DNA of 64,000 bases from the NCBI RefSeq assembly GCF_003351865.1, contig NZ_CP022242.1:1302001-1366000 (forward strand). The letters are read 5' to 3'. The position numbers were made by a program, and so were the translations under genes. Shown here in pieces: positions 1 through 64,000 of this stretch. Source of the stretch: Methanofervidicoccus sp. A16. Its GTDB lineage: Archaea > AGJL01 > Methanococci > Methanococcales > Methanococcaceae. The number at the start of each line of letters is the position of its first letter. The stretch's first letter is position 1. The notes under the pieces were generated by a model. It was not told the origin of the DNA. It was given only the letters and a program-made list of their open reading frames with translations, and ran no database searches.

Positions 1-134
1 GTCATTACTCTTTAATCGAATTAGGTTTAGTAAAATGTATTGATGAAAATGGTATGAAGATCTATACCATCACCGACTATGGAAGAAACGTCGTAGAGTA
101 TTTAAAGGATTATGATCAAATAAGTAAATGGTGA
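1..134 (+). CDS. C-terminal fragment of a winged-helix-like protein (partial)
   Basis: An open frame enters from the left edge in frame 3 and stops at TGA 132-134. The 43 visible residues end in a beta-hairpin-like stretch (LVKCIDENGMKIYTITDYG) that resembles the wing and last helix of archaeal winged-helix DNA-binding proteins. The stop lies inside the ribosome-binding region of the next gene, so the two are probably cotranscribed and translationally coupled. The N-terminus is outside the window, so the family is an inference from the wing-like pattern. Confidence 0.55.
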   Translation, partial: HYSLIELGLVKCIDENGMKIYTITDYGRNVVEYLKDYDQISKW

Positions 135-139
135 GGGTC

Positions 140-1189
140 ATGAATATCGATTTCAATCATGATGTTCAGAGGATATTTGGTAAAAGTAATTACGAGTACC
201 AGTATCAGACAGACGATATAAATAAACTTATCGAATCCATGGACTTTACAATAAGGTATCTAAGTAACGAACTTTTAGTTGCATTCTTTAGACAGGGAAT
301 GGATTTTGGAATATATGGAGTAATTAGTAAGTACAGGCCAAAAATAGAGGAGGTAAATGCCCTGTTGGGATATCCCAACAGCGATTTCCTTTACAACTAT
401 ATTAAAACAGCCATTAGTTTGGAGATAGTGTATCAAAATGATGACGGCACCTTAGAGTTAAACATGGACAAAGAGATAACTATAAGACATCCAGAGTACG
501 ATAAATTTATGGAGGATTACTCTATAAACTACGACTATATGACTAAACTCACAAAGTACGCCCTTATAAGATACAACCATCCTAAGATATGGCTGAACTT
601 TATAGAGGATGCAGATATGTGGGATATTATATTAAACACCTCCTATATGAGATCATGTAGGAATGTGGTGGCTAACTACTTAAATTTAGGTAGTGGGGAC
701 CATGTATTGGATGTAGGTTGTGGATCTAGATCTCCTGAGTTTTACGTCTCCAAGATATGTCCAAAGGGGAAGTATACAGGTATAGATATATCAAAGAACC
801 TGTTAAAAATAGCTGAAATTAGAACTAAAAGATGGAACTTTGGAAATGTTGTACTGAAACCTATGGATTTCCACGATGCAATAATTAAAAATAAATACGA
901 CTACGTTATCTGTACCTATACCTTAAAGTACGTCTCCTCACCTAAGATATTCCTTAAAAAGATGATGGATGCTCTCTGTCCAGGAGGTAAGTTATTCATT
1001 GCAGAGGAGTTCTTCACAGATTTAGCTAAGGACGTTAATGTAGAACTCTTTGAATTCTACAATAGGTTGAACAAGTTCTTTAAGAGATATCTCTCAAAAC
1101 AGGAGATCTTAGACACCTTGGAGATGATGGGATACGATTTCAAATATGAGGTCTTAGGTAGCGGTATGTTGGTTATTGAGAAGGTATAA
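140..1189 (+). CDS. Class I SAM-dependent methyltransferase
   Basis: The C-terminal half is a Rossmann-type methyltransferase: glycine-rich motif I (VLDVGCGSRSPEF, about residues 189-201) is followed by the acidic motif II (YTGIDIS) and a post-I strand (YDYVICTYTLKYV). The N-terminal 180 residues are helical and may be a winged-helix dimerisation domain, as in many archaeal O-/C-methyltransferases. The substrate cannot be read from sequence. An in-frame ATG at 128 exists, but GGTGA at 130-134 is well spaced for the ATG at 140, giving 349 residues. The upstream reading frame ends at 134, so this is probably the second gene of an operon. No other motif narrows the function. Confidence 0.75.
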   Translation: MNIDFNHDVQRIFGKSNYEYQYQTDDINKLIESMDFTIRYLSNELLVAFFRQGMDFGIYGVISKYRPKIEEVNALLGYPNSDFLYNYIKTAISLEIVYQNDDGTLELNMDKEITIRHPEYDKFMEDYSINYDYMTKLTKYALIRYNHPKIWLNFIEDADMWDIILNTSYMRSCRNVVANYLNLGSGDHVLDVGCGSRSPEFYVSKICPKGKYTGIDISKNLLKIAEIRTKRWNFGNVVLKPMDFHDAIIKNKYDYVICTYTLKYVSSPKIFLKKMMDALCPGGKLFIAEEFFTDLAKDVNVELFEFYNRLNKFFKRYLSKQEILDTLEMMGYDFKYEVLGSGMLVIEKV

Positions 1190-1798
1190 TTTTAAAATTT
1201 TTATATGAATTTAGGTTTTTTACCGAGGATCAGGATTCTAACTATTTATATACCGAAGGAAATGTTTCTAAAAAGATTAAATAAGGATTTTATGTTTATA
1301 AGTTAGACTTTTGAACTAATATAACTATAAAAAAATAAAACAAATCTCAAAACATTTAGATAGAGAATAACAATACAGAATTGAAAAAATAAAAATAATT
1401 TTTTATTTTCTAGACTTACCTTAGTACTGAAGAAGTAAGCGGAGTTTTGTTATTTTCTTCTTAGAAGTTTTTACCTTTTTATTTTAATATTTTTTATTTT
1501 TATTTTTTATCCTATAATTTTTAAAATACCTAATATAAAATAAACCTTTAAAAATCTTATAAAAAATTAATAATATTGATAATATAACTAGAATAATAAA
1601 AATTGTAAAAGATTAAGAAATAAAGGAAACTTACATCTTTGATAATATCTTATAATAATAACCTTCTATTAAGGGAGAAATTCTTTTTTTGCCAATTATA
1701 GTTTAAATTACCTCAGAGCTCATACGGATCATCATAAATCAGTATAGGATTCTCATCATAGGTAGATATAAGTACCTAAATATTTTACAACTCTTCTA
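1190..1798. other. 609-bp AT-rich intergenic region
   Basis: This stretch separates the converging ends of the methyltransferase and the YkgJ-like gene. It has no convincing open frame or tRNA. Its right part, about 1509-1689, resembles 2370-2560 on the other side of the YkgJ-like gene (see the repeat entries). The rest is low-complexity A/T runs. Confidence 0.5.
1509..1689 (+). repeat. Degenerate direct repeat, copy 1
   Basis: The copy contains TCCTATAATTTTTAAA, then AAAGGAAACTTACATCTTT, then CTTCTATTAAGGGAGAAATT. The same blocks recur in the same order and orientation at 2370-2560 as TCCTATTAATTTTTTAAA, AAAGGGAAAAACTTAACATC and CTTCTTTAAGGGAAGAGTT. The match is imperfect, with indels. The two copies bracket the YkgJ-like gene. 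Confidence 0.45.
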
Positions 1799-2269
1799 CT
1801 ACTTATATCTATCTACTACAGATTTAAAGGCATCCTCAGGAGTTTTTCTCTCAATACCTAAATACTTAGCCACCAGTAGACCGTACCTTATATATTCCTC
1901 CTCAACTGGAAGATCTCCCATAAAGACTCCCGGACACTTTTCTAAAAACCAACTGTCGTAGGTTAACACCAACTGACCATCTATCTCCTGGATGGAATAG
2001 GGGCGAAGTCTACAGATTAGAGGTCTCACTGGGTATATAGAACATCTATTGCCCTTTAAGAATATACATCTATTTTTTATTCCCTTTAACTCTCCTATAG
2101 TGCCGTTGAAGTAATTTACATATTTCTTTACAAATTCTTTGAAGGGAATTTTTAAGTATCCACATATATTTCCAATATCTTTCTTTGTTATGGTAGGAGG
2201 ATCGCAACATCTTCCACATCTTCTACATGCCCATGAGATATTTTTTGTATCTATTTTAATATCTCCCAT
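1799..2269 (-). CDS. YkgJ-family cysteine cluster protein
   Basis: The protein carries the CxxCxxCC signature of the YkgJ/Fli-type zinc- or iron-binding family (CRRCGRCC, residues 15-22 from the ATG), a following DPP, and a second cysteine group (CIFLKGNRC, later PLICRLRP). Family members are about 100-160 residues and are thought to hold a metal or Fe-S cluster; no reaction is established. An in-frame GTG lies at 2278, but its GTGA sequence is the best ribosome site for the ATG at 2269, so I use 2269. It stands alone on its strand and is flanked on both sides by long AT-rich gaps with related repeats. Confidence 0.75.
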   Translation of the reverse strand: MGDIKIDTKNISWACRRCGRCCDPPTITKKDIGNICGYLKIPFKEFVKKYVNYFNGTIGELKGIKNRCIFLKGNRCSIYPVRPLICRLRPYSIQEIDGQLVLTYDSWFLEKCPGVFMGDLPVEEEYIRYGLLVAKYLGIERKTPEDAFKSVVDRYK

Positions 2270-2278
2270 GGTTTTCAC

Positions 2279-2680
2279 ATGATATTTTTTATAATCTATT
2301 TTGTCGGTCTATTGAAAATAAATATAGTTGAAAAAATTGAGATTAAAAGTTTTTTATTTTTAATTCATTGTCCTATTAATTTTTTAAACGCTTATAATAA
2401 ATCCTAAAACTCTTATAATAGGGTTAATATTATACTAATTAATAACGATTCTAATAACGATTAAAGTAAAAAATTAGTAAAAATTAATAAATAAAGGGAA
2501 AAACTTAACATCTTTTATAACACTGTAGTAATAACTTCTTTAAGGGAAGAGTTCCTTTTTAATACTTATTATTAAGTTAAGAACAATTTACACTGTTTTT
2601 TATAGAATACCATTTTTTATTTTTCTGATTTTTTAATAATTTTTATAATAAAAATTTAATTTATGATTAAGAAAGATTTC
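2279..2680. other. 402-bp AT-rich intergenic region
   Basis: This lies between the start of the YkgJ-like gene and the stop of the long HEAT-like gene, both on the minus strand. It holds the second copy of the degenerate direct repeat and must also hold the YkgJ-like promoter. No open frame was seen. Confidence 0.45.
2370..2560 (+). repeat. Degenerate direct repeat, copy 2
   Basis: Blocks TCCTATTAATTTTTTAAA, AAAGGGAAAAACTTAACATC and CTTCTTTAAGGGAAGAGTT occur in the order seen at 1509-1689. Copy 2 lies upstream of the YkgJ-like gene and copy 1 downstream of it. No transposase is nearby. Confidence 0.45.
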
Positions 2681-5600
2681 TTAGATAACTATACGTCTTT
2701 CAAGTTCCCTATATTTCTTGAGATATTCTTCCCCTAACTTTTCAATATTGTAGTTACTTCTCTCCAAAAGTCTTTTTATATACAGGTATAGATAGGTTAT
2801 TTCTTCATCCTTCAATACTTCGTAGTATTCCAATAACTTCTTCAATACCGTACTTACAATATTTTCATCTAATAGTACAGATTCACACATTAGGAGTATA
2901 ATATCTAATGTACTTTTAATAAGGTCCCAAGGTTGCTTCTTTATATCTCCAGAGAATATTGCATTTACTATAAGCGCTACATTGTCCATATTTTGACATA
3001 TTATATTATGGGGGGATGTTATAGTATGGATGCCTATCATATCCATATACTTAGATAGTATCTCCTCTTTTGAAATTTTCCCTTCTTCGAGCATTTTACG
3101 GATCTCTCCACAGAGTCTTTTACAGTGTTCTACTCTATCTTTTATAATCTCTCTTATTGCCCTCAAAATATCTAATTTGAAGTACATTGGTATATCTTCA
3201 TATAACATATGTAGTAAATGCCTCAACGGTTTCTTATTGCCCCACTCTCCTTTGTAGTACTCTATAATGTTCCTCTCCAACCATCCTTCCTCTACTGATG
3301 CTAACTCCTCCAATAATATTATAACCCTCTTAAATAGTAGGTGGTTATTATCTGAGCAGAGGTTATAGAGTATCCTGAATAGATCTTTATTGCCTAGCAA
3401 CATATTTAACAATCTTTCATTTTCCTGAATTTCGCTTATAAGGTAGTCTATAATTTTAATTTTTACTGTGACTTTATCTTCATTCTCTAATATATCCATG
3501 GCTTTATTTAGGAAATCCTCAAGATTAAGATGATCTGGAATTATTAATTTCCCTTCAGTTGGTAGATATTGTATAATAAGATAGATATCTTTCCAATCCA
3601 TATTCTCTAATTTTTTGTATTTGATCTCCACTATAGACTTTTTTTCCATATACTCTTTTAACTCTAATTCTTCCTTAACGATGGCCTTACTTTCGTCATC
3701 TTCTATGTTAGATAGAATTTTCAATGCCATTTCAGCATTTTTTCCACAGATATGCTCATATATTGCTATCTCTTTTACTTTATTTATTAAATTATAACTT
3801 ATATGGAACTTTTCTTTAATCATTGCCAGTAATCTTTTAAGTTTATAATATCTAACAACAATTATAGGTTCCATTATATTTAAGAATAATTTTTCCTCTA
3901 AATAATAGGGAATAGTAGAATGCTTATCTCTTATTTTCTTTATAATCTCATCTGCCTCTTTAAATCCCATATGTTTTAGTAAAATAAGTTCATACAGTAT
4001 ATAGAATATTTCTCTATGGATTTCCATATGAGATATCATATCTAGATACTCCCCTATAGCACTATATTTTTTATTTTTAATAGACCCCCTCAGTTTTAAT
4101 TTAATGGCCACTGCTATTGCCTTTCTTAATTCCTTATGATCCCAATACTTTCTAAACAACTCTTTTCGCTCCTCTTCGGAAATATTATGATAATTTTTGA
4201 AATACTTAATTGAGGGGTATTTTTCAACTATACCGCTTTCCTCTAGTATATTTAAATATGCCTCTCTTAATACCTCATGTCTATCATTTAAATATTTTGT
4301 AATCATCTCGTAAGCGACTTCCCTACATATATTTTCATTATCAAAGAGATGGGGAGACTTCTCTAAAACTGTTTTCCAGAATAGTACATACTCCAACCTA
4401 CCTTGAGAAAACCTATCATCGAATAGGATGAGAGTGTCTATTATTAGATCTTCTGGAATGGAGGTATTTAATTGAGCGACGATTCTTAATATCCAGGCTC
4501 CTAAACTTCTAACTATAAAATAATTATCACGTATTAGATATTTTATAGTATCTAAAACGTTAGTACTGTATTCAGGTTTTATATGGAGCAAATTACCTAG
4601 ATATTTTCCAGAGTAGAACCTATCTAACCATCCTCCTATCCATACAGATCTCCTTACAGAAGTAATTATATCAAGCATCAAGTATCTATAGTCATCAATT
4701 CCTAGAGAAGATATTTCTTTTATTGTATCTGTATCAAAGTAAGGGGAACTTTTAGTTGAAGGGCACTTTTTATTTAACTTTAACAGTACACATACTCCGT
4801 TGTAGTAACATAGATATCCTTCATTCATGATACTTTCTATATCAACCTTATCAATTATTTCTTCTATTTTTTCTAAGATATACTGAAAACCGCTCCATTT
4901 TACAAGATTACATAAAGCCTCAAGAGAAGTTCCTTTGAGAAGATAGTTGCTCTCGGTGGCTAAAACATCCTCTATTATTTTGAAGAACTCATCAATATCC
5001 CTTTTACTTAGATGTTGGTAGACATTTTCTACAGTTACGATCTTGGAAAAGAGCAATATTGCAGAGAGCTTAATCATAAAATTGTCGTTCTTTATCTGTT
5101 GTAAGACCTCCTCTAGTAGCATCTTACTAAGGTTTTTATTTTCATCTAGTAGTTCCTTAAGGGGCTTGAAATGAGTGTAGAACAGCATTAAAATTATTTT
5201 TACGACCGGAGTTTTAAACTGTGTCAAATCGTAAATTAAATCATCTATTTCTTCCTTTGTTAACTGCTTTTTAAAGTACTTATAAAGAATATACTCAACA
5301 GTCCCTCTTTTAAATTGTGGTTTTTCTTTTTTATATTCAAGATATACATATACCCTATAAACGTATACAAATTTTGATACTATATGCTCTTTTTCTGTAT
5401 TTGCAAACTCTTCTAATATCTCAATGGCAAGTAACTGTATAAGTTTATACCTGTGTCCAGTGGCTATGGCTATTATTTCAGGTAGTGTATTTGTAATATA
5501 TTCGGGGTTTATCGTAGAGATTAGTCCCATACTAAATAGAGCATACATTACTTTAATAGGCTCTGAAGAGTATAACTTCAGTGATAGAGAGAGAACATAT

Positions 5601-5941
5601 CTTGATACTATTTCTATGTCTAAAGATGAGATAATTCTTCTAGCCATTTCCGAGAGTATTGCAATAGGGGTGTTGGCCCAAAGATATAACAGGACAAAGA
5701 TATCTTCATTTATAATATTATATTCTAATACTATCCTCTTTATAGAGTGGGCTAGATTTATTCTAATAAATCTATTTGTATCTAAGGCCAACTCCATAAT
5801 ATATGGAGTTAATCTGTTAATTTCCTCCTGATCGTTAATATACCCCAATATCCTAGCAGCTTCAGATCGTTTTTTCCAATCTTGTTGATAGTATTCCAAG
5901 AACAATTTTGAGAGTTCTTTTGAAGACATCTGTTCATACAT
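2681..5941 (-). CDS. Giant HEAT/ARM-like helical-repeat protein, unknown function
   Basis: This 1086-residue protein is almost entirely amphipathic helices. The first 200 residues show repeating helix pairs of the HEAT/ARM type, for example a run of RSEAARILGYI, RLTPYIMELAL and IRINLAHSIKRI. There is no signal peptide, transmembrane segment, nucleotide-binding motif or cysteine cluster. Such solenoids usually act as protein-binding scaffolds. I do not recognise the family; function is unknown. The start has a plausible AGGGA ribosome site. It is divergently arranged with cooC, 148 bp apart, so the two promoters share one short region. Its codon use and AT content look a little higher in AT than the neighbouring metabolic genes. 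Confidence 0.7.
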   Translation of the reverse strand: MYEQMSSKELSKLFLEYYQQDWKKRSEAARILGYINDQEEINRLTPYIMELALDTNRFIRINLAHSIKRIVLEYNIINEDIFVLLYLWANTPIAILSEMARRIISSLDIEIVSRYVLSLSLKLYSSEPIKVMYALFSMGLISTINPEYITNTLPEIIAIATGHRYKLIQLLAIEILEEFANTEKEHIVSKFVYVYRVYVYLEYKKEKPQFKRGTVEYILYKYFKKQLTKEEIDDLIYDLTQFKTPVVKIILMLFYTHFKPLKELLDENKNLSKMLLEEVLQQIKNDNFMIKLSAILLFSKIVTVENVYQHLSKRDIDEFFKIIEDVLATESNYLLKGTSLEALCNLVKWSGFQYILEKIEEIIDKVDIESIMNEGYLCYYNGVCVLLKLNKKCPSTKSSPYFDTDTIKEISSLGIDDYRYLMLDIITSVRRSVWIGGWLDRFYSGKYLGNLLHIKPEYSTNVLDTIKYLIRDNYFIVRSLGAWILRIVAQLNTSIPEDLIIDTLILFDDRFSQGRLEYVLFWKTVLEKSPHLFDNENICREVAYEMITKYLNDRHEVLREAYLNILEESGIVEKYPSIKYFKNYHNISEEERKELFRKYWDHKELRKAIAVAIKLKLRGSIKNKKYSAIGEYLDMISHMEIHREIFYILYELILLKHMGFKEADEIIKKIRDKHSTIPYYLEEKLFLNIMEPIIVVRYYKLKRLLAMIKEKFHISYNLINKVKEIAIYEHICGKNAEMALKILSNIEDDESKAIVKEELELKEYMEKKSIVEIKYKKLENMDWKDIYLIIQYLPTEGKLIIPDHLNLEDFLNKAMDILENEDKVTVKIKIIDYLISEIQENERLLNMLLGNKDLFRILYNLCSDNNHLLFKRVIILLEELASVEEGWLERNIIEYYKGEWGNKKPLRHLLHMLYEDIPMYFKLDILRAIREIIKDRVEHCKRLCGEIRKMLEEGKISKEEILSKYMDMIGIHTITSPHNIICQNMDNVALIVNAIFSGDIKKQPWDLIKSTLDIILLMCESVLLDENIVSTVLKKLLEYYEVLKDEEITYLYLYIKRLLERSNYNIEKLGEEYLKKYRELERRIVI

Positions 5942-6089
5942 ATAAATCCCTATATATAGATCAATTTAAGTAACAAATACATAGAACAACAATGTTAAAA
6001 TGATAAATATAAATTTTTTGTGTAGGTAAATAAGTATAATACTCATTATAAAAATTATTCAAAAATTATATAACATTTGTGGTGATATA

Positions 6090-6851
6090 TTGACAAAAAT
6101 AATCGCTGTAAGTGGAAAGGGAGGCACTGGAAAAACTATGTTTTCAACCCTTCTTGTAAAGGCACTGTCTAAAAGGAATAAAAATCTACTTGTTATAGAT
6201 GCAGATCCAGATTCGAACCTGCCAGAAACCCTTGGTGTAGAGGTGGAGAAAACTATAGGTGATATAAGGGAGGAATTGAAGAGGTTGATAGAGGAGAATA
6301 AGTTACCTCCAGGGATATCTAAACAGGAGTACCTTATGGGAAAGATATACGAGATAATAGTGGAGACTGATAACTACGATCTATTGGTGATGGGAAGGCC
6401 CGAAGGTAGTGGTTGTTATTGTAGTGTAAATAACTGGTTAAGGCAGATAATAGATAACCTATCAACGTCTTACGACTACGTAGTGATAGACACTGAGGCT
6501 GGACTGGAACATCTAAGTAGGAGGACTACCCAGAACGTAGATACTATGATAGTAGTGACTGATGCATCGAAAAGGGGACTTGGAACTGCAAAGAGGATAA
6601 AGAAGTTGGCAGAGGAGTTAGATATTAAGTTTAAAAATATCTATGTAGTGGCTAACAAGGTAGATGAGAAAAGTGCTGAAATGGTGGAGAAATATGCCAA
6701 AGAATTGGGACTTAAGTTAATTGGAAAGTTGCCCTACAGTGAAGAAATTGCTAAGTACGATCTCCTAGGGATACCTCTATTTAACATAGATGAGAATAAC
6801 GAGGTTTATAGGGAAGTGGAAAAAATAGTAGATAAGTATATTGTATCTTAA
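6090..6851 (+). CDS. cooC: CooC-type nickel-insertion ATPase (CO dehydrogenase maturation)
   Basis: A MinD/CooC-type P-loop ATPase of 253 residues. The deviant Walker A motif (SGKGGTGKT, residues 8-16), a DADPDSNLP switch, and the GSGCYC motif (CxC, near residue 110) that binds nickel in CooC are all present. The family matures the C-cluster of CO dehydrogenase/acetyl-CoA synthase, which this organism would use for autotrophic carbon fixation. The start is TTG at 6090, preceded by GGTGA at 6081-6085. No CODH subunit gene lies in the window, so the gene is separated from its target. It is divergent from the HEAT-like gene and convergent with hmd across an AT-rich gap. Confidence 0.88.
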   Translation: MTKIIAVSGKGGTGKTMFSTLLVKALSKRNKNLLVIDADPDSNLPETLGVEVEKTIGDIREELKRLIEENKLPPGISKQEYLMGKIYEIIVETDNYDLLVMGRPEGSGCYCSVNNWLRQIIDNLSTSYDYVVIDTEAGLEHLSRRTTQNVDTMIVVTDASKRGLGTAKRIKKLAEELDIKFKNIYVVANKVDEKSAEMVEKYAKELGLKLIGKLPYSEEIAKYDLLGIPLFNIDENNEVYREVEKIVDKYIVS

Positions 6852-7249
6852 AGAGGTTGTTAAAAAAAAAAGATGGTAAAATAATGTCTATATTTTTATT
6901 CTATTTTTAATAATAAAATACATTATATTAATAATAATTTATAAAAACAATTATAATAATTTTTATATTTATTTAATTAAATTTCTAGGTTAAATTTTTA
7001 AAGTATTAAAAACTAAAAAAATAAGAATTAAATTAGTTTAATTATAATTACAAAAATTTATAAAACAGTAAAAAATAAAGTAAATAAAGGTACCTTAAAT
7101 ACTCTAGAAAATAGAAAAATGAGTCATAACTCTAAAAATAATTAACCCACTGTTAAATATAAAAAACGTATTTATAACTATTTTTTATTATAAATTAATT
7201 TTAACTGTTCTTTAACAAAAAAGATTAAAAAATAAAGAATTTATCTAAA
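6852..7249. other. 398-bp AT-rich gap between convergent cooC and hmd
   Basis: Very A/T-rich sequence between two stop codons. It contains runs of A and T that could serve as archaeal U-tract terminators for both genes. I see no open frame, RNA gene or clear repeat. Confidence 0.45.
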
Positions 7250-8284
7250 TTATTCCTTCTTACCGTACTTCTCCAATACCTTCAAGGCATGAGGTAGTAT
7301 ATCTGAGAGAGGTCCAAAGCACATACTGTCTGCTGTACCAGTTAGAGCCTTAGGATCTAATCTCTTCTCCATGTTGTTTATACCTTCTTCTCTCATTAAC
7401 TCCAGTATAACACTGATAGCCTCATCTGCCATAGTCTGGGCAAAGTCTGCAGGTGCTCCAAGTATCTTTGTAACAGCGTCTCTGTATGCCAACAATACTG
7501 CGTAGACTGTAGCGGTAACTGCAGATCCCATATCACATACTGGACTTATAAGGTTTGCAGGTAGTCTGTAGGCGTTACCTCTTGCCATCTTTGCTATGTT
7601 GTATAGTTTCTCCAATGCCTCTTCAGAGGCAAATCCTTCTGCCAGGAATACCTGTCCCTTCATCTCAGGTACTGCACCTGGATGGTAAGATATAATATTT
7701 AGATCCTCTCTTCCTAAGTCCTTAAATATCTGGGCAAATTTTGGAGTTGATATTGTACAGGCGTGTGTTACTATGGCACCTTCCTTTATTGCATCTGCGA
7801 ACTTTTTAATTATACCTGGCTGACTCTTACCCTTTGGTAGCCAGGTTATTACAATATCAGCATCACTTACAGCCTCCCTGTCATCGGAGGTTGTTTTCAA
7901 TCCTACATCCTCTGGATGTACCAGGTGGATACATGCCTTAGGTGGTTTTGGAAGTTCCTTAGCTTTTTCCATTACCTTTTTTCTAATAGCAGGCATTACC
8001 TTTTCAGGATCTCCAGATAGGTGTGCCTCTATAACCTCCTGTGGATCGAACTCATCTATTACAACGAGTCCTGGTTCCTCTGAGAAACAAGGATCGGAGA
8101 GTACAACCTCATCTACATCTGGGACAAGGTGTAGTAATTCTGCTCCGTAGGTAACAGAGGAGTGGGTTAATGCAATCTCTGGTTTATTTACCTTATTTGC
8201 TACCTCTACAGCCCTTGCAAAGTTTGTAATTCCTGAGGCAGCGTGGGTTCTATAACACCCTGCTCCTAATATGGCGATTTTCAT
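7250..8284 (-). CDS. hmd: H2-forming methylene-tetrahydromethanopterin dehydrogenase ([Fe]-hydrogenase)
   Basis: Hmd reduces methenyl-tetrahydromethanopterin with H2 in the cytoplasmic CO2-to-methane pathway. The 344-residue protein has the Rossmann start (MKIAILGAGCYRTH), the catalytic His14 and Cys176 (THACTIST), the ligand of the iron-guanylylpyridinol cofactor, at the canonical positions. That argues for an active Hmd and not a paralogue lacking the cysteine. Some cysteines often seen in relatives are replaced (HPGAVPEM, VCDMGSA), but these are not known ligands. A strong AGGTGAT site precedes the ATG. The hcg cofactor genes are not nearby. In this group hmd is known to respond to nickel and hydrogen supply, but no operator was recognised here. 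Confidence 0.95.
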   Translation of the reverse strand: MKIAILGAGCYRTHAASGITNFARAVEVANKVNKPEIALTHSSVTYGAELLHLVPDVDEVVLSDPCFSEEPGLVVIDEFDPQEVIEAHLSGDPEKVMPAIRKKVMEKAKELPKPPKACIHLVHPEDVGLKTTSDDREAVSDADIVITWLPKGKSQPGIIKKFADAIKEGAIVTHACTISTPKFAQIFKDLGREDLNIISYHPGAVPEMKGQVFLAEGFASEEALEKLYNIAKMARGNAYRLPANLISPVCDMGSAVTATVYAVLLAYRDAVTKILGAPADFAQTMADEAISVILELMREEGINNMEKRLDPKALTGTADSMCFGPLSDILPHALKVLEKYGKKE

Positions 8285-8465
8285 ACCATCACCTTATTTT
8301 TTGTTAATCGTTATTATTATCTATAACGATATATTATAAAAAGTTGTCGTTTTGAAATTATTGAAATACCTATTAACCAACTTAGGATATGATATTTAAT
8401 AAGTTAATAATGAAAAGTTATTTTTCCTCTATTTATATATTTAAATATACGAATATAATCCTTAC

Positions 8466-8471
8466 AAAAAA
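8466..8471 (-). terminator. U-tract terminator of tRNA-Cys
   Basis: Six A on the plus strand read as six T on the minus strand, directly after the encoded CCA of the tRNA. This is the short oligo-T form of archaeal intrinsic terminators. Confidence 0.5.
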
Positions 8472-8548
8472 TGGAGCCAGGGGAGGGATTTGAACCCTCC
8501 TAAAGCGGATCTGCAGTCCGCCGCCTCGCCAGACTAGACTACCCTGGC
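8472..8548 (-). tRNA. tRNA-Cys (anticodon GCA)
   Basis: The minus strand folds into a cloverleaf. The acceptor arm is GCCAGGG/CCCTGGC, the anticodon stem GCGGA/TCCGC has loop CTGCAGA with anticodon GCA, there is a 5-nt variable loop TTTAG, and the T arm is GAGGG-TTCAAAT-CCCTC. The discriminator base is U73, the identity element of tRNA-Cys, and CCA is encoded. In Methanococcales this tRNA is usually charged by the indirect SepRS/SepCysS route. No intron is present. Confidence 0.95.
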
Positions 8549-8592
8549 TCAATATCCGTTCTGAGAATATCCACTATGGTAATAATCATATC

Positions 8593-8610
8593 TAATATAT
8601 AAACTTTTCG
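8593..8610 (-). promoter_or_regulatory. BRE/TATA promoter of tRNA-Cys
   Basis: The minus strand reads CGAAAAGTTTATATATTA, a purine-rich BRE followed by a good archaeal TATA box. Transcription would start about 25 bp downstream, near 8570, leaving a leader of about 20 nt before the mature tRNA 5' end at 8548. Confidence 0.6.
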
Positions 8611-8652
8611 GTTATAAAACATACTAAGAAAGTGAAATAAAAAACAATAAAT

Positions 8653-9366
8653 ATGTCTAATTCTAAAATTATTGTAAAAATTATTGAAGAGATAGGTATG
8701 ACAGAGTATGATTTTAAAATAGAGTACAGTCCAGCCTACTCCCTACTGAAGATAAACCTTAAAGATCAGAGTATAATAGGGGAAACTGGTGCCATGGTTT
8801 ATATGTCCAAGGGTATCCAGGTGGATACGGATATAAAGGGAGGTTTAATAGGGGCATTAAAGAGGATGGTGGTGGGGGAGAATCTCTTTTTAAATAAATT
8901 CTATGGAACTGGTACCTTGGCCTTGGCTCCAAAATATGTAGGGGATATTACCCACTACAGGTTAGATGGGACTCTCTACGTCCAAAGTGGTGCCTATTTA
9001 GCATCTTCACCAGATGTAGAGATAGATACTAAACTTGGCGACTTAAAGATGATATTTGGTGGAATGGGACTTTTTCTGATGAAACTTGAAGGTAAGGGGG
9101 ATGTATTCCTCTCCTCCTTTGGAGCCCTTGAAACTATCGAGTTAGAAGATGAGGAGGTTATAGTGGATAACGGAAACCTTGTAGGATTTACAGAAGGTCT
9201 TGAGTACTCCTTAAAGAAAATAGGAGGAGGTTTAAAAACTACAATCTTCAGTGGGGAGGGTAGAGTGTATGAGTTTAGAGGTACAGGTAAGATATTCATC
9301 CAAACTAGAAATATTTTAGAATTTGGAGAGTTCCTATCTGAGTATATTGTTAGGAAGGATCGTTAA
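8653..9366 (+). CDS. AIM24/TIGR00266-family beta-structured protein
   Basis: The 237-residue protein matches the AIM24 (TIGR00266) family by its run of short beta strands with glycine turns: an EYSPAYSLLKINL start, KGGLIGALKRMVVGE, LAPKYVGDI, and a repeated GG.GLFLMKLEG-type hairpin. The family is widespread in prokaryotes, forms a beta-barrel-like fold, and has no proved enzymatic role. The ATG at 8653 has no ribosome site; the ATG at 8698 fits the usual family N-terminus, so the first 15 residues may not be translated. Its 3' end overlaps the convergent radical SAM gene by 17 bp. Confidence 0.75.
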   Translation: MSNSKIIVKIIEEIGMTEYDFKIEYSPAYSLLKINLKDQSIIGETGAMVYMSKGIQVDTDIKGGLIGALKRMVVGENLFLNKFYGTGTLALAPKYVGDITHYRLDGTLYVQSGAYLASSPDVEIDTKLGDLKMIFGGMGLFLMKLEGKGDVFLSSFGALETIELEDEEVIVDNGNLVGFTEGLEYSLKKIGGGLKTTIFSGEGRVYEFRGTGKIFIQTRNILEFGEFLSEYIVRKDR

Positions 9367-10210
9367 CAACCTTCATTAAATAACTTCTAGCAAAACAGTA
9401 ATTACATTTAACTTTAAATAGTTTAATACCTTCCCCACTGTTGATATTCCCCCCATAGAAACAGCCTTCTAAGGTGGGACAGGGATATATATCCCCTATC
9501 TCGTTGACGAAGAGGAGATCTCCACTGTTTAAATAGCAGTACTTATCCTGGGAGTTTCTCCTTAAATTCTTTATATATATGGGAAGATCTTTCATCTCCT
9601 CTAGTATCTTTCTAAATTCTCCCTCCATTGGCATCAGGGAGAGATGTTCCCTTTTCTTAGGTTTCAATAGGTCGAAACTTATACTTCTTACCCCTATGGA
9701 GATAAGGTAATAGACAAGATCCAGTAGATGTGGAAGGTTTTTACTAGTTACTACAGTTGTAATTCCAAAGGGCACGTTCTTCTTCCTTAGTAGGTATATA
9801 CCTTTTAAGGTATCCAAGGTAGAGGGTTTTCCATTTTTATAGGGCCTTAAAGTAGCATCTCTGGGATCTATGGTGTCTAAACTTACACCTACTTTTATAT
9901 CCAACTCTTTGATCCTCTCGATAGTTCCTTCCTTCAGTAAAGTGCCGTTAGTCTGAATAGCGTAGGAAATATTTTTATCTGGATATTGATCATTGCAATA
10001 ATCTACAACCTTCTCAATTAATTTAAAGTTCAAGAGAGGTTCCCCTCCAGTAAATTGGATCTTTAATCTATCATCACTCTTTAAAATGTAGTCTATGGCG
10101 TTCTTAGCAGTTTTAAATTCCATATCTTTTTTACTTGAGTTGTTTTCCCTATAACAGTATATACACCTTAGATTACAGTTGTTGGTTATCTTCAGTATTA
10201 AAAACTTCAT
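9350..10210 (-). CDS. Radical SAM protein with SPASM-like C-terminus
   Basis: Residues 12-19 hold CNLRCIYC, the CxxxCxxC motif that binds the radical-SAM 4Fe-4S cluster, followed by the GGEPLL SAM-binding motif. Further cysteines cluster near the C-terminus (KYCYL, IYPCPTLEGCF, CNYCFA) in the spacing of a SPASM/twitch auxiliary cluster. Such proteins typically modify peptides or mature enzyme cofactors; the substrate is unknown. No small precursor peptide gene is evident next to it. The tail overlaps the AIM24-family gene on the opposite strand. Confidence 0.8.
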   Translation of the reverse strand: MKFLILKITNNCNLRCIYCYRENNSSKKDMEFKTAKNAIDYILKSDDRLKIQFTGGEPLLNFKLIEKVVDYCNDQYPDKNISYAIQTNGTLLKEGTIERIKELDIKVGVSLDTIDPRDATLRPYKNGKPSTLDTLKGIYLLRKKNVPFGITTVVTSKNLPHLLDLVYYLISIGVRSISFDLLKPKKREHLSLMPMEGEFRKILEEMKDLPIYIKNLRRNSQDKYCYLNSGDLLFVNEIGDIYPCPTLEGCFYGGNINSGEGIKLFKVKCNYCFARSYLMKVVNDPS

Positions 10211-10395
10211 TTTATCACAGAGAAGATGTCGAGGAACCTGTTATTTTACTTTTATTTATTTTTAATTTTTTAATAAAAATAATAAAAAATATAAAAATAA
10301 TTTTTCTTAAAATTTTAAAAATAAAATGTATTTGCACTGTCAAGAGGATTTTTAATGAGAATTAAAGAAAATACTCTATAAAAAATTAAAAGAAT

Positions 10396-11178
10396 CTATC
10401 CAATATATCTTAGATCCTCCTCTCTCTGTCTCTTGTCCTTCTCCCTAACCATGAAATGGCTCTGCTCTAACTGTTTCTCAAATCTCTTGATCCTCTCTAA
10501 GAAGGCCTCCATCTCTCTAGCCCTCTTCTCCAACTCTCCCATATCTATCTCGATGTTAAGAACCTTGGAGAGTACCTCAAGTACCTTCCTTGCAGATTTT
10601 GGATCTATGAGATAACCAGGTGTCTCTCCCATAAGACAGGCTCCTTCGATACCCATTAACTTTGAGAATGTAAGCATCAAACCTGCAGCACCTACTATAC
10701 CTCCTCCATCTGCCCTAAATAGTGCACCATGTTCCTTTATCCTATCTGCAAGTTCCTTTGAAGTTGCTGCAACGTAGACCAATGGATCCTCTTTTATACG
10801 CCCTATACCAAATCCACCAAGAGTATAGGTTATCCTTGCACCATATTTAATTCCGATCTCAACTAACCTCTTAGAGAGTTGATACTGTCCTATAGGAGAT
10901 AGGGCCTGAGTATTCCCAGTAACTACCACCATTGGAATAGGTTCCTTTATAATATAGATCTCATTGTTCATACTTTCTATTGTACCGTCCTCATTTACCA
11001 GTACCTGAGGAGGGAAGTCATTACAGTATATCTCCATAATCTTCTCTCCCTGGAACTCCTGTATAAGGTGTTCCGCCGCTATCCTACCAACATGCCCTAT
11101 CCCTGGAAGTCCCTCTATAAGTACAGCATCTTTTAGAGGTTCAACCTTCTTTATTATCCTCTCTATAATCTCTACCAT
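10396..11178 (-). CDS. PAC2-family proteasome assembly chaperone homologue
   Basis: A 260-residue protein of the PAC2 family (COG2047-like), recognised by its N-terminal VLIEGLPGIGHVGRIAAEHL segment, the VVVTGNTQALSPIGQYQL segment and the GGFGIGR loop. Archaeal members PbaA/PbaB assist or bind the 20S proteasome. The last 40 residues are a charged coiled coil ending in LRYIG. That tail is reminiscent of, but not the same as, the HbYX tail that docks to the proteasome ring. The upstream gap (11179-11548) separates it from nurA and holds an inverted-repeat element. Confidence 0.82.
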   Translation of the reverse strand: MVEIIERIIKKVEPLKDAVLIEGLPGIGHVGRIAAEHLIQEFQGEKIMEIYCNDFPPQVLVNEDGTIESMNNEIYIIKEPIPMVVVTGNTQALSPIGQYQLSKRLVEIGIKYGARITYTLGGFGIGRIKEDPLVYVAATSKELADRIKEHGALFRADGGGIVGAAGLMLTFSKLMGIEGACLMGETPGYLIDPKSARKVLEVLSKVLNIEIDMGELEKRAREMEAFLERIKRFEKQLEQSHFMVREKDKRQREEDLRYIG

Positions 11179-11548
11179 AATTACACCTTAATTTTTTTAA
11201 ATAATATAATTATTATTTTATCATTATTATTTTTTATTATTATACCTTAGTTCCATCAAAGTAGTAATTAAAAGAATAGTAAAGAATAATAATTATAATA
11301 AAAATCCCAATAAATCAATTAGTAAAAATGAACTACATTTCAGGATCTTTTCTGAACACTAAGATAAAGAGAGAAATTCTGTTATAATATAAGATATCAA
11401 CAGTTGTAGTTAGGAGATGTTCAGAGAATATTCTTTCCTCCAATGTTCAGGATTAAATATATCTTTATTTTTTAATAAATTTTTTAATAATTATTATTCT
11501 TATTATCATCATTATTTATTTTAAACTATTACTTGATGGACTTATTAT
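11179..11548. other. 370-bp gap holding an inverted-repeat element and the PAC2-gene promoter
   Basis: The gap lies between two minus-strand genes, nurA and the PAC2-family gene. Most of it is occupied by the TIR element at 11243-11545. The promoter of the PAC2-family gene must lie in or beside the element. No open frame. Confidence 0.5.
11243..11545. repeat. TIR element A (MITE-like, about 300 bp)
   Basis: The left end reads ACCTTAGTTCCATCAAAGTA and the right end, reversed, is a close relative (TTAAACTATTACTTGATGGA). Inside is a second inverted pair, TTCTGAACAC near 11350 and ATGTTCAGAGAA near 11418. The same end sequence recurs near 20.2, 20.8, 23.0, 23.3 and 51.4 kb. There is no coding capacity. 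Confidence 0.55.
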
Positions 11549-12673
11549 TTATATCACTACATCCCTATCTCTACTTTCATATAACTTTAACAACTTGGCA
11601 CAGATCTCCATATCTTTATCACTGATCTTCACATCCTCATGACTCCTCTTAAGTATATAGGGATATCCTCCTACAGATATATCCCTTAGATTTATAAAGA
11701 ACTCCTCATCTAGTTTTTTAAGGGATGTGATATTTAGAACACCTCCTCTACTATCCAACCTTACAAACTGATAGTACAACTCATCTATATCAAGATTGAA
11801 CCTCTTTAAGTAGTGTATGTTGTAGTATATGTTGTAATCCACCTCATTTTTATCTGCCAGATTGACAGGTTTAGAGTATCCAGTACCTTCAACACTTGAA
11901 AAAATACCCATATCTGGGATGGTTTTAATGATAGATGTACCATTGTTATTGTACTTTTTGAAGTATATACTCATCTTAGAGGTTTTTGACACTCCTACAA
12001 ACTTATCCCAGTAGTTTTTAACTATCTCCCTCAGTAGCACTATATACTCAACCTGTTCCAATATAATCCTAAGTTTCTCATCTTCAGCATCTTTAACAGT
12101 TGTTGTAACAGGTGTTAATTTATTACTGTCTAAATCCTGATAGATCTCCTCTTTTATATCCCTTTTATAGTCCTTATAGTACTCTTCTATTATCCTGTAG
12201 TCTTCTCTTACCTCTCCATTAACCCTACCACCGTATGTATGGCTCTGTATAATGAGGGAGTAGAGGGAGCCGTCAAATAGATAGCAATCTATATCCCTGT
12301 TTTTAAGGTTCCAGAGTGCAGTTTTCAACTCCATATTGATCATGTATAGTTTAAGTCTATACTCCACATATTTGTAGGGAATAACAATTCCAGGTTCCCA
12401 GAAGGAGATAGAGTCCTCTAATCCCTCTCCTACCTTGTTAGTGTAGGAGACAGATCCCACTAAGTAGAGACATAAATCAATATAGTCTATCCTGTTGAAA
12501 CTACCGTCTCCCCCTCCAAATGTATAATTCTGTCCGCTACCTTCGAAGTTGCAGTTTATCCAACAGTCATTTATTACCTGTTTTTTATAATCGATCTCCC
12601 TCTTTATCCTCTCTATCAACTTGGAAATTTCCTCCTTTTTACTGAGGATGTAAAAATACTTCAAAGAAGACAC
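11549..12673 (-). CDS. nurA: NurA-family 5'-3' nuclease
   Basis: NurA resects DNA ends together with the HerA helicase and Mre11-Rad50 in archaeal double-strand break repair. The 374-residue protein shows the metal-binding aspartates of the NurA/Argonaute-like RNase H fold: GGGDGSFN (D56) and LFDGSLYS (about residue 153). Its length fits the family. herA and rad50, usually neighbours, are absent from the window; mre11 is about 3 kb away on the other strand. The start follows a short AT-rich leader. Confidence 0.82.
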   Translation of the reverse strand: MSSLKYFYILSKKEEISKLIERIKREIDYKKQVINDCWINCNFEGSGQNYTFGGGDGSFNRIDYIDLCLYLVGSVSYTNKVGEGLEDSISFWEPGIVIPYKYVEYRLKLYMINMELKTALWNLKNRDIDCYLFDGSLYSLIIQSHTYGGRVNGEVREDYRIIEEYYKDYKRDIKEEIYQDLDSNKLTPVTTTVKDAEDEKLRIILEQVEYIVLLREIVKNYWDKFVGVSKTSKMSIYFKKYNNNGTSIIKTIPDMGIFSSVEGTGYSKPVNLADKNEVDYNIYYNIHYLKRFNLDIDELYYQFVRLDSRGGVLNITSLKKLDEEFFINLRDISVGGYPYILKRSHEDVKISDKDMEICAKLLKLYESRDRDVVI

Positions 12674-12798
12674 CTTATTAATTTATTAAAAAATCTAAAT
12701 AAATCCTAGATACCAATCTTTTAATATTTTTATATATAGTTTTTATAATAGTTATATATAAATCTAATCTTTAAATAGATAGGTTAAATGGTGATAAT

Positions 12799-13176
12799 AT
12801 GAAGGATGGAGAAAATGAGATGGATATTATAAAGATAGCCGCAAATGAGATGTTGAAAGGTTCTAAAATGCTGGGAGAACATTGTAAATTTTGTGGTTTT
12901 CCTCTATTTCAGGATAGAAAAGGAAATAAGTACTGTGTACGTTGTAGGACATTGAAGAAAAGGGAGGAGAAAAACAAAAGGGACAAGATAGAGATCTGTA
13001 GAGAAGATAAAAGAGATATGGCACCTCCATACAGTCAAAATACTTACATAAAAATAATAGATAAAAAGATAGATTATTTATTTAAAAGATTAGAGGAGGA
13101 GTGTGACGTCGCCAGAATTATGGAGATCACCGAAGTCATTAAAGCACTTATTAAGTTAAAGTCCAAATTAGAATAG
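12799..13176 (+). CDS. Sjogren's/scleroderma autoantigen 1 (p27)-type zinc-ribbon protein
   Basis: A 125-residue protein with one zinc ribbon, CKFCGFPLF then CVRC (Cys29, 32, 46, 49), in the Auto_anti-p27 family. A lysine-rich stretch and a C-terminal helical region follow. The family is common in archaea and has no established role; the ribbon suggests nucleic-acid or protein binding. GGTGATAAT lies just before the ATG. The 3' end overlaps the convergent nuclease gene by 9 bp. Confidence 0.78.
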   Translation: MKDGENEMDIIKIAANEMLKGSKMLGEHCKFCGFPLFQDRKGNKYCVRCRTLKKREEKNKRDKIEICREDKRDMAPPYSQNTYIKIIDKKIDYLFKRLEEECDVARIMEITEVIKALIKLKSKLE

Positions 13177-14433
13177 AGGTAGTACACTCCCCACAGGAGG
13201 AGCAAAGGTAGGTATCTTAAGGGATTTCCATATAGTCATAGCCAGAGATAGTGATTGATACCTCTCTCCATGTACTACAAATACCTTATTTGGAGTAGGT
13301 ATCTTTTTCAGATACCTTATAAGGGAGTTGTAGTCACCATGTGCAGAGAACTCTATCTTAACCACCTCTCCCCTAACAGGTATCTCATTTTTGAAAGGCT
13401 TAATCGTTTTTGCCCCCTCCTCCAAGGCCCTCCCTAAGGTGTCCTCTGCCTGATACCCTGTTAGGATAAGTTTATTCTGAGGGTACTTCAGGAGTTTTAA
13501 GTACTGGAGTACTGGGCCCCCTTGGAGCATCCCAGAGGTGGATATTATAATACATGGACCTTCATTGAAAACATCACTGTCAGCCTTCTTTACGTATCCA
13601 AAGGGATTCTGTCCACACTCTAACATCCTCCTTATCTTTGGATTCAACCACTGGGAATAACTTAGATAAACTCCTGTAGTATGGATAATAGAGCCATCTA
13701 CATATACAGGTACCTCCTCTAAGACTCCACTGTTCATATAGTGATATATAACTGCTATTATCTCCTGGGCTCTGCCTACTGCAAATACAGGTATTATTAC
13801 TTTACCTTTCTTCTCTATAGTACTTGAGATCTCCTCTATAAGTTGTCTCTCCAAAGCCTTCCTAGCAGGTTTTATATCTAAAGGTGAGCCGTAGGTGGAT
13901 TCTATTATAAGAGTATCTATCTCCTCTATATCTGTATCTGCAGGTTTCAACGTCCTAGTTTCTCTCTCATTTATATCTCCAGTATAGAGTAATTTCTTCC
14001 CCTCTATATCTAAGTATATAGAGGAACTTCCAAGGATATGGCCAGCGTCGTACATCTCCATTGTGATATCTTCAGTTATCCTCTTTTTCTCCTTGTAATT
14101 TACAGTTTCTATAACATCTAAGGCTCTCTTTATCTCCTTCTCACCGTAAATTTTCGAGAGTTTTGAAACATCCTTCCAGAGTATATACATGAGATCTGCA
14201 GAGGGTGTTGTACAGTATACCTTTCTGAAGTTGAAACAGGGTATAGCCCCAGAGTGGTCTAGGTGGGCATGGGATACTAATACAGCGTCTATATCTTTGG
14301 TGTCTATATTTGGTACTGCATTCTTGTTTGGATCCATACCACAATCTAAGAGTATCTTAGATTTTTTCGTATCTATCTCCATACAGGACATTCCTATTTG
14401 ATGACATCCTCCGTGAAATCTAATTATCGGCAT
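13168..14433 (-). CDS. Beta-CASP metallo-beta-lactamase ribonuclease (aCPSF2-like)
   Basis: An MBL-fold nuclease of 421 residues. The zinc motif HAHLDH is at residues 55-60, later histidines occur in DAGHILGSS and in the C-terminal FSAHGDYN, and the beta-CASP insert is between. There is no N-terminal KH region, so it fits aCPSF2 better than the KH-bearing aCPSF1. Relatives act in RNA 3'-end formation and decay. The ATG has GTGA four bases upstream. It is the first of three MBL-fold RNases in this window, with RNase Z and RNase J. Confidence 0.85.
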   Translation of the reverse strand: MPIIRFHGGCHQIGMSCMEIDTKKSKILLDCGMDPNKNAVPNIDTKDIDAVLVSHAHLDHSGAIPCFNFRKVYCTTPSADLMYILWKDVSKLSKIYGEKEIKRALDVIETVNYKEKKRITEDITMEMYDAGHILGSSSIYLDIEGKKLLYTGDINERETRTLKPADTDIEEIDTLIIESTYGSPLDIKPARKALERQLIEEISSTIEKKGKVIIPVFAVGRAQEIIAVIYHYMNSGVLEEVPVYVDGSIIHTTGVYLSYSQWLNPKIRRMLECGQNPFGYVKKADSDVFNEGPCIIISTSGMLQGGPVLQYLKLLKYPQNKLILTGYQAEDTLGRALEEGAKTIKPFKNEIPVRGEVVKIEFSAHGDYNSLIRYLKKIPTPNKVFVVHGERYQSLSLAMTIWKSLKIPTFAPPVGSVLPLF

Positions 14434-14739
14434 ATTTTCACGTTTTTTGATTTGTAAAAGTATATATAGTAGTTCTCACAACTATTAAAATGGAGGTTCT
14501 TTATAGATTGTAGGTGTGCAAGGTTTTAAAGGCTATCAGATTGGAGGTAGTAATCTATTTTTAATCTTTTATACTTTCCTTAAAAATTTATTTTACTTTT
14601 AATTAAAATTGATTTTATAAAAATTGTAATTAAAAAAGCAAAAATAATACATTAAAAATTATCTATAAAAAAGGATCAGTAGAAAATTTCATTTATATTT
14701 TCCTAGTACTATTATAAAGGTTAGTTTTTATTATATTTA
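14434..14739. other. 306-bp AT-rich intergenic region
   Basis: This lies between two minus-strand genes, the RlmF-like methyltransferase and the aCPSF2-like nuclease. The minus strand shows a TATA-like CTATATATACTT around 14458-14470, close to the nuclease start and so implying a very short leader. Otherwise low-complexity A/T; no open frame seen. Confidence 0.4.
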
Positions 14740-15534
14740 TTAGAGAAAATACCCTTTTATAATATATCTTTTCCTCTTACCAACTTCTATCTTATCAGTT
14801 TTCAAATTTAGTCCTAAATTAACTATCTCTTCTTCTATTATCTTCCTCCTTTCCTTAGGTTTATGGGGCATCATCAACCCTATAATTCCCCCTCTTCTTA
14901 AATACTTTATGCCCTCTCTGAGGATCCTTAAGGAGAACTCCTCTCCGTATTTTCCTCCACCGATTAACTCCACCTCTCTGGCGTAGGCTCCTCCAAAACT
15001 CCTCTTAGATGGTACAGAATGAGGAGAATAGAATGGAGGATAGGATAGAATTATATCGAACTTTTTACCCTCAATTTCAGGTATCCCCTCAACGATCTTG
15101 CCCTTGGAGTCTATTATCCTTACTCTATTTTCTAAGTTGTTCCTTATAACGTTATCCCAGGCTAACTTTATATACTCTTTTACAACCTCTGTGGCGTAGA
15201 CGTTACACCTGTAGTACTTTGCAATCATTATGGCGAGGATACCTGAACCTGTCCCGATCTCCAGTACATCTTTTATATCTCTACTGTTTTCCTCTTTAAA
15301 ACTCTCACATAGGTTTTTTATAAAGAGATATCTACTGACAGGTGTTGGTATTAGGGCGTCCCTGTGGAAATCCATATCTATGTTAAATACATGTTTCAGT
15401 ACAGTTTTGTTGTAGAGATAGAGGGATTCCTTACTTTTAAAATCTATCCTTATTTTTCCATTTTTGTAGTATGTGTATTTTTTTAGTTCAGGATTTAACT
15501 TTAAGGCGTCCTCTATTTTTAGTCCTAACTTCAT
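14740..15534 (-). CDS. RlmF/METTL16-like N6-adenine RNA methyltransferase
   Basis: The protein has motif I (LEIGTGSGILAIM) and an SYPPFYSP catalytic motif, the (D/N/S)PP(F/Y) signature of N6-adenine methyltransferases, in the context typical of the RlmF/METTL16 group. By family it methylates adenine in RNA (rRNA or snRNA in relatives); the archaeal target is not known to me. A longer reading frame starts at TTG 15579 without a ribosome site. The ATG at 15534 has GGGAT four bases upstream, so I use it (264 residues). It is divergent from mre11. Confidence 0.78.
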   Translation of the reverse strand: MKLGLKIEDALKLNPELKKYTYYKNGKIRIDFKSKESLYLYNKTVLKHVFNIDMDFHRDALIPTPVSRYLFIKNLCESFKEENSRDIKDVLEIGTGSGILAIMIAKYYRCNVYATEVVKEYIKLAWDNVIRNNLENRVRIIDSKGKIVEGIPEIEGKKFDIILSYPPFYSPHSVPSKRSFGGAYAREVELIGGGKYGEEFSLRILREGIKYLRRGGIIGLMMPHKPKERRKIIEEEIVNLGLNLKTDKIEVGKRKRYIIKGYFL

Positions 15535-15620
15535 AGGGATCCCATAATTATTAAAAATATTTTTAAGTCTAAATAACAATTATTATTATATATTATATTT
15601 TAATAATGATAGGTGATACC

Positions 15621-16727
15621 TTGCAGTTTGTCCACATAGCAGACAACCACCTTGGGTATAGACAGTACAACTTAGACGAAAGAGAAAAAGATATATACAG
15701 AGCATTTAAGGAGTGCATCGATAAGATAATTGAGATAAAGCCAGACTTTGTTGTACACAGTGGAGATCTATTTGAACACCCTGAGCCTTCAGTTAATGCC
15801 CTCTATACAGCGATAGAAGGTTTTAAGAAATTAATGGAACATAACATACCTATCTATATAATCCATGGAAACCATGACAAACCTAGGAGGGATTTCAAGA
15901 AATCTCCCTTTACAATACTCAAAAAAGTTTTAGGTGATCGTTTTAAGACATTCTTTCGAAAGAAGTGTCATATATTTGAAAAAGAGGGTAGGGAGGTATT
16001 TATAGGAGGCAATGATTTCACTTCGAGAAGTAATGTATCCACTCTTCATGAAACCTACAAGATGATAGAGGTGGACTCCAAGAACTACAAAGACAGGATA
16101 CTCCTTTTCCATCAAAGTCTATACTCCTATTCTAATCTTCCAACCTATGAAATACAGTTGGATGATCTTCCCCAGGGATTTAAATATTACGCTGGAGGGC
16201 ATATCCACCAGAGGATATTGAGAAATGTGGGGGATGGAATCCTAGCCTACAGTGGCTCCACAGAGATATATACTTACGACGAATACGAGGATTACGAGAA
16301 AAATGGAAAGGGGTTCTACCTAGTAGATATCAGTAGAGAGGACTGTGATGTAGATAGGATAGATATAAAATGTAGGGATTTTGTAGTGGAGAAGGGCATA
16401 ACAGATGAAGAGTCTTTTAAGAGATTCCTTGAAAAGTTAAAATCTAAGAACGAACCTGTAGTTATCTGCTCCGTTCTTAGGGATCTATCTGAGAGGTTGG
16501 AAAGGGCACTGAAAAGTAAAAAAACTCTCTACAATAGGATAACATACTTAGATGGAATATCTGAGGAGGAGATATTGGACATTGCCCATATGGACATTGA
16601 GGAAGTATTTAGGGAATTTTTGAAGAGTAGGAATTACGATGTAAATTTTGTATATGGAATATACGACGAAGTGATAAGAGGAAGAGATCTATACAAGTAC
16701 TTAGAGGATTACTTTAGATGCTTTTAA
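15621..16727 (+). CDS. mre11: Mre11 DNA repair nuclease
   Basis: A calcineurin-like phosphoesterase with the full Mre11 set of metal ligands: HIADNHLG (D8, H10 from the TTG start), HSGDLFEHP, IHGNHD, LFHQS and AGGHIHQR. Mre11 forms a complex with Rad50 and processes DNA ends with NurA-HerA. A frame-matching ATG lies at 15606, but AGGTGAT at 15611-15617 points to TTG at 15621, giving MQFVHIADNHLGY as in relatives and 368 residues. rad50 does not follow: the next gene, rnz, is on the other strand and the tails overlap by 27 bp. Confidence 0.9.
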   Translation: MQFVHIADNHLGYRQYNLDEREKDIYRAFKECIDKIIEIKPDFVVHSGDLFEHPEPSVNALYTAIEGFKKLMEHNIPIYIIHGNHDKPRRDFKKSPFTILKKVLGDRFKTFFRKKCHIFEKEGREVFIGGNDFTSRSNVSTLHETYKMIEVDSKNYKDRILLFHQSLYSYSNLPTYEIQLDDLPQGFKYYAGGHIHQRILRNVGDGILAYSGSTEIYTYDEYEDYEKNGKGFYLVDISREDCDVDRIDIKCRDFVVEKGITDEESFKRFLEKLKSKNEPVVICSVLRDLSERLERALKSKKTLYNRITYLDGISEEEILDIAHMDIEEVFREFLKSRNYDVNFVYGIYDEVIRGRDLYKYLEDYFRCF

Positions 16728-17693
16728 ATGATAGGCAACGCTAACTCCTATATTTTCCTCTCCTTTAGAGATAAGTGGATACTCCATAAGATCCTCTGCC
16801 ACTATGGTATCTACACCTTTCTCTTCTCTAAATGTCTCAACCTCCCTTAGATAGTTCTCTGTCTCCTCGTCATATCTTGCAGAGAGGTGAGTTAGTATAA
16901 GTTTTTCCACCTTTGCAATACTACCTATATTTATGGCGTCCTCTACTGTAGAGTGCATAGTTTCAATGGCATGGTCCTCTTTAGTACTGTCAAATGTAGC
17001 CTCGTGGATCAGTATTCTGCAGTCTAAAGACCTTATAAACTCTCCAAAGCCCTTGACTGGCAGAGTATCTCCACTGTATGCCACAGATATTCCTCTCTTT
17101 GGTGGAAGGAGGACATCTTCAGGATATATCTTTTTCCCATCCTTGGATATCACTGGATAACCCTCCTTCAACCTCCTCAGGTCTGGCCCCATCTTCACTC
17201 CCAACTCAATAGCCCTCTTTATGTCCAACTGTGGTTTTTTCTTCTCTTTGAATATATAACCTAATGTAGGTACTGAGTGTCTCATGGGATAGGAGTATAC
17301 CTGATACTTTTCCCCATCTATGACACACTGAGGGCTATCAGTAGGGATCTCATGAATATGTATATCAAAGGTTGTATGGAAACCTAACTTCATCATACAT
17401 CTCATTACTTCCTCAGTTTCAGGAGGTCCATATATATGGATAGGGGTTTTCCTCTTACCTAGTCCCATAGATTGCAGGAGACCTGATATCCCCAGTATGT
17501 GGTCCCCATGGAGGTGTGAGATGAATATATGTTTTATCTTCATAGGGGAGACATCTGTATGAACCATCTGTCTCTGAGTGCCCTCTCCACAGTCGAAGAG
17601 GAGCACATCTCCGTTGTATTTAAGTGCTATTGAGGGCTGGTTTCTCTTCTTTGTAGGTATAGAAGAACCTGTTCCTAAGAATACTATTTTCAT
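16701..17693 (-). CDS. rnz: Ribonuclease Z (tRNA 3' endonuclease)
   Basis: RNase Z cuts off tRNA 3' trailers. The 330-residue protein has HLHGDH (H60, H62, D64, H65), the MKIVFLGTGSS start and the GEGTQRQM motif of the short-form family, plus late histidines (HEATFDS, LTHLSARY). It is 10-20 residues longer than usual at the C-terminus, where it runs into mre11 on the other strand. It sits 17 bp behind a small HTH gene and is probably cotranscribed with it. Confidence 0.93.
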   Translation of the reverse strand: MKIVFLGTGSSIPTKKRNQPSIALKYNGDVLLFDCGEGTQRQMVHTDVSPMKIKHIFISHLHGDHILGISGLLQSMGLGKRKTPIHIYGPPETEEVMRCMMKLGFHTTFDIHIHEIPTDSPQCVIDGEKYQVYSYPMRHSVPTLGYIFKEKKKPQLDIKRAIELGVKMGPDLRRLKEGYPVISKDGKKIYPEDVLLPPKRGISVAYSGDTLPVKGFGEFIRSLDCRILIHEATFDSTKEDHAIETMHSTVEDAINIGSIAKVEKLILTHLSARYDEETENYLREVETFREEKGVDTIVAEDLMEYPLISKGEENIGVSVAYHLKASKVIL

Positions 17694-17710
17694 AGTATCT
17701 CCTTTATCCT

Positions 17711-18103
17711 TTATTTTTTAATATATTCTTCTATATACTCCTCCAAATCCCTATTGTCGATATCATCTATCCACTTTCTAACCTCATCACGCCACTTCTC
17801 TATAGTTTCTAATACTTTGGACCTCACCTCACTGAAAGGAATTGCCTCGTATCTATAGAAATAACCTCCCTTTCTAAGATTTATCTGCTTCCTCCTTACA
17901 AGACCTGCCCTTATTAGATTCTGCATAGATCTCTGGATTGTACTCCTGTCCCTATTTAACAACTCTGCAATAGTACTCACTTTGGAAGGCCCATTCTTTA
18001 AGAGTGTAAGATACACCGCAACATCCAAGGGTTTTATGTCAAATATACAACACATTATATTTTCTAAGGATAGAGTAGGTGATTTGGAGATAGGTTTTTT
18101 CAT
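17711..18103 (-). CDS. TrmB-like winged-helix transcriptional regulator
   Basis: A 130-residue protein with a winged helix at about 25-75 (DVAVYLTLLKNGPSKVSTIA, then LLNRDRSTIQRSMQNLIRAG), similar to the DNA-binding part of TrmB. No effector domain follows; the C-terminus is a charged helix, suggesting dimerisation. GGTGATTTA precedes the ATG. It is 17 bp upstream of rnz on the same strand, so it may regulate itself and rnz, but no operator is visible to me. Confidence 0.72.
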   Translation of the reverse strand: MKKPISKSPTLSLENIMCCIFDIKPLDVAVYLTLLKNGPSKVSTIAELLNRDRSTIQRSMQNLIRAGLVRRKQINLRKGGYFYRYEAIPFSEVRSKVLETIEKWRDEVRKWIDDIDNRDLEEYIEEYIKK

Positions 18104-18757
18104 TAAATCACCACTATAATTTTTGTGATGTAATAATATAAATACATTAAGTATTCACTTTTGTTCCCAAAATAAGAATAAACCTCTTTATTGGTATAAT
18201 TCTAAAAATAACAATTATGGGCTAAAGTAATATAAATATATTTAATAATATCGATAATTTATCTATATTTAATTTATCCATTTTTCTAATATGAAGAAAT
18301 TCCTATTGGTAAATCTATACTTTATACTACAGTCCTAGGATATTTTGAGCATTAGAAAAGATAAACTTCAGGATCATGATTAAAAAAGAGTATTTTTAGA
18401 AGACTCTCATTTTCTGATTTTACATCGAGGTGAATAATAATCTGTTATAATAAACAAACTGTTCATACTAGACAAGACTATTAAAAGTTCCAATAATACA
18501 GAGTATACTTATAAAAATAAATTAAATAATATAAAAATTATCATCAAAAATAAAAAGAAAGAAGTCTTCTTAATCTCTATGAAATAATAGTACTGAAATA
18601 TAAGTAGAATCTTGTTTAATAAGACAGTAAGTATCTGAAATTTCCTGTAGGAGAGAAAATATAGATTTTTGCTTTATTATTATTAATTACAAAAATGTTA
18701 TATATCTAAGTAAAATAAGTGTACAACTTTTTCAAAAAATACAAAAGGTGATTATTT
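18104..18757. other. 654-bp AT-rich gap between divergent HTH gene and gatB
   Basis: It must carry the promoters of both divergent genes. There is no open frame of note and no RNA gene that I can fold. Degenerate words such as ATATTTTGAGCATTAG and AGACTCTCATTTTCTGA resemble the interiors of the TIR elements elsewhere, but I could not find matching ends. Confidence 0.4.
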
Positions 18758-20173
18758 ATGGATGAAGAAACTACTATGAAGTGTGGTTTAGAGATACACG
18801 TTCAGGTGGAGACTAGATCCAAACTGTTTTGTAGGTGTCCAACTAACTACAACGAGGTGCCTCCAAATACTAACGTATGTCCTGTATGTTATGGACTTCC
18901 TGGGGCAAGACCTATGCCTCCAAATAAAAAGGCTATAGACATCGCCATCATGGTAGCAAAGATGCTAAACTGTGAGATAGTACTCAATAAGGACATCTAC
19001 TTCCAGAGGAAACACTACGACTACCCAGATCTACCAAGTGGATATCAGAGGACAACTGTCCCAATCGGTGTAAATGGGAGGTTCTTAAATGTTGGAATAG
19101 CAGAGGTACACTTGGAGGAGGATCCTGGGCAGTACAAACCTGATTTAGGTCTCGTAGATTTCAACAGAAGTGGAATCCCGTTAATTGAGATCGTCACTGA
19201 ACCAGATATAAGATCTCCCGAGGAGGCTAGAGAGTTTCTAAAACAGTTGATGAGGTTGTTTAGATACATCGGGCACCTCAGGGGAGAAGGTACCATGAGG
19301 GCAGATGTGAATATCTCTGTTAATTACAAGGGTATTCAAGGGAACAGGGTTGAAGTTAAGAATATCAACTCTATCAAGGGGGTTTACAAGGTTCTAAAGT
19401 ACGAGTTCATAAGGCAGAAAAATATTCTGAAGAGAGGGGGAGAGGTTAAGAGGGAGACGAGGGCGTTTATGGAATCCCAGATGATCACGAGATCTATGAG
19501 AACAAAGGAAACTGCAGAGGACTACAGGTATATACCAGATCCAGACATCCAACCTGTTGTAATAGACGAGGGATGGGTTAAAGAGGTAGAATCCCAGATG
19601 CCAGAGACGCCTCTTGAGAAGGAGAAGAGGTTTATAAGGGAGTATGGATTAAAGGAGGAGGATGCTAAGGTTTTAGTCTCTGATTTAGCCCTTGCAGAAG
19701 TTTTTGAGAAGGTTGTTCATGATTTAGGATTGAATGAGAGAAATGTAAACCTTGCAGTAACCTGGATAAGAAACGAGTTAAAGAGAGTTTTGGCCTACAA
19801 CAAGATAGACTTCTTAGAAAGTAATCTAAAACCTGAACATCTGACGGAACTTATAAGACTTATCATTGACAATACAATAAGTCAGAAGATCGGTAAAAAG
19901 GTTATCGAGATAATGGTGGAACATAGGGGGAAGAAGTCTCCAAGGGAGATCGTAGAGGAGATGGGATTAACTGTAATTACCGAGGACGATGTACTTGTAA
20001 ATGCCTGTGAGGAGGCGATCAAAAACAATCCCAAGGCTGTTAAGGATTACTTAGATGGAAACAAAGAGGCACTTCACTTCCTCATGGGCCAGGTGATGAA
20101 ATTAACAAGGGGAAGGGCAGAACCTAAGAAGGTTGTTAAGATACTGAAGGAGAAGTTGGATGCTATGACTTAA
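18758..20173 (+). CDS. gatB: Asp-tRNA(Asn)/Glu-tRNA(Gln) amidotransferase subunit B
   Basis: GatB is the tRNA-binding and kinase subunit of GatCAB, which converts Asp-tRNA(Asn) to Asn-tRNA(Asn) in methanogens. The 471-residue protein opens with the family motif CGLEIHVQVETRSKLFC, has zinc-type cysteines (CPTNYN, NVCPVCYGLPG), the EEDPGQ loop, and a C-terminal YqeY-like helical domain. AGGTGATTATTT precedes the ATG. gatA and gatC are not next to it. Confidence 0.95.
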   Translation: MDEETTMKCGLEIHVQVETRSKLFCRCPTNYNEVPPNTNVCPVCYGLPGARPMPPNKKAIDIAIMVAKMLNCEIVLNKDIYFQRKHYDYPDLPSGYQRTTVPIGVNGRFLNVGIAEVHLEEDPGQYKPDLGLVDFNRSGIPLIEIVTEPDIRSPEEAREFLKQLMRLFRYIGHLRGEGTMRADVNISVNYKGIQGNRVEVKNINSIKGVYKVLKYEFIRQKNILKRGGEVKRETRAFMESQMITRSMRTKETAEDYRYIPDPDIQPVVIDEGWVKEVESQMPETPLEKEKRFIREYGLKEEDAKVLVSDLALAEVFEKVVHDLGLNERNVNLAVTWIRNELKRVLAYNKIDFLESNLKPEHLTELIRLIIDNTISQKIGKKVIEIMVEHRGKKSPREIVEEMGLTVITEDDVLVNACEEAIKNNPKAVKDYLDGNKEALHFLMGQVMKLTRGRAEPKKVVKILKEKLDAMT

Positions 20174-20192
20174 GACTCTTTATTTTTTAAAT

Positions 20193-20825
20193 AAACCCTA
20201 CTTCCCATCAAAAGGATAGTTTAAAGAATAATAAGGATAATTATAAAAAATAATAGATTAATAAAAATAAAAAATAAAGAATAATATTTAAAAAACAGAA
20301 AACTCTTATCATCCTAGATACAAAATTTTAAAAAGAAGATTGAAGAAGAATGATCCTCTGGATACCTTCCTAATATATAGCGGATATCAGAATAAGATCT
20401 CCTATCTTACCTAAGTGATCAAAAAGATCCTAAGGATATCTAATAGTTTTTATATTGAACCCTAATTCTCATTAAAAATTCTAATAAAAATAACTATAAT
20501 CATAAAAAAATAAAAGTATAAAAAGAAGGTATTAAAATCAAAATAAAAGATAATTTCCTGGGACGCTCTAAGATACTATAGAAGTGGAGCAGGTCCTTCC
20601 TCACAGGTTGCTATTATATATTTTATAATAATATTTTATTATAAGGTATCATATTTCAATATTTTTCCAGTCTTTTTTTTATTATTCTTATTTTTTATTA
20701 TTCAAATTATTACTTTGATGGAAATTAAGGTTTTTATATTGATTATTTTCATCATGATTTTTAATTATAATATTATCTTTTTATTATCTTTAATCACTAC
20801 TTAGTGGGAACTAAAGTTTTTTAAA
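20193..20825. repeat. TIR element B, outer pair (about 630 bp)
   Basis: The left end reads AAACCCTACTTCCCATCAAA at 20194. The right end at 20790-20825 contains TTAGTGGGAACTAAAGTTTT, its imperfect reverse complement. The block encloses a second, inner pair of ends of the same family (20458-20736). Confidence 0.5.
20458..20736. repeat. TIR element B2, inner pair (about 280 bp)
   Basis: The left end is AACCCTAATTCTCATTAAAA and the right end is TTACTTTGATGGAAATTAAG, imperfect reverse complements with the same consensus as the other elements. Its size is close to element A. Its position inside 20193-20825 suggests one element inserted into another, or a local duplication. Confidence 0.45.
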
Positions 20826-21105
20826 TAAATTTATAAATTTATAATAATTATTAAATTAAAAAGAATAATTAAATTAAAAAAATAAAAAAATATTAAACTA
20901 TTAACCTAATAAAGGGTTATAACAGGTGGAAAAGTAAAAAAGGAAGAATTCACTCCATCCCTATAGAATTCTATCTGATTTTTCAATAACTATCTCTTTT
21001 TTAATATTTTTATTTTTACAGTAATTATTACAATTATTATTATCTTCTTTGATAGAGATATTAGGATTTATAAAATATTAATTTTCACTTAGAACGGTGA
21101 ATAAT

Positions 21106-22332
21106 TTGAAGAAAGAGTACAATCCCAAGGAGACTGTAATTATACTGTGGTTAGTATCCTTTATAACCATGATCGGGATAGGTTTAATTGCACCACTGAT
21201 GTCAAAGTACGCCCAACTACTTGGGGCATCAAACTTCGAGATCGGCATCATCTTTGGTTCATTTGCCCTTGCAAGGACTATTGCACAGATACCTGTAGGA
21301 TACCTCTCAGATAAGTACGGTAAGAAGATATTTCTCTTGATAGGTACCTTCTTCTATGGTTTCTTTACTATACTCTATCCCTTTGCAAATTCTGTGGTAC
21401 ATCTAATGGTGTTAAGGATACTCAACGGTATTTCCTCATCCTTTATAAATCCAGTGGCTGGAGCCTACGTTGCCACAGTTGCACCTAAGGGTAAACTTGG
21501 AGAGTATATGGGATTGTTTAACTCTGCACTACCTTTAGGTTTCTCTCTGGGACCTCTCATAGGGGGTGTAATTGCAAAGTGGTATGGAATAGAGGCACCT
21601 TTCTACTTCTGTGGTGCTTTAAGTTTTGTATCTTTCCTTGTATGCCTCTTTAAGTTGAAAAATATAAAGATAAATAGAGATGGAAGTTTTACATACGTCT
21701 CAAAACTCATTGTAAAATACGAGGGTTCTGTTAAAAGAGGATTTTTTTCTACGAAGTTTTTAAGGGATAGGTGTTTTTTCTCTGCCTATATTATAAATCT
21801 GATATACTACATTGTAAATACAGGTATTATAGCTTATTTGGCAGTATATGCTAGTGATTATATAGGGTTGGATCAGGTTGGGATCTTAATAGCCTCTACA
21901 AACTTAACTATGGGCGCTCTCCAGAGGAAGTTTGGGGAGATATACGATAGGGGAGGTACATATGGTACTTTACTGGTGTGTGGAGGACTTCTCCTAAGTG
22001 CTTTAGGGTTCTATCTACTTTCCATATTTTCCTCATTTTTCACAACCCTTTCCCCGATTCTCAAGATATTTTCCGCCTTAGAACTGGTGGCAATCGGTGG
22101 AGCCATGTACCTTCCCGCTGTAAATTCCTTAGCCATGAAAGGGGTAAGTATGGAGGATAAGGGAATGGCCATGGGGCTCTTTAGCACAAGTTTAAATATT
22201 GGAATGTTCTTAGGTGCTGTAGTGTTGGGATACCTTGCAGATCTCTTTGGATTATCAAATATGTATAAGATATCCTCCATTATTTTAACTGTTGTAGGTG
22301 TGTTCGCTTACTTTTACATTAGAGGAGAGTGA
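21106..22332 (+). CDS. Major facilitator superfamily transporter
   Basis: A 408-residue membrane protein with about twelve hydrophobic segments. The MFS loop 2-3 motif is clear ([14 protein letters not shown], residues near 65-80), as is a weaker second copy ([11 protein letters not shown]) in the C-terminal half. The substrate is unknown; drug/sugar efflux families are both possible. GGTGA at 21096-21100 overlaps a GTG that would extend the frame, so TTG 21106 is the likely start. pcm follows within 5 bp, suggesting cotranscription. Confidence 0.83.
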
Positions 22333-22336
22333 AAAT

Positions 22337-22990
22337 ATGAAGATCATAGAGGAGATGATTCCAATAGTGGAGAGGTTGAAAAGGGAGGGATACATAAAGA
22401 GTGAGAAAGTTATCCAGGCCCTCTTAAAGGTTCCAAGGGAGGAGTTCCTACCGGAGGAGTTGAAGGAATACGCCTATGTGGATACTCCTCTAAGTATTGG
22501 ATACGGCCAGACTATATCTGCTATACACATGGTAGGTATGATGTGTGAGGCATTAGATCTAAAGGAGGGACAGAAGGTTTTAGAGGTGGGCACAGGTTCA
22601 GGATACCATGCTGCTGTAGTGTCTGAGATCGTTGGAAAGGATGGGTTGGTGGTAACCATAGAGAGGATTCCAGAGTTGGCAGAGAGGGCTAAGAGGGTAC
22701 TTAAGAGGTTAGGTTATGACAACGTGATAGTTGTATGTGGAGATGGTACCTTGGGATATCCACCTCTCGCTCCCTACGATAGGATTTATATCACTGCAGG
22801 GGGACCGAAGATACCTAAGCCTTTAATTGATCAGTTGAAGGATGGAGGAAAGTTGGTGGCACCGGTAGGTAGTAGAGGAGTTCAGGAGTTAATACTCCTG
22901 GAAAAAAGAGGAGGTAAAATATTTGAAAAAAAGTTATGTGAGGTTGCATTTGTCCCGCTTATTGGAGAGGAAGGATGGAGGGAGTATTAA
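22337..22990 (+). CDS. pcm: Protein-L-isoaspartate O-methyltransferase
   Basis: Pcm methylates isoaspartyl residues so that damaged proteins can be repaired, a common need at high temperature. The 217-residue protein has the signature [18 protein letters not shown], motif I ([14 protein letters not shown]) and [14 protein letters not shown] longer frame starts within the MFS gene, but the ATG at 22337 follows GGAGAGTGA and matches the family N-terminus. It lies 4 bp after the MFS stop. Confidence 0.94.
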
Positions 22991-23585
22991 AATAGTGATT
23001 AGAAGAAGAATAATAAAAATAATGTTAAAAAAATAATAATAAAACCCTAGTTCCCATCAAAGTTGATAATTAAAAAATGAAAAATTATAATGACTAAAAA
23101 AGAAAATTAAAAAGGAACCTTGCTTGTTTATCCAATGTCCAATATAGGAAGAAAAAATTATTTTACTTTTATACCTCTATCAGAATTTTATTCATTTTAT
23201 TCCTCTTAAAACTTTTATTATTATAATAATTATTATTATATTTTTTAATCACAATCTTGATGGGAACTGGGGTAATAATAAATTAAATCAACTTCTGAAC
23301 ACTATATTGAGATAGATGAGATATTCTAAATAATAGTAAGAAAAAAGTAAAATAAGTTCTCATTCTCCTAAACTACACTAGACACTGGAGAAACAGATGA
23401 GATTTCCTTATTTATAGTAATTATTAATTTATTATAAAAAAGATGAGATATCCTATATTGCCCTTTTTAGTTTTTTATTCTTTTATTTTTAATAATTTTT
23501 ATTATTATTTTATTAATTATTTTTTTTTAATTACCACTTTGATAGAAACTAAATTAATTATTCTTTAAAAAATAGAGAAAAATCT
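22991..23585. other. 595-bp gap with TIR element C between convergent pcm and fwdC
   Basis: Both flanking genes end here. Element C occupies 23042-23272. A further right-type end lies at 23523-23555 (AATTACCACTTTGATAGAAA), and the sequence between contains CTTCTGAACACTA, the inner motif of element A. No open frame. Confidence 0.5.
23042..23272. repeat. TIR element C (about 230 bp)
   Basis: This is the best-matched pair of ends in the window. The left is CCCTAGTTCCCATCAAAGTT. The right at 23241-23272 reads TCTTGATGGGAACTGGGG, its near-perfect reverse complement, preceded by TTTTTTAATCAC that matches the left GATAATTAAAAAA. The interior is non-coding. Confidence 0.6.
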
Positions 23586-24401
23586 TTATCCTAAATGAGG
23601 ATTACTAGCTACAGATATGTACAGCTGTCCCTTAGGTTTGTTATTTACGTAATCCCCTGTAAATAGGTGATAAACCCCCTCTATCTTAGTGCCTTCATCC
23701 TTCTTCTTTATCTTAATAACTGGATTCTCAACTATGCCCTCGTATTTAAAGGATGGCAGTACCTCAGAAACCTTACCATTTACAACTATGGCCCCTTTTA
23801 TCATTTCGGCACCTAACCTACCAGGGACGTCTCCATCTATCCTAATGATCCCTCCCTTTGCATGGATGCCTACAAAGTACCCAACATTTCCCTTTATATG
23901 TATCATACCTCCCACTATATGCTCTCCTATCTCATGGCCGGCGTTTCCCTCTACCACTATAAGACCTCCAGACATTCCCTTATATCCACCTCTATAGGCA
24001 GAACCTATATAATTCCCTGCATTACCCTTTATTATCAACTCTCCCCCTTTCATCCCCTGTCCTGCCCAGTTATCTGCATTTCCATTTACAACTATCCTGC
24101 CCCCTTTCATCTCCGCACCAACGTGCATACCTACATCTCCTTCTATGACGATCTCCCCGGTAGTCATACCCTCTCCAACTCTCTTTAACTTAATGGAGGA
24201 GTTCTTTATTGTCATCTTTGGTATATCGCTCTCTATTACCTTAACGTCGAATATTTCTCCTACCTTTACAGTTGTCCTTCCCTGAGGCACTTCTATATTC
24301 TTAATCTCCTCTACGTCCATATCCTGCATCTTTTCAGGGAGTAGTGCATCTAACTCTACTGGGACTGTAATATCCTCCCTAAGTGTAAGTATAATCTCCA
24401 T
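23586..24401 (-). CDS. fwdC: Formylmethanofuran dehydrogenase subunit C
   Basis: FwdC is the beta-helical structural subunit of the enzyme that reduces CO2 to formylmethanofuran, the first step of methanogenesis. The repeated turns GEIVIEGDVGMHVGAEMKGG, GRIVVNGNADNWAGQGMKGG and later copies form the right-handed beta-helix also found in glutamate synthase. A GTG three codons upstream exists, but its GTGA is the ribosome site for the ATG at 24401, giving 271 residues. It is the last gene of the fwd run; fwdB, the metal-binding catalytic subunit, does not follow. Confidence 0.93.
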   Translation of the reverse strand: MEIILTLREDITVPVELDALLPEKMQDMDVEEIKNIEVPQGRTTVKVGEIFDVKVIESDIPKMTIKNSSIKLKRVGEGMTTGEIVIEGDVGMHVGAEMKGGRIVVNGNADNWAGQGMKGGELIIKGNAGNYIGSAYRGGYKGMSGGLIVVEGNAGHEIGEHIVGGMIHIKGNVGYFVGIHAKGGIIRIDGDVPGRLGAEMIKGAIVVNGKVSEVLPSFKYEGIVENPVIKIKKKDEGTKIEGVYHLFTGDYVNNKPKGQLYISVASNPHLG

Positions 24402-24448
24402 TATTCTCACCTATTATACTTAATTAATATAAATATAAAAATAATTAA

Positions 24449-26152
24449 TTAACTAATTTCGGAGTTGTCTATCTGGATAACCTTCCAGTTGTTTGCCAAA
24501 TACTCTGGAACTTTGTAGTTCTCCATCTGTACTGTGTAGTCCTTCTTAAATACCTCCTCTAAGTCCTTCATCAACTCCTTCTCTAAGGTTTCATCTATTT
24601 TCACATCTACGTATAGGGTATCTCCAAATACCTCCTTAACTATATTTCCATCCTTAACAACTATCTCTCCATTCTTGAAGGTGTATTTAGCGTATCTAAA
24701 TGCCCTCTCTATAACCTTTGGATCCTTCTCCTCAGGTCCTATGTCATAGATGGCAATATCTGCTATGGCTCCAACTCCTAAGTGTCCCCTCTCTAAACTA
24801 AGCCCCAATACCTTTGCCTGATTTGCCCTGGTTATCTGTGCAATCTCGTACATGGTGTATTCCTTATCGTTGTCTCCAACTGAGGATCTAGTTCTCGCCC
24901 ACTTATGGACCTTCTCATTTAACCAGTAGTCCCTGTACTTCTTACTCATCAGCCAGGCTATTATCCTTGAGAACCTTGTAAATGGCCCCCCATTTGGATG
25001 GTCTGTAGCCAGTAATACCTTACTTGGATCTGTGTTGAGGAATATATCTAAACCAATTGCCCACTGTACAGAGTATACAGGTCCCTTTGGAGAGTAGTAG
25101 AATGGTACAACTCCAGATCCTGTCTCCAATTCAACATCACAGTTTGCCCACTTGTTACCTGTTGACATATGGAGGTCGTACTCCATAGGTCCGTCCGCAG
25201 TCATGGTTGTCGTCTCATCTAAGGTGATCTGACCTACATCTACAACTACATGATCTACCTTGTTGACATACTCTGCAATTTCAACCCCCTTACTTACGAA
25301 GTCCTTCCAGGATGTTCCTCCGTAGGAGTGGAATTGGACGTGGGCGTTGTAGTATGTAGTCTCCCTCTCTCCATACTTAGGTTTAGGTTCTATATCCTTA
25401 ACACAGTCCATGGTTTCTATAGTTGTTTTCCAGTTCCCAGGATGTCCTAAGTCGTTTGGATGGACGTGGATGGAGTGAGGTAGCCCTAACATCTCGTTTA
25501 CTATCCCTAACCCCCTTACTATCTCCCTTCCAGTTATACCGAAGTACGGTGTAGGATCGTCGAGACCATGGACGTTCCTTCCCCATCCCCAGGCTTCAGT
25601 TCCACCTGGGTTTACAATCTTTATGGCAAACCCCCTTACAGTCTTTAAAACCCAGGCTACATAGGCTGCACATAGTTCATAGTCCTTCTCCTTAAGATAC
25701 CTCATAACCATCCAGTTGTTACCAAATAGTGTTAACGCCCCTTTGTCTATCTGGGGGGTATCTACAAATTCATCGTGGACGTGCTTTGCCTTCAGTGGTG
25801 GCATAGCTGCCTCTATTGCAGTAGTGTACCCCATCTCACAGTACTCGTACCCTGTTTTATAAGTTGTAGGGATGGAGAATCCAGTACCTGGTTTTAATCC
25901 CCTCTTCAAGTAAAGATCCTTATAACTGTCCTCTGGTCTCATCAACCTTCCAGTGTTTACCTTAGGTCCTGCAATATGGGTATGGGAATCTATACCTCCA
26001 GGCATTACTACACATCCACTGGCGTCTATTACCTTGGCGTCCTCAGAAACAGACTCTACAATTACTCCATCCTTTATACAGATATCCATCTGTTCTCCAT
26101 CAACTTTATTTAGGGGATCGAATACAATCCCGTTTTTTATAATGTATTCCAT
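24449..26152 (-). CDS. fwdA: Formylmethanofuran dehydrogenase subunit A
   Basis: FwdA is the amidohydrolase-fold subunit that condenses formate with methanofuran. The binuclear metal motif HTH is at residues 57-59 (GGIDSHTHIAGP), and the lysine-bearing strand GFAIKIVNPGGTEAWGWG and HVHPNDLGHPGNW follow. The length, 567 residues, is normal. It sits between fwdD and fwdC in one operon, 17 bp after fwdD. Confidence 0.96.
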   Translation of the reverse strand: MEYIIKNGIVFDPLNKVDGEQMDICIKDGVIVESVSEDAKVIDASGCVVMPGGIDSHTHIAGPKVNTGRLMRPEDSYKDLYLKRGLKPGTGFSIPTTYKTGYEYCEMGYTTAIEAAMPPLKAKHVHDEFVDTPQIDKGALTLFGNNWMVMRYLKEKDYELCAAYVAWVLKTVRGFAIKIVNPGGTEAWGWGRNVHGLDDPTPYFGITGREIVRGLGIVNEMLGLPHSIHVHPNDLGHPGNWKTTIETMDCVKDIEPKPKYGERETTYYNAHVQFHSYGGTSWKDFVSKGVEIAEYVNKVDHVVVDVGQITLDETTTMTADGPMEYDLHMSTGNKWANCDVELETGSGVVPFYYSPKGPVYSVQWAIGLDIFLNTDPSKVLLATDHPNGGPFTRFSRIIAWLMSKKYRDYWLNEKVHKWARTRSSVGDNDKEYTMYEIAQITRANQAKVLGLSLERGHLGVGAIADIAIYDIGPEEKDPKVIERAFRYAKYTFKNGEIVVKDGNIVKEVFGDTLYVDVKIDETLEKELMKDLEEVFKKDYTVQMENYKVPEYLANNWKVIQIDNSEIS

Positions 26153-26169
26153 CTAAATCACCTCAAGGA

Positions 26170-26562
26170 TTAATCCCTTTCTATGTACTTTTTTCTCATC
26201 AGTTCGGCCATTGAAAGAACCTTCTCCCCCTCAGCCTTTACTATTTCAACAGGCACATCTTTATAGGAGGGCATTCCAGTACTGTCAGTTTCAGGTGAAA
26301 CTACCCAATTTGCCCAGGGGCCCATAGGTATGAAAACCATACCTTCAGGCATAGGTTCATTTGCCTCCTTTGCATAGACAACAACGTCTCCATACTCTGA
26401 TATTACCTTTACAGTATCTCCATCCTTTATACCTAACTTCTCCATATCCTCTTTATTTATATAGCAAACTGCTGCTGCCTTTCTATACATCTCAAGATTT
26501 TTTCCTGCTTCAATAGCCTCTCCCTGCCAGATAGTCCTGGCCGTATTAAGTATAAACTTCAT
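26170..26562 (-). CDS. fwdD: Formylmethanofuran dehydrogenase subunit D
   Basis: FwdD is the molybdopterin-dinucleotide-binding beta-barrel that completes the catalytic B subunit. The 130-residue protein matches the family (INTARTIWQGEA-like start, GIKDGDTVKVISEYG, GMVFIPMGPWAN). It lies 9 bp after fwdG and 17 bp before fwdA. Since fwdB is elsewhere, its assembly partner must be supplied from another locus. Confidence 0.93.
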   Translation of the reverse strand: MKFILNTARTIWQGEAIEAGKNLEMYRKAAAVCYINKEDMEKLGIKDGDTVKVISEYGDVVVYAKEANEPMPEGMVFIPMGPWANWVVSPETDSTGMPSYKDVPVEIVKAEGEKVLSMAELMRKKYIERD

Positions 26563-26571
26563 CCTATCACC

Positions 26572-26811
26572 TTACTCTACTATGAGTTTTATAGCATCTA
26601 CAGGACATGCTTCAACACATGCCCCACATCCTCTACATAGATCCCCGTTGATGACGGTAACAACTCCATTTATAATCCTCATTACAACTTTACTGTCATC
26701 TTCTGGTCCTTTTCCTCCAAATACGTTGGGATCTCTAGCATTCACAGGACATACTATAACACAGTTTCCACATCCATGACACTTCTCCTGATATACCTCT
26801 AACTTATACAT
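26572..26811 (-). CDS. fwdG: Formylmethanofuran dehydrogenase ferredoxin subunit G
   Basis: A 79-residue dicluster ferredoxin. The two motifs CHGCGNCVIVCP and CRGCGACVEACP each bind a 4Fe-4S cluster. It carries electrons between FwdF and the catalytic part of the enzyme. It sits directly between fwdF and fwdD. Confidence 0.92.
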   Translation of the reverse strand: MYKLEVYQEKCHGCGNCVIVCPVNARDPNVFGGKGPEDDSKVVMRIINGVVTVINGDLCRGCGACVEACPVDAIKLIVE

Positions 26812-26829
26812 GGGATCACCTGTAATTTT

Positions 26830-27915
26830 TTAATTTAACAACTTATCAAAAGCCTTCTTCCATGCAAGGATCTTGGTATCTGTCATGTTTCTTTTAGATC
26901 TCTTAACTTCCAATGCACCTGCAGGACATGCCTTTGTACATGCACCACAGAGGATACATACGTCCTGATTTACAACTAACCTTGGGACCTTCTCTCCCTG
27001 TTCCTTTGGTTTTGGGAATGTCAATGCATTACAGGGACATATGGCAACACATGCACCACAACCACTACACAGTTCCTCCTTTATAATTAACTCTCCTTCA
27101 AATGGCTTCTCCACCTTTATAGCATCTACTGGACATACCCTTTCACACCAACTACAGGAGACACAGGTGTCTTTATCTACAACAACTTTCCCCTTTATCT
27201 CCTTATGTATTTCAGGTGTCTTTATCCTCTTTACAAAGGGACACTTATAACATACTACCTCTATGGCTCCATGAGGACATGCCTTTTCACATACCTTACA
27301 GTAGACACATGCATCAGTATCTACAACGATATCCTTGTAAGGGTTCAAACTTAATGGAGTTTCTTCGTTAGGCACCAATGTTATAGCATCTGCAGGACAG
27401 TAATCTGCACATATTCCACAGAATACACAGAGATCTTTATTGATGTATATCTCCCCTAGGACTAAGGTTTTCCTCTCAGGGACCTCTCTTTTAACATGTA
27501 TGGCAGTTTGAGGACATACCACCTCACACTGCTTACATAGAACACATACATCCTGATCTACAGTAATATCCTTTCTGATCTTTGGGAACTGTGGGAGTTT
27601 CTTTATGGAGGTGCCGTTTATCTCTAAGTCCATTGCGTTAAAGGGACATACAGAGGCACACATACCACAGAGTACACACTTTGAACTATCCACATCCAAC
27701 TTTGGAGCGTCTACAACCCCCTTGAAGATGGCACCTAAGGGACCCATCTCTATGGCTCCAACTGGACAGATATCCTCACAGATACCACAACCAACACAGT
27801 AATCATCGCTCCAATAGAGTACTCTCTTTTCAACAGATCCTTCCCTTATTATTTTAAAATCTTTACCTAATTTCTCCTTTTTTACATCAATAACTTTCTT
27901 CTTTACCAATGCCAT
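26830..27915 (-). CDS. fwdF: Formylmethanofuran dehydrogenase polyferredoxin subunit F
   Basis: A 361-residue polyferredoxin with eight CxxCxxCxxxCP motifs, from CVGCGICEDICP to CILCGACTKACP, so about eight 4Fe-4S clusters. In solved complexes FwdF forms the electron wire that links to heterodisulfide reductase. Its ATG lies one base after the stop of the HTH-ferredoxin gene, whose end GGAGGAA is its ribosome site, so the two are translationally coupled. Confidence 0.94.
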   Translation of the reverse strand: MALVKKKVIDVKKEKLGKDFKIIREGSVEKRVLYWSDDYCVGCGICEDICPVGAIEMGPLGAIFKGVVDAPKLDVDSSKCVLCGMCASVCPFNAMDLEINGTSIKKLPQFPKIRKDITVDQDVCVLCKQCEVVCPQTAIHVKREVPERKTLVLGEIYINKDLCVFCGICADYCPADAITLVPNEETPLSLNPYKDIVVDTDACVYCKVCEKACPHGAIEVVCYKCPFVKRIKTPEIHKEIKGKVVVDKDTCVSCSWCERVCPVDAIKVEKPFEGELIIKEELCSGCGACVAICPCNALTFPKPKEQGEKVPRLVVNQDVCILCGACTKACPAGALEVKRSKRNMTDTKILAWKKAFDKLLN

Positions 27916-27916
27916 T

Positions 27917-28384
27917 TTATTCCTCCATTTTATTGTTATTTAGAAATACCAATTTCAAAGCACCTGTTGGGCATAGAGATACACATCTTCCACATATTTT
28001 ACATCTGTTATTATTTACAACAATCGTATCACTGCTATCCATTTTTATGGCTTTGTAGGGACACTCTAAACACTCTCCACAGAAGATACACTTATCCACC
28101 TCTATCTCTACCTTGGCATTGTACAACACTTTGATAATCTTCGATGTGATCTCCTTATCCTCACTGAGAGCGTTTATGACCCTCACTGCATACTGAGGAG
28201 GCAGTCTTAGGATCTCCTCAGACACCTTTAATACCCTCTTCGATGGATGTCTTCCCTGTAGATAGTGGGAGATCTCAGTTCTATTTGTATTTAAATACTC
28301 TGCTATCTCCTTCTGTAATTTCCCCTCCCTTCTAAGTTTCATACTTACTATAGCTTTGATCCCCGATAGGATATGCTCTGGCAT
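27917..28384 (-). CDS. HTH-ferredoxin protein heading the fwd operon (possible FwdH-type regulator)
   Basis: A 155-residue fusion. Residues about 15-55 form a helix-turn-helix (GKLQKEIAEYLNTNRTEISH), and the C-terminal third carries a CIFCGECLECP motif, with one fewer residue than a classical one, and CKICGRCVSLCP, together two likely Fe-S clusters. It is first in the fwd operon and coupled to fwdF. Known: some methanogen fwd operons begin with a ferredoxin-like gene called fwdH. Inferred: the fused HTH makes it a candidate redox- or iron-responsive autoregulator acting at the palindromes just upstream. A purely structural role in the complex remains possible. Confidence 0.7.
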   Translation of the reverse strand: MPEHILSGIKAIVSMKLRREGKLQKEIAEYLNTNRTEISHYLQGRHPSKRVLKVSEEILRLPPQYAVRVINALSEDKEITSKIIKVLYNAKVEIEVDKCIFCGECLECPYKAIKMDSSDTIVVNNNRCKICGRCVSLCPTGALKLVFLNNNKMEE

Positions 28385-28409
28385 GGTGAATTCACTAACG
28401 TCAATTCAA

Positions 28410-28430
28410 AATGTTAGTGTAACTAACATT
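28410..28430. promoter_or_regulatory. Palindromic operator 1 of the fwd operon
   Basis: AATGTTAGT-GTA-ACTAACATT is a perfect 9-3-9 inverted repeat. It lies 26 bp upstream of the HTH-ferredoxin start and downstream of the TATA box, so a bound protein would block transcription near the start site. An extra ACTAAC half-site lies at 28394-28399. The same half-sites recur at 28490-28504. Confidence 0.65.
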
Positions 28431-28472
28431 CTTTTTAATATTTTATATAATTTTTTTCTATCAGTGGATAGT

Positions 28473-28489
28473 AAATTATATATATCTAA
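28473..28489 (-). promoter_or_regulatory. TATA box of the fwd operon
   Basis: The minus strand reads AGATATATATAATTTAC, a good archaeal TATA element. It lies between the two palindromes and predicts a start near 28450, with a leader of about 65 nt before the ATG at 28384. Confidence 0.5.
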
Positions 28490-28504
28490 GTTAGTAATAC
28501 TAAC
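28490..28504. promoter_or_regulatory. Palindromic operator 2 of the fwd operon
   Basis: GTTAGT-AAT-ACTAAC is a 6-3-6 inverted repeat with the same half-site and spacer length as operator 1. It abuts the upstream edge of the TATA box where the BRE would be, so binding could hinder TFB. Confidence 0.6.
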
Positions 28505-28718
28505 ATCTTAAACATTTATATATTTGGATAAACTGATATAACTGTGAGTTGTTTGTAAATTACCATTTGTTAACCACCTAAAACCATCACGATTATTCAT
28601 TATAGATCTCTAAGTTATTCCCATTCTTTTACTAAAAAGAGCCCAACACTATACTTCCATTCTACTCTTTACTCTTCATATATTTTCTATTTTACTCTTG
28701 TCTGCATTTTCTATAACC

Positions 28719-28892
28719 TTAATATAGTACACTAAACAACGTCGATACTACAACCAATATACTAAATATATATGCCAACACCTTTATCCTGTTATCCATC
28801 CTGTAGGGTCTTTTTAGATCCTTTGAGAATTCATCGATTTCCTTAATTTTTTCATCATCTTTAAAGGTTATAACGTCTAATTTTATATTCAT
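28719..28892 (-). CDS. 57-residue single-span membrane protein, unknown
   Basis: The minus strand has GGTGAT, then ATG at 28892 and a stop at 28719. The 57 residues are a charged, soluble N-terminal 36 (MNIKLDVITFKDDEKIKEID...) followed by one hydrophobic span (VLAYIFSILVVVSTLFSVLY) that ends the protein. This is a tail-anchored layout. The good ribosome site, biased codons and sensible topology support a real gene. I do not recognise the family. It is upstream of and divergent from tyrS. Confidence 0.65.
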   Translation of the reverse strand: MNIKLDVITFKDDEKIKEIDEFSKDLKRPYRMDNRIKVLAYIFSILVVVSTLFSVLY

Positions 28893-29095
28893 AGTATCAC
28901 CCTCTTAATTTTTCTTTTGATAGTAAAACTTTTATCTTCGATTATAAAAGTGAAAAAACTCATATATATGCCTTTTTGCTCATTAAAAATAATGACAAAT
29001 CTTTTTTTGTAATTAAAAATAATGATAAAAATTATAAAATTAAAAAATAATAAAAAGGTGTGATATTAAATATTAAAAATAAATGAGGGAGTTAT

Positions 29096-30043
29096 ATGGT
29101 AGATGTAGAGAATATCATAGAAAAAATAGTAAAAAACACTGTAGAGATAGTAACCATCGAGGAGTTAAAAGAGATTCTAGAGAAAGAAGATAAAAAAGCC
29201 TATATAGGGTTTGAGCCCAGTGGAAGGATACACTTAGGACACTACCTACAGATTAAAAAGATGATAGACCTTCAGGAGGCAGGTTTTGAGATAGTGATCT
29301 TACTGGCAGATCTCCATGCCTATCTTAATCAGAAGGGTAGTATGGAGGAGATACACCAGTTGGCAGAGGAAAACAAAAAAGTATTCAAGGCTATGGGGTT
29401 ATCTGCAAAGTACATCTACGGCAGTGAGTTCCAGTTAGAAAAAGATTACGTATTAGACGTTCATAGGATAGCACTGAAGACCACCTTAAAGAGGGCAAGA
29501 AGGAGTATGGAGTTGATAGCAAGGGAGGAGGAGAATCCTAAGGTTGCAGAGGTAATATATCCATTGATGCAGGTAAACGATATAAAACACTTAGAGGTAG
29601 ATGTGGCAGTCGGTGGTATGGAACAGAGGAAGATACACATGTTGGCAAGGGAGATACTGCCATCTATAGGTTGGAAATCTCCAATATGTATCCACAACCC
29701 TGTACTTACAGGCTTAGATGGAAAGGGGAAGATGTCCTCCTCTAAGGATAACTTCATAGGGGTAGATGACGATCCAGATATTATCAGATCCAAGATAAGG
29801 AAGGCTTACTGTCCTATGGGGGTTGTAGAGGGGAATCCTGTACTGGAGATGGCGAGGTACTTCTTGGAATATCCACTAACTGTAGAGAGGCCTGAGAAAT
29901 TTGGAGGGGATATTTACGTTGAAAACTACGAGACGTTGGAAAGGTTATATAGAGAGAAAGAGATCCACCCGATGGATCTAAAGAACACTGTTGCAGAGGA
30001 GATAATTAGGATACTTGAACCTATTAGGAAAAGAATAAGGTAG
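29096..30043 (+). CDS. tyrS: Tyrosyl-tRNA synthetase
   Basis: An archaeal-type class I TyrRS of 315 residues. The HIGH-equivalent motif GRIHLGHYL is at about 43-51 and the KMSKS-equivalent KMSSSKD is near 212. It attaches tyrosine to tRNA(Tyr). GAGGGA lies eight bases before the ATG. A TATA-like CATATATATG near 28961 implies a leader of about 100 nt. Confidence 0.94.
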
Positions 30044-30325
30044 ATGATAAAAAATTCAAATTTATTATAATAATTAATAAAGAGATATATAAATGGAAAT
30101 AAAAACTCTGTCTTTTCTTTTGGAATATTCTAAACACTAAAAAACAGATTAAGATTTCTTAAGAGAAGGTCCTCATTCTTTTTTATATTCTTTTTTATTA
30201 TTTTATTTTTTGTTATATTAATTATTACCTGATCAGTCAGAAAGTATTCTTATTACTCAATAATTATTTTTAAATAGTTATTACTCCAAATATAAAATAA
30301 ACAATAACTTCAATAGGAGATATCT
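30044..30325. other. 282-bp AT-rich gap after tyrS
   Basis: Short spacer between tyrS and the 58-residue gene. It contains ATTCTAAACACTAAAAA and AATTATTACCTGATCAGTCA, weakly like the TIR element interior and right end, but no paired end was found. Confidence 0.35.
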
Positions 30326-30502
30326 ATGGAAGAGAACAAAAAAATCAAAAAATTACTCCACATCTTAAAACATACAGAGGAGCACTTCGAGGAATTAATA
30401 AAATATATCGAGGAGTGCAATTACAACCCTGAACCATATAAAACAATATACAACAAGTTAAAAGAGGAAAACGATAAATTAAGGGAAAAATTAAGGAGTT
30501 AA
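30326..30502 (+). CDS. 58-residue charged helical protein, unknown
   Basis: ATG at 30326 after AGGAGATATCT, stop TAA at 30500-30502. The product is two lysine/glutamate-rich helices (KKIKKLLHILKHTEEHFEEL and TIYNKLKEENDKLREKLRS) with a short NYNPEPY linker, so a small coiled-coil hairpin. A strong ribosome site supports expression. The tail overlaps the convergent purP stop by 4 bp. No family recognised. Confidence 0.65.
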   Translation: MEENKKIKKLLHILKHTEEHFEELIKYIEECNYNPEPYKTIYNKLKEENDKLREKLRS

Positions 30503-31587
30503 GATATCACCCTATCTACCATATCCATCTCCAACGCCAATCTGATCTCCCTAGCAATCCTCTGGCCCATACTTAGAGGCTCTCCATGGTAGAGGAAGGA
30601 GTAAGGACTTCCATTCATAAAGGAGTTTGTTCCCCCGTCTATCCTTGCACTCATCTCAAATACTATCAACTCTAAGTTTTCGTTACATAGTGTCTGGAGA
30701 CAGAAAGGACCTATCATACCAGGGGGCACCATCTCCTTAGATTTTGCCACCAACTTATCCCCCATCTCGAATACCTGGGGGAGGAGACTCTCCCTGATAA
30801 CCACAGGAATATTACCTGTGATTACATAGGAGGGCTCTATATCTAACTCCAACTGATCCCTTGCAGGGATCCTAACTATTCCATCTATATTACTCTCATA
30901 CCTACGATCTATACCCATAAGTTCCACTGTATCTTTAAGAGGGGAGTAGAAGTAGTGGAGACAGAAGTTGGTACCAACAACGTACTCCTCTATATGGGCA
31001 TTTTCCACATCCTCCTGGGAGATTATTCCCTTTTCTTTTAGTGTGTCTATCTTTTTCCAGAATTCCTCCTCTGAGGAACAGATGAAGTATCCCCTTCCTC
31101 CTCTTGCCCCTGGGAATTTAACTATTACAGGAGTATCTATCTCTTCTGGACTGTTGTACTTCCTTGGAACCCTTAAACCACTCTCCCTTAGAAGTTTTCC
31201 CTCGAGATCCCTCTCAGATTCCCATCTAAGTATCCTTCTATTTCCAAAGATAGGCACCTGGAAGTCATTTTCAACATTATCCAATCCACAGTAGGCTATA
31301 AAGGAACCATGGGGCACTACTATTGCATTCATCTCCCTTAACTTCTCCTGTACCTCCTCCTTGGAGATATCCGAAAATTTATCTACGTATATAAACCTAT
31401 CTGCTACCTTGAATCTCTTATAGGGAACGTCTCTGTCCTTAGTAGTAATCACAACAGTGGAGAAACCCTCCAACTTGGCACCCTTGAGTATATGGAGGGA
31501 GGTGTGGCTTCCCAGGGTGGCTATAGTAATCTCGTCTTTGTTGTACCTGTCAAATATTTCTAATATCTCTTCTTTAGAGATTACCAT
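30499..31587 (-). CDS. purP: 5-formaminoimidazole-4-carboxamide ribonucleotide synthetase
   Basis: PurP makes FAICAR from AICAR, formate and ATP, replacing the folate-dependent PurH step in archaeal purine synthesis. The 362-residue ATP-grasp enzyme has the family start (ATLGSHTSLHILKGAKLEGF), PVIVKFPGARGGRGYF, and the C-terminal FEMSARIDGGTNSFMNG. It stands alone, facing the 58-residue gene. Confidence 0.94.
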   Translation of the reverse strand: MVISKEEILEIFDRYNKDEITIATLGSHTSLHILKGAKLEGFSTVVITTKDRDVPYKRFKVADRFIYVDKFSDISKEEVQEKLREMNAIVVPHGSFIAYCGLDNVENDFQVPIFGNRRILRWESERDLEGKLLRESGLRVPRKYNSPEEIDTPVIVKFPGARGGRGYFICSSEEEFWKKIDTLKEKGIISQEDVENAHIEEYVVGTNFCLHYFYSPLKDTVELMGIDRRYESNIDGIVRIPARDQLELDIEPSYVITGNIPVVIRESLLPQVFEMGDKLVAKSKEMVPPGMIGPFCLQTLCNENLELIVFEMSARIDGGTNSFMNGSPYSFLYHGEPLSMGQRIAREIRLALEMDMVDRVIS

Positions 31588-31926
31588 ATTTTCACCTTTG
31601 ATCTTTAGTAATCATTATTACAGAAACACTAAGATGATGTCATTTTTTCTGATTTAGTATACTTTTTATTTTTTATAATATTATTAATATTATTATAATT
31701 AGAAATTTAATAGAAATTATCTATTATTTTAGCACTAGGACTAGTATATCGCATTCCAAACTCCATAACTATCTCTCAATAAACATGAACAACTATCTAC
31801 ACAAAAAATATTTAATGGTGTCGTTGATAAATTTACTATAAATATAAATAGGGGGCGTTGATGGGTACCTCAGATCCTTTATTATCTAGAATGCATCGTC
31901 ATCTCCAAAAAATAAGGGGAGATATT

Positions 31927-32601
31927 ATGGAATCTAAAAATTTAAGTAATGATTTAAAATCTGATGAAAATGTTGATACTGTTGATAGCAATTTAGATGA
32001 AGAAGAATTGATTAAAAAATCTGAAAATCTAAAAAAAATAGTGGAAAATTTACAAAATAGGATAAAAAAGGCTGTAATAGGTCTCCAGTTAGAGGATGAG
32101 CGTAAAGAGTCTACAGAAGAAGAGAAAAAAGAAGAACCTGAAAAAGAAGAAACGAAAATTAATCAGAGAGAATATTTAGAGGAGATCAGTAAAAAATTGG
32201 AAGAGTTACCAAAGGCTATAGGAGAAATGGGTAATCCTAAGATAGAAGAAATGTTAAACCAGATATTAGAAAAGATCAACGTCCTTATAGATAAAAATAC
32301 GGAAAATGCCAAAAAATTAGATAGAATCATTGAAGAATTAGATAAGATTATTTCTAAACTAGAAGATATATCTGAAAAGATGGTAAAGTTATACGAAAGT
32401 GGCGGTATAACTGTACTGGATGTTATAAATCTTATTAGAGAGATCCATAGTGGAATCTGTGAAATAAAAGAAATTTTAAGTACTTACAGGTATGAAGAGA
32501 TAGACAGGGCTATAGAGATAGCAGATAATTTGAACAACAAGATGGATACCTACTTAAAGGAGTTTGAGAAAATTGTTAATGAGTCTGTAAGTGTAGCATA
32601 A
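31927..32601 (+). CDS. Charged coiled-coil protein, unknown
   Basis: A protein of about 224 residues with heptad-like helices throughout and a K/E-rich stretch (ESTEEEKKEEPEKEETK) like the linkers of CheA and CheB downstream. No enzyme motif, signal peptide or membrane span. Start choice: ATG 31861 or TTG 31858 would extend it by about 22 residues, but a TATA-like ACTATAAATATAAA lies at 31836-31849, too close for those starts. ATG 31927 has GGGGAGAT four bases upstream. It is 9 bp ahead of dapB and heads the plus-strand run that reaches the che genes, so a chemotaxis or motility link is possible but unproved. Confidence 0.6.
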   Translation: MESKNLSNDLKSDENVDTVDSNLDEEELIKKSENLKKIVENLQNRIKKAVIGLQLEDERKESTEEEKKEEPEKEETKINQREYLEEISKKLEELPKAIGEMGNPKIEEMLNQILEKINVLIDKNTENAKKLDRIIEELDKIISKLEDISEKMVKLYESGGITVLDVINLIREIHSGICEIKEILSTYRYEEIDRAIEIADNLNNKMDTYLKEFEKIVNESVSVA

Positions 32602-32610
32602 GGTGATCAA

Positions 32611-33429
32611 ATGGTAATCAAAGTCGCTGTAACTGGTGCCCTTGGAAGGATGGGAAGTGGAATAATAAAAACTATATGTCAGCACCCAGATCTCAAATTA
32701 GTTGCTGCAGTTGAGGTCCCCAATCATGAGAAGAGAGGAGAAGATGTTGGTAAGTTGTTAGGTATTGGTGAAATAGGGGTTGCACTGGAGACTGCTGATA
32801 GGTTAGAGGATGTTCTAAAGGAGAGTAAGCCAGATGTACTCGTTGATTTTACGGCTCCTGAAGCCACTGTAAAAACTGTTAAAGTATCTGCTTCACATGG
32901 TGTAAATCTAGTTATTGGAACTACAGGATTCACTGAAGAACAGAGGAAGGAGATAGAAGATACTATAAAGAAACATGGCGTTGCTGCGGTGATATCCCAA
33001 AACTACGCTATAGGTGTGAATATCTTCTTTAAGGTTCTGGAGTTTTTGGCTAGGAAACTTGGAGACTACGACATAGAGATAGTGGAGATGCACCACAGAT
33101 ATAAAAAGGATGCACCAAGTGGTACTGCACTGAGGGCTGCAGAGATTATAAAGAATAATTTAGATAGAGATGTCTCCATTATCTACGGTAGGGTAGGGAT
33201 CCTAGGAGAGAGGAAAAAAGATGAAATATGTATCCATGCTATAAGGGGAGGGGATGTTGTAGGAGATCATACAGTTATTTTTGCAGGTGACGGTGAGAGG
33301 TTGGAAGTCACTCATAGGGCTAGTAGTAGGCAGGCCTTTGTAAATGGGGTAATATTGGCTGTTAAGTTCATCGCTGGAAAGAAAGAGGGAATATACAATA
33401 CCTTCGATGTACTAGGTCTTAGAGATTAA
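32611..33429 (+). CDS. dapB: 4-hydroxy-tetrahydrodipicolinate reductase
   Basis: DapB makes tetrahydrodipicolinate in the lysine pathway. It has the NAD(P)-binding start VAVTGALGRMG, the DFTAPEAT strand, GTTGFTEEQR and the catalytic HHRYKKDAPSGTA. Length 272 is normal. It follows the coiled-coil gene by 9 bp and precedes trmY by 9 bp. Confidence 0.95.
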   Translation: MVIKVAVTGALGRMGSGIIKTICQHPDLKLVAAVEVPNHEKRGEDVGKLLGIGEIGVALETADRLEDVLKESKPDVLVDFTAPEATVKTVKVSASHGVNLVIGTTGFTEEQRKEIEDTIKKHGVAAVISQNYAIGVNIFFKVLEFLARKLGDYDIEIVEMHHRYKKDAPSGTALRAAEIIKNNLDRDVSIIYGRVGILGERKKDEICIHAIRGGDVVGDHTVIFAGDGERLEVTHRASSRQAFVNGVILAVKFIAGKKEGIYNTFDVLGLRD

Positions 33430-33438
33430 GGTGGAAGT

Positions 33439-34065
33439 TTGAGGGAGTTTATACTGAAGGCCAACAAGGCCATAACCTCTGGGGATGTAAACCTCAAGGA
33501 TCTTCCTGGGAGTTGTGGCAGGTTGGATCTCGTATGTAGATGTGTAAGTAGTGCATTTTTCCTCTCCCATGATATAAGAAGGGATACTGTTTTTTACTCT
33601 GTACACTACGGAGAACCTAACCCTCCAGTGGCTTTGAAATTTGTAGGATCTGAATTGAAAAGAGTGAGCCCTGACGAGAGAAGTATAGCTATATTTATAA
33701 AGAAGGCACTAAGTAAGGAGCATGATACCCACTGGAGGGAGAGTACTCCAGGTATATATCACGCCAAGAGGGATTTTAAAGATATAGTACTTGAGAAATT
33801 AGAGGAGGGAAGAAAGGTCTACCTCTTACATCTAAAGGGGAAACCTATTGAGGAAGTTATTAATCCCAAAACCTACGATGAGATAAAAGATAGAGGCTTT
33901 GTCTTTATACTTGGGGATCATATAGGATTGACTGAAGAGGATGAAAGATTCTTAAGAGATTTAAAAATAGAGAGAATATCTATATCACCTTTAGAGTTGC
34001 ATGCAAACCAGTGTATAGATATAGTTCATAACGTACTGGACAAGTTGGAGTATATGGAAAAATAG
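33439..34065 (+). CDS. trmY: tRNA pseudouridine(54) N1-methyltransferase
   Basis: TrmY, a SPOUT-fold enzyme, makes N1-methylpseudouridine at position 54 of archaeal tRNAs. The 208-residue protein has the family N-terminus ([20 protein letters not shown]) and the C-terminal knot region ([17 protein letters not shown]). The start is TTG with GGTGG upstream. It is packed between dapB and cheW. Confidence 0.93.
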
Positions 34066-34084
34066 AATTTTTTAGGTGATAAAA

Positions 34085-34537
34085 ATGGAAGAGGCTCCTA
34101 AAATGGTGGTTTTTAGGTTGGGCCCTAATGAATATGCTCTAAAAGTTGATGAAGTGAGAGAGGTACTAAAACTTCAAGATATCACTGCTTTACCTAACAG
34201 TCCAGATTATGTAATAGGAGTCACTAATATAAGAGGAGAGATAACTCCCATTATAGATTTAAGGAAAAAATTGAACATCCCTGGATACTACGGAGAGGAT
34301 AGTGAAAGGGACAAGGAAATGCTAGTTATGGTCGTAGAGATCGACGGTGTTCCTGTAGGAATATTAGTCGATGGAGTTAGTGATGTTATACAGATACCCA
34401 AAGAAAACATAGAGAAGGTAGATGGTGTTGGGAATAATATGGGTGTAGATTATATAGAAGGTATTGGAAAAATAGATAATAGACTTATTATAATATTAAA
34501 TATTAATAAACTAATTAAACCTCAAGAAGGCTTCTAA
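34085..34537 (+). CDS. cheW: Chemotaxis adaptor CheW
   Basis: CheW bridges receptors and CheA. The 150-residue protein is one CheW domain: VVFRLGPNEYALKVDEVREV, GVTNIRGEITPIIDLRKKL and GILVDGVSDVIQIP are diagnostic. A GTG at 34076 extends the frame, but it lies within the AGGTGA ribosome site of the ATG at 34085. It is the first che gene of the cluster, 19 bp after trmY. Confidence 0.94.
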   Translation: MEEAPKMVVFRLGPNEYALKVDEVREVLKLQDITALPNSPDYVIGVTNIRGEITPIIDLRKKLNIPGYYGEDSERDKEMLVMVVEIDGVPVGILVDGVSDVIQIPKENIEKVDGVGNNMGVDYIEGIGKIDNRLIIILNINKLIKPQEGF

Positions 34538-34558
34538 AAAATCAAAATGGTGGTACTT

Positions 34559-35656
34559 TTGAAAAAAATAAGAGTTCTAGTGGTAGATGATTCCGCATTT
34601 ATGAGAAAGGTAATCTCAGATATATTAAACTCTGACGAAGAAATAGAGGTAGTAGGTACTGCAAAGGATGGAGTAGAGGCTGTTGAACTTACTAAGAAAT
34701 TGAAACCTGATGTAATCACCATGGACGTAGAGATGCCCAGGATGAATGGAATAGAGGCTGTTAGGAAGATAATGGAGATTCAGCCAACACCAATAGTAAT
34801 GTTATCGGCACTTACTAAGAGAGGATCCAAGGAGACTTTAGAGGCTTTAGAGGCAGGGGCAGTTGATTTTATTCCAAAACCATCTGGTACAATATCCCTA
34901 GATATTAGGGAAATTGGAGAGGAATTAATAAAAAAAGTAAAGGCTGCGGCTAAGGCACGAGTAAGAAGAAGAATTCCTACAAAACCTAAGACTGAAGAAG
35001 AAAAGAAGGAAGAAACTCCTAAAAAAGAAAAGAAAGTTTCACCTGAACTTGAATTGGATATTCCACCTGAGAGACTATCCAAAATGGCTGTAATGATAGG
35101 TTCTTCAACAGGAGGTCCACCTGTAGTAACTCAGATAATTTCAAAACTCCCAAAGAATATGCCACCAATCTTCATAGTCCAACATATGCCAGAAGGATTC
35201 ACAAAGATGTTTGCAGAGAGGATGAACGCAGAGTCTCAACTAATTGTAAAAGAGGCTGAAGATGGGGAGTTAGTAAGACCAGGATACGCCTATGTGGCTC
35301 CAGGAGGCTATCATATGTTGTTAAAAAAGAGAGGAAACAACGTGTATATTGTGCTAGATAAGAATATGCCTAAAGTTCATGGTACAAAACCTTCTGTTGA
35401 GGTTACTGCCGAATACGTAGCAAGGATTTACGGTGGAAAAACTGTGGCAGTGATGTTAACGGGAATAGGTAGAGATGGAGCAGATGCATATAAGATGATA
35501 AAAGAAAAGGGAGGGAAGATAATAGCCCAGGATAAAGATTCTTGTGTTGTATTTGGAATGCCAAAGGCTGTTATCGAGTTAGGTATTGCAGATGCTATAT
35601 TACCTCCCTCAAAGATACCTGAGGCCATTGTCAAGTTCATCAAGAGTATGGCGTAA
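34559..35656 (+). CDS. cheB: Chemotaxis glutamate methylesterase CheB
   Basis: CheB removes methyl groups from receptors for adaptation. The N-terminal receiver domain has acidic DDSAF, phospho-accepting Asp in TMDVEMPRMNG, and KPSG. A K/E-rich linker follows, then the esterase domain with the Ser-His-Asp triad in GSSTGGPP, VQHMPEGF and GIGRDGADAY. The frame opens at ATG 34547, but GGTGGT there is the ribosome site for TTG 34559 (365 residues). Confidence 0.95.
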   Translation: MKKIRVLVVDDSAFMRKVISDILNSDEEIEVVGTAKDGVEAVELTKKLKPDVITMDVEMPRMNGIEAVRKIMEIQPTPIVMLSALTKRGSKETLEALEAGAVDFIPKPSGTISLDIREIGEELIKKVKAAAKARVRRRIPTKPKTEEEKKEETPKKEKKVSPELELDIPPERLSKMAVMIGSSTGGPPVVTQIISKLPKNMPPIFIVQHMPEGFTKMFAERMNAESQLIVKEAEDGELVRPGYAYVAPGGYHMLLKKRGNNVYIVLDKNMPKVHGTKPSVEVTAEYVARIYGGKTVAVMLTGIGRDGADAYKMIKEKGGKIIAQDKDSCVVFGMPKAVIELGIADAILPPSKIPEAIVKFIKSMA

Positions 35657-35665
35657 GGGATAACC

Positions 35666-38560
35666 ATGGATGAGATGGAACAGTATAGGGAACTGTTCTT
35701 GGCAGAGGCGATGGAACATCTTCAGGCTCTAAACCAATATTTAGTAGAACTTGAAAACAACCCTGAAAATTTAGAAATAATTAATTTAATATTTAGATCT
35801 GCCCATACTTTAAAAGGATCGGCGAGAACTGTAGGATTCGACCATATATCCAATCTTACCCACCATATGGAAGATATCTTAGATTATCTGAGGGAGGGAA
35901 AGATACCTGTAACTTCAGAAATTATGGATTTACTTTTTGAGTGTCTCGATGCCCTTGAAACAATGGTAAATGAAATTGAAGAGGGTATTACAGAAACGTC
36001 TGTAGATGTAGATTCAATAGTTGAGAAGATAAAAAAGTTAAAGGAGAAGTATCTCTCAGGGGCGGGAGTAGAGACAAAACCTAAAGAAGAGAAAAAAGAA
36101 GATACTACACCCACTACCAAAGAAGAAAAAGAAGAAGAGAAAAAAGAACCTGAAAAAGAACCTTCGAAAAAAACCAAAATTAAAGTTATTTTAAAGAATC
36201 CTACTACTACTCTAAAGGTTAAAAAGGTAGAGAAGGTACCTACAACGTCTGAAGAAGAGGAGGTAAAGAAACCTAAAAATTTAGAAGAAATCCTTGAACA
36301 GATGAGTAAATCTGTTGAAGTTCTTAGTATAATCGCAGAGGCCCTCGAATACAGTGAATTAAAAACTGTTCTCAAAAAGATAGAAGAATTAGTAAAGAAG
36401 GTAATGGACGACAGTATTGTCTTTACTAAGTCAGTGATGGAGGCTTTAAAGTGTTCCTTAGATGCTATGGAGAAGATCGCCAAGACTGTAGAAGAGGGTA
36501 AAGATCTGTCTAATATAGGTGTTGATTTATCAGAGTTAAGTGATATTTTAGACAAGGCTTTAGCAACTAAATCTAAGGAAGAAGTTTCAGAAAAGGTCGA
36601 AGAGTACGAGGTAACTTTAGATCATACGAAGTTTAAAATTGAGGAATATGGAGAACGTATTAAAGAACTCTTTGAAAAAGGACATAAACTATACCACCTA
36701 AAGGCTAAAACTACTGAAGACTGTGCCCTAAAATGTGCTACACTACTAATGGTGTTGAATACGGTAAAAAAAATAGGTGAAGTACTAGATACAATACCTA
36801 AGGAGGAGGTACTTAAGGAGGGAGAGGGAGGGGATGAGTTAGAGATCCTCTTCCTTTCAGACAAGCCTATGGAAGAAATCCAGAAAGAGTTAGATGCTAT
36901 CAGTGAAATAGAATATATAGCAATCTCCCCTGTTGATATAGAGTTGAAAGTGGAAGAAGAAGAGGTGGAGGAAGTAAAGGAAGAAGAAAAGAAAGGGGAA
37001 AAAGAAGAGAAAAAAGTTGACGAGGATTTACAGGATGCCTATAAAGTAGAGGTAATAATAGACGAAGAGTGTTTATTGAAATCAGTTAGAGCATACATGG
37101 TTATAAAAGAACTTGAAGATTTAGGGGAAATTGTTAAAGTAGAACCTTCGTTAGAAATGATTCAGAAGGGGGAGTTTAAAGATACAAAGGTTACTATCTA
37201 CCTTATAACGAATAGAGAACCTGACGACATAAAAGAGGCTGTATTAAACATCCCTGAGATAAAAGAAGTTTACGTAGAACCTCCAAAATACATGGAAGGG
37301 GTAGAAACTAAAAAGACAGAACCTAAGCCTCAACAAAAAGAAGAAGATAAAAAGAAAAAAGAAACTCCTGCAAAAAAAGCTCCTAAAGCAACAACAACTA
37401 CAAAAAAATCCTCAACAGTTCAAACTGTAAGGGTAAATATTGAAAAATTAGACAAACTTATGAACTTAGTAGGAGAATTGGTAATAAACAGGGCTAATTT
37501 CGCTCAGATAGCAGAGAAGTACGATATAAAGGAGTTGCACAATGCAGTAAATAGACTTAACATGCTGATAACTGAACTTCAAGAGGAAGTCATGGCAATG
37601 AGAATGATCCCAGTATCCTTTATATTCAACAGGTTTCCAAGGACGGTGAGGGATCTTGCAAAGGCCCTTAACAAGGAGGTAGAGTTGATAATTGAAGGTT
37701 CAGATATCGAGTTAGATAGGACGGTATTAGACGAACTTGCTGAACCTCTAACCCATATTATTAGAAACGCAATAGATCACGGAATAGAACCTCCTGAAGA
37801 GAGGGAGAAACTAGGTAAACCTAGAAAAGGGAAGTTAATACTGAAGGCAGTGAGAGAGAGAAACCATGTACTTATTATTGTAGAGGATGATGGTAGAGGT
37901 ATAGATCCAGAGGTTATAAAGAGAAAGGCTATAGAGAAGGGCCTTATTACAGAAGAAGAAGCTAAGAGGATGTCTGACCAGGAGGCTATTAATTTAATAT
38001 TCCTACCAGGGTTCAGTACTGCTGAAAAGGTCTCAGATGTTTCTGGAAGAGGAGTGGGGATGGATGTTGTAAAGACAAAAATAGAGTCCCTTGGAGGAAG
38101 TGTAACTGTCTACTCTGAAAAAGGTAAAGGTACAAGAGTAGTGCTTCAGTTACCTCTAACGATGGCTATTGTGCTGGCGCTACTGATCAGGCTGAAGGAT
38201 CAGGTTTATGCTATACCACTAACAAGTGTTTTAGACGTTACACATGTTAAAAGAGAAGAGATAAAAAACATAGAGGGTCAGGATGCTATACTCTACAGAG
38301 GAGATATACTACCAGTAGTGTGGTTGAAGGATATACTTAACTTCCCATGGGTTGATGAAGAAGAGCCTGATGAGATATATATCGTGGTTATAGAGAGAAA
38401 CAAAGGTAAATTGGGTGTTGTAGTAGATGACGTTATAGGACGTGAGGAGATCGTAGTAAAACCTCTTCAAGGTATTCTAAAGAATATTCAGGGTTTTGCA
38501 GGGGCTACAATATTGGGAGATGGAAGGGTAGCATTTATCCTAGATTTAAACAACGTGTAG
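35666..38560 (+). CDS. cheA: Chemotaxis histidine kinase CheA
   Basis: At 964 residues this is longer than the usual 650-750. Order: HPt/P1 with phospho-His47 (RSAHTLKGSART); K/E-rich linker at about 135-200; a helical segment; two P2-like alpha/beta domains (about 315-430 and 455-550) divided by a second acidic linker; a third K-rich linker; P3 dimerisation (VRVNIEKLDKLMNLVGEL); ATPase with N box HIIRNAIDHGIEPPEER, EDDGRGID and GRGVGMDVVK; and a CheW-like P5. The extra length is in the linkers and P2 region. It lies between cheB and cheD. Confidence 0.95.
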   Translation: MDEMEQYRELFLAEAMEHLQALNQYLVELENNPENLEIINLIFRSAHTLKGSARTVGFDHISNLTHHMEDILDYLREGKIPVTSEIMDLLFECLDALETMVNEIEEGITETSVDVDSIVEKIKKLKEKYLSGAGVETKPKEEKKEDTTPTTKEEKEEEKKEPEKEPSKKTKIKVILKNPTTTLKVKKVEKVPTTSEEEEVKKPKNLEEILEQMSKSVEVLSIIAEALEYSELKTVLKKIEELVKKVMDDSIVFTKSVMEALKCSLDAMEKIAKTVEEGKDLSNIGVDLSELSDILDKALATKSKEEVSEKVEEYEVTLDHTKFKIEEYGERIKELFEKGHKLYHLKAKTTEDCALKCATLLMVLNTVKKIGEVLDTIPKEEVLKEGEGGDELEILFLSDKPMEEIQKELDAISEIEYIAISPVDIELKVEEEEVEEVKEEEKKGEKEEKKVDEDLQDAYKVEVIIDEECLLKSVRAYMVIKELEDLGEIVKVEPSLEMIQKGEFKDTKVTIYLITNREPDDIKEAVLNIPEIKEVYVEPPKYMEGVETKKTEPKPQQKEEDKKKKETPAKKAPKATTTTKKSSTVQTVRVNIEKLDKLMNLVGELVINRANFAQIAEKYDIKELHNAVNRLNMLITELQEEVMAMRMIPVSFIFNRFPRTVRDLAKALNKEVELIIEGSDIELDRTVLDELAEPLTHIIRNAIDHGIEPPEEREKLGKPRKGKLILKAVRERNHVLIIVEDDGRGIDPEVIKRKAIEKGLITEEEAKRMSDQEAINLIFLPGFSTAEKVSDVSGRGVGMDVVKTKIESLGGSVTVYSEKGKGTRVVLQLPLTMAIVLALLIRLKDQVYAIPLTSVLDVTHVKREEIKNIEGQDAILYRGDILPVVWLKDILNFPWVDEEEPDEIYIVVIERNKGKLGVVVDDVIGREEIVVKPLQGILKNIQGFAGATILGDGRVAFILDLNNV

Positions 38561-38570
38561 GTTGTCTATA

Positions 38571-39032
38571 ATGGTAATAAGGGTAAAAATAGGGGGTTTG
38601 GAAGTAGCAAAAAGTCCAGAAGTTCTTGAAACTATATTAGGATCCTGTGTAGCCCTGATGCTATACGACAGGGGGAAAAAGATAGGGGGTATGGCACATA
38701 TAATGCTCCCCCATACCGACGATCCAAATGTGAGAGATCCTGGTAAGTATGCAAACACTGCAGTACCTGCACTAATAACTAAAATGACTGTAGTGGGGGC
38801 AAGACCTAATAAGTTAGTGGCTAAGATAGCAGGGGGAGCTGCAATGTTTAAAACTTCCAATACTATGAATATCGGAAAAAAAAATGTGGAGGCAACAAAG
38901 AAAGAGTTAAGCAAGTATAAAATAAGGATAGTGGGCGAGGATGTAGGAGGAGAGGGCAGTAGAACTGTTAAATTTTTTTTAAAGGATGGAAAGGTTGTAG
39001 TAAACCATAGAGGAAAGACTAAGATTATATAA
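38571..39032 (+). CDS. cheD: Chemoreceptor glutamine deamidase CheD
   Basis: CheD deamidates receptor glutamines. The catalytic Cys and His are in LGSCVALML and GGMAHIMLPH, and GGAAMF follows. A TTG at 38562 would add three residues; the ATG at 38571 is preferred. Its usual partner cheC is not in the window. 10 bp separates it from cheA. Confidence 0.93.
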   Translation: MVIRVKIGGLEVAKSPEVLETILGSCVALMLYDRGKKIGGMAHIMLPHTDDPNVRDPGKYANTAVPALITKMTVVGARPNKLVAKIAGGAAMFKTSNTMNIGKKNVEATKKELSKYKIRIVGEDVGGEGSRTVKFFLKDGKVVVNHRGKTKII

Positions 39033-39344
39033 ATTTACTTCATATCTATTATATTAATTTAAAAAATTATAAAATAAAATAATAACAATAAAAAATAAAA
39101 AAATTCTCAAGATTTTAAAATAATTGGAAGAAGAGTAGAATTGATAAAATGATTATGATCTACAATCCCTCATTAGAATTTCCATATATTAATAAAATTT
39201 AAAAAATTTACATTACATTCTATAACTTCTCTTCAAAATTAAGTAGTGTATGAATATTTATTGTTGTTTAGGTTTTTAATCTTATGTAGTGTTAGGTTAT
39301 GGAAAAACTTTAATTTACATTGGATAGATTATGAAGGTGATAAA
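39033..39344. other. 312-bp AT-rich gap between cheD and mcp
   Basis: A frame upstream of mcp runs through part of this gap, but its residues are unlike the receptor family and it lacks a ribosome site, so I treat it as non-coding. It probably holds a separate mcp promoter. No repeat was found. Confidence 0.45.
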
Positions 39345-40757
39345 ATGGACTGTAAGAAATTGCTAATAGTGATTCTAATATTACCTGTCTTTTTATTTTT
39401 TATAATATTATTGGCACTATTTTATTTAATTACTCCCGATATTATTCCTGTTATTCTCAAAAATATTGTCTTTATAGTTGTGGGGATAGTAATTGCAGTA
39501 GGTATATCATATATTGTCGCATCCAAATTATTTAGAGGATTGGATAAATACCATACTTTACTTCAAAATATACTCTCAGTATTAGAAATGGATCCCTCTG
39601 TTATAGACGATCCCAGCGTATTTGAAACAGTGACAAAAGAGATAGAGAAACTAAAAAAATCCCATATAGAACTTATAAATTATAGAAAAGAAATTAGACA
39701 TACTATCAGTGAAATTATAGATGCAGTATCTAAACTTGAAAAGGGAGATTTGACAGTTAGACTGGATGAAAATAGAAAGTATAACAGACTTCAGAAAATA
39801 TTTAATAGAGCCATATCAAATATAGCGCAACTTATCAAAAATCTAAGAGACGAGATAGATAAGTTAAACGCAGAGATAGAGAAACTCAAAGAAGAAGCAG
39901 AGAAGGCAAAGGAGATCTCAGACCAGGTAGCAGACGCAGCCTCCCAGGTAGCCACTGCAGCCACAGATCAGTCCACAAAACTCCAGGACATCTCCCAGGA
40001 GTTGGAGGACACTACCAGATTAATTGAGAACACAGCCCAGAGTGCAGAAGAAGGGGTAAAGGCTGCAGAGGAGGTAAGTAACTACTCAGAGGAGGGTGTA
40101 AAGAAGGTAGAAAATGCAATAACAACCATGCAGAATATCGCAAATGTAATAGACGAGTTAGGTAAGGCTATACAAGAACTTGGTGATGAGAGTAAGAAGA
40201 TCAACGAGATTACAGTACTTATTAAAGACATTGCAGAGCAAACTGGACTCCTGGCCCTTAACGCCTCCATAGAGGCTGCCAGGGCCGGAGAGGCTGGAAG
40301 AGGTTTCGCAGTTGTTGCAAGTGAGATTAAATCTCTGGCGGAGGAGATCGGGAAGTCTGTAGACGACATTAAGAAGACAATCTCCGAGATACAGAGTAAG
40401 ATTGAGAAGACTGTAGATCTAGGTCTAACTGGAAAGGATGAAGTTGACAAAGGAGTTATTGCAATAGACGAGGTAAATAGTGCATTCCTCAAGATCAAGG
40501 ATGGGATTTATACCACATTGGAGAAGATAAATGTTATTAAGGAACATGCTGAAGAATCTAACAACAACATCCACAGCGCCCTCAGAAACGTCCAAGATAT
40601 CGCCTCTATCTCTGAGGAGTTTGCAGCAACTGCAGAAGAGTTGACCGCTAGTGCTGAAGAGCAGAATGGAGTTGTTGAGGAGGTCAGTAAGGCTATCGAG
40701 GAACTTGCTAGGATATCAGAAGAGGTCTCCGAGAATGTAAGTAAGTTCAGGGTTTAA
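39345..40757 (+). CDS. Methyl-accepting chemotaxis protein (short periplasmic part)
   Basis: A 470-residue receptor. Two hydrophobic spans near the N-terminus ([20 protein letters not shown], then [20 protein letters not shown]) enclose a loop of only about 15 residues, so it has almost no outside sensor and may sense through the membrane or cytoplasm. A HAMP-like segment follows, then the signalling coiled coil with the conserved tip (EIAAR-type [20 protein letters not shown]). AGGTGA precedes ATG 39345. From 39861 to the stop it is shared with the receptor at 47120-48955. Confidence 0.9.
39861..40757 (+). repeat. MCP signalling-domain repeat, copy 1 (about 897 bp)
   Basis: This block and 47120-48016 are inverted copies. 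They encode the same 298 C-terminal residues, and the DNA shows only scattered synonymous changes (for example GACACTACCAGATTA against GACACCACCAGGTTA). The two lie 6.4 kb apart. Confidence 0.9.
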
Positions 40758-40819
40758 AAGAAAATAATATAAACTATAGGCATAATTAAGTATAATATCA
40801 ATTTTACTATGGTGAAATA

Positions 40820-41647
40820 GTGGCTATTAGAAGTACCAATAATGAAGAGGATATATACTTCAACAAAATTAGAAGGGAGATTAAATTAAAATTAAAAATA
40901 AATATTGATCAATACAAAGAGGCATATATTAAAAGAAGGATAGCTGTTAGAATGAGGGCATGTAAATGTCGAACCTATAAAGAATATTATGAGTATCTTT
41001 TAAAACATCCTGAGGAATATAAAGAGTTGGAAAATGTTTTAACAGTCAATGTTACAGAGTTCTGGAGAGATGTAACAGTCTATAAGGAAATTAAAAAAAT
41101 ACTAGAAAAAATGGTTTTAGATAAATCTAGAAGATCCATTAGAATATGGAGTGCAGGATGTTCCTCTGGTGAGGAGCCCTATGGAATTGCAATAATAATA
41201 GATAACCTGTTAGAAAAACATAAACGAAAATCTCTAAAGGTTACAATTATAGGTACTGATATAGATAGAAAGGTTCTAGAAAAGGCTAGAAAAGGAATTT
41301 ATTTAGATAAACAACTTAAGAACATAGACCCACCTTTGATATCAAAGTATTTCACTAAAATAAGTGAGTACGAGTATCAGATTAAACCTATTATAAAAAA
41401 ATATGTTCAATTTAGAATACATGATCTAATTAAAGATCCTCCTTTAAAGAATATGGACATGATACTCTGTAGAAACGTAGTTATATACTTCGATAAAGAG
41501 GTACAGGAAAAGATATTCCTAAAATTCTATGAGGCGTTGGTAAGTGGAGGGTACTTGGTACTTGGAAAAACAGAAATTTTACGTGGAAAGGCAAAGGAAC
41601 TCTTTAAAACAGTTAACCACCGAGAAAGAATATATCAAAAGCCTTAA
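40820..41647 (+). CDS. cheR: Chemotaxis protein methyltransferase CheR
   Basis: CheR methylates receptor glutamates with SAM. The 275-residue protein has the N-terminal helical domain, RIWSAGCSSGEEPYGIA (motif I) and LCRNVVIYFDKEVQEKI. The start is GTG with GGTGA four bases upstream. It lies 62 bp after the mcp gene and ends one base from the convergent phosphoesterase. Confidence 0.94.
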   Translation: MAIRSTNNEEDIYFNKIRREIKLKLKINIDQYKEAYIKRRIAVRMRACKCRTYKEYYEYLLKHPEEYKELENVLTVNVTEFWRDVTVYKEIKKILEKMVLDKSRRSIRIWSAGCSSGEEPYGIAIIIDNLLEKHKRKSLKVTIIGTDIDRKVLEKARKGIYLDKQLKNIDPPLISKYFTKISEYEYQIKPIIKKYVQFRIHDLIKDPPLKNMDMILCRNVVIYFDKEVQEKIFLKFYEALVSGGYLVLGKTEILRGKAKELFKTVNHRERIYQKP

Positions 41648-42307
41648 TTAAAAATCTACTAACTCGATACCCTTGACAATTATTTTATCTTTTATATATA
41701 TGTCAGATACGAAAAAGGATCTTGGGGAGGGATTTACAATATAGGTATTCCCTAATTTATCTATACATCTACTTTCATGTATATGCCCACATGCTACTAA
41801 AATGGGACTATACTCCTCAATAATCTTCCTAATGGATACACTACCTACATTACCTTCTAACGTCCTATCTGCCATAGTGTTGAAAGGTGGAGCATGAGTT
41901 ATCAGTATAAATCTATCTTTTATTTCCTCTCCAATGTTTTTAACTGTATTTATAAATTTAAAATACAACTCCTCTTCAGAATACTCGTTAGGAGTGTTAA
42001 AAGGCGTTCTATTACTTCCCCCTATACCTACATAGTAGATACCTCCTACATTTACATATCTCCCGTCTAAGTTTATTCCTATCTTATTGATCTTATCTAT
42101 CACCTCTAAAGTATCGCAGTTTCCAGGAACTGCCAATATCTTTATCCCTTCTTTCTCCTGTAAATATCTTAGATAATCTATTACCTTTAAATCTCTACCA
42201 AAGTGTGTAATATCACCTGAGATAACTAGCACATCTGGATCATATAAGAGTATCTTCTTAAGATGGTGATATTTACCATGTAGATCAGTTATTCCCACTA
42301 TTCTCAT
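41648..42307 (-). CDS. Calcineurin-like metallophosphoesterase
   Basis: A 219-residue enzyme with the metal-site set DLHGKYHH, SGDITHFGR, GNCDT, THAPPF and CGHIHES. It is similar to the YfcE/MJ-type phosphodiesterases of archaea. The substrate is unknown. It abuts cheR tail to tail with no spacer. Confidence 0.83.
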   Translation of the reverse strand: MRIVGITDLHGKYHHLKKILLYDPDVLVISGDITHFGRDLKVIDYLRYLQEKEGIKILAVPGNCDTLEVIDKINKIGINLDGRYVNVGGIYYVGIGGSNRTPFNTPNEYSEEELYFKFINTVKNIGEEIKDRFILITHAPPFNTMADRTLEGNVGSVSIRKIIEEYSPILVACGHIHESRCIDKLGNTYIVNPSPRSFFVSDIYIKDKIIVKGIELVDF

Positions 42308-42376
42308 AGTATCCCCTTTAGATATTATTATTAAAATTTATTATATTTATTATATTTTTTATAAAAAGGTGATTCA

Positions 42377-43447
42377 ATGGATAATAAAGATATCCATCTG
42401 AGGAAGTTGGAGCATATATGGATATGTAATCATTGTAATGTGGAGTATAAAAAAAGTACATTATTTGATGATATAAAGTTAATACATCGGGGAATATCTA
42501 ACTGTAATTTAGAAGATATTGATACTACAACAGAGTTATTTGGGAAAGAGTTAGATGCTCCTCTCATTGTAACTGGAATAACTGGAGGCCATCCAAAGGC
42601 TAAAGAGATAAATAAGAATATAGCAAAGGCTATAGAAGAACTTAACTTAGGAATGGGTGTAGGTTCCCAGAGAGCAGGTATATTGGACAGTAGTGTTGTA
42701 GATACCTATAGAGTGGTAAGAGACTACGATATACCTCTTGTTATAGGTAATTTAGGGGCTGTTAACTTTATAGAAGATGGCTGGGATGAGGAGATTGTAG
42801 AGAGGGCTGTTGAGATGATCGATGGAGATGCTATGGCTATACATTTTAACCCACTTCAGGAGGCTATTCAACCAGAGGGGGATACTAACTTCAAGGGGGT
42901 GCATATACTCAAAGAAGTTATATCCCGATATAAGAAAAAGTATAGAAATATACCGTTTATAGCCAAACAGGTTGGAGAGGGATTCTCTAAGGAGGATGCC
43001 ATAGTATTAAAAGAGATAGGTTTTGATGGAATAGATGTGGCTGGAAGTGGTGGTACCTCTTGGGCCATGGTAGAGTACTACAGGATAAAAGAAAAGGAGT
43101 TTAGAGAGTTTTCAGAGAGATTCTTAGATTGGGGCATACCTACTGCAGTTTCTCTATTCTATGTTAAGGATGTTTTTCCAGGTACCATTATCGCAAGTGG
43201 TGGTATAAGATCTGGTATAGATATGGCAAAGTCTATCGCTATAGGTGGCCACTGTTGTGGAGTTGCACTACCTGTACTAAGGGCTGCCCTGAAGGATAGT
43301 AAGGAGGTTGTAAAGGTCCTTGAGAGGATGATTAAGGAGTTAAAGACAACAATGTTTTTAGTAGGTTGTGAGAATATTGAGGAATTGAGAAGGGCTAATT
43401 ATATAATAAAGGGTGAATTAAGGGAGTGGTTGGATATAAAGAAATGA
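42377..43447 (+). CDS. fni: Type 2 isopentenyl-diphosphate delta-isomerase
   Basis: An FMN-dependent isomerase interconverting IPP and DMAPP for archaeal lipids. The 356-residue protein shows HIWICNHCNVEY, LIVTGITGGHPKAKEIN, GMGVGSQRAG and the flavin/phosphate-binding GFDGIDVAGSGGTSWA and IASGGIRSGID. GGTGATTCA precedes the ATG. It leads the block fni - RNase J - idsA. Confidence 0.94.
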   Translation: MDNKDIHLRKLEHIWICNHCNVEYKKSTLFDDIKLIHRGISNCNLEDIDTTTELFGKELDAPLIVTGITGGHPKAKEINKNIAKAIEELNLGMGVGSQRAGILDSSVVDTYRVVRDYDIPLVIGNLGAVNFIEDGWDEEIVERAVEMIDGDAMAIHFNPLQEAIQPEGDTNFKGVHILKEVISRYKKKYRNIPFIAKQVGEGFSKEDAIVLKEIGFDGIDVAGSGGTSWAMVEYYRIKEKEFREFSERFLDWGIPTAVSLFYVKDVFPGTIIASGGIRSGIDMAKSIAIGGHCCGVALPVLRAALKDSKEVVKVLERMIKELKTTMFLVGCENIEELRRANYIIKGELREWLDIKK

Positions 43448-43632
43448 GGTTAAAAATATAATAAAAAAAATTAATAATAAGAATTATAATTAAAATTAAA
43501 TCTTTAAAGATCATTAAACACATTAATAAACTTTTTATGGTTTAAGATTTAGTGGAAACAATTAACATTGTTAATATTGTTTGAAATTACTTATTATTTT
43601 TTATTTTAAAAAAATACAAGGAAGTGGTGGAT

Positions 43633-44979
43633 TTGCAGTTGGAAATAGTTGCTATTGGAGGATACGAGGAAGTTGGAAAAAATATGACTGCTATTAATGT
43701 AGACGGTGAAATAATAATATTCGATATGGGCTTAATGTTAGATAGAGTACTGATACATGAGGATACAGATATATCGAAAATGCACAGTTTAAATTTAATT
43801 GAGATGGGGATAATTCCAGATGATACAGTTATGAAGAATATCGAAGGGGAGGTCAAGGCTATAGTGGTCTCCCATGGACACCTAGATCACATAGGGGCGA
43901 TAACGAAGTTGGCCCATAGATATAACGCTCCAATTATCGGGACTCCCTATACTATAGAACTTATCAAGAGAGAGATACTAAGTGAAAAGAAGTTTGATGT
44001 AAGAAACCCTTTAGTTACACTGAATGCAAAGGAGTCCATAGATCTAACACCTAATTTAACCTTGGAATTTATAAAGATAACCCATAGTATCCCAGATGCA
44101 GTTCTCCCAGTTCTCCATACACCTTACGGTGCCATAGTTTATGGAAACGATTTCAAATTTGACAACTTTCCTATTGTAGGGGAGAGGCCAGATTATAGAG
44201 CCATAAAGAAGGTAGGTAAGGAGGGAGTACTATGTATGATATCGGAGAGTACACGAGTTGAGTATGAGGGAAAAACCCCCTCTGAAAAGATAGCCTCAGA
44301 TCTTTTAAAAAACGATCTATTAGGTGCAGACAATCAGTCAAATGCAGTGATAGTTACAACCTTCTCCTCTCACATAGCCAGGATAAAGTCTGCAACAGAG
44401 ATTGGAGAGAAGATGGGTAGAACACCTATACTTATAGGAAGATCCATGGTGAAGTACTGTGGTATAGCTGAGGATATTGGTATTGTAAAGTTTCCAGAGG
44501 ATACAAGGATAGCTGGAGATCCCTCTGCTGTAGATAGGATATTCCGGGAGATAATGAAAGAGGGCAAGGAGAACTATTTACTTATAGTAACGGGACACCA
44601 GGGAGAGGAGGGGGCAGTTCTATCTCGGATGGCAACTGACAAGACACCTTTTAAATTTGAGAAGTACGATCAGGTTGTATTCTCTGCAGATGTAATACCT
44701 AATCCTATGAACGCCGCCCAGAGGTATATGTTAGAGGCCCGTTTAAAGAGATTGGGAGTAAGGGTATTCAAGGGAGCCCATGTATCTGGACATGCCTCAA
44801 AGGAGGATCACAGGGACATGATAAGATGGGTTAACCCTGAGCATATAATACCCTCTCATGGGGATTTCAACCTTACAACTGCCTATGCCAAGTTGGCAGA
44901 GGAGGAGGGGTATAGGTTAGGGGAGGATGTACATTTACTTAGAAACGGTCAAAGTTTGAAGTTTGAGAGGATTATATAA
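43633..44979 (+). CDS. Archaeal RNase J
   Basis: An MBL/beta-CASP 5'-3' exoribonuclease. Motifs SHGHLDHIGA (zinc site), the TTFSSHIARI beta-CASP segment, GHVSGHASKEDH and PSHGDF identify RNase J rather than CPSF. About 448 residues. The frame opens at GTG 43624, but GTGGTGG is the ribosome site for TTG 43633 (MQLEIVAIGGYEEVGKN). Its place between fni and idsA is conserved in Methanocaldococcus, from memory. Confidence 0.92.
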   Translation: MQLEIVAIGGYEEVGKNMTAINVDGEIIIFDMGLMLDRVLIHEDTDISKMHSLNLIEMGIIPDDTVMKNIEGEVKAIVVSHGHLDHIGAITKLAHRYNAPIIGTPYTIELIKREILSEKKFDVRNPLVTLNAKESIDLTPNLTLEFIKITHSIPDAVLPVLHTPYGAIVYGNDFKFDNFPIVGERPDYRAIKKVGKEGVLCMISESTRVEYEGKTPSEKIASDLLKNDLLGADNQSNAVIVTTFSSHIARIKSATEIGEKMGRTPILIGRSMVKYCGIAEDIGIVKFPEDTRIAGDPSAVDRIFREIMKEGKENYLLIVTGHQGEEGAVLSRMATDKTPFKFEKYDQVVFSADVIPNPMNAAQRYMLEARLKRLGVRVFKGAHVSGHASKEDHRDMIRWVNPEHIIPSHGDFNLTTAYAKLAEEEGYRLGEDVHLLRNGQSLKFERII

Positions 44980-45097
44980 CTTTTAATCAAAAATTCTGAT
45001 AAAAATAAAAATAATTATTATAAAAAACTGTTTCATCAATTATTATATTTTTATTTATTCTAATAGTGATTATCTCAATAGTAAGAAGGTGAAAAAG

Positions 45098-46057
45098 ATG
45101 GAACTCTTTGATAAAAACATTTTGTCCCTAATAGAAAAAGAATTAAACAGATACTTAGAAGGTGAAGGTACTATATACAAAGCCTCTAAACATCTCCTAA
45201 TGGCAGGGGGTAAGAGAATAAGGCCCTACTTAACAATACTCACCTATATGCTAAAGAAAGACAGTATAGAAGAGGTGCTCCCTGCAGCCCTTGCAGTTGA
45301 GTTGATACATAACTACACCCTTATTCATGACGACATAATGGATAACGACGACAGGAGGAGGGGAATACCTACAGTCCATGTTGTATATGGAAAACCTATG
45401 GCAATCCTTGCAGGGGATCTCCTCTATGCAGAGGCATTTGTTGCAGTATCTGATATAAGGGATCCTGAAAAGGCCCATGAAGTATTGAAGGTACTCTCTA
45501 GATCCTGTGTAGATGTATGTGTTGGGCAGGCAATGGATATGGAGTTTGAGGAGAGAGAAGATATTACAATGGAGGAGTACTTAGAGATGATCTCCAAGAA
45601 GACAGGTGCCCTGATTGTAACCTCTGTGGAAGTTGGTGCTATAATGGGAGAATGTTCTCCAGAGGAGAGAGAATCTTTAAGGGAGTACGCCAAGAGGATA
45701 GGTTTAGCCTTCCAGATACAGGATGATATCTTAGATCTAGTAGGTAATAAAAATAAGATAGGAAAACCTATAGGTAGTGATATAAGGGAGGGTAAGAAAA
45801 CTCTCATAGTTATACATGCCCTTCAACATCTACCAGAGGATAAAAAGAAAAGACTGTTGGAGATTCTTGGAAAGAGAGATGCTAAAGATGAAGAGATAGA
45901 GGAGGCTATTGAGATACTGAGGGATTCTATAGAGTTTGCAAGGGAGATGGTAAAGAAGTATATTACAGAATCCAAGGAGTACCTGAAGATATTTGATAAA
46001 GAGAGGAGGAAAAAGTTGGAAGATATAGCAGACTTTATAATGGAGAGGGTTTATTAA
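45098..46057 (+). CDS. idsA: Geranylgeranyl/farnesyl diphosphate synthase
   Basis: A trans-prenyltransferase with the first Asp-rich motif HDDIMDND and the second QIQDDILDLVG, plus GGKRIRP. It makes the C15/C20 precursors of archaeal ether lipids from fni products. AGGTGA points to ATG 45098 rather than GTG 45089 (319 residues). The tail overlaps the convergent radical SAM gene by 4 bp. Confidence 0.93.
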   Translation: MELFDKNILSLIEKELNRYLEGEGTIYKASKHLLMAGGKRIRPYLTILTYMLKKDSIEEVLPAALAVELIHNYTLIHDDIMDNDDRRRGIPTVHVVYGKPMAILAGDLLYAEAFVAVSDIRDPEKAHEVLKVLSRSCVDVCVGQAMDMEFEEREDITMEEYLEMISKKTGALIVTSVEVGAIMGECSPEERESLREYAKRIGLAFQIQDDILDLVGNKNKIGKPIGSDIREGKKTLIVIHALQHLPEDKKKRLLEILGKRDAKDEEIEEAIEILRDSIEFAREMVKKYITESKEYLKIFDKERRKKLEDIADFIMERVY

Positions 46058-46899
46058 AAGAAGGGATAATATTCTCTCTTTATCGTTGGCACCTCTGAGA
46101 GGCAGTCCAAGGTTATGGAGTTCAGTAGGTATCCATCCATACCCTTTAGATTAACTAGGAGACATCCCTTGACAGTCACCTTGATATCAGGCGCCCTCTT
46201 TCCCATCTCATCTACGAGAAGTAGAAGATCCTTAACCTTTCCCACACCTTTAATATTACAGATATTTTCTAATCTTTTTTTATTACCGTTATGGACAATC
46301 AACTGATGTACCATTATTTCCTTAACCTGGGTTTCCCTACTTAACATCTCCGAGAGTTCTATCAACTCCTCCCTGTTGAAGCCTGGAATATACACACATC
46401 TCACTATAGTATAGAGATACTTAGACGCCAGTTTTATATTTTCAAGAACTCTCTCGAAGGTTTTAGATCCAGTTATCCTCTCATGAGTCTCTGGTGTGGA
46501 GGTACTTAGACTTATCATGATGATATCCAGCCCTAGATCTCTAAACTCTTTTATTAACTCTTCATTTAGATTTACACCATTCGTCTGAAGATCGCACCTT
46601 AAGTTAAGGGATTTTGTAAATTCAATAGATTTTTTAACCTTCTCTGGGTAAAGTAGAGGTTCTCCGTACTGACTTATAGTTATGGCTGTGCAGTTTTTAG
46701 TATTAGGATTTTTTGGATCTATACCGTATATGCCCTCCTTTACCTTAACTAACCTGGAATAGCAGAATATACAGTTATGTTGGCACCTTTGGGTGATCTC
46801 TATGGAGGGATGGTGGAAGGGATTTGGATTGTTTATATCTAAACCTTGACAACCTATACAGTGCCTTGAAACCTTTAGATTCTTTACAATATTTTCCAA
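46054..46899 (-). CDS. Radical SAM protein, unknown substrate
   Basis: A 281-residue protein. The 4Fe-4S motif CQHNCIFC (CxxxCxxC) is near residue 38, preceded by two cysteines in RHCIGCQG that may form an extra site, and QYGEPLL follows as the SAM contact. Related archaeal proteins are uncharacterised. The start is TTG with GTGATAGG upstream. It faces idsA. Confidence 0.75.
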   Translation of the reverse strand: MENIVKNLKVSRHCIGCQGLDINNPNPFHHPSIEITQRCQHNCIFCYSRLVKVKEGIYGIDPKNPNTKNCTAITISQYGEPLLYPEKVKKSIEFTKSLNLRCDLQTNGVNLNEELIKEFRDLGLDIIMISLSTSTPETHERITGSKTFERVLENIKLASKYLYTIVRCVYIPGFNREELIELSEMLSRETQVKEIMVHQLIVHNGNKKRLENICNIKGVGKVKDLLLLVDEMGKRAPDIKVTVKGCLLVNLKGMDGYLLNSITLDCLSEVPTIKREYYPFF

Positions 46900-47119
46900 C
46901 CTATCACAGATCTCGTTCCTAAGGACTATTTTGATAGTTTCACCTTTATTATTTTTAATATTAATTACAAAAAAGTACTTTGATGTATTTTTAGAAATTT
47001 TGATTTTATTATTATTTCTATAATAGAAAAATAACTAAAAAACGTATTTAGAATAAAAAGAGAGTTGCAATAAAAAGAATAGACTTTAAAGGAAGAATTT
47101 ATCTAAAAAGATTAAGATA

Positions 47120-48016
47120 TTAAACCCTGAACTTACTTACATTCTCGGAGACCTCTTCTGATATCCTAGCAAGTTCCTCGATAGCCTTACTGACCTCCTC
47201 AACAACTCCATTCTGCTCTTCAGCACTAGCGGTCAACTCTTCTGCAGTTGCTGCAAACTCCTCAGAGATAGAGGCGATATCTTGGACGTTTCTGAGGGCG
47301 CTGTGGATGTTGTTGTTAGATTCTTCAGCATGTTCCTTAATAACATTTATCTTCTCCAATGTGGTATAAATCCCATCCTTGATCTTGAGGAATGCACTAT
47401 TTACCTCGTCTATTGCAATAACTCCTTTGTCAACTTCATCCTTTCCAGTTAGACCTAGATCTACAGTCTTCTCAATCTTACTCTGTATCTCGGAGATTGT
47501 CTTCTTAATATCGTCTACAGACTTCCCGATCTCCTCCGCCAGAGATTTAATCTCACTTGCAACAACTGCGAAACCTCTCCCAGCCTCTCCGGCCCTGGCA
47601 GCCTCTATGGAAGCGTTAAGGGCCAGGAGTCCAGTTTGCTCCGCAATGTCTTTAATGAGTACTGTAATCTCGTTGATCTTCTTACTCTCATCACCAAGTT
47701 CTTGTATAGCCTTACCTAACTCGTCTATTACATTTGCGATATTCTGCATGGTTGTTATTGCATTTTCTACCTTCTTTACACCCTCCTCTGAGTAGTTGCT
47801 TACTTCCTCTGCAGCCTTTACCCCTTCCTCTGCACTCTGGGCTGTGTTCTCAATTAACCTGGTGGTGTCCTCCAACTCCTGGGAGATGTCCTGGAGTTTT
47901 GTGGACTGATCTGTGGCTGCAGTGGCTACCTGGGAGGCTGCGTCTGCTACCTGGTCTGAGATCTCCTTTGCCTTCTCTGCTTCTTCTTTGAGTTTCTCTA
48001 TCTCTGCGTTTAACTT
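47120..48016 (-). repeat. MCP signalling-domain repeat, copy 2 (about 897 bp)
   Basis: Inverted partner of 39861-40757. The left boundary is sharp: at the protein level identity begins at KLNAEIEK and holds to the stop, while residues just before it ([14 protein letters not shown] against [14 protein letters not shown]) already differ. Confidence 0.9.
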
Positions 48017-48955
48017 ATTTATATGATCCCTTAGATCTTTAATAAGTTGTGCTACGTTTTCCACTGCTTTGTTGATGGCCTTTCCTATAGACTTAAATTC
48101 ACCCTCTTCTTCCATTCTTACAGTTAGATCTCCATTAGCCAAATTATTCATAATTTTGGATATTTTATCAAACAATTTTCTTAATTTTTCTTCTTTCTCT
48201 ATCTCTTTCTCCATATCTTCCTTTAGGTTGTTGAGTACCTTTAATATGTTGTTATATATTTTTCCTATTTCATCATTGTAGAATTTTATTTTAGGTTCAA
48301 CATTATAATTCCTATTGGCCATTTCAGTAGTAATTCTATCCAATTCTTCCAAATGTCTAATAATTGTCTTTCTAACAAATACCATAGATAAGACAGCAAT
48401 CAAAATTCCAACAATACTAGCCATTATAGAACTTTTATCTATATTATCAATTTTATTCTCATATTTTTCATTATACATTAAGACAGCTTTGTGCATCTCA
48501 CTTAATAACTCCATATTGTGGTCTTTTATATACTCTAGCGCCTCCTTAAACTCTGGATCTTTGGGATCTTTTGTATAGATTATTTTAATTTTTTCATAGA
48601 AGGGATCCCATATCTCTTTAACTTTAAGTAACTGCTGTTTAATATCCTCTGGAGCAGGGTAGATCCCTCTCTCAGGATTACCGTTAATTAGATCCTTTAG
48701 GGTCTTATCAAACTCCTGTGCACATTTTATCATATCTTCTTTATATTCTGTATATCCCATACCTACCATAAATGCATCTTTTGACATTCTCTGAGTTAAC
48801 ATTCTCTGCTTTCCTGCAATATTTATAACATTTCCATCTTCTTTTATCTGACCATGAGATATGACAGTAAAGACAGCAGCACTTATGAGAAGAAGAACCA
48901 GTAATGAATAGGTGGCAAACAGCCTAGTTTTTACAGATATATTATTAATTTTCAT
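47120..48955 (-). CDS. Methyl-accepting chemotaxis protein with PilJ-like sensor
   Basis: A 611-residue receptor: an N-terminal transmembrane span ([20 protein letters not shown]), an external four-helix sensor with the PilJ-type signature [17 protein letters not shown], a second span ([19 protein letters not shown]), HAMP, and the signalling coiled coil. The final 298 residues equal those of the receptor at 39345-40757. The sensors are unrelated. In other systems PilJ-type domains bind small ligands such as nitrate or pilus signals; the ligand here is unknown. The gene stands alone on the minus strand. Confidence 0.93.
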
Positions 48956-49123
48956 AGATCTCCCTCACTACAATTTATTTGCGAAGATTAAAAATTATAA
49001 AAAACATTTTTAGTTTTTAATTTAATATTTTAAAAATTTAATATATAAACTGTTTGTGTAGATAATCATGTAAGTTTTTAATAAAAAAGTATTAATAGAA
49101 AATCAAAAAATAGACCCTTTGAA

Positions 49124-49573
49124 CTATTCCTTCTTATCTTTTCTCATCTTTACAAGGAGTACTGGACACTGAGCCTTTTTACTAACCTTTTCTGCCACAC
49201 TACCTAACAGTAATCTATCTATTCCACTCTTCCCAGATGTTCCCATAACTATAAGATCCACACCTTTCTTTTCTGCATACTCTACTATCTCCTTAGCAGG
49301 ACTGCCCTCTAAAATCTCTGTAGTAATACTAACTCCTATCTCCTCTGCTATAGTTTCTATCTTTTTAAATGCCTCCTTACCCTCTTCTTCTAACACTTCC
49401 CTCATAGCCTCCCAAAACCCTTCAGTAGGGAGTCCTACAAAGGGCATAATATCTACTACGTATATTACATAAACCTTGGACTTCATCAGTTTCGCTATCT
49501 CCAAACCATGTCGTGCAGCCTCTATAGAGACCTTAGAGTTATCTGTAGGTATAAGTATCTTTTTGTATAGCAT
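49124..49573 (-). CDS. Universal stress protein (UspA family)
   Basis: A 149-residue nucleotide-binding protein. The ATP motif G-2x-G-9x-GS is intact (GTSGKSGIDRLLLGS), with KKILIPTDNS at the start. A longer frame begins at 49615, but AGGAGATAAT lies just before ATG 49573. UspA proteins act under stress; no specific role is known here. Confidence 0.9.
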   Translation of the reverse strand: MLYKKILIPTDNSKVSIEAARHGLEIAKLMKSKVYVIYVVDIMPFVGLPTEGFWEAMREVLEEEGKEAFKKIETIAEEIGVSITTEILEGSPAKEIVEYAEKKGVDLIVMGTSGKSGIDRLLLGSVAEKVSKKAQCPVLLVKMRKDKKE

Positions 49574-49946
49574 ATTATCTCCTATTGTAGTTATCTCCTC
49601 AATATAGTACAACAATATAGTGGTTATAATATTTATAATAGATTGTAATACTGTACTTTATCTATTCTAATTAGCCATAAGTAAAAATATTATAAAAATT
49701 AAAAATTATTGTTAAAAATTATAAAAAATTATATTTTATCTTAAGACCAGGATTAAATACTAAAGTTAAATACCCTACGTCTAAAAAATAATTCTAAAAA
49801 TTAGTCCTTTTTTAACATATAGATCCTATGAAATCTTTATTTTTCTTAAATATTTGTCCCTTATTTAAGTTTAAGATTTTTTATTTTATTAAAAAGAATT
49901 ATTCCAGATAATTCAAAATGATATTTATTTAAATAATTAAGTTTTT
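49574..49946. other. 373-bp AT-rich gap between sucD and the UspA gene
   Basis: The UspA promoter is here: the minus strand reads TCTATTATAAATATTATAAC at about 49622-49642, predicting a leader of about 30 nt. The rest is A/T-rich with no open frame. Confidence 0.4.
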
Positions 49947-50807
49947 CTATACAATCTCCTTCAACACCTTAGGTATCTCAGAGATCCTCCTTACAACGTA
50001 GGCACCTGCGTCCTTTAAAGCCCTCATCTTACTCTCTGCAGTACCTACCCCCCTCTCAATTATTGCACCTGCATGGCCCATCCTCTTTCCCTCTGGTGCA
50101 CTAACTCCTGCAATGTATGCAACTACAGGTTTTTTCATCTTTTTTATATACTCACTTGCCCTCTCCTCACTACTACCTCCTATCTCTCCTATCATTACAA
50201 CAGCATCTGTATCTTTATCCCCTTCAAATAACTGAAGGGCATCTATAAAATCTGTACCTACTACAGGATCTCCCCCTATTCCAACACAGGTGGACTGTCC
50301 ATAACCGTTAACTACCAACTCATTGGCTATCTCGTAGGTTAAGGTACCACTCCTGGAGACCATTCCAATATGCCCTTCCTTTAAAACCCTGGCGGGAATT
50401 ATTCCCAACTTACCAACCTTGGGAGAGGCTATACCAGGAGTATTTGGTCCTATAATCCTAACACCTTTTTTTCTCCCATAGTTTACTATATCCACAGTAT
50501 CATGTATAGGAACATGTTCAGTAATGATTACTATTAACTCTATACCTCCATCTATGGCCTCATACACTGCATCCTTCACTGCAGGTGCTGGGACGAAGAG
50601 TACAGAGGCATTTGCACCGTGTTCCTCTACAGCCTCCTTTACAGTGTCATAAACAGGTACCCCATGTACCTCCCTTCCACCTTTTCCAGGAGTAACTCCT
50701 GCAACTATCTTAGTCCCAATGTCTAACATCTCCTTGGTATGAAAACTCCCCTGTCTTCCAGTTATACCTTGAACGATAGCCTTAGTATTTTCATCCATCA
50801 ATATCAC
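49947..50807 (-). CDS. sucD: Succinyl-CoA synthetase, alpha subunit
   Basis: SucD carries the phospho-histidine loop (HAGAIIERG, near residue 244) and the CoA-binding [14 protein letters not shown] start; 286 residues is normal. In this group it works in the incomplete reductive TCA pathway. The start is GTG with GGTGG upstream, matching relatives that begin MILLNENTKAIV. sucC is elsewhere. Confidence 0.94.
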
Positions 50808-50895
50808 AGTTCCACCTTAAAAAATATTATAGTTAATCTAAAAAAGATAAAAGAGGCAAAAATTTTTATCTAATAATATATTATATACTTTTACC

Positions 50896-50911
50896 AAAAG
50901 TTATTTATATT
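50896..50911 (+). promoter_or_regulatory. BRE/TATA promoter of rpsO
   Basis: AAAAGTTATTTATATTA-like sequence gives a purine BRE and a TATA box about 60 bp upstream of the ATG at 50963, so a leader of about 35 nt with the ribosome site GGTGA. Confidence 0.45.
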
Positions 50912-50962
50912 ATCAATGAATATCCTCTAAGAAATCGAGGATAATGGATAGATGGTGAAAAC

Positions 50963-51418
50963 ATGGCAAGGATGCATGCAAGAAAAAGAGGTTCCTCTGG
51001 TTCCAAGAAGCCTTTAAGAACAGAAGTTCCAAAATGGGTTACTCTAACACCTGAAGAAGTAGAGAACAAAGTTGTTGAACTGGCAAAGAAGGGATATCAA
51101 TCTGCAATGATAGGACTTATCTTAAGGGACACCTACGGAATCCCAGATGTAAAATTGATCACTGGAAAGAGTATAAGTAAGATAATGAAGGAACACAACG
51201 TCTACCCAGAGGTACCTGAAGATCTATTGAATTTAATGAGAAGAGCAGTTAATTTAAGAAACCACCTAGAGAACCATCCAAAAGATCTACATTCTAAGAG
51301 GGGATTACAACTAATAGAGTCAAAAATTAGAAGATTGGTTAAATATTACAGAAGGAAAAAGGTACTACCTGAGAATTGGAAGTACACACCAGAGACTGCA
51401 AGGTTGTTGGTAGAGTAA
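50963..51418 (+). CDS. rpsO: 30S ribosomal protein S15 (uS15), archaeal type
   Basis: The 151-residue protein has the archaeal/eukaryal S13e-like extension ([17 protein letters not shown]) and the uS15 core with [29 protein letters not shown] precedes the ATG. It is a single transcription unit, divergent from sucD. Confidence 0.96.
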
Positions 51419-51734
51419 ATACTTTAATATTATTTTAAACCCTTAGTTTTTATCGAGGCTGTAATTAAAAGAATTAATCTTTTCAATAAACATAAAGAAA
51501 CCTACAAATGGTATCAGAAGATGCTCAGAAGTTAGAATTTTTTTTATTTTTTAAACTTTTTTACTTTTTTATTATTTTATAATAATTTATTATTTTTTTA
51601 ATACTTCTTAATAGGAGCTAAGGTTTTTACTATTTTTTTAAGAGATTTAGATAGGTTCTAATTACTAACATAACATATTTAAGCACATCATACTAAAATA
51701 TAATAATATAATAGAGTTCAGAGAAGGTGTTATT
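51419..51734. other. 316-bp gap with TIR element D upstream of the toxin locus
   Basis: Element D covers 51435-51630. The last 100 bp hold the promoter and AAGGTGTTATT ribosome site of the next gene. No open frame. Confidence 0.45.
51435..51630. repeat. TIR element D (about 195 bp)
   Basis: The left end TTAAACCCTTAGTTTTTATC and right end AATAGGAGCTAAGGTTTTTA are imperfect reverse complements in the consensus of elements A-C. The interior carries GATGCTCAGAAGTTAGAA, like the inner TGTTCAGA motif of element A. Confidence 0.45.
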
Positions 51735-52424
51735 ATGGATATTCAAGTGTTGGAATTTTTCCAAAGGATAACATTATCACCCTTTAATGATATTACATCT
51801 TTATCTGCTAGATTTAAAAGTCCAAAATTCTCATTAGAAGAGGAAAACGAAAAATATAAAAAATTGTTATCAGATCTTATCAAAATCGCTCCAGAAAAAG
51901 TTACTGAGGAGTCTTATGAAGAAGCGATAAAAAAACTACGTGAATACCTCATTACAGAAAACTCCTCAAGGATTGAGGAGATAGCAAAAATTATGGAAAG
52001 AGAGCATTTAACTCCTGAAGAACTTGAAGAATTAAAAAAAGAGATACTCAATATTTTAATCTCCAAGATTTTAGAAATCAAAAAACAAATTGATGAAACG
52101 AATAAAATTTTGTGGGAAAAAGTACTAACCAAAGAACTAACAGAAGAAGAAATAAAACAGTTTGAATTTATTGACAAACTTTTCTTTTTGGAGTCCAATA
52201 TCCTTGGGATAATGGTTGAAAGTAGGGATATTGAAGTAATAAGAGAGTTAATAGGATATTGTTACATACTAATGATAAGGTTTATAAAAATTGTTATTGA
52301 GAACAGAGATATAGCAGAACTCAAAGATGACTTCAAAGTTGTAGCTAGAAAAATAAAATCTGTAATTCAAGAACCAGAAGCATTGGATGATTACTTTATA
52401 AAGGAACTTTTAGAAGAAGAGTGA
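51735..52424 (+). CDS. Unrecognised helical protein paired with MazF (possible antitoxin)
   Basis: A 229-residue, mostly helical, strongly charged protein (LTPEELEELKKEILNILISK, a late hydrophobic helix ELIGYCYILMIRFIKIVI). No ribbon-helix-helix, HTH or AbrB motif is visible, and it is far longer than typical MazE antitoxins (about 80). It ends at or next to the start of the PemK/MazF gene: an alternative GTG start overlaps its stop as GTGA. The pairing suggests an antitoxin of a new type; the sequence alone does not show it. Confidence 0.6.
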   Translation: MDIQVLEFFQRITLSPFNDITSLSARFKSPKFSLEEENEKYKKLLSDLIKIAPEKVTEESYEEAIKKLREYLITENSSRIEEIAKIMEREHLTPEELEELKKEILNILISKILEIKKQIDETNKILWEKVLTKELTEEEIKQFEFIDKLFFLESNILGIMVESRDIEVIRELIGYCYILMIRFIKIVIENRDIAELKDDFKVVARKIKSVIQEPEALDDYFIKELLEEE

Positions 52425-52444
52425 ATTTACAGAAGGGGTTAGTA

Positions 52445-52828
52445 ATGTTGGAACAGGGAGAAATATGGACTGCTCCTTTTCCATATTATAATAATAGAAA
52501 AGAATTACAGGTTAAAATAAGACCTGTTATAATCATTTCAAAAAACAAAATAAATGCTAACAACCTTGATGTCATAATTTGTCAGATTTCAAGACATGAT
52601 CAAAGACGAATACTAAAACTCCCACTGGAACTTAAAAATAAAGTGTTGGTAATTACTTCCGATGACTTGTTACCTGAAGCCGGAGTAGGACTAAGAAACA
52701 TCAGTATAATCAAGCCATTCAAATTATTCACAATTCCCAAAGATAATTTACTAAAAGGAAAATATATAGGAGAACTCAAGCAACAAACACTTCAAAATCT
52801 ATTAAACAAAATCTATAACCTATTTTAA
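52445..52828 (+). CDS. PemK/MazF-family toxin
   Basis: A protein of about 127 residues starting MLEQGEIWTAPFPY, with KIRPVIIISKN, VIICQISRH and a late LLPEAGVGLRNISIIKPFKL, the order of the PemK/MazF fold. Such toxins cut RNA. A GTG at 52421 would add eight residues; AGAAGGGGTT before ATG 52445 favours the shorter form. It directly follows its likely partner gene. Confidence 0.83.
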   Translation: MLEQGEIWTAPFPYYNNRKELQVKIRPVIIISKNKINANNLDVIICQISRHDQRRILKLPLELKNKVLVITSDDLLPEAGVGLRNISIIKPFKLFTIPKDNLLKGKYIGELKQQTLQNLLNKIYNLF

Positions 52829-52931
52829 AGGGAATATTTATTCAATTTTACCACTGACTTTTAATTTATCATTATTATTAACTATCATAAACCGTAGAAG
52901 TCCAGAGAATATGAATCCTTATCTCTCCAAA

Positions 52932-52950
52932 TGAAAAAGTTTAAATATAT
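52932..52950 (+). promoter_or_regulatory. BRE/TATA promoter upstream of the TPP enzyme gene
   Basis: GAAAAAGTTTAAATATATT is a textbook archaeal promoter. It lies about 140 bp before the start at 53085, implying a leader of about 110 nt. Confidence 0.45.
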
Positions 52951-53084
52951 TAACTACAATTTCTTTTATACCCTTTTATCTAGCCTTTTATCATATAAGG
53001 GGAAATTATTTTGAATATAATTATATAATAATTATAATTATGGTTTGATTAATTTATACTATTTTTTCTTTTAAAGGGATTTAT

Positions 53085-54569
53085 ATGAAGTTCAGTGATT
53101 ATATAGTAGATTTTTTATTAGACAGTGGTATAAAAACTGTATTTTCCTACCCTGGAGAGCAGATAGTTGATATATACAGAGAACTGAAAGATTCTCCTAT
53201 AAAGAATATCCTGGTTAGACATGAACAGGGAGCAGTGCACATGGCAGATGGATACGCCAGGATCACCAACTACCTAGGTATATGTTTGGCAACTGCTGGA
53301 CCTGGAGCCACAAATCTAACAACTGGAATATTTACTGCCTATAAAGATTCCTCCTCAACTTTAGCCATTACAGGAAGATGTGAAAGGAAGTATATAAATA
53401 AGAACTACTTTCAAGAGGTAGATACAGGTTTTCTAAATATATACAGAGGATATTTCTTAGATAGACCAGATCCTAAGGTTATCGTTGAAGCATTTAACGA
53501 ATGTTTAAATAGTAAAAAACCTGTATCTCTAAGCATACCTAAGGATATTAATAATATGGAGGTTATAGTAGATAACAACGATTATAATATGGAAGATAAT
53601 ATTTTAAAAGAAAAAATTGAGATCAAAGATAACAATAATATTAAAAAACCTTTAATACTCATAGGCCAGGGAATATACGGCACTTTAAAATATAGGGATT
53701 TAATAAAAATAAACAAAATACTTAAGAAGTTAAACATTCCCTTCGTTACCACCTTTCCTGCAAGGGGAGTTATCGAGGAGACTCATAATTATAACTTAGG
53801 GTTAGTTGGAAGGAGGGGAACTCCTACTGCAAATAGATACCTCCTAGAGAGCGATAGGATAATCTCCATCGGAGCAAGTTTGTCCTACAACACTATACCT
53901 GAGAGTATAAGGGAGGATACCTTAAAAAAGACAACACCCATTAATGTAAGGATTAACTCCCTAGATGACATTAAATATATCATCGAGGAGATAGAGAAAA
54001 CCCTTCCAGAGGTAGAGTCCCCAGAGAAAGATACCTCTAGGTTAGATTTAGGAGATTACTCCTCGAAGGTACTGGAAATACTGAAAAACATACCTGAAGA
54101 TAGTATCGTTGTTACAGATGCTGGGAACCATACAGTCTTTGTATCACTACTTAGATTGTGCAAACTACCTAGGAGTATTATCTCCTCCCATGGTATGGGT
54201 ACTATGGGTTTTGGACTCCCTGCCTCTATAGGTGTTAAGTTTGGATGTATAGATTACAACATCCAGAGGGAGGTTATCTCCATAAGTGGGGATGGAGGTT
54301 TCCAGATGAACCTCCAGGAACTTTCCACTTTGGAGGAGAACAACTTAAAAATACTTCTTATAGTGATGAAGAACAATAAGTTAAACGGTTTCTGTAGAAT
54401 TAAGAATCCAGATTTCAACAAAATAGCAGAAGGATACGGTATAGATAACACGTATATCGAAGATATCGATGATATTAAGCCAAATATAAGATACTATCTA
54501 AAAAAGAATAAACCTTACCTCATAGTTGTAGAGTGTGAGGATGAAAGATTGCCTAAGCCATTTGTATAA
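53085..54569 (+). CDS. Acetolactate-synthase-like TPP enzyme
   Basis: A ThDP-dependent decarboxylase-fold protein of 494 residues. The catalytic Glu is E47 (RHEQGAVHMADGYAR), and the TPP motif GDGGFQMNLQELST...NN is at about 402-432. It is shorter than true acetolactate synthases (550-600), mainly in the central FAD-type domain. It resembles the M. jannaschii IlvB-like paralogue MJ0663 from memory; the reaction is unknown. A weak AAAGGGA site precedes the ATG. Confidence 0.75.
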   Translation: MKFSDYIVDFLLDSGIKTVFSYPGEQIVDIYRELKDSPIKNILVRHEQGAVHMADGYARITNYLGICLATAGPGATNLTTGIFTAYKDSSSTLAITGRCERKYINKNYFQEVDTGFLNIYRGYFLDRPDPKVIVEAFNECLNSKKPVSLSIPKDINNMEVIVDNNDYNMEDNILKEKIEIKDNNNIKKPLILIGQGIYGTLKYRDLIKINKILKKLNIPFVTTFPARGVIEETHNYNLGLVGRRGTPTANRYLLESDRIISIGASLSYNTIPESIREDTLKKTTPINVRINSLDDIKYIIEEIEKTLPEVESPEKDTSRLDLGDYSSKVLEILKNIPEDSIVVTDAGNHTVFVSLLRLCKLPRSIISSHGMGTMGFGLPASIGVKFGCIDYNIQREVISISGDGGFQMNLQELSTLEENNLKILLIVMKNNKLNGFCRIKNPDFNKIAEGYGIDNTYIEDIDDIKPNIRYYLKKNKPYLIVVECEDERLPKPFV

Positions 54570-54637
54570 TATTTTAAAAATTATTTTAATTTAAATATTT
54601 AATAATATAAATACAATAGAATACAGAGGGATCAGAG

Positions 54638-55567
54638 ATGGAGGAGTTGTTCCAACTACTTACGAGGAACATACACTTCAATGTAACAGAGTTAAGTAGT
54701 AAAACCTGGAATCAGAACTGGAGAGTACCTGAAGGTCTTATATCCATAATAGGCATAAAAAATGGAAAGAATCCAGTTTTCTACTACGGAGTTACAGGTA
54801 ACTACAAAGAGGAGTACGTAATAAATAAGGGGATCTCTGAGAATGGTAATAAATTCATAAATGTAAGGGTGTATTTTAAATTCGATAGGGAGGATATTCT
54901 GGAGAAAGAAAAATATATTGTTGCAAATGGGTTCCATGGTCTCCTCCTATGTATTAAGATAGATAAAGATAAGTTTGTAAAAATTGCTGAAAAACTACTT
55001 GTACAAGAGTACAGAAGTGGAGATCCTCACATAGTAGAGGTTTTAGAGAAGATGAAAGATAGAAATGTATTTAACAGTATAGAGGAGAGTATTAGGTATA
55101 TCGCTAATAGGGATTACAACTGGTTAATAGGAAGGTTGAAGTACAAGGCTGGGCTTCTCAACTATTCTGGAGAGGGTTATTGGTTATTGCCTCTTAAAAC
55201 AAATATGGAGATCACCAAAGGGCTCAAGGTAACAGAGAAAGAGATCGTTGTAGATCTGGAGAGTGTGGAACTCTTTAAAAACTATATAGTGTATGTAGAT
55301 ACTAAGACCGGCGTAGTTAGATACAACAGACGCAGATTGTGTAAAAGTGGGTTTTCACTGGTAGATGAGATAAGAAAACAGATGAGGGACGACATATGTC
55401 CTTGGTGTGGTGGGAAACTTAGACTGATCAAGACCAAAAAAGGAGAGTTCTTAGGATGTTCCAACTATCCAGGATGTCTCTACAGGAGATTTTTAAAGAA
55501 GGAAGAGAGGGTAAAAGTTGAAGGGGGTGGAAGTGCTCCAAAGGATCAGTCCCTTCCCATAAGGTGA
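54638..55567 (+). CDS. Unknown protein with C-terminal topoisomerase-type zinc ribbon
   Basis: 309 residues. The first 250 are not recognised: mixed alpha/beta with VPEGLISIIGIKNGKNPVFY near the start. The C-terminus holds CPWCGGKLRLIKTKKGEFLG followed by CSNYPGC (Cys254, 257, 274, 280), the topoisomerase I-type ribbon that binds single-stranded DNA and is often fused to nucleases. Its stop overlaps the AGGTGATA ribosome site of the next gene, an HsdR_N-type nuclease, so the pair is an operon and probably one functional unit. Confidence 0.68.
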   Translation: MEELFQLLTRNIHFNVTELSSKTWNQNWRVPEGLISIIGIKNGKNPVFYYGVTGNYKEEYVINKGISENGNKFINVRVYFKFDREDILEKEKYIVANGFHGLLLCIKIDKDKFVKIAEKLLVQEYRSGDPHIVEVLEKMKDRNVFNSIEESIRYIANRDYNWLIGRLKYKAGLLNYSGEGYWLLPLKTNMEITKGLKVTEKEIVVDLESVELFKNYIVYVDTKTGVVRYNRRRLCKSGFSLVDEIRKQMRDDICPWCGGKLRLIKTKKGEFLGCSNYPGCLYRRFLKKEERVKVEGGGSAPKDQSLPIR

Positions 55568-55571
55568 TAGT

Positions 55572-56639
55572 ATGAACAAAGAATTATATCAGCTTATAGA
55601 GGACTTTAAGAGGGATAAGCGTCTTCAATATCTTGATGAGGCTGCTACTAAACAGGCTGTAGTTCTAAGGATTTTAAAGGCCTTGGGGTGGGATCCCTTC
55701 AATATAGATGAGGTCTATCCAGAGTACTCTGTAGGTGGTGGGAAGGTAGATTACGCCCTTAGATGTAACGGTAGAATCAAAGTGTTCATCGAAGTTAAGA
55801 AGGCAAATGAAAACTTGGAAAGACATCAGGAACAACTGTTAAAGTACTCCTTTCAGGAAGGTGTTAAACTTGCAGTATTAACAAATGGTATAAGTTGGTG
55901 GTTTTATCTACCACTACGTGAGGGAAGTTGGGAACAGAGAAAGTTCTATACAATCGAGATATACGAACAGGATAGTAAAGATATTGTGGATAAATTTGAA
56001 GAGTTTCTATCCAAAAAAAATGTAATTTCAGACAAGGCTGTAGAAAATGGTGAGAGGCGCTACAAAAGTATTCAGAAACAGTACCTAATAAAGGAAACAC
56101 TTCCAAAGGCCTGGGAGAAGATAGTGACAGAACCTGATAATCATCTAGTTGAGATTTTGGCCAGTACAACAGAGAAACTATGTGGTTATAAACCTGATAA
56201 TGATACTGTAAAGAGATTCCTAGAGAAGATAAAAAAGATATGTCAGATAGTATTTACAGAGTCAAATACAAATCAAAACTCGGTGATATCTCCGGAAAAC
56301 TACGTGGGAAAATCTATAGTGGGATTTACCTTTAAAGGTGTTAAATATCCTGTACATACATGGAGAGGTATGTTAATAAAGATCGCTGAAATAATGTATT
56401 CCCTACATAAAGAGGAGTTTGAGGAGAAAGTTTTTAAGTTAAGGGGACGAAAGAGGCCCTATTTTACAAAGAATCCCAACGATTTAAAAGTTCCCTATAG
56501 GATAGATAATACAGATATCTATATGGAAACTCGTTTCAGTGCCGATGGTGTAGTTAGACTCTCTAAGAGAATAATATCCCTTTTTGGGTATAAGGAGGAG
56601 GATCTTATAATTGAGACTAAGGAGGGAAGGGAGGTTTAA
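55572..56639 (+). CDS. HsdR_N-type PD-(D/E)XK nuclease
   Basis: 355 residues. Residues about 20-145 form the restriction-nuclease core of type I HsdR N-terminal domains: KQAVVLRILKALGWDP, E51, D60 (VDYALRCNG) and E74-V-K76 (VFIEVKKANENL), an intact PD-(D/E)XK site. No helicase follows, unlike full HsdR. A C-terminal domain (about 245-355: FKGVKYPVHTWRGMLIKIAE ... ETRFSADGVVRL) is of a kind I have seen in restriction-linked proteins but cannot name. It is 4 bp after the Zn-ribbon gene. Confidence 0.78.
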   Translation: MNKELYQLIEDFKRDKRLQYLDEAATKQAVVLRILKALGWDPFNIDEVYPEYSVGGGKVDYALRCNGRIKVFIEVKKANENLERHQEQLLKYSFQEGVKLAVLTNGISWWFYLPLREGSWEQRKFYTIEIYEQDSKDIVDKFEEFLSKKNVISDKAVENGERRYKSIQKQYLIKETLPKAWEKIVTEPDNHLVEILASTTEKLCGYKPDNDTVKRFLEKIKKICQIVFTESNTNQNSVISPENYVGKSIVGFTFKGVKYPVHTWRGMLIKIAEIMYSLHKEEFEEKVFKLRGRKRPYFTKNPNDLKVPYRIDNTDIYMETRFSADGVVRLSKRIISLFGYKEEDLIIETKEGREV

Positions 56640-56803
56640 GTGGAATGGATAATTAACTATGTTATTAAATTAATTATTATTATAAAAATTATTAAAAAAA
56701 TAAAAAAGAGTGAAAATATTTAATAATTTTATATTTTATTCTATTAGGATATTTTCTAAATATTGCATAATAGAAAAGATTATTGTTTCTTTGGGGTATA
56801 ATT

Positions 56804-59800
56804 ATGATAAATGAAAGAAAAATTGCACCACATATAATAGATAACAGTCCAGGTAGGGAACTGTTGAAGGTTATAAAGGATCAACTTAAAAGATCGAAGG
56901 AGGCAAAATTTGCAATAGGGTATTTCTTTCTAAGTGGGTTTTCCTTAGTTAGGGAAGATTTTCCAGAAGAATTTTCAAAACGTCCTTTTTTGAAAATTAT
57001 AATGGGAAATGAAACAACATACTCCACAAAGGAGGAGTTGGTAGAGGGATATAATTTAAGGGAGTTATTTAAACAGAGGATGATAGAGGAATTGCAAGAA
57101 AAAGAATTCAGTGAGGATCAGATAAAACAATTAAAAACACTAAGAGATTTTATAGCAAAAAATATAATAGATGTAAGACTCTACGATAGATCTAGATTAC
57201 ATGCAAAACTGTATCTATTTCTAAGGGATCCTGAGGAGAGGTACAGTTCGCCAGGTTTGGCAGTGGTAGGATCCTCCAACTTTACAAGGGAGGGCCTTGT
57301 TAGAAATAAAGAGTTAAATATTTTACTTACTTCACGAGAGGATGTTTTGTATTTGGATCGATGGTTTGATGAGTTGTGGGAGGAATCTGTCGAATTTAGG
57401 GAGGATCTATTAAAAGTTATAGATATCTCTGGAGTACTACCTGGGAGTCCCTATCCAAAGATCGGTAAGTTAATCGATTCCCAGACTCTCTTTAAATATC
57501 TAGTGTATAGATGGTTTGAAGGGAGGGTATTGAACCTTCTAAAAAAGGATATTCTCTTAGAGTTTCAACTTGTAGGGGTAGTTAATGCCGTTGATAAAAT
57601 CAATTTTTACAATGGAGTAATACTGGCAGATTCCGTTGGTCTTGGAAAAAGTTTTATAGCGTCTACGATAATAGGGGAGTTTTTAAATAAGAAACACCCT
57701 GCCTGGGTTCCTGAGGATAAAGATCCCTCTGTTATGTTAATACTACCTCCATCTATAATAAATCAATGGGAGGAGTTGTTAATTTATTCACAGTATTTTT
57801 TGAAGGATAACAAGATAGATAAAGTAAAAGATAAAGGTAATTTTAAAATTTATAAGGTATTTGATAAAGAAAATAAATACCTTGGAAAAATCGCCTTTTT
57901 ATCCTTGGGAAAATTCCAAAATTTAAAGGAACATGATCTAAAAAAATTTGCAGAAGAGTACGATTTTTTTGTAATAGACGAGGCACATAAGTATAGAAAT
58001 AAAAATACGAATAGATGGAGAAACGTTAGAAAATTGCAGAAGAAAGAGAGTGGCTTTTCCAATAAATTTTTACTTCTTACAGCGACGCCTCTTAATAACT
58101 CAATTAACGATATTTTTAACCTTATAAGGTTGTTTATGGATGATACCTTTACGCCCTTTATGATTAAAGGGGTTCCAATAGTAGATCTGATAAAGAGATA
58201 CAAGGATTTAAAAAAAGAGTTTCAAAAGAAGGGAGATACTAAAATAAAAAGGGAGTTAAAAAAGGTGGCAACAGAGATAAAGCAGAAGGTACTTGATGAG
58301 ATAATGATCCTTAGGACGAGAAAGTATATTATGGAACAGTTCAAAGATATAAAGATAAACGATAAACCGCTAGTTTTTAAGGATCCAATACCTTACAGTC
58401 TCGACTACTCTCCCTTTTATACAAAGGACTACAAGTCCCTTATAGAGGTAATTAACAACAATCTTAACAAGATCTTATTTGAACATACTAAGATCTACGG
58501 TACAAGGTACGTAGTATTTGAGGAGGATACCTTAGATGGGGAGGAGGCAGATAAAAAATTTATAGAGGTGGCAGATCTATTTAAACTTTTACTTGGAAAA
58601 AGGTTGGAGAGTAGTATATTTTCCTTTGAAACTACACTTAGGAGAATCTATGAAAAAGAAAAGATCTTTTATAATATTTTTAAAATGGAAATAAAGGGAA
58701 TAAAAGATATGGAGGATTTAAAAAAGGTGATTAAGAGGGCAGTTGATAGGGCAAAAATAGAGAAGGAACTTGAAGAAGTTAAAGAGGAGTACAACATTGA
58801 GGAGGAAAATGAAAAAACCTGGTTTAACAGGGTTATAAAGTTAATCTCTGAATATGGGGAGAAGGCACAGGAGGAAAAGGGATATTCAGATGTGGATTTA
58901 TTTAAACTTGGTTTAGAAGTAGTTATTCAAAATTTAGAAAAAGATTTACGATATATGGAAGAGATATTTAAAGAATTGGATAAACTTAAAGAAAAGGAGA
59001 ATGGGGAAATAAAAATAGTTGGTAAATTACCTACAGATAAAAAAGATGTTATTGAACCTTCCATATACCTCTATCAAAATGATCCAAAGTTTGAAACATT
59101 GAAACAGATTATTGGACTTCCCTCTTTTAAATCTGAAAAGTTAAAGGACATTCCTTCCCTATATGGTAAAAAAATATTGATTTTTACTCAATATAAGGAT
59201 ACTGCCTATTATATTTATCATAATCTCCTAAATTGGATAAATAAAGAAACTGACATCCATAGATGGCTCAAAGATAAAAATAATAGAGTTAAAATTGGAA
59301 TTGTAACAGGGGACACTGATATAAATGCTAAAATTAACTATATTAAAAGATTTTCTCCTAGAGCCAATAGTGGTTATGAGGAGGTGAATAAGTACGGGGA
59401 GATCGATATTTTAATATCAACAGATACTCTAAGTGAGGGGGTAAATTTACAGGATGCAGATGTAGTTATAAATTATGATCTGCCCTGGAATCCGATGGTT
59501 ATTATCCAGAGGGTGGGGAGGGTTAATAGAATAGGTAATGAGAAGGAAATATACATGATAAACTACATGCCCTCAAAAGAGATAGAGGTAATCGTTGGTA
59601 TCCTTAGAAAGTTAAAGGAAAAAATTGACGATATAACTTTAATTGTAGGAAAGGATGTAAAAATACTTTCGCCGGAGGAGGAGATAAGTATTGAAACCTT
59701 TGGAGAAAAAATAAGGGATATATCGAGGAGTACTATAACAGATCTAGAATCCTACAACATCTCTGAAGACTTTAAGAATTTTATTCCAGAGGGGATACCG

Positions 59801-60520
59801 AAGGAGCAACTTGATGAGTATAAGTTGTTAAATGTAATTCAGTATGAACTTGGATATACTAAGGAGGACTTTGAAGAAGTTATAGGGATGGATAAGGGAC
59901 CTTACTATTCATATATTAAAGGTAGTGATAAAATTATAAGTGTCTATGAATTTTATCGTGGTAAGTATAAGGTTATGAAAAAGATTTTAAGTATAGGGGA
60001 AGATGGAGAGATAACCTACGAGACTCCTCTAGTTTTCTTAGATTTAATAAGGGAGAGGAAAAGATCTCCACAAAAGATTGAGAATGCCATTGAGAAATTA
60101 AAAATAGTGAAAGAGGAAGTAGATAAAATAAAGGAAGAACTTAAAGAAGGTTATAATCACAGGCAAAAGGGATTTTTGTACAATTTATACAGTACTTTAA
60201 TTTTTAAAAGAAGGGAAGTTGGAGAAAGGGAAATTAAGAATATTGAAAATAAACTTAAAACTGTTATGATCGTACTTAGAACAATCCCTCATTACCTGTA
60301 CTCAAAAGAGATAAAGCCATTACTTGTTTCCAAAGGACTAATTGAAGTAAGGAGGAATAACGATATTAAAATAAAAGATTTCAAAGGGACAGTAGAAACT
60401 CTCTTTGAATTTTTTAAGGAGAAGGGACTTACAGATATAGAATCTTTAAAAATAAAGGTGAATCATGTTGGGTGGTACTATGAAGTTGGAGATAGAGAAG
60501 ATAATAAAAAAAGAACTTGA
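56804..60520 (+). CDS. PLD-nuclease/SF2-helicase fusion, defence-type
   Basis: A protein of about 1238 residues. An N-terminal phospholipase-D-type nuclease has RLHAKLYLF (H133, K135) and [10 protein letters not shown]. An SF2 helicase of the SNF2/RapA-like kind follows: Walker [10 protein letters not shown] (about 276-283), VIDEAH (about 391-395), [10 protein letters not shown], and motif [15 protein letters not shown] and [10 protein letters not shown] (about 866-905). The long insert at about 500-780 is charged coiled coil. ATG 56804 has GGGGTAT upstream; an upstream TTG is less likely. It overlaps the methyltransferase gene by 41 bp, so they are one unit, as in restriction-type defence systems. 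Confidence 0.85.
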
Positions 60521-63500
60521 AAGGTATAAAAAAGTTAAAGAGATTAAGATAGGTGGTAAAAAATACAACCTTTACGTTGTGCCCGATTTTTGTGATGAAG
60601 ATATAAACCTATACGAGGGCTTTTTGTTTGTTAAAACAAAGGATAAAAAGGAAATTTCATATTTTAAAACAAAATATAAGTCTCCTGTTGATGGTTACGC
60701 TCCAAGGTTGGCCTTTATTATTTACGAGGATAATTATTTATTGATCAAAGACTATAGAAGAAATAAACATATTATAAAAACTCTAAAGAAGATCAACAGA
60801 ACATTTTTAAATAAACTTAAAAAAGCCATAAGGGACCCTACAGAGGAGAATTTAAAGAAACTTTTTGATAGGACTGACGTTATAGAGGAGTTCTATATAC
60901 TTTATAAGAAATCTAGGGAGTACTTACTTAAAAATATCAAAGGGATCTCTGAGGAGGAGAAGAGGGAGGAATTTGTTGATAACTTTATGATGCAGATGCT
61001 CACTTTGTGGTATCTCCAGGAGAGAGGTTTTTTCAACAACGATACCAATTACTTTATAACAAAATTCAAAGAGATGTATCAGAAAAAACTTTTCCCTGTA
61101 TTTGATAATTACTATCAATTTTTAAACTATCTATTTGAGAAAATTAGTGGATATGAGGATGCTCAATATTATGAAGATGAATACACTGGAAAGGTTGTTG
61201 TTATTGGGCCCGCTGTTTTTTTAAATGGGGGACATAATGAGGCAATTACAATACCTGATGAATGTTTCTACAGGGAAGGGATAACAGAAGTCCTTATAGA
61301 GACTCCTCCAAACAAAGTTGGTGATGAAGTCCCTCTTTTTAATCTCTTTGAAAGTAGAGATTGGACCGAGGGGAATATCGATGAATTTGTACTTGGGGCG
61401 ATCTATGAAAAGTTGATTAACTATATGGAAAGGAAAAAGTTAGGTGCCTACTACACTCCTGAGGAGATCACCTCCTATATCTGTGAAAATACGATAAAAC
61501 CCTATTTGGTAGATAGAGTTAATGAGAGATTTAGTAGGGAGTTTAAAAATATAGATCATACTATAGAGGAGGGCGATAAAGAAATAATTCTATATCTTTT
61601 TAAGGAGTTAAAGGAAATAAAAGTTCTCGACCCTGCAGTAGGATCTGCCCACTTTTTAGAGAGTGCAATAAATACCCTTTTAGATGTATATGAAAAAATA
61701 TGGTATAGGGCAAAGGACATTGGGATAGAGGAACTTGATATTATTACAACAGATGAAAGGGGAGATATTAAAAAGATAAATCTTATGGATATTAAAAATG
61801 AGGATGAATTTCAGTTGTTGGTAAAGTTCTTTATAATTCTCTCAAAGAACATCTATGGGGTGGATATAAACCCATCTGCAATAAAGGTGGCGAAGGCAAG
61901 GTTGTTTTTAACCCTTGCTAAGCACTTCAAAGTTAGGAAGGGGAGGGATCTATTCATTAGGTTTCCAAATGTACATTTTAATCTTAGAGTGGGAAATTCC
62001 CTTATTGGATACGTTGATCTTAAGAGGGAAGAGGGAGGGGAACAGGTTAAACTCGATATGTTCTTAGGGGAGGGAGAGGTTAATCATATCGTTGAGAGGA
62101 TAAAGGTAGTTAAGGAGTTAAAACCATACCTTAAAAAAATAGCAAAATCCTTAGATATGGAGGGGGATATTTTAAAGGAAATCGAAGAGTTAAATAGAAT
62201 TCTCTCTAAAGATAAAATTAACTGGGGGGATCTTAAAAGGGTTTTAGAGGTGAAGGAGAAGTTAATAACCATACTTATCGCCTCTTTAAACTCCAAATAC
62301 GCAATACCTTTAAATGAGTTGTTGAGGGATATTACAGAGATCTTTAATCAGAAGTTAGATGAAAAATTTGCAGAGGAGTATGGAATTGACTTAGAGGATT
62401 TAAAGAAGGTAAAAACGTTCCATTGGATCTTCGAGTTCCCAGAGGTGTTTTTAGAGAGGGGAGGGTTTGATGTTGTTATTGGGAATCCGCCTTATGGGAA
62501 TACTCTTAGCCAAATAGAAAAAAATATATGCTACGATTATTCTTCAGCTGCAAATGAAACTGCAGCTGTTTTTGTTGAGAGAATTATTCCATTAAACAGG
62601 GGGAATGGATATTTTTCTTTTATTATAACTTATGCAATAACATTTCATAAAGGTTTATCAGGAGTCAGAAATATGATTTATAAAAATTATAAGGAGTGTA
62701 TTATATCTACTTTTGATAGAGATAAATGCAGGTTCTTTGAAGGAATGTCACAGTCAGTTTCTATAATATTATGTAAAAAGAAGGTGCCTTACTCTCAAGG
62801 ACAATTTTACACATCCAAAATGTTTAGGAGAATGCCTGAAATTGATAAAATAGAATATCAACTTGCTAATGATTATCTTTTAGGTGAAAAAATCGGAGTT
62901 CCATTCTCAGATCCGCACAGGTTGCCAAAAATAGGCGATAAATTAACTTTAGAAATTTTAAAAAAAATATTAACAAATAATAATTGTGTAAAAGATATCT
63001 TATTAAATAATTCAAATGATAAAATATGGATAAGAAAAACAGGAAATTATTGGTATAATGCTTGGAATATTAAACCATATGATGGAGAAGCTATTACTCC
63101 TATATCTGTAGCTAATGGTTATAAATATTTCTTATTATTGCTTATAAATAGTAGTCTTTATTATTTATGGTTTAGAATATATGGAGATGGGCATAATATG
63201 ACATTAGATATAATGAAGGCATTACCCATTCCACCAAAAGAAAAAATAATTATTTCTAATAAACTCCTATCACATATTTCAAATCTTTTAATGGATTTCT
63301 TATTCTATAATTTTGATAAAGAACATAATCGGTTTAATACTTCTAATATTAAGCCACTCATAGACATTTGTGATATTCTACTTGGAAAGTTATATGGTTT
63401 TACAGAAGAAGAGATTGATTATATTTTAAATTATGACGATATTATAAGAAATGGCAGAAAAATACCCGTAATTCTTGATAGACTAATAGAAATTGTATTA

Positions 63501-63884
63501 TTTGATTGTCATATTAATAAAAATCTTTTTGATTATAAAATAATAAATTATATCATTTATGAACTTTACTTCAAAGAAAAATTCGCAGAAGATGGTTTAT
63601 ATCCAGAGCCAAAGGAGTACCTACTGGAAACAGTTTCAAAACTCCTCAAACCAATAAACTACGATAGATGGGCAGAGTTGTACTGGAAAAAACAGTTAGA
63701 AGAAAACATATCAAAAGATGAAGAGGAAGAACTTAAAAAATTAGAAGAAGAAAACCTAAAAACTATTAAAGAAGTTTATAATTCTATAAAAAACAATTCA
63801 GAAGTTAAAAAATGGATTGAAAAAATAAAATCCCATAAATGGGTTAAAGTGATAGAGGGCGAAACAGAAGAGGAAAAACTCTAA
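60480..63884 (+). CDS. Eco57I/PglX-like N6-adenine DNA methyltransferase
   Basis: A protein of about 1134 residues. SAM motif [14 protein letters not shown] is near 383 and the catalytic NPPY (VIGNPPYGN) near 668; the long spacing is usual for BREX PglX and type IIG enzymes. Before motif I comes a region with [11 protein letters not shown]. After NPPY lies the presumed target-recognition region, then a lysine/glutamate-rich tail. GGGTGGT precedes ATG 60480, inside the helicase gene. No PD-(D/E)XK site was noted, so cleavage may come from the partner or the HsdR_N protein upstream. Confidence 0.87.
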
Positions 63885-64000
63885 ATTTTTGAATATTTTT
63901 TAAATATATTTTAATTTATAATTAATATTTTTATAAAAATAATTATTAAAAAAATAAAAAATAGTGTTCTAATTGAGGAGTTAGAAATAATTAAAATTAT
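63885..64000. other. AT-rich end of window
   Basis: The first 116 bp after the methyltransferase contain no gene. Whether more defence genes follow cannot be seen. Confidence 0.4.

Follow-up and report, generated by a model that had tools for sequence, protein, structure and literature searches.

A conserved pair of palindromes at the fwd promoter of methanogens suggests autoregulation by the HTH and ferredoxin-type protein FwdE

The fwd promoter and its first gene

The window considered here, a stretch of 64,000 nucleotides from Methanofervidicoccus sp. A16, harbors the operon for the tungsten formylmethanofuran dehydrogenase, in which fwdE is followed by fwdF, fwdG, fwdD, fwdA and fwdC (Table 1). 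In Methanothermobacter, the counterpart of FwdE is FwdH, encoded in the operon fwdHFGDACB (PMC3087415). For comparison, we used 66 FwdE proteins and promoters, 36 from Methanococcales and 30 from a second phylum that we infer, on the basis of gene order and genome size, to be the Methanobacteriales.

Table 1. Genes and promoter features of the fwd locus (positions in the window)
Feature	Position	Strand	Description and basis
OP1, upstream operator (putative)	28490..28504		GTTAG-TATTA-CTAAC on coding (-) strand; exact GTTAGTNNNACTAAC site
TATA1, ATATATATAA	28476..28485	-	TATA box with deep conservation; start predicted at about 28454-28458
TTTCTATTT..TAGAA-type stretch (here TTTACTATCCACTGATAGAAA, CTATC-CACT-GATAG)	28455..28475	-	ungapped consensus common to both phyla
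TATA2, TTATATAAAA	28441..28450	-	possible second core promoter, from alignment; purine-rich stretch upstream
OP2, downstream operator (putative)	28413..28427		GTTAG-TTACA-CTAAC on coding (-) strand; exact GTTAGTNNNACTAAC site
Extra half-site ACGTTAGTGA	28392..28401		near start codon; weakly conserved
fwdE (fwdH in Methanothermobacter nomenclature)	27917..28384	-	155 aa; Xre/Cro-like HTH (residues ~17-64) and two [4Fe-4S] motifs
fwdF	26830..27915	-	polyferredoxin subunit; NCBIfam NF042909, 471.7 bits (cut-off 375)
fwdG	26572..26811	-	79 aa, two ferredoxin motifs; operon position and tblastn to other fwd operons
fwdD	26170..26562	-	position and tblastn, 37-63% identity in fwd operons elsewhere
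fwdA	24449..26152	-	NCBIfam NF042911, 1030 bits
fwdC	23586..24410	-	NCBIfam NF042910, 406.5 bits

The promoter carries two 15-bp inverted repeats with 5-bp half-sites, OP1 and OP2, found on the plus strand as GTTAGTAATACTAAC (28490-28504) and within AATGTTAGTGTAACTAACATT (28410-28430), respectively. Their centres are 77 bp apart, and OP2 ends 28 bp before the ATG. An earlier reading of this DNA, made from the sequence only, had described palindromes on both sides of the fwd TATA box, with GTTAGT/ACTAAC as their common half-site and a centre of 3 bp. Both palindromes are in place, with a TATA box between them, and inspection of the sequence bears out the shared half-site and centre. The single good TATA box of that reading is present as well, but there are two candidates for it, TATA1 and TATA2. 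TATA2 is clear only in Methanococcales; the second phylum shows no conserved TATA box at this place. The start that had been proposed near 28450 agrees with what TATA1 leads one to expect, which remains a prediction, and OP2 would then lie about 36 bp after the start. TATA2 would place the start at about 28420, within OP2.

Across both phyla, the stretch that separates TATA1 from TATA2 reaches roughly the conservation of the TATA box itself. It is probably the initiation region, but this role is inferred, and the stretch may be either an initiation element or a third site. With 4 bp between its core and TATA1, OP1 abuts or overlaps the BRE. The additional half-site that had been noted near the start codon is real, but while it is present in the window and in three further genomes (G001, G004, G008), it is absent from two others (G005, G010). 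Since only some close relatives within the genus retain it, we regard it as weak evidence.

Two small features upstream of the promoter are mentioned for completeness. A 57-aa open reading frame with a hydrophobic C-terminal stretch (MNIKLDVITF...VSTLFSVLY; 28719-28892, minus strand) lies upstream of fwdE in the same direction, and two 27-bp direct repeats, 85% identical and with 30-bp spacing (28973-29029), are located upstream of a tyrosyl-tRNA synthetase-like gene (29096-30043).

With respect to the first gene itself, the earlier description of an HTH protein with Fe-S motifs is correct in gene start and domains alike. The Pfam model HTH_3 (PF01381) scores the window FwdE at 22.7 bits (E=1.1e-4), i.e., 0.3 bits short of the cut-off of 23, and it matches 15 of 15 family members at E<=0.01 (best E=1.3e-8); the Fer4 model matches with E=9.5e-10. 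No NCBIfam model naming FwdE was found. The cysteines of the two [4Fe-4S] motifs (C99, C102, C105, C108 and C128, C131, C134, C138) are invariant in all 66 orthologues, which marks them as conserved cluster ligands, as Fe-S regulators require. The first motif is CX2CX2CX2C in 35 of the 36 Methanococcales proteins and CX2CX2CX3C in all 30 of the second phylum. An AlphaFold model based on five sequences (pLDDT 42, pTM 0.27) was too poor for use.

Conservation of the paired sites in two phyla

FwdE orthologues occur in 36/36 genomes of the window's phylum, all of them Methanococcales-like, and in the second phylum 115 of 152 genomes, from 18 of 20 genera, gave matches; the 115 include three weak matches in genus g42 which are not orthologues. 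Except for one locus at a contig end, fwdF directly follows fwdE at all 66 loci compared, and orthology together with this position fulfills the criterion for the FwdE/FwdH family. A scan of named genomes returned only Methanothermococcus contigs, as the nearest, and two bacterial matches restricted to the Fe-S part. FwdE was not found in the phylum or class of two other genomes bearing fwdA (5 and 23 genomes). In three genomes of genus g3 (G021, G017 and G020; loci L019, L020 and L024), an AT-rich gap of 400-550 bp separates fwdE from fwdF; a further promoter serving the enzyme genes could reside there, and no strong operator was found in these gaps.

The regulatory proposal of the earlier reading, which a lack of conservation upstream of orthologues would have refuted, survived the comparison, as paired sites are found in all Methanococcales genera and in the second phylum. 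OP1 is recognisable in 64-65 of the 66 promoters (weakest in G034, none in G025), and OP2 clearly in 52, or in 56 if weak sites are included. These counts alone are not independent evidence, because the matrix used to place the sites was trained on the same promoters. The centres of OP1 and OP2 are 77 or 78 bp apart in 48 of 56 pairs, the remaining eight distances being 79, 80, 64 (four cases), 67 and 68 bp, while anywhere between 8 and 50 bp separate OP2 from the ATG. This near-fixed spacing next to a variable distance to the gene argues for a constraint on the geometry around the core promoter. It may reflect helical phasing or a contact between dimers; the 67- and 68-bp cases are one turn shorter, but the four cases of 64 bp do not fit this.

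A TATA-like box starts 1-5 bp after the OP1 19-mer in 65/65 promoters with OP1 (3 bp in 49 of them), followed by the common TTTCTATTT..TAGAA stretch. With OP1 as the anchor, conservation rises sharply from 0.07 bits per column over the preceding 40 bp to 0.93 in OP1, and is 0.75 across TATA1 and the initiation region. When Methanococcales sites were used to train a matrix and the 77/78-bp spacing was added, 28 of the 30 second-phylum promoters scored above the 99th percentile of dinucleotide shuffles, though this test is not fully independent either, because the spacing was learned from both sets. The reverse matrix, from the second phylum to Methanococcales, succeeded in only 12 of 36 promoters, because the half-sites differ (GTGTG as compared to GTTAG/GTGAG), and we do not count it as support. 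Within the arms of OP1, positions 5/15 are paired in 55 of 60 cases (shuffle maximum 47) and positions 6/14 in 43 of 60 (shuffle maximum 37). This covariation is only suggestive, since the protein tree offers no more than 2-3 independent well-supported contrasts, with which significance cannot be reached.

Some genomes depart from this arrangement or show it in weaker form. In family f2, seven genomes combine a strong OP1 with no recognisable OP2. In G061, the sole genome of its family in the set, both sites are degenerate and 79 bp apart. G025 keeps fwdE-fwdF (L032) with neither operator nor the usual promoter upstream, and its 5′ neighbourhood differs.

Short palindromes are common in AT-rich genomes, and one might thus suspect that those at fwd arose by chance. 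However, the exact GTTAGTNNNACTAAC sequence occurs only twice in the whole genome of 1,504,113 bp, both times at the fwd promoter, and conservation across two phyla at near-fixed spacing already refutes this explanation, which we regard as practically discarded. Another possibility is that OP2 works in the mRNA, where its palindrome would form a hairpin beside the ribosome-binding site and control translation. OP2 does lie in the probable leader, and in most genomes 8-11 nt separate the end of its 19-mer from the ATG. Yet its stems are merely about 5 bp long, its distance is constant to OP1 and the TATA box rather than to the ATG, and OP1, with the same sequence, is upstream of the TATA box and therefore would not be transcribed. 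We thus deem an mRNA element very improbable.

Connecting FwdE to the sites

Exact sites occur in the Methanofervidicoccus genome only before fwdE. A search for a wider regulon in this genome gave only five sites with one mismatch to GTTAGTNNNACTAAC, all of which lie within open reading frames. In six genomes of the second phylum, TGTGN7CACAC has a few matches outside fwd; of three such places viewed, two are coding, and the third is intergenic with 7-bp instead of 5-bp spacing and hence a different site.

Where FwdE has been lost, the paired sites are missing too. Genus g42 (twenty genomes) keeps fwdA and has no full-length FwdE orthologue; in the six genomes inspected, the operon starts with fwdG, both FwdE and FwdF being missing. 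Paired operators were absent from all six, one of which (G173) has a single isolated site. Together with the conservation of paired sites before fwdE orthologues, this makes autoregulation of fwd, as the sequence-only reading had proposed it, well supported by comparative evidence, though binding of the protein to DNA remains inferred. Because the arrangement has been kept in two distant methanogen groups, FwdE is probably the operon's own regulator.

It must be considered, however, whether a different transcription factor binds the operators, with FwdE being a subunit for electron transfer or assembly and its HTH-like fold either a relic or put to another use. FwdE/FwdH has long been counted among the subunits of the enzyme, as part of FwdA-DFGH (PMC3087415), there are no direct binding data for it, and G025 retains FwdE in the absence of operators. 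On the other hand, residues R35, S39, H40, Y41 and G44 of the recognition helix are invariant in 66/66 proteins, which is not expected of a dead HTH. Furthermore, residue 37 of this helix changes together with the half-site between the phyla: it is T in 30/30 proteins of the second phylum, where the half-site is GTGTG, and I, E, M, A or V in 36/36 Methanococcales proteins, where it is GTKAG. This match is suggestive only, since it represents a single split between clades. The joint loss of FwdE and paired operators in g42 likewise speaks against another factor, as do the solved structures. PDB searches retrieved FwdF and FwdG chains of solved Fwd complexes (5t5i, 9sw6 and 9sfi, with 520 bits for FwdF of 9sfi against ours), but none that corresponds to the HTH part of FwdE. 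By these complexes FwdE is not a stable Fwd subunit, though it is not excluded that a loose association was lost in purification. Taken together, we consider binding by another factor unlikely, but not to the point of dismissing it.

Two divergent FwdE-like paralogues with an HTH and 2[4Fe-4S], of about 35% identity, were identified (L037, G009:C1:499405-499875; L038, G012:C1:1369964-1370431). They adjoin genes resembling subunits of 2-oxoacid:ferredoxin oxidoreductase (KorB/KorC-like), and no such paired sites were seen upstream of them. They suggest that another such regulator with a ferredoxin domain controls a ferredoxin-dependent carbon enzyme, which would mean that there is a small family of such regulators of ferredoxin-dependent CO2 metabolism.

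Possible mechanism and relation to known regulators

We consider it likely that FwdE is a dedicated autoregulator of fwd which binds OP1 and OP2, exerts net negative feedback and has an affinity set by its Fe-S clusters; binding, sign and signal are all inferred. A FwdE dimer would bind the 15-bp inverted repeat GTKWG-N5-CWMAC through its Xre/Cro-like HTH. One dimer would occupy OP1, adjoining the TATA box on its upstream side, where the BRE is contacted by TFB, and a second one OP2 in the start-proximal leader, which would place the two about 77.5 bp from each other on either side of the core promoter. Occupancy of OP1 would hinder TFB/TBP and that of OP2 promoter escape, with negative feedback as the most likely net effect.

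While negative autoregulation is the simplest reading and FwdE is probably a repressor, a serious alternative that is compatible with the main proposal is that FwdE activates from OP1 by recruiting TBP/TFB and acts as a brake at OP2 when its concentration is high, which would result in homeostasis. Archaeal activators such as Ptr2 or TFB-RF1 usually sit just upstream of BRE/TATA, and in most promoters 4-5 bp separate the OP1 core from the TATA box downstream of it. OP1 is also more conserved than OP2, being the only site retained in the seven f2 genomes. However, occupancy at the edge of the BRE could equally block TFB, and there are no expression data behind activation. We hold this alternative to be quite possible, but less probable than repression at both sites.

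The two ferredoxin-type [4Fe-4S] clusters would set the DNA affinity of FwdE and probably report redox, ferredoxin or iron status, such that fwd output would track either how reduced the low-potential ferredoxin pool is or how much iron and sulfur is supplied; oxidants are a further candidate signal. Redox or iron sensing is a hypothesis that rests only on the eight invariant cysteines. More tentatively still, FwdE could sense electron supply by exchanging electrons with the Fwd/Hdr ferredoxin chain (FwdF/FwdG), leaving or entering both operators according to its redox state. This would constitute a direct electron-flux feedback on the CO2-reducing step, inherited in Methanococcales and Methanobacteriales.

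Control of this first and most reducing step from CO2 to methane is poorly known in methanogens, and fwd is usually called constitutive. In M. marburgensis (Methanothermobacter) it was described as constitutively formed (PMC3087415), and Fwd proteins of M. maripaludis increased by only log2 0.20-0.28 under H2 limitation (PMC2723118); the dynamic range of the regulation may therefore be small. Our literature search on FwdE/FwdH regulation found no regulatory role or DNA site. If the proposal is true, a protein that has been filed for decades as an enzyme subunit is a control point that makes transcription of the entry-enzyme genes depend on the redox state of ferredoxin or on iron. With the operators and the protein defined, and with genetic systems existing for M. 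maripaludis and M. jannaschii, this is testable.

Several known systems bear comparison. FwdE/FwdH as annotated is the same gene in the same first position of the operon, but it is known only as an enzyme-associated ferredoxin, whereas we read it as a regulator. Tfx of Methanothermobacter, an HTH protein, binds near the promoter of fmdECB, which encodes the molybdenum isoenzyme (PMC3087415). Like FwdE, it is encoded beside a formylmethanofuran dehydrogenase operon, but it is tied to fmd and not to fwd. Membership of FwdE in the Tfx family was rejected, as its N-domain profile meets Tfx (1nr3) only at profile positions 17-40 (E=0.36), a match at the level of the HTH helices. We know of no Fe-S domain in Tfx.

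The activators Ptr2 and TFB-RF1, next to the BRE, share the position of OP1 relative to the TATA box; to our knowledge they have neither an Fe-S sensor domain of the FwdE kind nor a second site downstream of the start. With dimeric repressors of the Xre/Cro/lambda-repressor type, e.g., the controller C proteins of restriction-modification systems, the FwdE system shares the HTH_3 domain, short inverted-repeat operators and autoregulation by paired operators around the promoter, the latter being inferred for FwdE. FwdE differs from them in its additional C-terminal ferredoxin-type 2[4Fe-4S] domain and in the archaeal TATA/BRE promoter. IscR, NsrR, FNR, SoxR and WhiB combine a DNA-binding domain with an Fe-S cluster sensor, which consists of one cluster in a non-ferredoxin fold, whereas FwdE has a complete two-cluster domain of the ferredoxin type fused to its HTH. 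In our reading, FwdE is thus a putative Fe-S transcription regulator that acts on the entry operon of methanogenesis, its sensing function being hypothetical.
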